From positions 1-39,213 of the forward strand of contig JACDOG010000020.1 in the NCBI GenBank assembly GCA_017656305.1: a stretch of 39,213 nucleotides of DNA, written 5' to 3'. Position 1 is the first letter of the stretch. Every line of letters starts with the position of its first letter. The notes under the pieces are model-generated. The model worked only from the letters and a program-made list of their open reading frames with translations, did no database searches and was not told the DNA's origin. Below, in pieces: positions 1 to 39,213 of this stretch. This DNA comes from Thermoanaerobacteraceae bacterium. Lineage in GTDB: Bacteria > Bacillota > JADQBR01. Made by a program: the position numbers and the translations under genes.

Positions 1-243
1 AGCTGTCATGACGTACACGGTAATACAGAAGTTGAAGCCTTAACGGTTATGGATCCGGAAACACTGTGTGAATCCTGCCACGCCGGTCCGTATGCTCTTG
101 AAGCTTCGGTAGAAGAAGTTATGTTTAACGGTAACCACGCATTCAGAACTGGAGACGCAGAAACCTTTAAGAGCTTGGAGGACGGGTCTGAAAAGAATTA
201 TGCAGATTTTGCTGACCCGCAATTCAGTCATAGTTCTCACTAA
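1..243 (+). CDS. Multiheme c-type cytochrome, C-terminal fragment
   Basis: The open frame runs in from the left edge and stops at TAA 241-243. It begins with the tail of one heme motif (SCHDVHG, the first Cys being outside the window) and contains a complete CESCH motif at about residues 23-27. The rest is an acidic, His-containing tail ending HSSH. CXXCH motifs bind covalent heme c, so this is the end of an exported multiheme cytochrome that probably carries electrons at the cell surface. An intrinsic terminator follows after 14 bases, so it ends its own transcript. The number of hemes and the full length cannot be seen. A second multiheme cytochrome lies at 2040-4496, which supports the assignment. 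Confidence 0.85.
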   Translation, partial: SCHDVHGNTEVEALTVMDPETLCESCHAGPYALEASVEEVMFNGNHAFRTGDAETFKSLEDGSEKNYADFADPQFSHSSH

Positions 244-257
244 AAGTAAAACTTTTG

Positions 258-285
258 CACCGGGAAACTTTTCCCGGTGTTTTTT
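258..285 (+). terminator. Intrinsic terminator of the left-edge cytochrome gene
   Basis: A perfect 9-bp stem (CACCGGGAA with TTCCCGGTG, loop ACTT) is followed by six T residues. It lies 14 bases after the stop codon of the partial cytochrome gene. Confidence 0.9.
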
Positions 286-469
286 ATGCACCTATGGGCT
301 TAGCCAAAGGCTGTGGACCTGGACTTAGCAAACATGTTTACAATAAGTTTACAGAGATTAGCTAACGCTATGCAGGAAAAATATGGTTATTAAGAGAAAC
401 TATGCAGATGTTAGTCTTAAACATTTGGAAATATACCAAATTTTTTGTAAGGGAGGAGGAAGGAACGGC

Positions 470-970
470 ATGAAAAAATTTTTAATATTGAGTTTAATTT
501 TATCAATGTATTTGTTGGGTGGGTGTTCATTGCTTGAGGGAACGCCTCTGGAGGGTTTAGTCTTGAAAATAAACGATAAGATGTCCTCTTCGTTAGCAGC
601 CGAAAAAAATCACACAAATTTCGACATACCTGATGAACCCGGGGAAGTAGTGAAAAAATTATTTCAGGCAGGTTGGGATGGGGTTGAGAAAAACCGTGAA
701 CTTATTGAGCAATTAATTACAGATAATTTTGGTGATTATAATAAACGTTTTCAATTATTTTACCCTGGCAATAGAGAGAATCTACAATTTAATAAATACT
801 TTGTTTTGGACGACGTGAAAAAAAATGGCAGGACAGCCAGTGTAGATTTCCATAATCCCAGTTTTGGTCGTTATTATACAGCTGTATTAGTTAAAACCGG
901 TGGCCATTATAAAATAGACAGGTTAAAATGGCGACCCAATCCCAATCCGAAACCAGATTATCACCCGTAA
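470..970 (+). CDS. Small secreted lipoprotein of unknown function
   Basis: This predicted 166-aa protein starts at ATG 470, behind a strong GGGAGGAGGA ribosome-binding site. Upstream in-frame starts would bury the signal peptide. The N-terminus MKKFLILSLILS is followed by the lipobox LGGC, so Cys19 is the probable lipidated residue and the mature protein sits on the outer face of the membrane. The mature part (FQAGWDGVEKNRELIEQL, then a beta-rich stretch ending in a Pro/Asn/Lys tail) could be an NTF2-like fold, but I do not recognise a family. It sits between two cytochrome genes and directly upstream of another small exported protein, suggesting a role in the same surface electron-transfer unit. 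Its base composition is clearly more A+T-rich than the large cytochrome gene. Confidence 0.75.
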   Translation: MKKFLILSLILSMYLLGGCSLLEGTPLEGLVLKINDKMSSSLAAEKNHTNFDIPDEPGEVVKKLFQAGWDGVEKNRELIEQLITDNFGDYNKRFQLFYPGNRENLQFNKYFVLDDVKKNGRTASVDFHNPSFGRYYTAVLVKTGGHYKIDRLKWRPNPNPKPDYHP

Positions 971-1016
971 CTATTATGTATAAAGCATAAAAATTTTTGT
1001 AAGGCAGGTGTTGATA

Positions 1017-1631
1017 GTGAAAAGATTGCTTGGTAGTATATTTGCTTTGCAGTTATTAATAATAATCTTTTGGGGAATATATATTTTTCCCGAAATAGAC
1101 TTGGATAAAGCAATATGGATAGATGAGAAATCTGGAATTAAGGTAGACCAAACTGACCCCGTTAAAACAGTCATTGCTTACTATTCACTGATAAATAATA
1201 AGAGCTTTGAAGCGGCCCAAAAATTAATGACAGCGGCGGGACAGAAAGTTATGACTCCAGAAAAACTGAAAAAGATAAACAGTGAAGTAATATTGAAAGA
1301 AACAAATATAGTGAAATATTATCCTGTAAGAAAGGTAGGGAAAAAATTTGCTTTGGTCGGTAATATCAGAACCATCGGTCAAAATGGTGCAGCACTTGTT
1401 GGAATAACAATTTTAAGGTTGAGCAAGAACGGTTGGCAGATAACCACGAGTGAGGATTTTAAAGGCTTAGATAAAAATACTTTATTAGCGCTTTTTGATA
1501 AAGCAATAGCCGTTTCCGATGAAATCCTAAAGGATAAAGATTTAAAGTTAACTGAAAAACAATATCAACAAGTTGCAAATCAGGCATCGAGCATAAAAGC
1601 TAGCCTGTCTGACGTTAAACAAAAAATTTAA
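1017..1631 (+). CDS. Membrane-anchored small extracytoplasmic protein (paralogue A)
   Basis: A 204-aa product. I chose GTG 1017 because AAGGCAGG lies 8 bases upstream; an in-frame GTG at 1008 overlaps that site. Residues 4-24 form a hydrophobic anchor or uncleaved signal, followed by an acidic linker and then DPVKTVIAYYSLINNKSFEAAQKLM. That last segment resembles the opening helices of NTF2-like (DUF4878-type) domains. The C-terminus is a charged helix. It is clearly paralogous to the product of 4683-5390: both have an aromatic anchor, an (S/T)GI-V-Q/D-(T/D)P segment, a YY-LI-N repeat, and an ISDE(I/L) segment near the C-terminus. The pair brackets the 12-heme cytochrome, so a role in assembling or tethering it is possible but unproven. 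The gene is A+T-rich. Confidence 0.75.
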   Translation: MKRLLGSIFALQLLIIIFWGIYIFPEIDLDKAIWIDEKSGIKVDQTDPVKTVIAYYSLINNKSFEAAQKLMTAAGQKVMTPEKLKKINSEVILKETNIVKYYPVRKVGKKFALVGNIRTIGQNGAALVGITILRLSKNGWQITTSEDFKGLDKNTLLALFDKAIAVSDEILKDKDLKLTEKQYQQVANQASSIKASLSDVKQKI

Positions 1632-1664
1632 TTCTTAATGACCAGGGGTGTGTTGGGCTGAGAA

Positions 1665-1690
1665 ATCTCCTATTGCGGGAGGTTTTTTTT
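1665..1690 (+). terminator. Intrinsic terminator after paralogue A
   Basis: A 6-bp stem (ATCTCC with GGAGGT, one G-U pair, loop of 7) runs into eight T residues, 33 bases after the stop codon. Confidence 0.75.
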
Positions 1691-1699
1691 ATGTAATCT

Positions 1700-2039
1700 T
1701 ATCAGGTCATAAACCGAAAACGCTAGGCATATATATCAAATGTACTTGGAAGACAATTTTCCCTTTCATTTCCTCTTGGTGAAAGGTCGTACAAGAACTT
1801 GGGTGACTGGTAGAAGTTTCTGGGAAACCGCTACTAGTAGGCCGGTTTAAAAGGGTATGGTGTATAGAGGTCTGTACACCGTAACCTTCTGAACTGGTCT
1901 TTTTTGATGGGTAAAAGCGGCAGTGCTGCTTTACCATAGCTGTTTGTTAATGTGCCGGGGAAAGGAGGTGTTTTAAAAGTTTTGGCAATCCGGCGGGACA
2001 AACAGCCGAAGAGGAACATGTGAAGGGAGGAAAAATAAC
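1700..2039 (+). promoter_or_regulatory. Long structured 5' leader of the 12-heme cytochrome gene
   Basis: No gene lies in this 340-base stretch. It contains a promoter-like GTCATAAAC element (1706-1714) followed by TATATAT. Next come a hairpin CCTTTCA/TGAAAGG (1762-1786), a nested hairpin GGTAG/CTACT (1809-1835), a strong terminator hairpin (1839-1905), and a hairpin around 1908-1936. The last element is a 9-bp stem GCTGTTTGT/ACAAACAGC (1939-2006) closing an inner GCCGG/CCGGC stem. AAACCG (1825-1830) can pair instead with CGGTTT (1843-1848), which would open both the 1809-1835 hairpin and the terminator arm. This is the layout of an attenuator or riboswitch, but I do not recognise a known class. 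A separate small RNA ending at about 1905 is the alternative. Confidence 0.6.
1839..1905 (+). terminator. Intrinsic terminator inside the cytochrome leader
   Basis: Arms 1839-1856 and 1883-1900 pair over about 16 of 18 positions with several G-U pairs. An inner hairpin GGTGTA/TACACC lies at 1859-1880, and a run of six T residues follows at 1900-1905. It is 135 bases upstream of the cytochrome start, so readthrough or an internal promoter is needed for expression. Confidence 0.75.
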
Positions 2040-4496
2040 TTGAGAAAGCTGAGTCTGCTATTGGTCATTAGTTTGCTGGTGGTCATAGCCTTTGCAGGAG
2101 TCGCCTTTGCGGAACAGGCAAAATATAAGACAGTATATGACTCCGATGGTGATGGCAACGTCGATTCTTTTAAAGCGTCTTATTCTTCTACTACGGTTCC
2201 GACCACTTATGATGATACCAATTTAGAACGTCTCATTCCTGAAAATAAGTTCAATCCTGACGGTGTGACTAACTACCCGTATGAAATCTATTTACCCAAT
2301 GAAAAAGATCCGGCAAAATACCGGATTCACACCAACTACACTAAAGATACTGATGCTTGTGCTTCCTGTCACGCTACACACACTGCTGTCGGGAAATCCT
2401 TGCTGCAGTGGTACACGGTATATGATACCTGCATGGCCTGCCATGACGGTACGGTAACCACCACCTACAACGTCTGGGGTGGGGAAATCGGTACCACCGA
2501 ACAGCCGACTTTTGGTGGTATGTTCGGCGGAACTGAGTCTGCATCCAGTCACAATGTTGTGGGTACGGTAACAATTGGCGCGGCACCCGGTGGTAGCATC
2601 GTAGAAGAAATCGTTATCACGGAAGCCGGCGAAGAAATCAAACGCTGGTCAGATGAATTTGGCTGCGAGAGCTGCCATACCCCACACGGTCAGGGTGGCA
2701 ACGCTCGTATCCTGCACCCGGACCCCAACGGTTGGGCTACGAAGAACAAACCGAAAGAGGGATTTGAATATAAAGGGACACTAACTGATGCTCCGGGTAC
2801 CGGTTTTTATGATACAGGTGCAGGATATGTTGTTTACCAGAACGGTGAGGCTAAACAGTTAATTGTTGGGTATCCTTATGACCCTGTAATTGTAGATAAA
2901 ACAACCGGAGAGCCAATCGAGGGTGTTACAATTGACAATTCGAAAGGATACTCCGTATTGAATGGACTGACTACAAATGCTCGCGTTTACGCTACTCCGG
3001 CATTGAAGGTAACAATGAATATTACCAATTACTTAGGTAAAGTTGGCAGTGATAAAAAAGAACAAGTTGAACACCTCAGCGGTATGAACACTTACTGCGG
3101 TGCCTGCCATACCGATTACAACACTGAAGACGTTGAGAAGTCCGGTTCCAACCTGAGCGGAACTTACTCCCAGGCGTACCGTCACAAGATGGGCGAAAGC
3201 GCCCGGATTGGCATTCGCAACTATGAAAACTTGCCTGACTTCAGAGCTGCTAACATGAGGATGGAGTCCGGTAAGCTGTACTGCTTGACCTGCCACGTGG
3301 CTCACGGTACTTCTAAAGACTACTGGGAGCGCACCATTGGTGACCAAGGTGGTACGAATGCTTTTGCAGATAGTCAGCTTGTCGAAATATCTGGTTCATC
3401 TGCATTGAAGCGTGCGCCCAACATGGGTACCTGTGAAGCATGCCACGACAAGAGCAGTCAAAATGAAGGTTATGCAGAAAATACCGGAACACAGAACAAG
3501 GTTACTCTAGTAGTTGGAACTTCTGACAAAGGTGGAACGTTCAGCTCGGTAGGTGCTGAGTTTGTGGGCAAGGAAGCATGTGCTGAATGCCATGCCGATT
3601 ACGTAGAAAGCTTTAACCAAACAGCTCATGCTAACATGTTAAGTTTAACTACTGCAGCTGAAAAGAGTTCCTGGGCTGAACAACTTGGATTTACGGATGC
3701 TGACAATGACGGAATCAAAGAACGCACGTACGAAAACGGAATGACTTTCACTGAAGATGATTTAGTACTCAATCTGAATGCTAAAAAAGATGGAGTTGTT
3801 GCAGTTGGCCCAGATGACAAACTATACATTTTGGCAGAAGCAGGGGAAGAATTTGCCGAGCCTGAACAATACGGTTGTGTAGGCTGCCACGTTACTCCCA
3901 AGGATTCCTTCGGTGGACCTGATTATACTTGGACAGAGTTCAAGGCGGCTTTGGACAATGGCGAAATGGAACTGGGTATTCAGTGTGAGGACTGTCACGG
4001 TAGCGGCAGCAAGCACGTCCAGACTCCGAGTGAAAAGAACATTCTCAACCCGGCTGACTTTAGCATGCAGGACCAGAGTAATGATTCTACTGTAGGCTGC
4101 GGACGCTGCCATGGCAAGAGACACCACCAGGGTGAATTCTGGCAAGCGATATCGGTAGACTGGAACAACAGTCACGAAGAGGAAGAGTGGGAGAAAGGTT
4201 TGGTTGGACCTAGTGCCCATTACATTAGCGGTGCTGTCTCTTGTGCTACCTGTCACGATGCGCATGCTGTAATGGAAGATGTCAGTCGTGATGGTAAGCA
4301 GAAAGAAGTACAGCTGAAAATGGAAGTACGCAGCTTGTGCAACGCCTGCCACGGAGATGTTCTCTCTACCGCGGAAGACTTCGACAAACAATTGCCGCTA
4401 AAGATTAACGGTATGCCGGGACACCTGTTTGACGGTAATGGATTACCCGAAGGAGCAGACTATGAAGTTGAGCATGAGCACGGCGTAATAGAGTAA
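2040..4496 (+). CDS. Secreted 12-heme c-type cytochrome
   Basis: An 818-aa product starting at TTG 2040, behind GGGAGG 2025-2030. A signal peptide spans residues 1-24 (cleavage after AFA). Twelve CXXCH motifs begin at residues 107, 131, 209, 353, 415, 465, 514, 613, 649, 687, 735 and 767. Several are followed by extra His residues (CHATH, CHTPH, CHVAH, CHDAH), candidates for distal heme ligands. The stretch from residue 514 (CAECHADYVESFNQTAH) resembles the cytochrome c554 domain. Two DxDxDG loops (residues 34-39 and 553-558) look like calcium sites. There is no LPXTG, SLH or C-terminal membrane anchor, so it is probably secreted or held by partners. Likely role: electron transfer across the wall to an external acceptor. 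A reductase function cannot be excluded. The gene stands alone between terminators. Confidence 0.9.
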   Translation: MRKLSLLLVISLLVVIAFAGVAFAEQAKYKTVYDSDGDGNVDSFKASYSSTTVPTTYDDTNLERLIPENKFNPDGVTNYPYEIYLPNEKDPAKYRIHTNYTKDTDACASCHATHTAVGKSLLQWYTVYDTCMACHDGTVTTTYNVWGGEIGTTEQPTFGGMFGGTESASSHNVVGTVTIGAAPGGSIVEEIVITEAGEEIKRWSDEFGCESCHTPHGQGGNARILHPDPNGWATKNKPKEGFEYKGTLTDAPGTGFYDTGAGYVVYQNGEAKQLIVGYPYDPVIVDKTTGEPIEGVTIDNSKGYSVLNGLTTNARVYATPALKVTMNITNYLGKVGSDKKEQVEHLSGMNTYCGACHTDYNTEDVEKSGSNLSGTYSQAYRHKMGESARIGIRNYENLPDFRAANMRMESGKLYCLTCHVAHGTSKDYWERTIGDQGGTNAFADSQLVEISGSSALKRAPNMGTCEACHDKSSQNEGYAENTGTQNKVTLVVGTSDKGGTFSSVGAEFVGKEACAECHADYVESFNQTAHANMLSLTTAAEKSSWAEQLGFTDADNDGIKERTYENGMTFTEDDLVLNLNAKKDGVVAVGPDDKLYILAEAGEEFAEPEQYGCVGCHVTPKDSFGGPDYTWTEFKAALDNGEMELGIQCEDCHGSGSKHVQTPSEKNILNPADFSMQDQSNDSTVGCGRCHGKRHHQGEFWQAISVDWNNSHEEEEWEKGLVGPSAHYISGAVSCATCHDAHAVMEDVSRDGKQKEVQLKMEVRSLCNACHGDVLSTAEDFDKQLPLKINGMPGHLFDGNGLPEGADYEVEHEHGVIE

Positions 4497-4504
4497 AGAA
4501 ATGA

Positions 4505-4540
4505 AATACGGTGCCAGGATTATTTGGCACCGTATTTTTG
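4505..4540 (+). terminator. Intrinsic terminator of the 12-heme cytochrome gene
   Basis: A perfect 12-bp stem AATACGGTGCCA/TGGCACCGTATT with an 8-base loop, ending in a T run, starts 8 bases after the stop codon. Confidence 0.95.
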
Positions 4541-4682
4541 TGTTTGCCTGACATGTCAGCCGAGCCGATGGGTTGTAAGAAACCCTGTTACCTACCTGCT
4601 CGATTATCTTTTTTTAAGCAGGAAAACCAGTAAACACTGTAGAATAAGCAAATTACAAAATATGGAAAGGCAAGTGGTAGCT

Positions 4683-5390
4683 ATGAGGAAACTGATTGCG
4701 GCGATTCTTGTGATTCAGATGTTGGTTATCTCGGGATGGGGAGTTTATGAAGCCCGGGCGGTTGGTGACGTATCGTTTGTTGATGAAGTTACCGGTATTG
4801 TGGTGAAACAGGATACGCCGGAGAACACGCTTATTTCTTATTATGAATTGATAAAAAATGGTGCTTATGAGAGCGCGTACTGTTTGCTGACCAGGGAATC
4901 TCGGGAAGCCGTATCGGTGGATATGATTAAGGAGCTGGTTGAACGTACCGGGATGCACGGTGCCGAGCTGGCCAAAATTTTTCCTGCGGAGGTTGACGGG
5001 GAGCTTGCTTTGGTTCCCTACATACGTACTGCCTACTTTAATAAAGAATCTGCGATTTTAGCCATTTCCGTGATGGAGATTCAGGACGGGCACTGGTGTA
5101 TTTTGAAGTCAATTGAACATTACAGTGATGAGCAGTTGAAAAAGATTTTAACTATGGCCATAGAGATTTCCGATGAGCTGGGGCGTGACCCGTTGGAAGA
5201 GTTTAATGATTACCAGCAAGGGCAGGTTCAGAGACAGATTAAGGCCATGCGGCAGACGTACAAGCGGGTTTTAGAAACCATTGATAATCCTATTGAGTTA
5301 AATACTACCGGCAACCGGGTTCCCAATGACAGCGTGCACGGTGGTTCGGGTGACGTGCTGGATGATAGTATACATGGCGGCAACGAGTAA
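4683..5390 (+). CDS. Exported small protein (paralogue B)
   Basis: A 235-aa product starting at ATG 4683 (MRKLIAAILVIQ). The longer open frame upstream, from 4524, runs through the terminator of the previous gene and is not credible. Residues 3-23 are a signal peptide or anchor. The body (TPENTLISYYELIKNGAYESAYCLL) matches paralogue A at 1017-1631 along its length and suggests an NTF2-like fold. It adds a C-terminal tail containing the near-repeat NDSVHGG and DDSIHGG. Codon usage is more G+C-rich than paralogue A. It lies downstream of the 12-heme cytochrome but beyond its terminator, so it is probably transcribed from its own promoter. The function is unknown; an accessory role for the cytochrome is inferred from position only. 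Confidence 0.75.
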   Translation: MRKLIAAILVIQMLVISGWGVYEARAVGDVSFVDEVTGIVVKQDTPENTLISYYELIKNGAYESAYCLLTRESREAVSVDMIKELVERTGMHGAELAKIFPAEVDGELALVPYIRTAYFNKESAILAISVMEIQDGHWCILKSIEHYSDEQLKKILTMAIEISDELGRDPLEEFNDYQQGQVQRQIKAMRQTYKRVLETIDNPIELNTTGNRVPNDSVHGGSGDVLDDSIHGGNE

Positions 5391-5583
5391 GAAAAGTGTG
5401 ATTTTGCTCACCGGCCTGGCGTGAGAGGGGGAAATCGGTTTTGGGATACTCTTGCAGGCAGTTTTTCCGGTCTTTTTACAAAAATTTTACTTGGAAAAAA
5501 GGATAATCGAAAAAGATATAGAATAGATAAAATGTTAAGAATTTTATGGCTGACAGCTATTAAAACAGAAGTAATATTTTGAC

Positions 5584-5706
5584 ATTTCACGGAAAAAGAG
5601 AAAGAAAATTGGCCCATTGGAAGGTGGTAAGTCCTATGAGACAGGACATAGGAAAGGTGAATAAAACTGTCTGAAAACCTCCGGAATTCCGGAGGTTTTG
5701 TTTTTT
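5584..5706 (+). ncRNA. Candidate small RNA or leader peptide ending in a terminator
   Basis: A possible promoter (CTGACA, 16-base spacer, TAATAT) would start a transcript near 5584 that ends at the terminator 5674-5706. Within it, hairpin CCTATG/CATAGG (5633-5638 with 5647-5652) has a loop AGACAG (5639-5644). That loop can pair with CTGTCT (5667-5672), giving an H-type pseudoknot directly against the terminator. The same bases encode a 12-codon frame (ATG 5636 to TGA 5674, MRQDIGKVNKTV) behind GGAAGGTGG. I cannot decide between structured RNA and leader peptide. Confidence 0.35.
5674..5706 (+). terminator. Perfect intrinsic terminator
   Basis: An 11-bp perfect stem AAAACCTCCGG/CCGGAGGTTTT with loop AATT is followed by G and six T residues. 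It ends whatever is transcribed from 5391-5673, possibly including paralogue B. Confidence 0.95.
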
Positions 5707-5722
5707 GTGCAAATATGCACAA
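5705..5722. promoter_or_regulatory. CRP/FNR-like palindromic operator candidate
   Basis: The sequence TTGTGCA-AATA-TGCACAA is a perfect 7-bp inverted repeat. It has the TGTG(N)-N6-(N)CACA spacing of CRP/FNR-family sites, to which the CO sensor CooA also belongs. It abuts the GTCATAAAC element and lies upstream of the CODH operon. It overlaps the terminator T run, so it could also be a terminator-associated hairpin. Confidence 0.4.
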
Positions 5723-6073
5723 GTCATAAACGGTTGTTTCCGGCGTATATATAGTCGTGGTGGAGTTTGGACGGGCTAATTTTCTGATTTATCAGTATGC
5801 GAGTGGTAGCGAATGGTAATTATACCGGGTTTAACGGTATCACTAATTAGAAAGTTTGGTTATTTTGCAGGATAATCAGCCGATGTGTAGAATTTTTGTG
5901 TGACAAAAGTGAATTTTATGAAAGTTGGCCAAAGTTTTACTATTGTAAATCATTGTAAGCTAAAGGGATTTCCTTACAAGTGGCGAACTTTTAATGTAAA
6001 GAAATATTGACAGTGTTGGTTGCAGAATCGAAAAAATATCAAATTCTAATTAATTGTAAAAGAGGTGGCGCTA

Positions 6074-6835
6074 GTGAAAATTGCAGTTTCCGGGAAAGGT
6101 GGCGTAGGTAAAACCACGGTTTCTGCGGGGCTAGTTAAGTTTCTGGCGGGTAATGGATACCAGGTGTATGCTGTTGACGCGGACCCGGATACCAGCCTGG
6201 GCATGGTGCTGGGCCTTCCCGAAGAGCAACTGGCCTCCCAGCAGCCTATCGTAGATATGAGGGAGATAATTGCGGAAAAAACCGGGGGAGAGGGGGCTTT
6301 CTTCAGCCTTAACCCTGATGTGGATGATTTGCTTGAGGAGTATATTGTGGAGTACGGCAACATTCGCTTTTTGAAAATGGGTGCAGTAAAGCAGGGGGGG
6401 TCTTCCTGCTACTGCAGGGAAAATTCGGTGCTGAACGCGCTGGTCGGGGCACTGCTGCTGGACCGCAACGAGGCGGTACTTTTGGACATGGGTGCCGGTA
6501 TCGAGCACTTAACCAGGGGTACCGCTAAAGGTGTGGATATCATGCTGGTAGTGACTGAGCCCAGCAAGGTAAGTGTCCAAACTACCAGGGTGGTTCGTAA
6601 ACTGGCTGGTGAACTGGGAATAGAAAATGTGAAAATCATTGGCAACAAGATCAGGCACGAAAGGGAGAAGGAATTTCTCTACAACAGTTTTCCAAAAGAG
6701 GACATAATTGGCCTTATTGAATATGATGAGGCTATTTTAGATAAGGCCATGGGGCTTGAAGTCCAAGAGCCGCAACAATTAACCCGAAGTATTTCCGAAA
6801 TAGGCAAAAGAATTTTAAAGGAGGTAGGTAAGTAA
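6074..6835 (+). CDS. cooC: CooC-type ATPase for CODH nickel maturation
   Basis: A 253-aa MinD/SIMIBI-class ATPase that helps insert nickel into the C-cluster of carbon monoxide dehydrogenase. The deviant Walker A motif GKGGVGKTT is at residues 7-15, DADPDT is at 35-40, and the nickel/dimerisation motif CYC is at 112-114, all typical of CooC. I chose GTG 6074 (MKIAVSGKGG) because AGAGGTGG lies 5 bases upstream and the family starts there. An in-frame GTG at 6065 would overlap that site. It is the first gene of the operon, 68 bases ahead of acsA. A second member of the family, acsF, lies at 14602, so the two probably divide CODH and ACS maturation. Confidence 0.93.
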   Translation: MKIAVSGKGGVGKTTVSAGLVKFLAGNGYQVYAVDADPDTSLGMVLGLPEEQLASQQPIVDMREIIAEKTGGEGAFFSLNPDVDDLLEEYIVEYGNIRFLKMGAVKQGGSSCYCRENSVLNALVGALLLDRNEAVLLDMGAGIEHLTRGTAKGVDIMLVVTEPSKVSVQTTRVVRKLAGELGIENVKIIGNKIRHEREKEFLYNSFPKEDIIGLIEYDEAILDKAMGLEVQEPQQLTRSISEIGKRILKEVGK

Positions 6836-6903
6836 AGGCAGGTTAAAAAAAATTTTAAAACCCGGTTAAACACTAAAATTAAATTTAAGGAGGTTAAAAG
6901 AGT

Positions 6904-8922
6904 ATGCCAAGATTTAGAGATCCTAACCACACCTGCAGGCCGTCAGATGCGCCACGGGTTCCTGATAAGAAGACTCGTGAACGCACTACGGACCCGGCAG
7001 CTTTGGAAATGCTGGATGTAGCTAAGGAAAAGAACATCATTACAGCGTTTGACCGCTTCATGGCTCAGCAGCCCCAGTGCCAGTTTGGTTACAAGGGGAT
7101 ATGCTGTCGCTTCTGCATGATGGGACCGTGCCGTATCAAAGCTGATGAGGGCCCGGCTTCCCGCGGTGCTTGCGGTGCGTCGGCATGGACCATCGTTGCT
7201 CGTAGTGTTGGTACCCTGATTGCCACCGGTGCCGCTTCCCATTCTGAGCACGCACGGCACATCGCAGATACCTTACTGGAAGTATCAGAAGGCAAGGCTC
7301 CTGATTACAAGGTCGTGGATGTAGAAAAGCTTAAGAAGGTTGCCAAGCGTATTGGTCTGGAAGTCGAAGGTAAAGACGAGAACCAGCTGGCAAACGAAGT
7401 TGCTATGAAAGCTTTAGAAGACTTTGGTCGTTTGCCTGGTCACGGCCAAGCCACCTGGCTGACTACCACTGTTGTTCCCGCAAGGGTAGAGAAATTCCAG
7501 GATTGCAATATAATGGTATCCGGTATTCACGCTGATATCAGTGACTTGCTGGCCCAGGCTCACGTTGGTAACGATAACGACCCGGTTAACTTGACGTTCA
7601 GTGCAGCGAAAACTGCGTTGTGCGACTATACAGGCATGCACATTGCGACTGATTTATCCGACGTATTGTTCGGTACTCCGGAGCCAATCCAGACAGAGGC
7701 AAACATGGGAACTCTGGATCCCAACAAGGTAAACATTGCGGTTCATGGTCATAACCCGCTGTTGAGTGAAAAGATCGTGGATGCTGCAAAAGAACTGGAA
7801 GATGAAGCCAAGGCCGCGGGTGCCGAAGGTATCAACCTGGTCGGTATTTGCTGTACCGGTAACGAGGTGTTGATGCGCCGCGGTGTACCACTGGTTACTT
7901 CTTATGCTTCTTCTGAACTGGCTATAGTTACCGGTGCTGTGGACGCAATGGTTGTAGACGTTCAGTGTATCATGCCCAGCTTGGCACAGGTTGCTGAATG
8001 CTTCCACACTGAACTGATCACAACCTCACCGATTGTGAAGATACCCGGCACCCAGCATGTTGACTTCAAGACTCAAACTGCTCTGGAAGACGCAAAGAAA
8101 GTAATACGCATCGCTATAGAATCTTACAGAAAACGCGACAATAGTCAAGTGAAAATTCCGGACGTTAAGAATAGAGTGGTGGCGGGCTGGAGTTTGGAAA
8201 GCCTTTATGAATTGTTTGCAACCGTTAATCCGGATAAGCCGGTGCAAGTACTCATCGATGCCATTGAAGCAGGCGAACTAAAAGGCGTGGTCCTTTTTGC
8301 CGGATGTAACAACCTAAAGGGCTTCCAGGACAAGAACCATATTGAAATCGCCAAGGAAATGCTGAAGAATGACGTCTTTGTCGTGGCTACCGGTTGTTCC
8401 GCGCAGGCCTACGCCAAGCACGGACTGATGGATCCTGATGCTGTAGAAAAGTATGCCGGTGAAGGACTGAAGAAGTTCCTGGCCAGGATTACCGAAAAGG
8501 CAGATCTCAATGCTCCCGTTCCGCCGATATTCCATATGGGTGCCTGCGTGGATAACACCAGAGCTTCAGACCTGTTGATGGATATGGCTAATGCCATGGG
8601 TGTAGATACTCCAAAGGTTCCGTTTGTAGCTTCTGCTCCCGAGGCTATGAGTGGTAAGGCCGCTGCCATCGGTACCTGGTTCCTGGCTATGGGTGTGCCG
8701 GTGCACGTTGGTGCTATGCCGCCCATTGAAGGCAGCGACCTGATGTACAGTATCCTCACCCAAATTGCCAGTGATGTTTACGGTGGATACTTCATTCTGG
8801 AAATGGACCCGGCAGAAAGTGCCAAGAAGATACTTAGTGCCTTAGAATACCGCACCTGGAAGCTGGGTGTTCATAAAGATGTGGCTGAAAAGAACAACAC
8901 TGAACTCTGTCAAAATTACTAG
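6904..8922 (+). CDS. acsA: Carbon monoxide dehydrogenase catalytic subunit (CODH/ACS beta)
   Basis: A 672-aa Ni-Fe enzyme that reduces CO2 to CO for acetyl-CoA synthesis, or oxidises CO, in the cytoplasm. D-cluster cysteines are at 59 and 67, and B-cluster cysteines at 68, 71, 76 and 90. The C-cluster ligand motifs appear in order: HGHNP, GICCTGNE, VDVQCIMPS, LFAGCNN, ATGCSAQA, MGACVDNTR. Length and motif order match CooS/AcsA. The start ATG 6904 has AAGGAGG 10 bases upstream. The gene lies between cooC and acsB, so it belongs to a bifunctional CODH/ACS complex, not a stand-alone CO-oxidising CooS. A small hairpin AAAGCC/GGCTTT follows the stop. Confidence 0.97.
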   Translation: MPRFRDPNHTCRPSDAPRVPDKKTRERTTDPAALEMLDVAKEKNIITAFDRFMAQQPQCQFGYKGICCRFCMMGPCRIKADEGPASRGACGASAWTIVARSVGTLIATGAASHSEHARHIADTLLEVSEGKAPDYKVVDVEKLKKVAKRIGLEVEGKDENQLANEVAMKALEDFGRLPGHGQATWLTTTVVPARVEKFQDCNIMVSGIHADISDLLAQAHVGNDNDPVNLTFSAAKTALCDYTGMHIATDLSDVLFGTPEPIQTEANMGTLDPNKVNIAVHGHNPLLSEKIVDAAKELEDEAKAAGAEGINLVGICCTGNEVLMRRGVPLVTSYASSELAIVTGAVDAMVVDVQCIMPSLAQVAECFHTELITTSPIVKIPGTQHVDFKTQTALEDAKKVIRIAIESYRKRDNSQVKIPDVKNRVVAGWSLESLYELFATVNPDKPVQVLIDAIEAGELKGVVLFAGCNNLKGFQDKNHIEIAKEMLKNDVFVVATGCSAQAYAKHGLMDPDAVEKYAGEGLKKFLARITEKADLNAPVPPIFHMGACVDNTRASDLLMDMANAMGVDTPKVPFVASAPEAMSGKAAAIGTWFLAMGVPVHVGAMPPIEGSDLMYSILTQIASDVYGGYFILEMDPAESAKKILSALEYRTWKLGVHKDVAEKNNTELCQNY

Positions 8923-8977
8923 GGTAAAAGCCGCAAGTTTTGGCTTTGAGAGTTAAAAACCGAAAGGAGGAACTAGA

Positions 8978-11179
8978 ATGACTAAAGAGGCATTGAACTT
9001 TGATGCCATTTTTGAAGGTGCTATAGAGCCCGGTAAGGAACCCAAAAAGTTATTCCGGGAAGCCTATAACGGCGCAATTACAGCTGTAAGTTATGCCGAA
9101 ATACTTTTGAATCAGGCTATTCGCAAGTACGGTCCGGACCACCCGGTTGGCTACCCGGATACGGCTTACTACCTGCCGGTTATCCGCTGCTTGAGCGGTG
9201 AAGAAGTGACCAAATTGGGCGATTTACCGCCCATTCTCAACCGGATGCGCGCGCAGATAAATGAAGAACTGACTTTTGAAAACGCCCGTCTCTGGGGTGA
9301 ATCCACCTGGTACGCAGCAGAAATTATTGAAGCGCTGCGCTACCTGAAGTATGACGAGGAAAAACCGCTGGTGCCCGAACCGTGGACCGGCTTTATCGGC
9401 GACCCGGTTGTCCGTAAGTACGGTATTAAGATGGTTGACTGGACTATTCCCGGTGAAGCGGTAATTATTGGCCGGGCCAAGGACAGTAAGAAGCTGGCCA
9501 AATTGGTTCAAGACCTGATGTCTAAGGGCTTCATGCTGTTTCTGGTTGACGAAGTTATTGAGCAGCTGCTGGAGGAAGGGCTTAAGCTTGGTGTTGACTA
9601 CATTGCATTCCCGTTAGGAAACTTTACCCAGGTAGTTCATGCCGGTAACTACGCGCTGCGTGCCGGTATGATGTTCGGTGGTATTGCTCCCGGTAAGCGG
9701 GAAGAACACCGCGACTACCAGCAGCGCCGCGTGCGTGCTTTCGTGCTGTACCTGGGTGAGCACGACATGGTGAAGACCGCTGCCGCTTTCGGGGCAATTT
9801 TCCTCGGGTTCCCGGTAATCACTGATCAGGAACTGGATGAGGACCAGCAGATTAAGGACTGGTTTATCTCTGAACCTGATTACGACAAGATGGTTCAGAC
9901 CGCCATGGAAGTACGCGGCATCAAGATTACCAACATTGAAATTAACGTGCCCATTACCATTGGCCCGGCATTTGAGGGTGAAACCATCCGTAAGGGCGAC
10001 ATGTACGTGGAAATGGGCGGCAGCCGTACCACTGCCTTTGAGCTGGTCCGTTCCGTCGGTCCCGATGAAATCGAAGACGGCAAGATCGAGGTAATTGGAC
10101 CCAACATTGATGACATTGAAGAGGGTGCACGCCTGCCGCTGGGTATCATGGTTGACATTTACGGCCGGAAGATGCAGGAGGACTTTGAAGGCGTGCTGGA
10201 ACGGCGTATTCACGACTTCATCAACTACGGTGAAGGTTTGTGGCACACTGGCCAGCGTGCCATTAACTGGCTGCGTATCAGCAAGGATGCCGTTGCCAAA
10301 GGCTTTAGATTTGAACACTACGGTGAAATTCTCATTGCCAAGATGAAGGAAGAATTCCCGGCCATTGTGGACCGTGTTCAGGTTACCATCATTACAGACG
10401 AAGAACTGGTGAACGAAAAGATTAAGCTTGCCAAGAAAATTTACGCCAAGCGTGACGAACGCTTGAAGGGACTCACCGACGAAAGCGTGGATACCTTCTA
10501 CAGCTGTATCCTGTGCAAATCTTTCGCACCCAACCACGTGTGTATCGTTACACCGGAACGTGTGGGCCTGTGTGGTGCTGTAAGCTGGCTGGATGCCAAG
10601 GCTTCTTACGAAATTGACAACACCGGACCGAACCAGCCCATTGAGAAAGGGCCGGCAATGGATGAAATTAAGGGTATGTGGAAGAGCGTGAACGAATACG
10701 TTTACAAGGAGTCCAACCGTAACCTGGAAGAAGTCAATATCTACTCCATGATGGATAAACCCATGACTTCTTGCGGTTGTTTCGAGGCTATCATAGCCAT
10801 CGTGCCCGAATGCAACGGCATCATGATTACTACTCGTGAGCACGGTGGTATGACTCCGTGCGGTATGACGTTCTCCACACTGGCCGGTATGGTTGGTGGC
10901 GGTACGCAGACTCCCGGATTCATGGGTATCGGCCGCAGCTACATTGTCAGCAGAAAGTTCATCCCGGCTGATGGCGGCATTGCGCGCATCATTTGGATGC
11001 CCAAGGAACTGAAGGAATTCTTGCGCGAAGACTTCATTGAGCGCAGCAAGGAAGAAGGACTGGGAGAGGACTTCATTGACAAGATTGCCGATGAAACCGT
11101 AGGTACTGACCCCGACGAAATCCTGCCGTTCCTTGAAGAAAAAGGACATCCGGCACTGACCATGGAACCGTTAATGTAA
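8978..11179 (+). CDS. acsB: Acetyl-CoA synthase (CODH/ACS alpha subunit)
   Basis: A 733-aa enzyme that condenses CO, a corrinoid-bound methyl group and CoA into acetyl-CoA. The A-cluster ligands are visible: C510, C513, C522 and C532 (CILCKSF...HVC...GLC) for the [4Fe-4S] cubane, and C599-G-C601 (TSCGCF) for the nickel site. The numbering is four higher than the well-studied Moorella enzyme, and the length is the usual bacterial one including the N-terminal CO-channel domain. The start ATG 8978 follows AAAGGAGG. The gene is followed by a strong hairpin without a T run and then acsC. The reverse strand has a 511-codon open frame that I regard as a coding-bias shadow. Confidence 0.97.
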   Translation: MTKEALNFDAIFEGAIEPGKEPKKLFREAYNGAITAVSYAEILLNQAIRKYGPDHPVGYPDTAYYLPVIRCLSGEEVTKLGDLPPILNRMRAQINEELTFENARLWGESTWYAAEIIEALRYLKYDEEKPLVPEPWTGFIGDPVVRKYGIKMVDWTIPGEAVIIGRAKDSKKLAKLVQDLMSKGFMLFLVDEVIEQLLEEGLKLGVDYIAFPLGNFTQVVHAGNYALRAGMMFGGIAPGKREEHRDYQQRRVRAFVLYLGEHDMVKTAAAFGAIFLGFPVITDQELDEDQQIKDWFISEPDYDKMVQTAMEVRGIKITNIEINVPITIGPAFEGETIRKGDMYVEMGGSRTTAFELVRSVGPDEIEDGKIEVIGPNIDDIEEGARLPLGIMVDIYGRKMQEDFEGVLERRIHDFINYGEGLWHTGQRAINWLRISKDAVAKGFRFEHYGEILIAKMKEEFPAIVDRVQVTIITDEELVNEKIKLAKKIYAKRDERLKGLTDESVDTFYSCILCKSFAPNHVCIVTPERVGLCGAVSWLDAKASYEIDNTGPNQPIEKGPAMDEIKGMWKSVNEYVYKESNRNLEEVNIYSMMDKPMTSCGCFEAIIAIVPECNGIMITTREHGGMTPCGMTFSTLAGMVGGGTQTPGFMGIGRSYIVSRKFIPADGGIARIIWMPKELKEFLREDFIERSKEEGLGEDFIDKIADETVGTDPDEILPFLEEKGHPALTMEPLM

Positions 11180-11191
11180 CTAGATTTCTTG

Positions 11192-11229
11192 GGAGAAGGC
11201 ATCGGCTTTACGGGGCCGCTGCCTTCTCC
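11192..11229 (+). other. Intercistronic hairpin between acsB and acsC
   Basis: A perfect 10-bp stem GGAGAAGGCA/TGCCTTCTCC with an 18-base loop containing a further CGGC/GCCG pairing. No T run follows, so it looks like an mRNA-stability or processing element rather than a terminator. Confidence 0.6.
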
Positions 11230-11322
11230 AGTCAAAATATATTCGAAAAGATGCGGTTAACCGGTCTTTTCGAGCTTGCAGGTTTATACGTCCTAATAAT
11301 TATAAAGAAAGGAGTTAGGTGT

Positions 11323-12660
11323 ATGGGTTTAACAGGTCTTGAAATTTATAAGCAGCTACCAAAGAAAAATTGCGGAGAATGCGGACCTCCGACCTGTCTG
11401 GCGTTTGCCATGGCGCTGGCAAACGGCAAGGCACAGCTGGATGCCTGCCCCTACGTGTCAGATGAAGCAAGAGCAAACCTGGAGTCTGCCTCTGCTCCGC
11501 CCATTGCGCTGGTGAAGGCCGGTGCAGGTGACTACGTAGTGGAAATGGGTGACGAAACTGAACTGTTCCGTCACGACAAGAAGTTCTATCACGAAACCGC
11601 CATTGCTTTCAAGGTCAGTGACACCTTAAGCGAAGATGATATTGAAGCCAAGGCAAAAGAAATTGACGGCCTGGTTTTTGAAAGGGTCGGTCTGCAGTAC
11701 AGGGTTCAATTTGCAGCCGTTGTCAATGACTCCAAAGACCCGGTAACCTTTAAAAATGCAGTGAGCAAGGTGGCTGCAGTTACCAATATCACCCCGATGC
11801 TGGTATCCGAAGACCCGGTAGCTATTGAGGGCGCTTTGGAAGTGGTCGGTGACAGGAAACCGGTTATTTACGCCGCTACTACAGACAACTATGAAAAGAT
11901 GACCGAACTGGCCAAGAGTAAGGAGTGCCCGCTGGTGGTTAAGGCAGATGGCTTGGAAGCTCTGGCTGAGCTGGTAGAGAAGGTTGTCGGCCTGGGCTAC
12001 AAGCAGTTGATTTTGGACAGCGGACAGAGAGAAACTGCCAAGGTTATTGCTGACCTGGTACAGATTCGCCGCCAGGCAATCAAGAAGAAGTTCCGCCCGT
12101 TCGGTTACCCGACTGTTGCGTTTACCACCGAAGAGGATCCGCTGGCGGAAATTAACCAGGCAGTTGCCTACGTTAGCAAGTATGCAAGCGTGGTTGTTTT
12201 GAATACCACCGACAAAGCTCACGTACTGCCGCTGCTGTCCTGGAGACAGAACCTGTACACGGACCCGCAGGTGCCCATCCAGGTGGAAGAGAAGCTGCAT
12301 AAAGTGGGCGAGCCCGATGAGAATTCACCGGTTTACCTGACAACCAACTTCTCCCTAACTTACTACTCTGTTGAGGGCGAAGTGGAAGCTACCAAGATAC
12401 CAAGCTATATCCTGGCCGTTGATACTGACGGTACTTCCGTACTGACTGCCTATGCAGCTGGCAAGTTTGAAGCGGAAAAAATTGCCGAGGTTATGGAGAA
12501 GGTCGGCCTCAATGACAAGGTTAAGCACCGTAATATAGTAATTCCGGGCTATGTGGCAGTGCTCAAGGGTAAATTGGAAGAAGCGTCTGGTTGGAACGTA
12601 ATCGTAGGACCAAGGGAGGCTTCTGGAATAGTAGCATTTGCGAAAAGTCAATTTTCCTAG
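11323..12660 (+). CDS. acsC: Corrinoid iron-sulfur protein large (gamma) subunit
   Basis: A 445-aa large subunit of the corrinoid/Fe-S protein, which carries the methyl group from methyl-THF to acetyl-CoA synthase. The N-terminal [4Fe-4S] motif has cysteines at 17, 20, 25 and 42 (NCGECGPPTC...ACPY). A TIM-barrel domain and the C-terminal cobalamin-binding domain follow. I chose ATG 11323 because AAAGGAG lies just upstream and the product then starts MGLTGLEIYKQLPKKNCGEC, as in the family. The longer frame from 11251 runs through the leader. It lies 10 bases before acsV, its dedicated activator. Confidence 0.96.
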   Translation: MGLTGLEIYKQLPKKNCGECGPPTCLAFAMALANGKAQLDACPYVSDEARANLESASAPPIALVKAGAGDYVVEMGDETELFRHDKKFYHETAIAFKVSDTLSEDDIEAKAKEIDGLVFERVGLQYRVQFAAVVNDSKDPVTFKNAVSKVAAVTNITPMLVSEDPVAIEGALEVVGDRKPVIYAATTDNYEKMTELAKSKECPLVVKADGLEALAELVEKVVGLGYKQLILDSGQRETAKVIADLVQIRRQAIKKKFRPFGYPTVAFTTEEDPLAEINQAVAYVSKYASVVVLNTTDKAHVLPLLSWRQNLYTDPQVPIQVEEKLHKVGEPDENSPVYLTTNFSLTYYSVEGEVEATKIPSYILAVDTDGTSVLTAYAAGKFEAEKIAEVMEKVGLNDKVKHRNIVIPGYVAVLKGKLEEASGWNVIVGPREASGIVAFAKSQFS

Positions 12661-12670
12661 GAGTGATTAG

Positions 12671-14596
12671 ATGAGCAAGCATGTGGTAAGATTTGTGCCC
12701 GAAAACATTTCCGTAACCGTCGATAAAGGTACTACAGTGCTCCGAGCAGCGTCATTGGCAGGTATAGAGATAAAAAGTACCTGCGGTGGCAAGGGGAGCT
12801 GTGGGCGTTGTGCCATTAAAGTGGTGGACGGCCAGGTGCGCTACGAAAAAGGTAACCGGTCCAAGAAGCTGAAAGACCAGGGATTAGATCTTGCCTGCCA
12901 AACCTTTGTTGAAGGTGACGTGGTGGTTGAGGTTCCCAGGGATTCGCGGCTGGATAAGCACCAGGTGCTGCTGGAGAACGAAAACCGTGGTAAGGTGCTG
13001 GCGGAAAAGGAGCTGGATCTGCTGCAGGAGTATGAGTTTAAACCGCTTTGCCGTAAAGTCCAGCTGACCCTTGAACCGCCTACCCTGACGGAAAATGCCA
13101 GCGATTTAACCAGGCTGCAGGCGGAGTTAAGACAGACCACCCAGTGCAAGGAATTAATTGTCGGTCTGCCCGTGCTGCAGAAACTGGCGCAAACCCTCCG
13201 TCAGGAAGACTGGAAGGTCACCGCTACCCTGGCCTGCATGAACGGTATCACCGAGATTATCAATGTGGAACCGGGACATATAGCCAATTCCGGTTATGGT
13301 CTGGCGGTGGATATCGGGACGACCACAGTGGTGGTCTATGTGGTGGATTTGGCTACTGGTGAAACCGTTGACAAGCGCGGCACTTACAATAAGCAGGCTA
13401 AATACGGTGATGACGTGATTTCTCGTATGATTTACGCCGGGGAAGAGAACGGCCTGCAGGAACTGCAGGATGCGGTGATTGCTACCATCAACGAGTTGAC
13501 TGACCAGTTGCTGGAAAAGAACGGCATCAAACCCGCCGACGTTATGGTGGCCGTTACAGCTGGCAACACAACTATGGCGCACCTGCTTTTGGGGTTGCCA
13601 CCCAAGTACATTCGGCTGGAACCGTATATTCCCACTGCCACTGAATTACCTCCGGTGAAAGCTAGAGAACTGGGCATTCATATCAATCCCGAGGCCTGGG
13701 TATTGAGTTTCCCGGCGGTAGCCAGCTACGTCGGCGGCGATATTGTAGCCGGGGTACTGGCGACCCAGATGGCGCGGTCGGAGGAGATGACACTTTTTAT
13801 CGACATTGGTACCAACGGGGAAATAGTGTTGGGCAACAAGGAATTTTTGATATCCTGTGCTTGCTCCGCAGGGCCAGCTTTTGAAGGCGGCGGCATTACA
13901 TTTGGCATGCGGGCTATGACCGGAGCAATTGAAAGGATAAATATAGATCCAAATACTTTTGATGTGCAATTAAAAACCATTGGCGATAGCAAACCCATCG
14001 GTATTTGCGGATCAGGCCTGATAGACTGCCTGGCCAAGCTGCACCGGGTTGGCTTGATAGATCGTACCGGACAGTTTTTCCGCGACAGGGAGACGCCGAG
14101 ACTGAGAAAAACTGATGATGGCTGGGAATTTGTCCTCGCATGGGCGGACGAAAGTGATATTGACCAGGATATTGTCATTACCGAAGCGGATATTAAGAAC
14201 TTACTCCGTTCCAAGGGAGCCGTATTTGCAGGTATTCAAAGCCTCTTGAAGTCAATGCAGATGGATGTGAACATGATTGAGAAGATAATTATTGCCGGAG
14301 GTTTTGGTAACTACCTGAATGTGGATGACGCGGTGCAGATTGGACTGTTGCCGGACGTGGAACGGGATAAGTACGAGTTTTTGGGCAACACCTCGGTCAA
14401 GGGTGCCAGGATGGCGTTGTTGTCTCAGGACGCTTTCAGGGAATCAATTGAACTGGGTCACAAGATGACCTACCTGGAGCTTTCCGCAGGTACCACCTTT
14501 ATGGATGAATTTGTTTCGGCAACGTTTATACCGCATACCGATTTAACTCTGTTCCCGTCAGTGAAAGATGAAGTGGAACAAGGAAAGGCTGGGTGA
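12671..14596 (+). CDS. acsV: Reductive activator of the corrinoid iron-sulfur protein (RACo)
   Basis: A 641-aa ATP-dependent reductase that returns accidentally oxidised Co(II) corrinoid in AcsCD to Co(I). The N-terminal plant-type [2Fe-2S] domain has cysteines at 38, 44, 47 and 76. A linker region follows, then an ASKHA-type ATPase domain from about residue 205. That domain carries VDIGTTTVVVYVVD (phosphate-1 type) and later FIDIGTNGE, CSAGPAFEGG, CGSGLID and IIAGGFGN. This is the DUF4445/RACo architecture. The start ATG 12671 follows AGGAG. It sits immediately after acsC and overlaps or abuts acsF, consistent with translational coupling. Confidence 0.94.
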   Translation: MSKHVVRFVPENISVTVDKGTTVLRAASLAGIEIKSTCGGKGSCGRCAIKVVDGQVRYEKGNRSKKLKDQGLDLACQTFVEGDVVVEVPRDSRLDKHQVLLENENRGKVLAEKELDLLQEYEFKPLCRKVQLTLEPPTLTENASDLTRLQAELRQTTQCKELIVGLPVLQKLAQTLRQEDWKVTATLACMNGITEIINVEPGHIANSGYGLAVDIGTTTVVVYVVDLATGETVDKRGTYNKQAKYGDDVISRMIYAGEENGLQELQDAVIATINELTDQLLEKNGIKPADVMVAVTAGNTTMAHLLLGLPPKYIRLEPYIPTATELPPVKARELGIHINPEAWVLSFPAVASYVGGDIVAGVLATQMARSEEMTLFIDIGTNGEIVLGNKEFLISCACSAGPAFEGGGITFGMRAMTGAIERINIDPNTFDVQLKTIGDSKPIGICGSGLIDCLAKLHRVGLIDRTGQFFRDRETPRLRKTDDGWEFVLAWADESDIDQDIVITEADIKNLLRSKGAVFAGIQSLLKSMQMDVNMIEKIIIAGGFGNYLNVDDAVQIGLLPDVERDKYEFLGNTSVKGARMALLSQDAFRESIELGHKMTYLELSAGTTFMDEFVSATFIPHTDLTLFPSVKDEVEQGKAG

Positions 14597-14601
14597 TACG
14601 C

Positions 14602-15357
14602 ATGACAGTAACTATCGCAGTAGCCGGAAAAGGCGGTACGGGAAAGACTACATTTTCCGCACTTTTGATCCGCTACCTGATTGAAAAGAACAAAGGGTCC
14701 ATTCTTGCCCTGGATGCCGACCCCAATGCCAATCTCAATGAGGCACTGGGGTTGGAAGTGGATACCATGATTTCGGATATTCTTGACGAGACTAAGGACC
14801 CGAAGGCCATTCCTACGGGAATGACCAAGGATATGTTTATCGATTTCAAAATGTCCCATGCCATCGTAGAGACGGATAAAAATGTGGACCTGCTGGTGAT
14901 GGGAAACCCGCAGGGCCCGGGCTGTTACTGCTATCCTAATGACCTATTGAAAAAACACCTGGACTCGTTAAGCAGTAATTATAACTACCTGGTAGCAGAT
15001 AACGAGGCCGGGTTGGAGCACATCAGTCGGCGTACCATTCCCAGTGTGGATTTCCTGTTTGTTATCAGCGATGCTTCGGTACGGGGCATCCGGTCTGCGA
15101 AACGGGTTAAGGAACTGGTAGATTCCTTAAAAACACCGGTTAAAAAGATGTTCCTGATCGTGACCAAAACCCAACCGGAAGGCATCGAGCCGCTAAAACC
15201 GGAAATAGAAAAAACGGAATTGGAATTGATTGGCACCATCCCCATGGACCCGCTGGTGACCGAGTACGATATCCAGGGTAAGCCGTTGTTTGAGCTGCCC
15301 GGTGATTCGTCGGCGGTCAAGGCTGTCCATGAAATATTGAGCCAGGTTAAACTTTAA
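14602..15357 (+). CDS. acsF: AcsF, CooC-family ATPase for acetyl-CoA synthase maturation
   Basis: A 251-aa SIMIBI ATPase. The deviant Walker A motif GKGGTGKTT is at residues 9-17, DADPNAN is at 38-44, and the metal motif CYC is at 108-110. CooC-family proteins inside acs operons are linked to nickel loading of the A-cluster, so AcsF is the better name than a second CooC, though either is possible. ATG 14602 is preferred, with GGGTGAT just upstream. A GTG at 14593 overlapping the acsV stop (GTGA) is a real alternative and would add three residues. It is co-transcribed with acsV and acsD. Confidence 0.9.
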
Positions 15358-15398
15358 AGTGTGTTGCAAATCATTTGAGGATAGAAAGGAGAGTAGCT

Positions 15399-16370
15399 AT
15401 GGCTGTAAATATTATTAAGGAAAAATCACTTGCTAAGGTAGGCCAGGTTAAACTAGGTGCTACCAAAGAAGAAGGTGGCACCCGTACGGTTACCTATACT
15501 GTTGGCGGCGACTCTGCTCTGCCATTCCATCATTTTGATGGCGAAATAGCCAACAGACCCATAGTGGCCATGGAAGTGCAGGATATTAAGCCCAACTGGC
15601 CGGAAACATTGACCAAGCACTTTGAAGGCGTACTGGATAAGCCCGGTGAGTGGGCGAAAAAGTGCGTGGATGAGTACGGTGCGGACGCTATTTACGTAAG
15701 ACTGGAAGGTGCTCATCCTGATGGCGCCGACAAGTCACCCGATCAGTGTGTTGCTGTAGTTAAAGAGGTTCTGGACGCAGTGGGCGTGCCTTTGATTGTT
15801 ACGGGCTGTGAAGTGGAGGATAAGGATAATGAGGTCTTAACTGCAGTTGCTGAAGCCTGTGCTGGCGAAAACCTGCTGTTGGGATTTGCCGAGCAGGAAA
15901 ATTACAAGTCTCTGACGGCTGCCTGCATGGTGCACAAACACAATGTTATTGCCCGTTCACCTTTGGACATTAACATCTGCAAGCAGTTAAACATTCTCAT
16001 TACGGAAATGAATCTTCCCACTGAGCGTATCGTAATTGACCCGTCAATCGGTGGTTTGGGATACGGTATCGAGTACGCGTACTCCATCATGGAACGTGCC
16101 CGTCTAGGTGCCTTACAGGGCGACAAGATGCTGTCTATGCCCATTCTCTGTACGGTAGGTAAGGAAGCCTGGAGAGCCAAGGAAGCCAATGCTTCTCAAG
16201 AGGAATATCCCGGCTGGGGCGATGAAGAAGACAGGGGTATCCTGTGGGAAGCAGTTACTGCCAGCGCACTGCTGCAGGCAGGAGCCAGCATCCTGCTTAT
16301 GCGCCATCCCAAAGCTGTGGAATTGACCAAGCGGGCCATTGACCAGTTAATGGAAGACAATAGTTACTAA
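15399..16370 (+). CDS. acsD: Corrinoid iron-sulfur protein small (delta) subunit
   Basis: A 323-aa TIM-barrel small subunit that pairs with AcsC and helps hold the corrinoid over the barrel. Recognisable segments are [13 protein letters not shown] near residue 48, the [19 protein letters not shown] region, SPLDIN, and [17 protein letters not shown] in the C-terminal half. The start ATG 15399 follows GAAAGGAGAG. The in-frame start at 15375 overlaps the ribosome-binding region and is less likely. The gene order acsC-acsV-acsF-acsD separates the two corrinoid-protein subunits by maturation genes. Confidence 0.95.
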
Positions 16371-16387
16371 AACTTGCTGGATAATTT

Positions 16388-16452
16388 TGGGGCATACGAG
16401 TAATCGTCTTGCCCCACCTTTAAATAATTATTGATGCAGGTGCACCACCTGC
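16388..16452 (+). other. Two hairpins between acsD and acsE
   Basis: The first is TGGGGCA/TGCCCCA (16388-16416). The second is GCAGGT/ACCTGC with a very small loop (16436-16452). Neither has a proper T run, so they are likely intercistronic structures and the operon is expected to continue into acsE. Confidence 0.5.
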
Positions 16453-16457
16453 CCTGA

Positions 16458-17270
<813 letters not shown>

Positions 17271-17297
17271 TTGTATTAATAGCTTGGATATTTGTGA

Positions 17298-17328
17298 CCG
17301 GGGGCGAGCTGTCATGCTCGCCCACCGG
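17298..17328 (+). other. Intercistronic hairpin between acsE and hdrC
   Basis: Stem GGGCGAGC/GCTCGCCC (17302-17309 with 17316-17323), extended by CCGG/CCGG outside. No T run follows and the hdrC ribosome-binding site starts within a few bases, so termination is unlikely. Confidence 0.6.
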
Positions 17329-17347
17329 AACAAGAGGAGGGGATTTT

Positions 17348-17914
17348 TTGGCTGGGCAAGACAAATGCATTGAGCCTTCCTTTTCTTTTATGAAGCAGCT
17401 GGAGGAAAGATCTGGTCAACCGGTAAGCCGCTGTTACCAGTGTAAAAAATGTACCGGCGGCTGTCCTATGAGTTTTGCCATGGACTACTACCCCAACCAG
17501 GTAATAAGATATGTCCAGCTTGGCGGAAAGGATAAAGTGTTATCCAGCCGCAGTATCTGGGTTTGTGCATGCTGCAAGACCTGTAAAGACCGCTGTCCCA
17601 ATGATATAGACATTTCCGCGGTAATGGACGCCTTAAAGGAAATTGCCAGTGAAGAAAAGGCTTCCTTAGGCGATAATCTCGTACCGGCTTTTCACGAATC
17701 CTTCTTGTCTTCGGTACAAAAGTACGGGCGAGTTTACGAAGCCGGTATGCTGGCCGGGTTCAAGTTGAAAACTAGGACTTACAGCCAGGATATGCAGTTG
17801 GGCATGGAATTTTTGAAGAAGCGCAAGCTCAAGTTTCTGCCGGAAAAAGTTGGTCAGATAAGGGAGATCAGACAGATATTTGAGAAAGCTAAGGCAAAGG
17901 AGAGAAGCCGATGA
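17348..17914 (+). CDS. hdrC: Heterodisulfide reductase-like subunit C
   Basis: A 188-aa iron-sulfur protein that passes electrons between HdrB and HdrA. Two [4Fe-4S] motifs are present: CYQCKKCTGGCP (29-40) and CACCKTCKDRCP (73-84). No membrane segment is present, so it is the soluble type. I chose TTG 17348 because AAGAGGAGG lies a few bases upstream; an upstream in-frame ATG at 17294 lies before the hairpin and ribosome-binding site. The stop overlaps hdrB by four bases (ATGA). In this context it belongs to a MetFV-HdrABC-MvhD type methylene-THF reductase complex such as that reported for Moorella, rather than to a methanogen CoM-CoB reductase. Confidence 0.92.
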   Translation: MAGQDKCIEPSFSFMKQLEERSGQPVSRCYQCKKCTGGCPMSFAMDYYPNQVIRYVQLGGKDKVLSSRSIWVCACCKTCKDRCPNDIDISAVMDALKEIASEEKASLGDNLVPAFHESFLSSVQKYGRVYEAGMLAGFKLKTRTYSQDMQLGMEFLKKRKLKFLPEKVGQIREIRQIFEKAKAKERSR

Positions 17915-18798
17915 AATACACTTACTATCCTGGGTGTTCGTTACACTCCACAGCTGAGGAATACAATGCTTCCAGTCAGGCTGTTTTTCGCAAAATTGGG
18001 ATTGAGATGGAAGAGCTTAAAGATTGGAATTGCTGTGGGGCTACGTCAGCTCACTCGACGAATGATTACCTGGCTCATGCTCTCCCTTTGCGAAATCTCA
18101 TTCTTGCGGAAAAACAGGGTAATGATGTGTTGGTCCCCTGTGCGGCATGTTATAATCTCTTGAAGTATGCAGACTATCACATGCGTACTGGCGGCAAGGA
18201 CAGTGAGCAGTTGAATGAGGATATGCAGGAAATTATGGGTGCCAAGTACCGGGGCAGCATTCAGGTAAGGCACGTGGTAGACGTTTTTGCCGAAGAAAAA
18301 GTGAGGGAAAAAATCAGCAGTTTGCTGCAAAAACCGCTGACCGGTTTGAAAGTAGTTCCCTATTATGGCTGCCTGTTAACCAGACCCTTTAAAGTAGTGG
18401 CTTTTGAGAAAAATCCCGAACAACCCGTAAAACTGGATCAGTTAATAGAGACATTAGGGGCTGAATGTGTTCGCTGGTCCCATAAAACCGAATGTTGTGG
18501 CGGCAGTTTTTCCATCTCGCAGCCGGAGTTGGTGCTGAAGTTAACCAGGAAACTGGTAGAGGCCGCACAGTATGCAGGAGCTGAAGCCATCGTCACTGCA
18601 TGCCCTCTGTGTCAAACGAATCTGGACACGCGTCAACATACGGCCGGAGGCGGCGAGGGCAGCAGCATTCCTGTTTTCTATATTACTGAACTGATTGGTA
18701 TTGCAATCGGTGCTGAGGGCAGCACTAACTGGCTGAAAAAACATCTTATCAACCCTGTTCCATTACTGCGCTCGCTGAATTTGTTGGCTGCATCCTAA
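17911..18798 (+). CDS. hdrB: Heterodisulfide reductase-like subunit B
   Basis: A 295-aa protein with two CCG domains: C9, C41-C42, C77, C80, and C154, C195-C196, C231, C234. These are the ligands of the pair of non-cubane [4Fe-4S] clusters that form the disulfide-reducing site in methanogen HdrB. In an acetogenic cluster lacking the CoM-CoB substrate, the natural partner is unclear; electron transfer to MetVF is the usual proposal. ATG 17911 overlaps the hdrC stop. The C-terminal tail after residue 240 is Gly-rich and then hydrophobic, but too short for a membrane domain. Confidence 0.92.
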   Translation: MKYTYYPGCSLHSTAEEYNASSQAVFRKIGIEMEELKDWNCCGATSAHSTNDYLAHALPLRNLILAEKQGNDVLVPCAACYNLLKYADYHMRTGGKDSEQLNEDMQEIMGAKYRGSIQVRHVVDVFAEEKVREKISSLLQKPLTGLKVVPYYGCLLTRPFKVVAFEKNPEQPVKLDQLIETLGAECVRWSHKTECCGGSFSISQPELVLKLTRKLVEAAQYAGAEAIVTACPLCQTNLDTRQHTAGGGEGSSIPVFYITELIGIAIGAEGSTNWLKKHLINPVPLLRSLNLLAAS

Positions 18799-18867
18799 GC
18801 GGAAGAGGTGGCTAATTATTATTGGGCTGTTAGTTGCAAATCTTACTAGAAAAGGTAGTGAGATGGC

Positions 18868-21800
18868 ATGAACAAGAAAAATGCAAACAATTCAGTTGTA
18901 GGTTCGGTTTTGGTACTGGGTAGCGGGATTGCAGGCATGCAATCTGCACTGGATCTGGCCGATTCCGGCTATCTGGTGCAAATGGTCACGGACTCGCCGT
19001 CTGTGGGCGGGAAGATGACCCAACTAGACAAAACCTTTCCTACAAATGAATGTGCCATGTGTCTGTTGGGACCAAAAATGACGGACACCCTCAGTCATCC
19101 CAATATTGACCTGTACACCTGCTCCACCATTACGGAAGTATCTGGCGAGGCAGGTAACTTCAAGGTTAAGATTAAGAAACAGCCGCGTTACATCGACATC
19201 GATGAATGTACGGCTTGTGGTGACTGTGAGCAGGCGTGTCCGGTGGAGGTTTCCAACCAGTTCAATGAAGGGATGGATACCCGCAAGGCGGTTTACAAAC
19301 TGTTTCCCCAGGCGGTGCCCAATAAATACCTGATTGAAAAGCGGGGTACGCCGCCGTGCCGTTCTACCTGTCCAGCGGGAACCAATGCCCAGGGTTATGT
19401 TGCGCTCATTTCCCAGGGTAAATTCAAGGAAGCCCTGCAGGTGGTACGGCGCCGGATGCCGTTTGCCGGTATTTGCGGTCGCATCTGCCACCACCCGTGT
19501 GAGAGCGAATGTAACCGTGCCGAATATGATGACCCGGTGGCAATTGCTTACCTGAAACGGGCTGCAGCCGACTACGGCTGGGTGGATGAGGCGGCAGAAT
19601 CGCCGCAAATAGAGGCGGAGCCCAGGGATGAGCACGTTGCCATCATCGGTGCCGGGCCGGCCGGTCTTGCTGCTGCGCAGGACCTGAGGTATGCCGGTTA
19701 CAAGGTCACCGTGTATGATGCCCTGCCGGAGCCCGGTGGTATGCTGCGGGCGGGAATACCGCGCTACCGCCTGCCGGAGGAAGTGGTGAAGCGGGAAACG
19801 GATTGGCTGCTGGGTATGGGCATCGAGTTTAAGGGCAACACCAAGGTGGGCGAGGACATCACCTTTGAGCAATTAAAGGCCGATTATGACGCGGTATTAA
19901 TTGCTGTTGGTACCCAGAAAAGCCGCATGCTGCCTCTGGAGGGCGCTGACCAAAAGGGGATCGTCGGTGGCGTTGATTTCCTGCGGAAGGCTGCTTTAGG
20001 CGAAAAACCGCCTGTTGGTAAGAAGGTGCTGGTTATCGGTGGCGGTAACGTGGCTATTGACGTGTCCCGGACTGCCCTGAGGTTGGGTGCCGAAGAGGTT
20101 AACCTGGCCTGCCTGGAGTCGCGTAAGGAAATGCCTGCCCACGAGTGGGAAATCGAAGAAGCACTGGAAGAAGGGGTAAAAATACACCCCTCCTGGGGAC
20201 CGGAGAAATTCCTCGGCAATGGCAGCGTGACCGGTGTGGAGATGAAAAAATGTACTGCCGTGTTTGACGATGAAGGAAGGTTTAATCCACAGTTTGATGA
20301 AAGTGTCAGGAAAATCTTTGATGCCGACATGGTCATAGTGGCCATCGGCCAGGCGTCTGATTTATCCTTTATTCCGGAAAACAGCGGTATCGAAATTACT
20401 CGGGGTGGAACCATTGTTGCCGACCCCATTACCCTGGCGACCGGCGAAGAAGGGGTCTTTGCCTGCGGCGACATCGTCAGCGGGCCGGCGTCCGTGGTTG
20501 AAGCCGTGGCTTCCGCTCACGAGGCGGCCTTATCCATTGAGCGTTACTTGAAAGGTGAAGACCTGGCTGCCGGTAGAGAGGTAAAACGTGGGGAAAAATT
20601 GGGACCGCCTCTGAAAACGCCCGTCAGAGGGAACGGGCGTATCCAACAGGGGATGGCTGATCCTGAAGAACGGCGTAAGGACTTCCGTGAGGTCTACCAG
20701 GGATTTTCTAAAGAGGATGCCATTGCTGAAGCCAAGCGCTGTTTGAACTGCGGTATCTGCTCCGAGTGTCTCCAGTGTGAAGCGGTCTGTAAGAAACACT
20801 CGGTACGGCATGAAGATAAAGAGGAGATAATTGAGGTCAATGTAGGTTCTATCATTTTGGAACCCGGTTATGACCTGTTTGATGCGGAAAAGACCGGGGA
20901 GTACGGCTACGGTATCTACGAGAACGTTATCACCAGTTTGGAATTTGAACGCCTGCTCAGTTCAACCGGTCCGACCAAAGGCCATGTGGAACGGCCTTCC
21001 GACGGTAAGGCACCGGAGAAGGTTGCCTTTATCCAGTGTGTCGGTTCCAGAGATTGTGCCCGCAGCGGTGGCGAGTACTGTTCATCCATCTGCTGTATGT
21101 ACTCCACCAAGGAAGCAATCATTGCCAAGGAGCACGACAGCAACATTGACCCGACTATTTTCTACCTGGATATGCGGTCCTACGGCAAGAACTTTGATAA
21201 GTACGTGGATTCCGCCAAGGCAGCAGGGGTCAAGTACAAGCGCACCATGATCTCCAGCGTCAAGGAGGATCCGCATACCAAGAACCTTTACATTCAGTAC
21301 CTCCAGGATGGAGAAATAGTAACCGAGGAGTTCGACCTGGTGGTACTGGCTGTGGGCGTACAGCCGCCGAAAGCTGCTGTGGAGCTGGCGGAGATAGTTG
21401 ATTTCAAGCTTAACAAGTACGGATTTGCCGAGACGGATACCTTTGAGCCTACGGCAACCTCCAGGCCTGGCGTTTTCGTGGCCGGTGCCTTTCAGGGACC
21501 GCGGGATATTCCGGAGACGGTGATGAATGCCAGTGCGGCTGCGGCAACTGCCAGCGGCATACTGTCCAAGGCACGGGGAACGCTGGTTAGGGGTAAGGAC
21601 TACCCGCCAGAGAAGGATGTCAGCGGTGAAGAGCCGCGGGTGGGCGTCTTTATCTGCCACTGCGGTATCAACATTGGCTCGGTGGTTAATGTGCCGGAAG
21701 TGGTAGAGTACGCGAAGACACTGCCCGGGGTGGTCTATGCTGAAGACAACTTGTACACCTGTTCCCAGGATACGACCAAGAAGATTCAGGAATTGGTAAA

Positions 21801-23337
21801 AGAACACAATTTGAACCGTGTAGTAGTGGCCTCGTGTACCATTCGTACACACCAGCCGCTGTTCCGGGAAGCCTGTCGTGAAGCGGGGCTCAACCAGTTC
21901 CTCTTTGAAATGGCAAACATTCGGGACCAGTGTTCCTGGGTACACCGGGACAATCCCGAAGCAGCCACAGCTAAAGCAAAGGATTTGGTTGCTGGTGCCG
22001 TTGCCAAGGTGCAGACCCATGAGCCGCTGCACCTGCATCCCGTGCCGGTAGTACCGAAAGCCCTGATAGTTGGGGGCGGTATAGCCGGTATGACGGCAGC
22101 CTTGGCCATGGCTGAACAGGGCTTCGGCTCGTTCATAGTGGAAAAAGAGTCCGAGCTGGGCGGTTTTGCCCGCAACCTGCGCCGCACCATAGACGGCAAG
22201 GACCTGAAGAAATTAGTGGAAGATACCATTGCAAAGGTTAAGAATAATGACCTGATAGAAGTTTACACCAACAGCCGCATTGAGGAATTTGGCGGCCACC
22301 AGGGACACTTTATCACCTCCATATCGCAGGCGGAACCGGGCAAGGACCATGTACGCAACATCATTAAACTGGAGCACGGTGTTGTGATAGTTGCTACCGG
22401 TGCCAAAGAGTTTGTACCTGACGAATACCTGATTGGAGAAGACCCGCGTGTTATTACCAACACGCAACTGGAGCAGCAGTTGTTTGACGGCAAGTGGGAT
22501 GCCAGGGCCAACAAGCAGGTGGTTATGATTCAGTGTGTTGGCTCCCGCGATGAGGAACGCAAGTACTGCAGCAGAACCTGCTGTGCCCAGTCGCTGAAGA
22601 ATGCCATCAAGATCAAGAAGGACCATCCCGATACCGATGTCTATATCCTGTACCGGGATATGCGCACGTACGGCTTCTACGAGGAGTATTACAAAGAAGC
22701 CCGGGAACTGGGCGTAGTGTTTATCCAGTACGATCCAGAGAACAAGCCGGAACTGCAGAAGCGCCTGGATCATGAACACCCGTTGCTAGAAATCAAAGTA
22801 TTTGATCCGTCAGCCAGAGAAACCATCGTCCTTTATCCTGACCAGGTTGTGCTGGCAACTGCTACGGTAGCTCCTGAGGACGTTTCCGAATTGAGCACCA
22901 TGTTTAAGACAACCATTAATGAGGACGGTTTCTTTGTTGAAACCCATGCCAAGTTAGGGCCCATTGATTTCCCGTCTGCCGGTCTGTTTCTCTGCGGCAG
23001 CGCCCATTCGCCGAAATTCGTCAGCGAGGCCATTTACCAGGCCCAGGGTGCAGTTGCCAGGGCGTGTACGGTACTCTCCAAGGAAAACCTCATGGTCGGG
23101 GGCGTTGTTGCCAAGGTGGATACCGATAAATGTGCTGCATGTCTCACTTGTGTCCGGGTTTGCCCGTACAGCGTGCCGAAAATCAACGACGATTTTGTGG
23201 CGGAAATCAATGAAGTGCAATGCCAGGGCTGTGGCACATGTGTATCGGAATGTCCGGCAAAAGCCATACAGCTGCAGCATTACAAAGATGAGCAAGTCAT
23301 CAAGAAGGTACAGGGCTTGCTGGCGGAGGTGCTGTAA
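18868..23337 (+). CDS. hdrA: Giant HdrA flavoprotein with inserted GltD-like module
   Basis: A 1489-aa protein, the electron-bifurcating core of soluble Hdr systems. Domains: an HdrA FAD fold with GSGIAG (18-23) and a [4Fe-4S] motif CTACGDCEQACP (114-125). An inserted GltD/dihydropyrimidine-dehydrogenase-like module follows, with CRSTCPAG (164-171), CGRICHHPCESEC (203-215), FAD motif GAGPAG (261-266) and NAD(P)H motif GGGNVA (391-396). A cysteine-rich stretch CLNCGICSECLQCEAVC (625-641) precedes the rest of the first HdrA fold, with CVGSRD at 724 and CHCGINIG at 930. A second HdrA FAD fold follows (GGGIAG 1069-1074, CVGSRD 1223). Two ferredoxin motifs close the chain (CAACLTCVRVCP 1422-1433 and CQGCGTCVSECP 1452-1463). 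Three FADs and about six Fe-S clusters are expected. The module suggests direct NAD(P)H oxidation. ATG 18868 follows AAAAGG. Confidence 0.93.
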   Translation: MNKKNANNSVVGSVLVLGSGIAGMQSALDLADSGYLVQMVTDSPSVGGKMTQLDKTFPTNECAMCLLGPKMTDTLSHPNIDLYTCSTITEVSGEAGNFKVKIKKQPRYIDIDECTACGDCEQACPVEVSNQFNEGMDTRKAVYKLFPQAVPNKYLIEKRGTPPCRSTCPAGTNAQGYVALISQGKFKEALQVVRRRMPFAGICGRICHHPCESECNRAEYDDPVAIAYLKRAAADYGWVDEAAESPQIEAEPRDEHVAIIGAGPAGLAAAQDLRYAGYKVTVYDALPEPGGMLRAGIPRYRLPEEVVKRETDWLLGMGIEFKGNTKVGEDITFEQLKADYDAVLIAVGTQKSRMLPLEGADQKGIVGGVDFLRKAALGEKPPVGKKVLVIGGGNVAIDVSRTALRLGAEEVNLACLESRKEMPAHEWEIEEALEEGVKIHPSWGPEKFLGNGSVTGVEMKKCTAVFDDEGRFNPQFDESVRKIFDADMVIVAIGQASDLSFIPENSGIEITRGGTIVADPITLATGEEGVFACGDIVSGPASVVEAVASAHEAALSIERYLKGEDLAAGREVKRGEKLGPPLKTPVRGNGRIQQGMADPEERRKDFREVYQGFSKEDAIAEAKRCLNCGICSECLQCEAVCKKHSVRHEDKEEIIEVNVGSIILEPGYDLFDAEKTGEYGYGIYENVITSLEFERLLSSTGPTKGHVERPSDGKAPEKVAFIQCVGSRDCARSGGEYCSSICCMYSTKEAIIAKEHDSNIDPTIFYLDMRSYGKNFDKYVDSAKAAGVKYKRTMISSVKEDPHTKNLYIQYLQDGEIVTEEFDLVVLAVGVQPPKAAVELAEIVDFKLNKYGFAETDTFEPTATSRPGVFVAGAFQGPRDIPETVMNASAAAATASGILSKARGTLVRGKDYPPEKDVSGEEPRVGVFICHCGINIGSVVNVPEVVEYAKTLPGVVYAEDNLYTCSQDTTKKIQELVKEHNLNRVVVASCTIRTHQPLFREACREAGLNQFLFEMANIRDQCSWVHRDNPEAATAKAKDLVAGAVAKVQTHEPLHLHPVPVVPKALIVGGGIAGMTAALAMAEQGFGSFIVEKESELGGFARNLRRTIDGKDLKKLVEDTIAKVKNNDLIEVYTNSRIEEFGGHQGHFITSISQAEPGKDHVRNIIKLEHGVVIVATGAKEFVPDEYLIGEDPRVITNTQLEQQLFDGKWDARANKQVVMIQCVGSRDEERKYCSRTCCAQSLKNAIKIKKDHPDTDVYILYRDMRTYGFYEEYYKEARELGVVFIQYDPENKPELQKRLDHEHPLLEIKVFDPSARETIVLYPDQVVLATATVAPEDVSELSTMFKTTINEDGFFVETHAKLGPIDFPSAGLFLCGSAHSPKFVSEAIYQAQGAVARACTVLSKENLMVGGVVAKVDTDKCAACLTCVRVCPYSVPKINDDFVAEINEVQCQGCGTCVSECPAKAIQLQHYKDEQVIKKVQGLLAEVL

Positions 23338-23339
23338 AA

Positions 23340-23795
23340 ATGAGCGACTTCGAACCGAAAATCGTTGCATTCTGCTGTTATTACTGTGCGTACTCGGCGG
23401 CGGACCTGGCCGGCTCCATGAGGCTGCAGTACCCGCATAACATCCGGCTGGTTGAACTGCCGTGTTCGGGAAAGGCGGATATCCGGGTAATTCTGGAGGC
23501 CTTTGAGCGGGGAGCCGACGGGGTTTATGTGGCCGGATGCCTGGAAGGTGACTGTCATTTTCTCAAGGGGAATATCATGGCCAAGCGGCGGATAAAGCAG
23601 GCTAAGAAATTGCTGGACGAAATCGGTATCGGCAGTGAGCGGGTCGAGATGTTTAACTTGTCCGGTTCCATGGGACCGAGGTTTGCGGAAATTGCCGAGG
23701 AAATGACCGAGCGCATCAAAAAGCTCGGTCCCAGCCCGCTCAATCCTGCTTATGCCAGGAAACAAGAAGCTGCCGATAAGGAAGAGGCAAAATAA
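23340..23795 (+). CDS. mvhD: MvhD-type [2Fe-2S] electron-transfer subunit
   Basis: A 151-aa member of the MvhD/FlpD family, which couples an electron donor module to HdrA. Cysteines 12, 13, 16, 42, 67 and 72 (FCCYYC, PCSGK, AGCLEGDC) match the family's [2Fe-2S] binding pattern. No hydrogenase genes (mvhA or mvhG) are present, so hydrogen is unlikely to be the donor delivered through this gene set. NAD(P)H via HdrA, or an unlinked dehydrogenase, is more likely. The ATG is two bases after the hdrA stop with GGAGG just inside hdrA, so translation is coupled. Confidence 0.92.
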   Translation: MSDFEPKIVAFCCYYCAYSAADLAGSMRLQYPHNIRLVELPCSGKADIRVILEAFERGADGVYVAGCLEGDCHFLKGNIMAKRRIKQAKKLLDEIGIGSERVEMFNLSGSMGPRFAEIAEEMTERIKKLGPSPLNPAYARKQEAADKEEAK

Positions 23796-23830
23796 ACTTT
23801 TAAATCCTTAGAAAGTGGGTGACATGCTAG

Positions 23831-24502
23831 ATGATTGTTGCTCAAGGCAAACCTATTGCTGAAGTCGCCAAAATGATTGAAGATGCCAACAAGATATTAG
23901 TAGTCGGCTGCGGCGGCTGTGTCACCGTTTGTTTGGCAGGCGGGGAAAAGGAAGTAGGTGTCTTAGCTTCAGCTTTACGCATGCTCCGTAAAAAAGAAGA
24001 TAAACCCCTGGAAACAGTGGAGGTAACTCTGAGCCGCCAGTGTGACCCCGAGTACATGGACCAGCTGGAAAAGTACGTTGCTGACGATATCGATTGTATC
24101 GTATCTATGGCATGCGGTGTGGGCGTACAGTTTGTGGCCGAACGTTTTGACAAGTGGGTTGTGCCGGCCCTGGACACCAAATTTGCCGGCGGTGCCCTGG
24201 AACACGGCGTATGGGGAGAGCGCTGCGGCCTCTGCGGCGAATGTGTTCTCCATAAGACCGGCGGTATATGTCCCATTATCCGGTGTTCCAAATCAATCCT
24301 TAATGGCCCCTGTGGCGGCTCGCAGGATGGCAAGTGTGAAATAAATCCTGATGTGGACTGTGCATGGCAGCTCATTTACGACCGTATGAAGAGCCTGGGT
24401 AAGCTGGACAAACTGCTGGAAATCGAGCCCGTCAAGGACTGGTCCAAGTCCAGGGACGGCGGTCCGCGTAAGGTCGTTAGGGAGGACGTGATGATCAAAT
24501 GA
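23831..24502 (+). CDS. metV: MetV, iron-sulfur partner of methylenetetrahydrofolate reductase
   Basis: A 223-aa protein of the MTHFR_C/MetV family (Pfam DUF2229-like cysteine-rich). Cysteines 27, 30 and 34 (VGCGGCVTVC) start the N-terminal domain. A dense cluster follows at residues 132-177 (CGLCGEC, CPIIRC, GPCGG, CEINPDVDC), enough for two Fe-S or Zn sites. It forms a complex with MetF and connects the flavin to Fe-S electron carriers instead of NADPH. The start ATG 23831 has only a weak GGGTGA nearby. The stop overlaps metF by four bases. Confidence 0.9.
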   Translation: MIVAQGKPIAEVAKMIEDANKILVVGCGGCVTVCLAGGEKEVGVLASALRMLRKKEDKPLETVEVTLSRQCDPEYMDQLEKYVADDIDCIVSMACGVGVQFVAERFDKWVVPALDTKFAGGALEHGVWGERCGLCGECVLHKTGGICPIIRCSKSILNGPCGGSQDGKCEINPDVDCAWQLIYDRMKSLGKLDKLLEIEPVKDWSKSRDGGPRKVVREDVMIK

Positions 24503-25422
24503 AAAGTGGCAGCAGATTGGAAAAACTGTTAAATCAAGGTGAATTTGTGGTCAGTGGTGAAATTGGTCCTCCGAAACATGCCAATGGAGAAATCATTCGT
24601 GAACATGCCAGAAAGTTGAAGGATTACGTTGATGCAGCCAATCTGACGGACAACCAAACTGCTATCGTGCGTATGTCCAGTATTGCTTCTGCAGTACACG
24701 TTATGGCTGAAGGACTGGAGCCTATTGTGCAGATGACGGTTCGCGACAGAAACCGTATCGGCATCCAGAGTGATCTGCTGGGTGCCTACAGTTTGGGTGT
24801 GAGAAACGTCCTGTGCCTGTCGGGTGACCACCAGTCTTTCGGCAACCACCCGACCAGCAAAAACGTGCACGACATTGACTCCATCCAGCTGGTTAAAGCC
24901 TTGAAGGATATGCGGGATGAGAAGAAGTTTATTTGCGGCGAAGAAATCAAGGAAAACGAACCGCGCTTCTTCATCGGTGCCGTCGCCAACCCCTTCGGTG
25001 ATCCCTTTGAGTACCGCGTGCTGCGCCTGGAGAAGAAGATCAACGCCGGCGCGGACTTTATCCAGACCCAGTGTATTTTTGACATGGAACGTTTTGAAAA
25101 ATGGATGGAAATGGTCCGGGAGCGCGGCCTGCACAAGAGAGCCAAGATTATTGCCGGCTTGATGCCGCTGAAATCCCATAAGGCGGCACGCTATATGCAG
25201 AAGTACGTATCGGGTATGATTGTACCTGACGAAATTATTGAGCGGATTGAGAAGGCTGATGACCCAAAAGCTGAAGGTGTGGAACTGTGCGTGGAACAGA
25301 TTAAGCACCTGCAGAAAATAGAAGGCGTTGCCGGTGTGCACATCATGGCGGTGAACTGGGAGGAGATTATTCCCACTATCGTCGAAAAAGCCGGCCTCTA
25401 TCCGAGACCTAAAGTATTGTAA
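24499..25422 (+). CDS. metF: 5,10-methylenetetrahydrofolate reductase
   Basis: A 307-aa FAD-containing TIM-barrel enzyme that reduces methylene-THF to methyl-THF, the methyl donor for AcsE. Family landmarks are SGEIGPPKHA at the N-terminus (catalytic Glu), DNQTAIVRMS, VQMTVRDRNRIGIQSDLLGAYSLG, LSGDHQ, GADFIQTQCIFD and the C-terminal GVAGVHIM. Length matches bacterial MetF without an NADPH domain. ATG 24499 overlaps the metV stop (ATGA), and an intrinsic terminator follows at 25430, so it closes the operon that begins at cooC. Confidence 0.95.
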   Translation: MKSGSRLEKLLNQGEFVVSGEIGPPKHANGEIIREHARKLKDYVDAANLTDNQTAIVRMSSIASAVHVMAEGLEPIVQMTVRDRNRIGIQSDLLGAYSLGVRNVLCLSGDHQSFGNHPTSKNVHDIDSIQLVKALKDMRDEKKFICGEEIKENEPRFFIGAVANPFGDPFEYRVLRLEKKINAGADFIQTQCIFDMERFEKWMEMVRERGLHKRAKIIAGLMPLKSHKAARYMQKYVSGMIVPDEIIERIEKADDPKAEGVELCVEQIKHLQKIEGVAGVHIMAVNWEEIIPTIVEKAGLYPRPKVL

Positions 25423-25429
25423 TGTGATT

Positions 25430-25459
25430 AACCGCCTCCTTTTTCGGGGGTGGTTTTTT
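25430..25459 (+). terminator. Intrinsic terminator of the acs-hdr-met operon
   Basis: A 10-bp stem AACCGCCTCC/GGGGGTGGTT (with G-U pairs) and a T run, 8 bases after the metF stop. It is the first convincing terminator after 6074. Confidence 0.85.
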
Positions 25460-25466
25460 ATTCTTA

Positions 25467-25680
25467 GAAAACTGAATACAGAAGATAGAAGTCAGACATC
25501 CATGCCGCAATACGGTATCAATATTTATGAAAATTTGAAGCTAGGCTAATGGTACTACTCGTCACCGGAGACCTGCATGGAGCAGCAACGGGCTCCCACT
25601 CGGCTTCCGCCCGGTACTCGGTCAATGGGTATAATCCAGGCAAATTTCTTGTGTATTCAGTATTCTGTCTTCTCTTTTTA
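25467..25680. repeat. Spacer bounded by inverted ACTGAATAC repeats
   Basis: ACTGAATAC at 25471-25479 is mirrored by GTATTCAGT at 25653-25661. Both copies sit in related A/G-rich sequence (ACAGAAGATAGAAG to the left; read from the other strand, AGAAGACAGAAT to the right). The 170 bases between carry no gene. The layout is that of a MITE-like or degenerate repeat insertion between metF and the next operon. No target-site duplication could be identified with confidence. Confidence 0.4.
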
Positions 25681-25700
25681 CACAATTTTCCCAAAACTTA

Positions 25701-25730
25701 TTGACAGCTAATCAACTTAAATGATAAAAT
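25701..25730 (+). promoter_or_regulatory. Sigma-A-type promoter of the T-box operon
   Basis: TTGACA at 25701-25706 and TAAAAT at 25725-25730 with an 18-base spacer. It lies directly before the T-box leader and gives a start near 25737. Confidence 0.75.
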
Positions 25731-25744
25731 GTCAAAAATTTAAA

Positions 25745-25970
25745 ATTGCGAACGACAATGAACAGGAAGATCGGTGGTTATGTTTTTTACAGAGAGCCGG
25801 GGCAGGTGAGAGTCCGGTAAAAACAGGTCACCGAGGCCGCCTGGGAGTTGACCGGTGAGGAATCGGTTCGCCTAGCCGGCGTTATCGGCAAGAGTGGGTT
25901 TTTAAACCAACAAGGGTGGTACCGCGGAAAAACTTTCGTCCCTTACTGGGGGTGAAAGTTTTTTGTTTTA
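25745..25970 (+). promoter_or_regulatory. T-box riboswitch, probably reading tRNA-Ala
   Basis: Stem I includes the AGAGAGC-type element in ACAGAGAGCCGG. The canonical T-box sequence AAGGGTGGTACCGCGG is at 25912-25927, followed by the competing terminator. Pairing CAGG (25763-25766) with CCTG (25840-25843), and CGGTG (25772-25776) with CACCG (25829-25833), leaves an internal loop whose 3' side reads AGGCCG. The best specifier is then GCC (25836-25838), an alanine codon. Assigning the specifier by hand is uncertain. Uncharged tRNA would stabilise the antiterminator and turn on the regulator and aminotransferase genes downstream. Confidence 0.9.
25928..25966 (+). terminator. Regulated terminator of the T-box leader
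   Basis: Stem AACTTTCGTCCC with GGGGTGAAAGTT followed by TTTT. Its 5' arm lies just after the T-box sequence that forms the antiterminator. Confidence 0.9.
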
Positions 25971-26001
25971 GATAAAGGAATTTTAGCAAGGAGGGATTAA
26001 C

Positions 26002-26484
26002 GTGCGGGAAAAAATTCTTGAGATTTTGCGGTGTAATGCGCGTATTTCACACGAACAAATAGCAACAATGCTGGGGATGGACCCGGAGGAAGTAACAAGA
26101 GAAATCAAGGCTATGGAAGATGAAAAGGTTATTTTAAAATACAATACCTTGATTAACTGGGAAAAAACGGATGTCAACGTGGTCACTGCCATGATTGATG
26201 TCAAGGTTATTCCTCAGCGTGACGTGGGTTTTGATGAAGTGGCAGAAAGAATTTATCGGTTCCCGGAGGTACGCTCCGTGTCTTTGATGTCCGGTAGTTA
26301 TGACCTGTCGGTTGTAGTGGAGGGAAAAACCATGAAAGAGGTTGCACTCTTTGTGGCGGAAAAATTGGCCACCATCGAACACGTGCAGAGTACCATGACG
26401 CATTTCGTGCTGAAACATTATAAGCAGGCCGGGGTAATTTTTGAAGATAAAGAGGAAGATCGCCGGCAGGTGGTTAGCCCATGA
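26002..26484 (+). CDS. Lrp/AsnC-family transcriptional regulator (AlaR-like)
   Basis: A 160-aa regulator. An N-terminal helix-turn-helix (residues 1-60, ARISHEQIATMLGMDPEEVTRE) is followed by the RAM ligand-binding domain (about 62-145, with VSLMSGSYDLSVVVEGKTMKEV). Such proteins sense amino acids. The GTG start at 26002 follows AAGGAGGG. It overlaps the aminotransferase gene by four bases, and both lie behind the T-box. The same pairing of an Lrp-type regulator with an aminotransferase occurs in the Bacillus subtilis alaR-alaT operon, so an alanine-linked role is likely. The DNA target cannot be read from the sequence. Confidence 0.88.
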   Translation: MREKILEILRCNARISHEQIATMLGMDPEEVTREIKAMEDEKVILKYNTLINWEKTDVNVVTAMIDVKVIPQRDVGFDEVAERIYRFPEVRSVSLMSGSYDLSVVVEGKTMKEVALFVAEKLATIEHVQSTMTHFVLKHYKQAGVIFEDKEEDRRQVVSP

Positions 26485-27683
26485 GTAATTTTAATGCGGA
26501 AAGGTTTATCGTTTCTAAACTGCGCAGTATTCCGCCCTCGGGCATCAGAAAATTTTTTGACCTGGTAGCCAACACCAAGGGGGTTATTTCCCTGGGTGTT
26601 GGGGAACCGGATTTTGTCACCCCGTGGCATATCAGGGAAGCCTGCGTTTATTCCTTAGAAAAAGGCTATACCATGTATACGTCCAACTGGGGTATGCCCG
26701 AACTGCGCCAGGCTGTGGCAGGGTACCTGGAGGAACGGTACGGCTTATCCTACTCCCCGGAAAACCAGCTGGTGATTACCGTGGGTGCCAGCGAGGCGGT
26801 AGACCTGGCCCTGCGTGCTGTGGTCAATGATGGGGATGAAGTAATTGTACCGGAACCGTGCTATGTATCTTATAAACCCTGCGCTGTCATGGCCGGTGGT
26901 AAGGTGGTTTCCATTCCCACCAAACCCGAGAACGACTTTCAGCTAACTGCTGAGCAGTTGGAAGCAGCCATTACGGAAAAGTCCAAGGTGCTGGTGTTGT
27001 GTTACCCCAACAATCCTACGGGAGCCATTATGAATAGGGATGAGCTGTCGGCCATTGCCAGGGTGGTGGAAAAGCATGACCTGCTGGTTATTGCCGATGA
27101 AATTTACAGTGAACTAACGTATAACGGGCAGCATACCAGCTTTGCCTCGCTTCCGGGTATGAAAGAGCGTACAATTTTAATTAACGGGTTTTCCAAATCC
27201 TTTGCCATGACTGGCTGGCGCATCGGTTTTGCTGCCGGGCACCCGGACTTAATTGGCGCAATGGTAAAAATACACCAGTACACCATTCTCTGCACGCCGG
27301 TGACCGCGCAGATGGCCGCCCTAGAAGCGCTGAAAAACGGTTTGGAGCACGTGTACCGTATGAAGGAACAGTACAACCAGCGGCGAAGGTTGTTAATCAA
27401 GCGCCTCAATGATATGGGGTTGGACTGCTTTGAACCGAAAGGTGCTTTTTACGCGTTCCCGTCGGTGAAAAGAACTGGGCTGGATGCCGAGACTTTTTGT
27501 GAAGAGTTATTGAAAGAAGAAAAGGTGGCGGTTGTTCCCGGCAATGCTTTTGGCGCCGGGGGTGAAGGGCATATCCGTATCTCTTATGCTGCTTCCATCA
27601 ACCAGATTGAAGAGGCCATGGAGCGCATGGAGCGTTTTGTCGCGCGCCGGTACCGGGAACTGCAGGTGCGGGCGCAGGCTTAA
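26481..27683 (+). CDS. PLP-dependent class I/II aminotransferase (AlaT-like)
   Basis: A 400-aa fold-type I transaminase. The pyridoxal-phosphate lysine is K239 in NGFSKSFAMTGWRIGF. Other landmarks are LGVGEPDF near residue 40, YPNNPTGA for cofactor and substrate contacts, IADEIYSEL, and a late HIRISYA containing the carboxylate-binding Arg. Substrate specificity cannot be read from these motifs. The operon with an AsnC-type regulator, plus a T-box with a possible alanine specifier, points to alanine or pyruvate transamination, with aspartate as the alternative. ATG 26481 overlaps the regulator stop. No clear intrinsic terminator follows, only two hairpins. Confidence 0.88.
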   Translation: MSNFNAERFIVSKLRSIPPSGIRKFFDLVANTKGVISLGVGEPDFVTPWHIREACVYSLEKGYTMYTSNWGMPELRQAVAGYLEERYGLSYSPENQLVITVGASEAVDLALRAVVNDGDEVIVPEPCYVSYKPCAVMAGGKVVSIPTKPENDFQLTAEQLEAAITEKSKVLVLCYPNNPTGAIMNRDELSAIARVVEKHDLLVIADEIYSELTYNGQHTSFASLPGMKERTILINGFSKSFAMTGWRIGFAAGHPDLIGAMVKIHQYTILCTPVTAQMAALEALKNGLEHVYRMKEQYNQRRRLLIKRLNDMGLDCFEPKGAFYAFPSVKRTGLDAETFCEELLKEEKVAVVPGNAFGAGGEGHIRISYAASINQIEEAMERMERFVARRYRELQVRAQA

Positions 27684-27693
27684 TTCAGAGCTG

Positions 27694-27764
27694 CCCGGCA
27701 TTTCGCGTGAGAACCACTCGTAGGGGATGCCGGGTCGGCCCAATGGTTCCTCCGTGGCACCATT
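27694..27764 (+). other. Two hairpins after the aminotransferase gene
   Basis: Stem CCCGGCAT/ATGCCGGG (27694-27701 with 27727-27734), then AATGGT/ACCATT (27742-27747 with 27759-27764). A T run occurs only about 33 bases later, so these are not standard terminators. The 160-base gap to the next gene holds nothing else I recognise. Confidence 0.4.
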
Positions 27765-27846
27765 AGCCATTAGAGACCTGTCCGGACTGTTGTGAGTATT
27801 TTTTTAGGGTAGGCAAATATTCTATTTTCATGGAGGTGTGGTGGGC

Positions 27847-29394
27847 GTGAAGTTGCAGTTTTTAGGTGCGGCGCAGACTGTTACCGGCTCCAGTTATTTA
27901 ATAGACACCGGTGAAAGCCGGGTGATGGTAGACTGCGGCATGTTTCAGGGCTCTAAGGCAATAAAAGAGCGCAACTACGGGGAATTGCCCGTTGCTGCCT
28001 CGGAAGTGGATGCACTGCTGTTGACTCACGCGCATATAGACCATTCCGGACTGATTCCAAAGCTTTATAAACAGGGTTTCCGGGGTACCACGTACTGCAC
28101 CAAGGGTACCGTGGACCTGCTGCAGGTGATGCTGCCGGACAGCGGGCATATTCAGGAAATGGAAGTGGAGCGGAAAAACCGCAAGTATCGCCGTGCCGGT
28201 AAGCCCCTGCTGGAACCGATATATACTGCGGAAGAGGCAAGGCAGTGTATGAAATATTTTCAAGGGGTGAATTATGGGGAAACTATTAAAGTTGCCCCCA
28301 ATGTTAAAGCTAGGTTTGCCAATGCCGGCCACATACTGGGCTCGGCCATTATTGAAGTGTGGGTAACCAAGGGGCAGAAGCAGATCAAAATAGTTTTTAG
28401 CGGCGATTTGGGTAACTTTAACCAGCCCATCATCAAGGACCCGGAAACCATTACGGAGGCGGACGTACTGGTTATTGAATCTACCTACGGCAACCGCATT
28501 CATAAGGATAAGGACAACCGGTTGGAACTGCTGCGGCAGACCATAAAGGATACTTTTCAGCGGGACGGCAACCTGATAATTCCGGCCTTTGCCGTGGAGC
28601 GGACGCAGGACTTGCTGTATTACCTGGCCAAGCTAATTGAAAGCCGCGAGATTTCACCCCGGGATATCTACATTGATAGCCCGCTGGCCATCAACGCTAC
28701 CGATATATTCTGCAATCACCCCGAGTACTATGACGCGGAAACCAGGGAATTGCAGGAAAAAATGGGCGGTAGCTGCCCGCTGTACCTACCGCAGCTGCAC
28801 ATGGCCTTAAGTACAGAGGAGTCCAAGGAACTGAACAAAATACCCGGCGGTGCCATTATCATTTCCGCCAGCGGCATGTGTGATGCCGGCCGGATAAAGC
28901 ACCATCTCAAGCATAACTTGTGGCGTCCTGAAAGTACGGTGTTGTTTGTGGGTTACCAGGCCCAGGGTACCCTGGGAAGGCGGATTCTGGACGGGGCGAA
29001 GAAGGTGCGCATTCACGGTGAGGAAATTGCAGTTAACGCCAGGATTGTTGACATTGACGGCTTTTCCGCCCATGCCGACCAGGAAGCTTTGCTCCAGTGG
29101 GTGGGCAGTTTCTCACTGAAGCCGGATTTAGTGTTTGTCACCCATGGGGAAGTAGAAGCTTCCGAAACACTGGCCAGGCTGATTACCCGGGAATACGGGC
29201 TGCGGACCTATGTGCCGCAGTGGCTGGAACGCGTAGATTTAAGCCAGGTTGGGCATGAGATAGATTGGAATGGTGTACAGCCATCACCTGTAACGGAAAT
29301 TGCTGCTCTCAGGGAACGGCTGCAGCGCCTGAGCGGCAGTGAGCGGGAGGCGGTTATCAGGCAACTAGAGGAAATGGTGCGGGAATTTAAATAA
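27847..29394 (+). CDS. Beta-CASP metallo-beta-lactamase ribonuclease-like protein
   Basis: A 515-aa protein of the YSH1/CPSF73-like beta-CASP family. The zinc-binding motif HAHIDH is at 61-66, with NAGHILGSA, SGDLGN and ESTYGN following in the expected order. The beta-CASP insert occupies roughly 180-390 (SASGMCDAGRIKHH), and the C-terminal RMMBL part contains DGFSAHADQ and VTHGE. These proteins are mostly exo- or endoribonucleases. The physiological RNA substrate is unknown. I prefer GTG 27847 (MKLQFLGAAQTVTGS), about 10 bases after GGAGG; GTGs at 27838 and 27841 are alternatives. It is monocistronic, with a terminator right after the gene. Confidence 0.9.
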   Translation: MKLQFLGAAQTVTGSSYLIDTGESRVMVDCGMFQGSKAIKERNYGELPVAASEVDALLLTHAHIDHSGLIPKLYKQGFRGTTYCTKGTVDLLQVMLPDSGHIQEMEVERKNRKYRRAGKPLLEPIYTAEEARQCMKYFQGVNYGETIKVAPNVKARFANAGHILGSAIIEVWVTKGQKQIKIVFSGDLGNFNQPIIKDPETITEADVLVIESTYGNRIHKDKDNRLELLRQTIKDTFQRDGNLIIPAFAVERTQDLLYYLAKLIESREISPRDIYIDSPLAINATDIFCNHPEYYDAETRELQEKMGGSCPLYLPQLHMALSTEESKELNKIPGGAIIISASGMCDAGRIKHHLKHNLWRPESTVLFVGYQAQGTLGRRILDGAKKVRIHGEEIAVNARIVDIDGFSAHADQEALLQWVGSFSLKPDLVFVTHGEVEASETLARLITREYGLRTYVPQWLERVDLSQVGHEIDWNGVQPSPVTEIAALRERLQRLSGSEREAVIRQLEEMVREFK

Positions 29395-29406
29395 AGGTTT
29401 AGGTTA

Positions 29407-29445
29407 TCGGCCCTCATTTGTTTTTACGGGCTGAATTTTTTTTTT
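29407..29445 (+). terminator. Intrinsic terminator after the beta-CASP gene
   Basis: Stem TCGGCCC/GGGCTGA (one G-U pair) followed by about ten T residues. Confidence 0.8.
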
Positions 29446-29574
29446 GCCGGTGCAGGCCGGCAGGTGGTGGGATTATATGTCACGGTAAAGTTGTGGCAGG
29501 AAAAAGGAGATAGCATAGAATATGTCGAAATTTTAGTCTCGACGTAAAATATTGCAGGGCGGTGCTTAGTACAT

Positions 29575-30816
29575 ATGAAAAAAACGCTTATTATTGCGGC
29601 AGTAGTACTGGTAGCAGTGTATCTAGCAGTGTCGGGAGTAATGTTTACCGCAGGAAATCCGGTTAACGCACCGGCGGAGCAGGAAAATACGGGTAAGGAT
29701 ACGGTGACGGCTCCGGAACCAGGTCAGAAAACACAGGAAGAGACTGGCACTGGGGAAAACCAGTCAGGCGATGAGGCTGATGTGCCGCAGGAACCTCCCG
29801 TATCGGAAGGGGTAGACCAAGGTGAGGGGCAGCAGGCCAACAGCGGGCTGCAGCCCGTTGCGGTCAAGGGGATATACGCTACCGGTCACACGGCAGGGTC
29901 CCGGAGGATTGACCAGCTGATTGAATTGATTGACAGAACCGAGTTGAACGCTTTGGTTGTGGATATCAAGGATGCCACCGGTTATCTGACCACGCCGCTG
30001 GAACTGGAAACGGACCTGGATATTGACCCCGGTTCGGAGAAAATCAAGGACTTGCCCGGGCTGTTGCAGAAGTTAAAAGAACATGATATCTACGCCATTG
30101 CCCGAATAGTGGTTTTTAAGGACCCGCTGCTGGCGAAGCACTATCCGGAATTGGCGGTGCAGCGCCGGTCCGGAGGGACCTGGTATGACTACAAGGGAAA
30201 GGCCTGGACCAACCCTTATAAAAAAGAGGTTTGGGACTACAATGTGGCTATTGCGTTAGCTGCCGCCAAGGCCGGCTTTCAGGAAATTCAGTTTGATTAC
30301 GTGCGCTTTCCCTCGGATGGTCCGTTGAAGGAGGCGGTATATCCGGGTAAAACGGACAAGGCCAAGGCGCAAGTTATTGCCGATTTTCTGGCTTACGCCC
30401 GGCAAAAGCTGGAGGGGACAGGAGTATTCCTGTCGGCGGACGTTTTTGGCTTGACCTGTTCTGCCAAAGACGATCTGGGCATTGGGCAGAAGCTTGAGCT
30501 GATTGCGCAAAATACCGATTACGTGTCGCCCATGGTTTACCCGTCTCACTATGCCGCGGGCAGTTACGGGCTGAAGAATCCCAATGCGTCGCCTTACCGG
30601 ACCGTTTACGAAAGTCTGACGGATGCCGTGTACAAAACCAGAGATATTAACAGTGTTATTCGCCCTTGGCTGCAGGACTTTTCCTACGGTTATCCGTACG
30701 GTCCCGAGGAAGTACGGGCACAGATCAGGGCCACTTACGATGCCGGTTTGAAGGAGTGGATTCTGTGGAATCCCAGCAACCGCTATACGGAGGCCGCGCT
30801 GGAGCCTGGTAATTAA
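29575..30816 (+). CDS. DUF4015 putative glycoside hydrolase, membrane-anchored
   Basis: A 413-aa protein. Residues 5-26 form an N-terminal membrane anchor or signal. Residues 30-95 are a low-complexity acidic linker rich in Glu, Gln, Gly and Pro. The rest is a TIM-barrel-like DUF4015 (GH13-like putative glycosyl hydrolase) domain: KGIYATGHTAGS, ALVVDIKDATGYL, AIARIVVFKDP, FDYVRFPSDG, LSADVFGLTC and VSPMVYPSHY. It is probably displayed on the outer face of the membrane, acting on a polysaccharide. The substrate is unknown. ATG 29575 has little visible ribosome-binding site. Its stop codon overlaps the stop of the convergent gene by four bases. Confidence 0.85.
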   Translation: MKKTLIIAAVVLVAVYLAVSGVMFTAGNPVNAPAEQENTGKDTVTAPEPGQKTQEETGTGENQSGDEADVPQEPPVSEGVDQGEGQQANSGLQPVAVKGIYATGHTAGSRRIDQLIELIDRTELNALVVDIKDATGYLTTPLELETDLDIDPGSEKIKDLPGLLQKLKEHDIYAIARIVVFKDPLLAKHYPELAVQRRSGGTWYDYKGKAWTNPYKKEVWDYNVAIALAAAKAGFQEIQFDYVRFPSDGPLKEAVYPGKTDKAKAQVIADFLAYARQKLEGTGVFLSADVFGLTCSAKDDLGIGQKLELIAQNTDYVSPMVYPSHYAAGSYGLKNPNASPYRTVYESLTDAVYKTRDINSVIRPWLQDFSYGYPYGPEEVRAQIRATYDAGLKEWILWNPSNRYTEAALEPGN

Positions 30817-31649
30817 TCCTCTTCAATTACGAGTTTCTTGACATTTATATTTACGGCAATTACGTGCAAGGCGGTCATGTGCTCGATGGTATCAATGATC
30901 GCCTTTTGTACTTGAGCGGCGATGCCGGGAAGATAGTGCCCGTAATTTACGGTAATGTCTACGGTAAACTCCACGCCGTATTCATGGTTTTTTACATGTG
31001 CCTTGTTGGCTTTTGCCACTTGAGGCACGCTTTTGGTGGCATAGGAGATAATTTGGGACAGCACGTTGTTGGCTATATAAAATTTGCCGAAGTAGTTAAA
31101 TGTCGGCTGGACCACCGACTGTTCTACCCATAATTTTTTTTCCTGCTGGGATGGCGAAGCGTGCCGGCGTTTCAGAAGCGTTCTTACCGGCTCAATTAAG
31201 GTCCCCGACAGGCGCGGCTTGACCGCCACGGTTGGTGCGGGAATGATATGCTTTCCGTATTGTCTCCGGGTATACAGGGCACGTTTTATTTCTTCTGCGG
31301 AGGCAATTTCCGTGATATTGAGATAGTGTTGTGGTTGGGGCAGGTGCAAGTTTTCCGTGATGCGCCGTACCATCCCTTCGGAGGTACCCAGTACCAGCAG
31401 CCTGTCCGGCCGGAGTTGGTCAATTGCCCGGCGTACTTCCGCGGCGTGTTCCGGGTCGGTGAAAAGTGCGGTTTTGATGGCACCGATTTTTGTTGACTGG
31501 CGTTTGGCCGACTTACCCGCCAGCACGTCGCTGCCGTTAATTAGCAGGCCGTCGTCTATAATGGCATCTATATTGTAATCATAGGCAACAGCAATGGCCC
31601 GGTGGCTTTTTCCCGTGCCGCTGGGGCCTACCAATGCGAAAATTTCCAT
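30813..31649 (-). CDS. P-loop ATPase fused to Asp23/Gls24 domain
   Basis: A 278-aa protein. The Walker A motif GPSGTGKS is at residues 8-15, then an ATPase-like part runs to about 150 (RLLVLGTSEGMVRRI). A basic linker (KRRHASPSQQEKKLW) follows, then an Asp23/Gls24-type C-terminal domain with VEFTVDITVNYG and AAQVQKAIIDTIEHMTALHVIAVNINV. Asp23/Gls24 proteins are linked to cell-envelope stress and lipid biosynthesis in Gram-positives. Joining one to a nucleotide-binding domain is unusual, and the function is unknown. Start ATG 31649 has GGAGG on the minus strand a few bases upstream; an in-frame GTG/ATG-like start further out would overlap it. It is divergent from trkA. Confidence 0.82.
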   Translation of the reverse strand: MEIFALVGPSGTGKSHRAIAVAYDYNIDAIIDDGLLINGSDVLAGKSAKRQSTKIGAIKTALFTDPEHAAEVRRAIDQLRPDRLLVLGTSEGMVRRITENLHLPQPQHYLNITEIASAEEIKRALYTRRQYGKHIIPAPTVAVKPRLSGTLIEPVRTLLKRRHASPSQQEKKLWVEQSVVQPTFNYFGKFYIANNVLSQIISYATKSVPQVAKANKAHVKNHEYGVEFTVDITVNYGHYLPGIAAQVQKAIIDTIEHMTALHVIAVNINVKKLVIEED

Positions 31650-31782
31650 AGTATCCTCCCTTGCAACCATGCTGGTATTATTATAATATAATGTGGCGGT
31701 ATTGAAAACTTGAGAAAGATACAGAAATGTATACTTGTTGTCGCAAATTTTGTGGTGGTTGTATCAAAAGGAGTGTTGCGTG

Positions 31783-33120
31783 GTGCAAATCGTTATAATT
31801 GGGGCGGGCAAAGTAGGTTTCAGCCTTGCGGAAAAATTGAGCGAGGAGAATCATGATGTGTTTTTAATTGAGCAGAACCGGGACCGCCTGGCAGTGGTAG
31901 AAGAGAAGTTGGATGTACAGGCTATTGAAGGAAACGGTGCCAGTATTAGTACCTTAATGAAAGCAGACGTAAAAAATGCGGATTTACTGATAGCCGTTAC
32001 GGAAATTGACGAGATAAATATTGTGGCCTGTCTGTTGGCCAAACAGTATGGTGTAGAAAAAACTGTTGCCCGTGTGCGCAATCCCGAGTACGTGGAGATT
32101 TCCGGCTTCCGCAACACCACCATGGGTATCGACCTGGTAATTAACCCAGAGATGGTAACTGCTGAAACCATAGCCAAATTGATTGATGTTCCCGAAGCGT
32201 TAAATGTTGAGTACTATGCCGGGGGACGGGTACAGCTGTTGGAAATCAGTGTGGACGGCAGTGCACCTGTCATTGGCAAAAGACTGGCGGAACTGGATTT
32301 TGATATACCTTACCTCATCGTGGCTATTTTACGCGACCAGAGAATGATTATTCCTCGTGGCGATGATGTTATTAAGTCCGGTGATATTTTATTCATCATG
32401 GCCGAAACGCGGGAAATGATTTATATAGAGCATTTTTTGGGTCAGGTTCGTGTACCCGTGGAAGAAGTGACCATTCTCGGCGGCGGCAGCATCGGCTTTA
32501 ATCTGGCCAGGATACTGGAAAACAAGAATTACAAGGTAAAGATAATCGAGAAGGACTACAAGAAGTGCCAGGCTCTGTCTAGCCAGCTGCAAAAGACGCT
32601 GGTTATCAACGGTGACGGCACGGACCTCAGCCTGCTGGAGGAGGAGGATATTGCAAATTCCGACCTGCTGGTAGCGGTTACGGGCGACGACAAGGTGAAC
32701 CTGCTGGTATCCTTGTTGGCCAAGCATTTGGGTGTTTCCAAGACTATTGCACAGATTAGAAGGTCCGACTATGTTCCTTTGGTGGAGAAGGTTGGTATTG
32801 ATGTGGCCGTCAGCCCGCGCATGCTGACGGCAGGTGCCATCCTCAAACACATCCGGCGCGGTGATATAATTTCCGTAACGCTGCTGGGAGGGGCCAAAGC
32901 GGAGATGCTGGAACTGGTCGCACCCTGTTCGGGGAAAATAGTGAACACGCCGCTGCAAAACCTGAAGTTTCCGCGGGGAGTGCTGATTGGGGCTATAGCG
33001 AGAGGGGAGCAGGTAATCGTACCCACGGGGGCGGATGTCATCCGTCCCGGAGACCTGGTGATGGTGTTTGCTCTTCCCCACGCTGTAAAGAAGGTGGAAG
33101 AGTTGTTTGCAGGCAGGTGA
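31783..33120 (+). CDS. trkA: Trk potassium uptake regulatory subunit TrkA
   Basis: A 445-aa cytoplasmic NAD(H)-binding gating subunit of the Trk K+ channel. Two RCK repeats are present: GAGKVG near residue 7 with the acidic IEQNRDR, and GGGSIG near residue 230 with IIEKDYKK. Each is followed by a TrkA_C domain (RVQLLEISV...GKRLAELDF and AEMLELVAPCSGKI...LKFPRGVLIG). GTG 31783 (MQIVIIGAGKVG) is chosen with AAGGAG 9 bases upstream; GTG 31780 is the alternative. It is followed after seven bases by trkH, so the channel and its gate are co-expressed. Confidence 0.94.
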   Translation: MQIVIIGAGKVGFSLAEKLSEENHDVFLIEQNRDRLAVVEEKLDVQAIEGNGASISTLMKADVKNADLLIAVTEIDEINIVACLLAKQYGVEKTVARVRNPEYVEISGFRNTTMGIDLVINPEMVTAETIAKLIDVPEALNVEYYAGGRVQLLEISVDGSAPVIGKRLAELDFDIPYLIVAILRDQRMIIPRGDDVIKSGDILFIMAETREMIYIEHFLGQVRVPVEEVTILGGGSIGFNLARILENKNYKVKIIEKDYKKCQALSSQLQKTLVINGDGTDLSLLEEEDIANSDLLVAVTGDDKVNLLVSLLAKHLGVSKTIAQIRRSDYVPLVEKVGIDVAVSPRMLTAGAILKHIRRGDIISVTLLGGAKAEMLELVAPCSGKIVNTPLQNLKFPRGVLIGAIARGEQVIVPTGADVIRPGDLVMVFALPHAVKKVEELFAGR

Positions 33121-33127
33121 TTGAACC

Positions 33128-34558
33128 ATGCGAGTACGTACCGTAATTCATTTGTTGGGACAGTTAACGACTATAATCGGCATTTCCATGATTCTGCCGC
33201 TATTGTGGGCCATATATTACGGCGAGCCGGTTTTACCCCTCCTGATACCAATGCTGCTGGCAGGGGGGATCGGTATATTGCTTAATTTTTTGGTGAAGCC
33301 CAAAGGTGAGGTAAGACAGCGGGAGGCCTTCGCTGTGGTTTCTATTGGCTGGTTGATTGCTACATTGTTTGGCTTGCTGCCTTACCTCCTCTCCAGTACC
33401 TTAACTTCTTTTGCGGATGCTTTTTTTGAAACCATGTCGGGTTTTACCACTACCGGGGCCAGCGTGCTGACCAATATTGAAGCTGTGGATAAAAGTATTT
33501 TGATGTGGCGTAGTTTGACCCACTGGCTGGGCGGCATGGGAATTATGGTGCTGTTTATTGCTGCCCTAAGCCAGCTGGGTTCCGGTGGTGTGCAGATGTT
33601 CAGGGCGGAGGTACCCGGACCCAGTGCAGAGAAACTAAAACCCCGTATCAAGGAAACGGCAAAGATCTTGTGGCTAATCTACGTAATAATTTCCGTGACG
33701 GAGATTATCCTGCTCTGGCTGGCCGGCATGTCGCTCTTTGAAGCCATGGTGCACACCTTCGGTACCATGGCAACGGGCGGTTTCAGCTCGCGAAACTTGA
33801 GTATCGGGGCTTACGGTTCGCTGGTTCACTGGATTATCATAGTATTTATGTTTATTGCCGGTGCCAATTTTAGTCTCTATTACCAGGCACTGAAGGGAAA
33901 AAATTTAAAAGTGTTCTGGTGTAACGAGGAATTTAGGCTTTATGCAGGAATTGTCGTTTTCTTTTCGGTGGCTACCTGGGTGCTTCTAGCCCTATGGGGT
34001 GAGGAAATGGCGCTGACCAAGGCGGTATTTCAGGTTGTATCCATTATCACCACTACCGGTTATGCCACTGCCGATTTTGACCAGTGGCCGGGACTGGCAA
34101 AGGGTATTCTGGTGTTTTTAATGTTTGTGGGAGGCAGTGCAGGTTCCACCGGGGGTTCTGTTAAGGTGGGGCGGATTTTGCTGCTGGTAAAAAACTCGCT
34201 GCTGGAACTGCGGCAGATGGTGAGGCCGCGGGCTGTCCTGAGTTTAAAGATAGACAACAAGACTGTTTCCGACCGTACTGTCATGAACGTGACCCAGTTC
34301 TTTTTCCTGTATATGGCTTTGACAGCTCTGTCTACCTTAATCATGCTGACTTCCGGTGTTGATCTTGTTACCGGGTTTACCAGCGTTGCTGCCACCTTGG
34401 GCAATATTGGGCCCGGGTTGGCCCTGGTGGGACCGGCGGAAAATTACGCGTTCTACGGAAGCGGCTACAAGCTGTTTATGAGCTTGCTGATGTTAATCGG
34501 CCGCTTGGAAATTTACACGGTGCTGAGCCTGTTTATTCCTAGTACCTGGAAACATTAG
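33128..34558 (+). CDS. trkH: Trk potassium uptake membrane subunit TrkH
   Basis: A 476-aa integral membrane K+ transporter with about ten hydrophobic segments forming four pore repeats. The four filter-glycine motifs are visible: TTGAS, ATGGFSS, TTTGYATA and LGNIGPG. The start ATG 33128 follows TTGAACC and lacks a strong ribosome-binding site, so translational coupling to trkA is likely. The last 20 bases overlap the 3' end of the convergent gene on the other strand, leaving no room for a private terminator. Confidence 0.95.
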   Translation: MRVRTVIHLLGQLTTIIGISMILPLLWAIYYGEPVLPLLIPMLLAGGIGILLNFLVKPKGEVRQREAFAVVSIGWLIATLFGLLPYLLSSTLTSFADAFFETMSGFTTTGASVLTNIEAVDKSILMWRSLTHWLGGMGIMVLFIAALSQLGSGGVQMFRAEVPGPSAEKLKPRIKETAKILWLIYVIISVTEIILLWLAGMSLFEAMVHTFGTMATGGFSSRNLSIGAYGSLVHWIIIVFMFIAGANFSLYYQALKGKNLKVFWCNEEFRLYAGIVVFFSVATWVLLALWGEEMALTKAVFQVVSIITTTGYATADFDQWPGLAKGILVFLMFVGGSAGSTGGSVKVGRILLLVKNSLLELRQMVRPRAVLSLKIDNKTVSDRTVMNVTQFFFLYMALTALSTLIMLTSGVDLVTGFTSVAATLGNIGPGLALVGPAENYAFYGSGYKLFMSLLMLIGRLEIYTVLSLFIPSTWKH

Positions 34559-35405
34559 CATCCGTTTTTGTGTTGTGTACCTTCCCGTACCAGTAGCTGT
34601 TGTAAACCAGACGTTTGATAAACGGGTGCTTGTGCCAGGGGATGTCGTCGGGCAGGGTCATGTAAAGGACGAAGGCCTGTTTGACCTGACCGGGTACTGT
34701 ATGATTTTCAATCAGGTGTTTTAAAACTTGCCTGATTTGTTCCCTTTTCTCAGCGGTTAGCAGCTGTTCCAGGTGCTTGTACAGAAACGGAGACCAGTTG
34801 TTGTTTTCTATCTGCATGGCGAAATTTTTCAGGTCGTTGAAAGCAAAATAGACACACCGGAATTGCGGCAAATCCGCCAGGGAATCGGCATTCCGCAGAT
34901 ATGGTTCCATGTTTTCCAGTACCAGGACACATTCAAAAGGAACTTTCACGTTTTCCTTTAACTGCAGTACCATGTCGTCCGTATGTTTCATGTTGCGTAA
35001 GGTCACGGCAATTTTAGTGGTATTGACGTAAGAGCGACCCTGGAGGTTGGTCAGAATGTCTTTTATCAGGTGCCTTAACTGGCCTAAAAAGCGGACCTGC
35101 ACACTAAAAAACTTTTTGTCCAGACAGGCCAGCAGGTAACTGCGTTCCAGGTGGACGGTAAATTTTAATATGGCCGGATAAATGGCCGGGGCATGTTTTT
35201 TGAGAAAACGTTTTAGAGTGAGATAATCTACAGCCTGGTTGCGCCAGTAGTACTGAAAGAAGAGCACTTCTAGCACCTGTACTGGGTGTTGTTCCACAAG
35301 ATGGTAGAATCTATAAAGGGCGAAATTAGATGTTTTATCCGGTTTCAGGGAAAAGACCTGTTCAAACAGGTCGGTTAAGTTGTCGTGGGTCAGCCGTGCC
35401 TGCAT
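34539..35405 (-). CDS. Unrecognised 288-aa protein
   Basis: I do not recognise a family. The product is mostly helical in appearance, rich in Leu, Phe, Tyr, His and Lys, with no signal peptide, no transmembrane segment and no obvious catalytic motif. The central LERSYLLACLDKKFFSVQVRF and late DIPWHKHPFIKRLVYNSYWYG segments are distinctive. Start ATG 35405 has AAGGAGTAAC upstream on the minus strand. It lies divergent from the dnaD-like gene and convergent with trkH, overlapping the latter by 20 bases. It ends in TAG at 34541-34539. Confidence 0.75.
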   Translation of the reverse strand: MQARLTHDNLTDLFEQVFSLKPDKTSNFALYRFYHLVEQHPVQVLEVLFFQYYWRNQAVDYLTLKRFLKKHAPAIYPAILKFTVHLERSYLLACLDKKFFSVQVRFLGQLRHLIKDILTNLQGRSYVNTTKIAVTLRNMKHTDDMVLQLKENVKVPFECVLVLENMEPYLRNADSLADLPQFRCVYFAFNDLKNFAMQIENNNWSPFLYKHLEQLLTAEKREQIRQVLKHLIENHTVPGQVKQAFVLYMTLPDDIPWHKHPFIKRLVYNSYWYGKVHNTKTDANVSRY

Positions 35406-35437
35406 ATTGTTACTCCTTTTTGTATATTAGTCTTTCA

Positions 35438-35466
35438 TTTAAACGGACTGATATTCGTGATATAAT
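35438..35466 (+). promoter_or_regulatory. Sigma-A-type promoter of the dnaD-dnaB-like operon
   Basis: TTTAAA at 35438-35443 and a perfect TATAAT at 35461-35466 with a 17-base spacer, 48 bases ahead of the start codon at 35514. Confidence 0.75.
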
Positions 35467-35513
35467 ATAATATGCTTTAAATTGTTGACGCGGGATGGGG
35501 GAGGATTTACCGT

Positions 35514-36485
35514 ATGGAAGCTTTATCGCCCTTTGGCCTGCTAATGGAGCAAGGGGTAACCGTGGTACCGAATATTTTACTGAAGAATTATGTCCGGCTT
35601 GGCCTGGATGAACAGGAACTGGTGATTTTACTGCAGTTGCTTTTGTTTCGGCAGTCGGAAAAAGAACGCCGTCCTTTTGTAAAGACCCTCAGCCAGTTAA
35701 CTACCATCCCCGAAGTTCAAATCCAGGAACTGCTCGCCCAATTGGAAAACAAGGGTTTCATCCGGCTGGCGTCCATTCAGGATGAAAAAGGGCGCTGGTC
35801 TAAAGTATATTTGCTGGATGGTCTCTACAACCGCCTTCAGGAATTGTTTAATAATAATACCTTACATAAGGGAAGAGAACAGGATTTTGACAGGCTGGCA
35901 AAACTGTTCAGCCAGGTAACGGGGCTGCCGTTAGCTCCCAAGCACGAACGGATGATTATTCAGTGGCTTTACGAATACGATTTCCCGCTTCAGCTGCTGG
36001 AGTATGTGTTGATAGAATGTCACGAGCGGGGGGGAATTTGGCAGAAAGACTGGCGGATTAAGTCCATTGTGGACAACCTTTATGCTGCCGGCTTAAAATC
36101 GGTGGAGGAAGTAAAGGAATGGTTTTTGTCCTATGATGAGGATTACTACTGGGTAAACAAGTTTGCTGCCGTACTGGGACGGGCTATTCGAAGTGAGCCG
36201 GAAAAGAGGGCGCTGAAGCGTTGGTCTCAGGAGTGGGGTTTTTCCGATGAAATGATTATTAAAGCCATGGAAAAAAGTTGCCTGGCAACCTCGCAGCCCA
36301 GCTTCAACTATATTGAATCCATTTTGAAAAGTTGGAAGGAGAAGGGGATTACCACTCCGGAACAGGCGAATAAAGAAGATGCTGTTCATAGGGAGCGCAG
36401 AGTTAAGAAAAAAGAAGAAAAGAAGGTCTCCCACAGGCGTAATATCCCCAAGATTGACCCGGAAACTGGCATGGTGATTACCTAG
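35514..36485 (+). CDS. DnaD-domain replication protein
   Basis: A 323-aa protein with DnaD architecture. An N-terminal winged-helix part (about residues 15-115) contains FVKTLSQLTTIPEVQIQELLAQLENKGFI. One or two DnaD/DnaB_2 helical modules follow, ending in FNYIESILKSWKEKGI, which matches the YxxxILxxW signature of helicase-loader interaction. The C-terminal tail is Lys/Glu-rich. DnaD-type proteins help remodel origins and load DnaB helicase. ATG 35514 follows GGGGGAGG. The next gene, 16 bases on, encodes a DnaB-like helicase, supporting a functional pair. Confidence 0.85.
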   Translation: MEALSPFGLLMEQGVTVVPNILLKNYVRLGLDEQELVILLQLLLFRQSEKERRPFVKTLSQLTTIPEVQIQELLAQLENKGFIRLASIQDEKGRWSKVYLLDGLYNRLQELFNNNTLHKGREQDFDRLAKLFSQVTGLPLAPKHERMIIQWLYEYDFPLQLLEYVLIECHERGGIWQKDWRIKSIVDNLYAAGLKSVEEVKEWFLSYDEDYYWVNKFAAVLGRAIRSEPEKRALKRWSQEWGFSDEMIIKAMEKSCLATSQPSFNYIESILKSWKEKGITTPEQANKEDAVHRERRVKKKEEKKVSHRRNIPKIDPETGMVIT

Positions 36486-36501
36486 GGAGAGGTGACAACC
36501 G

Positions 36502-37863
36502 GTGGCTGTTGCCCGTGAAAATGTGGAAAATAAATTGTATGATGCTGAGGCGGAAAAAAGAGTCCTATCCGCCATGATGAACTCTGAAGAATGCTGTATA
36601 GAAGCACTGAACAATTTGGTAAATGAACATTTCTACCTGCCGAAGCACCAGTTTATCTTTGACATAATCTGCTCTCTCTACCGCAACGGTATCCATGCTA
36701 GTTACTTTGAACTGGTCAAGGAAGCTAGAAAAAATTCGCTGTTTCAAAGCAGTAAAGACTTTGAGGAATTAAGAGAGATTGCCGAGTTTTTTGTGGATGA
36801 GGGGAATATTGATTACTGGATTAAGGAACTGAAGGACCGGTACCGGCTGCGGCGGTTTTATCAGTTTTTGCAGAAATATATGAAGCTGATACCGGAAACC
36901 GATGATGTGCAGGAGCTCCTGATGAATGCCGAAGACGAACTGACCAATCTGGTCTCGCTGGAAATGGACGAACAGGGGGATACGCCACAGGAACTGGCAA
37001 CCTACGGTCTGGAGGAAATTGAAAGAAGACGCCAGCGTTACCTGGAAGCCAAGGCAAAGGGAGAGGTAATTTTAGATGGCTTGGATACTGGTTATCAAAT
37101 GCTAAACAATTGCTGCCTGGGATATAAACCGGGGGATTTAATCATTCTTGGGGCGCGTACCGGTCATGGTAAAACCGCCTGGAGCATGAACTTGGCTGCT
37201 ACTGTCGCCGTTCTGGCCAAAAACCCCGAGCCAGTTCTCTACTTAAATACGGAAATGAGCAAGCAGCAGATTGTGCTGCGCTGGGCATCGCTATTAAGTA
37301 CCGTGGAACAGCAGCGCATCCGTCATGGCAACATTACTGAGCAGGAATTTATCACCATATCCCACGGTTACAATAAACTGTACAACAGCAAGTTTTATTC
37401 TCAGGCTGTACCTAAGCTGACGCCGGAAAAATGTGTGTCCATTGCGCGTAAATACAAGGTGCAAAAAGATATCAAGCTGCTGATCGTGGATTACGTGGGC
37501 CGAATGGAGAAACTGTCCGACAACCTACAGGAGTTTCAGATGCTGGAAATGATTATGCGTACCTTAAAAATTCTTGCCCAGACTTTAAATATTGCTGTTG
37601 TGGCGCTGGTGCAGTTAAACGAAGATGGCAGCCTGCAGGGTGCCAAGAGAATGAAAAATGAGGCGGACTTGATGCTGAAGCTGGAGCCTATTACACCGGA
37701 AGAGGCAAATGAAAATCCCGAGCTTCAGGATATAGTGGCCAACTACTGGATACGTATCGATAAAAACCGCGATGGTCCGGGTGGAGTAGACATACCCATT
37801 TTATTTGATAAGAGCACTATGATCATGTCTGACCCCCGGAAAAAAGAAGGCGGTGCCAGTTGA
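36502..37863 (+). CDS. DnaB-like replicative helicase paralogue
   Basis: A 453-aa RecA-fold hexameric helicase. The N-terminal DnaB domain starts DAEAEKRVLSAMMNSEECC. Walker A reads GARTGHGKTAW (near residue 220), where standard DnaB has GRPSMGKTA. Walker B reads IVDYVGRM, where DYLQL is normal. The late KNRDGPGG matches the KNRNGPTG arginine-finger region. The motif drift suggests a specialised helicase rather than the chromosomal dnaB, which is normally linked to rplI. GTG 36502 follows GGGAGAGGTG. It could be of phage or integrated-element origin, as dnaD-dnaB pairs are common there, but no other phage genes are seen here. Confidence 0.85.
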   Translation: MAVARENVENKLYDAEAEKRVLSAMMNSEECCIEALNNLVNEHFYLPKHQFIFDIICSLYRNGIHASYFELVKEARKNSLFQSSKDFEELREIAEFFVDEGNIDYWIKELKDRYRLRRFYQFLQKYMKLIPETDDVQELLMNAEDELTNLVSLEMDEQGDTPQELATYGLEEIERRRQRYLEAKAKGEVILDGLDTGYQMLNNCCLGYKPGDLIILGARTGHGKTAWSMNLAATVAVLAKNPEPVLYLNTEMSKQQIVLRWASLLSTVEQQRIRHGNITEQEFITISHGYNKLYNSKFYSQAVPKLTPEKCVSIARKYKVQKDIKLLIVDYVGRMEKLSDNLQEFQMLEMIMRTLKILAQTLNIAVVALVQLNEDGSLQGAKRMKNEADLMLKLEPITPEEANENPELQDIVANYWIRIDKNRDGPGGVDIPILFDKSTMIMSDPRKKEGGAS

Positions 37864-38177
37864 GAGAACACCGCATGTTTATCAGGGAACGCTGGCACCG
37901 GTTGATGGTGAGGCTGGCTGATTTGTTACTGCAGGAGGAAGTAGAGGGAAAACTGGGGCAAAATGAATTAAACTACTTTCTGTACTGCTTAAAGAACCTG
38001 AAACAGGGTCAAGCTCCGGGTATTCTGGAAATACTGGCGGAACACGGCGAAAAATTTTTCAGTCTCACTGCGGCTGAAAAAAAGGCCATCCGGGAAATTA
38101 TTACCGGAATTGACTGGACGGACCCTGAAGAGATACAGGGTGTGGAAACGGCAGTGAAAACCATCCTGGAAGATTAA
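37860..38177 (+). CDS. Small protein of unknown function downstream of the helicase
   Basis: A 105-aa predicted helical, charged protein with no recognised domain, signal or membrane segment. The TTG start at 37860 overlaps the helicase stop (TTGA), which favours coupling. An in-frame ATG at 37875 (MFIRERWHRL) is the alternative. Its position in a dnaD-dnaB-like operon suggests a replication-associated role, but nothing in the sequence proves it. Confidence 0.65.
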   Translation: MREHRMFIRERWHRLMVRLADLLLQEEVEGKLGQNELNYFLYCLKNLKQGQAPGILEILAEHGEKFFSLTAAEKKAIREIITGIDWTDPEEIQGVETAVKTILED

Positions 38178-38186
38178 ATTTTTGGT

Positions 38187-38235
38187 AAACTCCCCTTTAA
38201 GCTGCATATATATAGCAGTGCGAAGGGGGTTTTTC
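38187..38235 (+). terminator. Terminator-like hairpin containing the amidase ribosome-binding site
   Basis: AAAC-CCCCTT (38187-38197, one bulged T) pairs with AAGGGGGTTT (38223-38232), enclosing CTGC/GCAG (38202-38217). The T run TTTTT follows directly. The 3' arm is also the AAGGGGG ribosome-binding site of the next gene, whose ATG is at 38237. Confidence 0.7.
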
Positions 38236-38236
38236 T

Positions 38237-38989
38237 ATGCTAATTGGCATTGACCCCGGGCATGGTGGAAAAGATCCCGGGACGGTAAACAAGACTTTGG
38301 GACTGCAGGAAAAGACAGTAACGTTGCAGATTGCCAAAAAGCTTGACAGTTTGCTAAAGTACAATAATGTAGATACGGTCATGACGCGGACGGCGGACAA
38401 GTTTGTCAGCTTAAAAGACAGGGTGAAATTATTAAATGATGCTCGTGTAAATTATGTGCTCAGTATTCATATCAACAGTTTTACTACCGGCAAACCTCGT
38501 TATATCAGCACTCACATCGTGGCTCGCGGGGGAAAGGCAGAACAGCTGGCAAAAAAGATACAGCAAAAGCTGGTGGCAGCTGTTAACTGGCCGGATGGCG
38601 GCGTCAGGGTAAGTAACTTTTACATGGTAAGAGAAACCAGGGCTCCGGCAGTGCTGGTGGAGTTAGGATTCATATCTCACCTGGAGACGGCCAAGCAACT
38701 GCAGCAGACGGCTATTCAGAGGCGCCTGGCAGTAGCACTTGCGCAGGGGATTGCGGCACAGCTTGGTATACCATTTACCCAGCCGGAAACGACTTTTACA
38801 GACATTCAGGGTCACTGGGCAGAGAAAGAAATTAACTGGGCCGTGAAACAGGGATTATTTAAAGGGGTAGCTGAAGATCGCTTTGCGCCGGACGAACCGG
38901 TAACCAGGGCGCAGCTGGCGGTGGTGTTAAAAAGGTTTTATGACAAACTGCAGATTAAGGCCGGCTTTGCCGGTCATGAGGGTAATTAA
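38237..38989 (+). CDS. N-acetylmuramoyl-L-alanine amidase with one SLH domain
   Basis: A 250-aa protein. The Amidase_3 domain spans residues 1-178, with zinc ligands H9 (DPGHGG), E25 and H78 (SIHINSF) and catalytic E142 (VELGFIS). A single S-layer-homology domain follows at 186-236 (FTDIQGHWAEKEINWAV...FAPDEPVTRAQLAVVLKRFY). It would cleave the amide bond between muramic acid and the stem peptide. No signal peptide is visible at ATG 38237, although the SLH domain implies a surface location, so export is by an unknown route, lysis or another start. Its ribosome-binding site is inside a hairpin (38187-38235). Confidence 0.9.
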   Translation: MLIGIDPGHGGKDPGTVNKTLGLQEKTVTLQIAKKLDSLLKYNNVDTVMTRTADKFVSLKDRVKLLNDARVNYVLSIHINSFTTGKPRYISTHIVARGGKAEQLAKKIQQKLVAAVNWPDGGVRVSNFYMVRETRAPAVLVELGFISHLETAKQLQQTAIQRRLAVALAQGIAAQLGIPFTQPETTFTDIQGHWAEKEINWAVKQGLFKGVAEDRFAPDEPVTRAQLAVVLKRFYDKLQIKAGFAGHEGN

Positions 38990-38995
38990 GTTAGT

Positions 38996-39213
38996 GTAAT
39001 AACCTTGGGAGAAATCCAAGGATTACCAACAAGAATGGATTTGGCAAGAAAATAGAAGAACCTCCCAATCCGGTCGATGTCAGCATCCCGGGCAGAAATA
39101 TAAATTATTGGGATATCAGGTGAAACAGCTTTAATCTCTATGATAAGCTGGTACCGTCTATGTCAGGGAGCATAGTATCCAATATCCATAAATGGGGAGA
39201 ATCGCCGATAGCT
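38996..39213 (-). pseudogene. Frameshifted response-regulator receiver remnant
   Basis: On the minus strand, 39213 to about 39150 encodes AIGDSPHLWILDTMLPDIDG, matching the phosphoacceptor region of a REC domain (LILD-MLPD-DG). After a one-base loss near 39155-39158 the frame shifts. It then continues as LIIEIKAVSPDIPIIYISAR...DADIDRI, the beta4 region with the conserved Ser-Ala and nearby Lys-containing tail (FLAKSI). The expected spacing between DRI and the LAK segment is also short by several residues. The gene runs off the right edge. No DNA-binding domain is seen. It is a degraded two-component regulator or a fragment of one. Confidence 0.65.

Follow-up and report, generated by a model that had tools for sequence, protein, structure and literature searches.

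Genomic context of the cytochrome leader

Does the long 5' leader of a multiheme cytochrome gene in a Thermoanaerobacteraceae bacterium act as a conditional switch for transcription? The question was raised by a first-pass annotation, which described a terminator and a competing RNA pairing in front of a 12-heme cytochrome gene. The DNA analysed here (the window; 39,213 nucleotides) is contig C20 of a 2.7-Mb genome, and the leader is flanked by the following features.

1-243, forward strand: 3' end of the neighbouring 11-heme cytochrome gene (copy A), the leader of which lies on contig C29
1667-1691, forward strand: terminator of the upstream gene, with the stem CTCCTATTGCGGGAG at 1667-1681 followed by T8 (sequence and terminator survey, -356)
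2023-2042, forward strand: ribosome-binding site GGGAGG and TTG start codon, identical in copy A
2040-4496, forward strand: 12-heme c-type cytochrome of 818 aa, with a TTG start and a signal peptide recognized by eye

The window cytochrome contains 12 CXXCH motifs, in agreement with the heme count given originally, and its residues 503-671 match OcwA (PDB 6I5B, E = 5.5e-5). A second copy of the leader, the only other one in the genome, is located on contig C29, where it precedes a homologous cytochrome with 11 CXXCH motifs that is 49% identical to the window protein over the alignment. The 3' end of contig C29 (G000:C29:21414-21468) overlaps exactly with the 55 bases at window positions 1-55 and the reading frame continues across the overlap, showing that the gene cut at window 1-243 is this second cytochrome and that the two genes are tandem neighbours.

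Small ORFs resembling secreted proteins or lipoproteins, and belonging to no family, are located behind each cytochrome gene (window 470-970, 1008-1631 and 4683-5390). The ORFs at 1008-1631 and 4683-5390 are 27% identical (E = 2e-23) and, as judged from sequence, the cytochrome and its accessory ORF seem to have been duplicated as a unit. A cluster for CO dehydrogenase/acetyl-CoA synthase, including the corrinoid protein and its activator, is located further downstream in the window (6904-14596).

Structure of the leader

The leader contains a series of elements between position 1799 and the start codon.

1799-1802, forward strand: TTGG, 5' strand of a proposed antiterminator helix (P0), at the start of the similarity between the copies; pairs with 1842-1845 in both
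1806-1838, forward strand: hairpin P1, 13 bp in two tiers (minimum free energy fold; pair changes between the copies)
1839-1906, forward strand: intrinsic terminator, a 27-pair interrupted stem at 1839-1900 followed by TTTTTT (fold and terminator survey)
1842-1845, forward strand: CCGG (CCAG in copy A), common to the proposed P0 and the terminator base (both copies; co-transcriptional folding)
1909-1935, forward strand: hairpin GGGTAAAAGCGGCAGTGCTGCTTTACC, followed by ATA, conserved in copy A (folded)
1939-2006, forward strand: two-tier hairpin with GGAAAGGAGG (1959-1968) in its loop, stems 1939-1947/1998-2006 and 1954-1958/1990-1994

The outer stem of P1 pairs ACTGGTAG (1806-1813) with CTACTAGT (1831-1838), and the inner stem pairs GTTTC with GAAAC (1816-1820/1824-1828), with an internal loop AA/CG between the two tiers and an apical loop of 3 nt in the window copy and 4 nt in copy A. 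Both hairpins had been recognized in the first-pass annotation, although P1 is slightly larger than the 1809-1835 described there. The very strong terminator, the base of which consists of AGGCCGGTTTA (1839-1849) and TGAACTGGTCT (1890-1900) below an upper stem, adjoins P1 directly and, as noted originally, is separated by 135 bases from the TTG start at 2040. The two hairpins abut and are compatible; they do not exclude each other.

The minimum free energy of window 1799-1912 is -51 kcal/mol, whereas shuffled sequences average -28.7 (z = -7.0) and none of the 200 reached the value of the window; the same region in copy A has a z-score of -5.6. Such extreme stability is also what would be expected of a plain, unconditional terminator that insulates the cytochrome genes from upstream transcription or forms the end of a small RNA, with a promoter located after 1906 or with a constant leaky read-through that sets a low level of expression. 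The T tract is weak in copy A (TTTTCTT), which counts against attenuation and fits a purely post-transcriptional role, in which a structured 5' end and a Shine-Dalgarno-like loop protect a long-lived cytochrome mRNA, or mark a processing site, and the termination-like shape is incidental or weak. In the window copy, however, the stem is GC-based and immediately followed by T6, as in a textbook terminator.

Conservation of the leader as a unit

The similarity between the two copies begins exactly at base 1799. In the switch region (1799-1911), 81 of 112 positions are identical (72%), and the rest of the leader is 70% identical, as compared to 72 of 169 fourfold-degenerate sites in the two cytochrome genes (43%). 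The low identity at these sites shows that silent positions have largely diverged and that the duplication is old. Across the 108 bases upstream of 1799, identity is at the shuffled level (40/100).

With the arms in register, 96% of the pair cells are kept between the copies. Three pairs in P1 have changed on both sides and one pair on one side, while in the terminator one pair has changed on both sides and five on one side with pairing kept, and 3 of 50 cells are unpaired. In all, four pairs show two-sided compensatory changes and six show one-sided changes; with two sequences the covariation is weak, and 35 of 500 shuffles reached the four two-sided changes. The 5' arm of the terminator, which is used in both proposed states, is more similar between the copies than the 3' arm (19/21 versus 15/21 identical), a difference that is suggestive only. 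The leader singled out by the first-pass annotation is thus preserved in a homologous leader and contains compensatory changes; together with an identity that exceeds that of the fourfold sites and the sharp start of the similarity at 1799, this argues that it is under selection as a unit with its gene.

Both copies have retained the whole series as far as the start codon: TTGG, P1, the terminator, the hairpin behind it and the Shine-Dalgarno-like loop. The small ORF upstream of the window leader ends at 1631 and has its own terminator at 1667-1691, which makes the terminator at 1839 superfluous for that gene. For these reasons, the leader probably belongs to the cytochrome gene, and the window-copy terminator at 1839 likely serves the cytochrome rather than the upstream gene. 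These observations speak against an unconditional terminator, as does the preservation of P1 and TTGG beside it, which a plain terminator would not need. On the other side, in copy A the terminator survey identified this terminator alone in the interval from the upstream gene to the cytochrome gene.

Candidate antiterminator pairings

The first-pass annotation proposed that AAACCG (1825-1830) pairs with CGGTTT (1843-1848) and thereby opens both P1 and the terminator. The six complementary base pairs exist, and copy A still allows the pairing AAATTG/CAGTTT to be drawn, in which one pair has changed on both sides. However, 7% of the shuffles likewise yielded six consecutive Watson-Crick pairs between two arms of this kind, and the changes in each arm are already explained by P1 and the terminator. 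Because the pairing dismantles P1, it is expensive: forcing it costs 13.7 kcal/mol in the window copy and 17.0 kcal/mol in copy A, with a pair probability of about 1e-9 or less. Furthermore, P1 is complete before CGGTTT is transcribed. The complementarity itself is thus confirmed, but we rejected its role as the antiterminator on the basis of the folding energy and consider a switch of this form very improbable.

The alternative helix P0, in which TTGG pairs with CCGG or CCAG, can form in both copies, where it lengthens P1 and takes away the terminator base. When it is imposed on the complete transcript, the cost is 6.0 kcal/mol in one copy and 8.8 kcal/mol in the other, versus 13.7 and 17.0 kcal/mol for AAACCG/CGGTTT, and the hairpin that remains is shorter and separated from the T tract by several bases. 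In co-transcriptional folds of both copies, P0 forms until the last bases of the terminator have been made. P0 consists of 3-4 pairs including G-U, and the two sequences compared have no two-sided change within it. We also examined pairing of the bases upstream of 1799 with the 5' arm of the terminator, which was striking in copy A and did not exceed shuffles in the window copy. Folding and conservation suggest that P0 is a plausible antiterminator helix, and the predicted arrangement would be that of an on-type attenuator.

A transcription attenuator as the main reading

We put the probability that the element, located in the 5' leaders of two tandem multiheme cytochrome genes, works as a transcription attenuator at roughly 0.5. 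RNA polymerase would start between 1692 and 1798, and P1 is predicted from folding to form first. In the absence of a signal, the terminator at 1839-1900 would be completed and, to judge from its anatomy, most transcripts would stop near 1906. If something stabilized P1 and P0, the terminator would lose the GC-rich pairs beside the T tract and transcription would read through into the cytochrome gene. Bases upstream of 1799 may lengthen P0, and the stabilizing factor could be a small molecule or an RNA-binding protein. Downstream of the switch, the Shine-Dalgarno-like loop would probably hold a 30S subunit and protect or prime the message. That the cytochrome leader is under conditional control of some kind is likely.

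Promoter scans on both sides of the terminator identified nothing similar to a sigma-A promoter above the shuffled level. While the intrinsic terminator in the 5' leader is clear, a promoter in front of it could not be recognized, which is in favour of an unconditional terminator. For a promoter located after 1906, the difficulty is that 1907-2000 is filled by two conserved hairpins and likewise contains no promoter-like site above shuffles. On balance, we regard an unconditional terminator as unlikely. No long conserved unpaired stretch that could serve as a ligand pocket was observed in the leader when the two copies were compared.

The segment ATTTCCTC(C), found at window 1761-1775 and at 1463-1477 of leader L002, is the complement of the ribosome-binding site GGGAGGAAA of the cytochrome gene itself. 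It is located at about equal upstream distances in the two leaders, in dissimilar surroundings, and could be a chance occurrence.

Comparison with known RNA classes

The leader had been matched by eye to no known class, and this was borne out by a search of window 1620-2060 against Rfam, in which neither the gathering score nor a threshold of E <= 10 returned a riboswitch or any other credible family. This includes T-box leaders (RF00230) and c-di-GMP-I/GEMM riboswitches (RF01051), for which no covariance-model match was obtained in the leader, as well as ZTP (pfl), preQ1, fluoride and other Rfam riboswitches, for which there was no match at E <= 10 on 1620-2060. A T-box leader (RF00230) is located elsewhere in the window (25749-25946, 103 bits), and the family search identified four true c-di-GMP-I riboswitches elsewhere in the genome. 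Both classes were found by the same kinds of search, showing that known classes are detectable in this genome.

One of the c-di-GMP-I riboswitches (L078 1501-1585; G000:C22:26592-26676) precedes an ORF with five CXXCH motifs. By analogy, the presence of such a leader before another multiheme ORF in the same genome may be counted in favour of the attenuator reading. The GEMM-I class of riboswitches for c-di-GMP or cGAMP (RF01051; GEMM-Ib of Geobacter) resembles the cytochrome leader in being a leader RNA with a terminator before genes for extracellular electron transfer, a terminator that is conditional in GEMM-I and is proposed to be so here; it differs in that the cytochrome leader has no RF01051 match, even at E <= 10. 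In a Geobacter riboswitch reporter, ligand binding was suggested to stabilize the antiterminator and turn expression on (PMC6456294).

The ZTP/pfl, preQ1 and fluoride attenuators share with the cytochrome leader a compact hairpin region and a closing helix, the 3' strand of which also belongs to the terminator base. The window leader contains GUGACUGG, which we take to be a string found in ZTP RNAs, while copy A has AUGACCGG instead; the ZTP architecture is presumably different from that of the cytochrome leader. Targets of LicT/SacT (RAT) and of ANTAR proteins have in common with this leader a hairpin directly before or overlapping a terminator. A RAT itself overlaps its terminator, whereas P1 does not. 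ANTAR targets consist of two hairpins with hexaloops before a terminator, while the loop of P1 comprises 3 nt (4 nt in copy A) and P1 is followed by the terminator with no second hairpin of the hexaloop type in between.

Distribution of the proposed switch region

A covariance model (R1) was built from the two rows, with one base removed from each by hand for register, a procedure that favours structure. A search of 398 genomes of the phylum with this model identified no credible match beyond these two leaders, and two copies are insufficient to prove a switch. A match in genome G109 (E = 0.057) is antisense inside a protein gene and was taken as chance, and matches on the minus strand are palindromes of the terminators themselves. 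A 17-base conserved pattern gave six matches in viral contigs, none better than E = 0.55 with the model, and these were also attributed to chance.

The class to which this bacterium belongs is represented by three genomes, and in the other two no homologous cytochrome was identified at the cut-off used, for which reason the lack of further copies is weak evidence. A genome scan based on the cytochrome recovered a single relative, Carboxydothermus islandicus, the leader of which has the Shine-Dalgarno-like element without the switch. More generally, the leaders of other cytochromes, whether in this genome or in other families, lack the P1-terminator part.

The Shine-Dalgarno-like loop

The sequence GGAAAGGAGG is separate from the true ribosome-binding site, lying about 70 nt ahead of the start codon, and there is no conserved start codon behind it; a possible TTG frame of 12 codons is not kept in copy A, as judged by eye. 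The 10-mer or a near form of it was found in 10 other cytochrome leaders (11 with the window), at a similar place and with no start codon directly behind it. These 11 leaders (window 1939-2006; L002 1635-1741; L026, L038, L042, L043, L056, L057, L058, L059 and L031) come from this genome, from genome G004 and from Carboxydothermus-type genomes, with the general form GGAAAGGAGG(G). In several other leaders, the 10-mer belongs to a start site, either for an upstream start codon in frame or for a short frame. The stems around the loop differ in sequence between species. Enclosure of the loop in a hairpin is significant over the 11 leaders (p ~1e-4 with mononucleotide shuffles, the leaders not being independent) and mostly not significant singly, with p = 0.25 for the window copy alone.

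In leader L038 and in the leader of the cytochrome on contig C21 (L026), a hairpin followed by CCATA also precedes the Shine-Dalgarno-like element. The latter leader contains, in addition, a palindrome of the CRP/FNR type (TTGTGA-N6-TTACAA) and a strong hairpin, GGTGCTTA...TAAGCACC, about 120-190 bases before the start.

The STAB-SD of cry3A resembles a Shine-Dalgarno sequence but initiates no translation; instead, it is bound by 30S subunits and acts as a block to RNase J1 (PMC4113751). The cytochrome leader likewise contains a non-initiating Shine-Dalgarno-like sequence; it differs from STAB-SD in that a two-tier hairpin holds it in its loop, some 70 nt ahead of the start codon, and here stabilization is a prediction. 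By this analogy, we infer a STAB-SD-like stabilizing role for the GGAAAGGAGG loop, and it is possible that the loop is a general stabilizer or standby site for multiheme cytochrome genes across families.

The resemblance to the cry3A element (PMC4113751) and the recurrence of the loop, which starts no gene, in other cytochrome leaders would also be accounted for if the whole leader acted after transcription. Since other cytochrome leaders have the loop element without P1 and the terminator, the two parts are separable, and we find a purely post-transcriptional role for the leader quite unlikely.

Possible implications for the control of extracellular electron transfer

The leader is real, selected and duplicated, with a strong terminator, and its class is not in Rfam. 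We suggest only tentatively, and regard as doubtful at present, that it represents a new class of cis-acting leader RNA, either a riboswitch or a protein-bound attenuator, that would control extracellular electron transfer in Gram-positive bacteria through the choice between P0-P1 and the terminator; so far, it is confined to the tandem pair of one genome. Riboswitches that respond to cGAMP and contain terminators gate the cytochrome genes used by Geobacter for extracellular electron transfer (PMC6456294). For Gram-positive bacteria, our literature search, which was of partial coverage, brought up no control element of this kind. With its preserved and unclassified terminator, the leader of the tandem cytochrome genes provides a concrete target of 110 bases for asking whether such bacteria use RNA to gate the export of electrons. 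The occurrence of a common Shine-Dalgarno-like loop also points to special stabilization of the very large and presumably abundant cytochrome messages.
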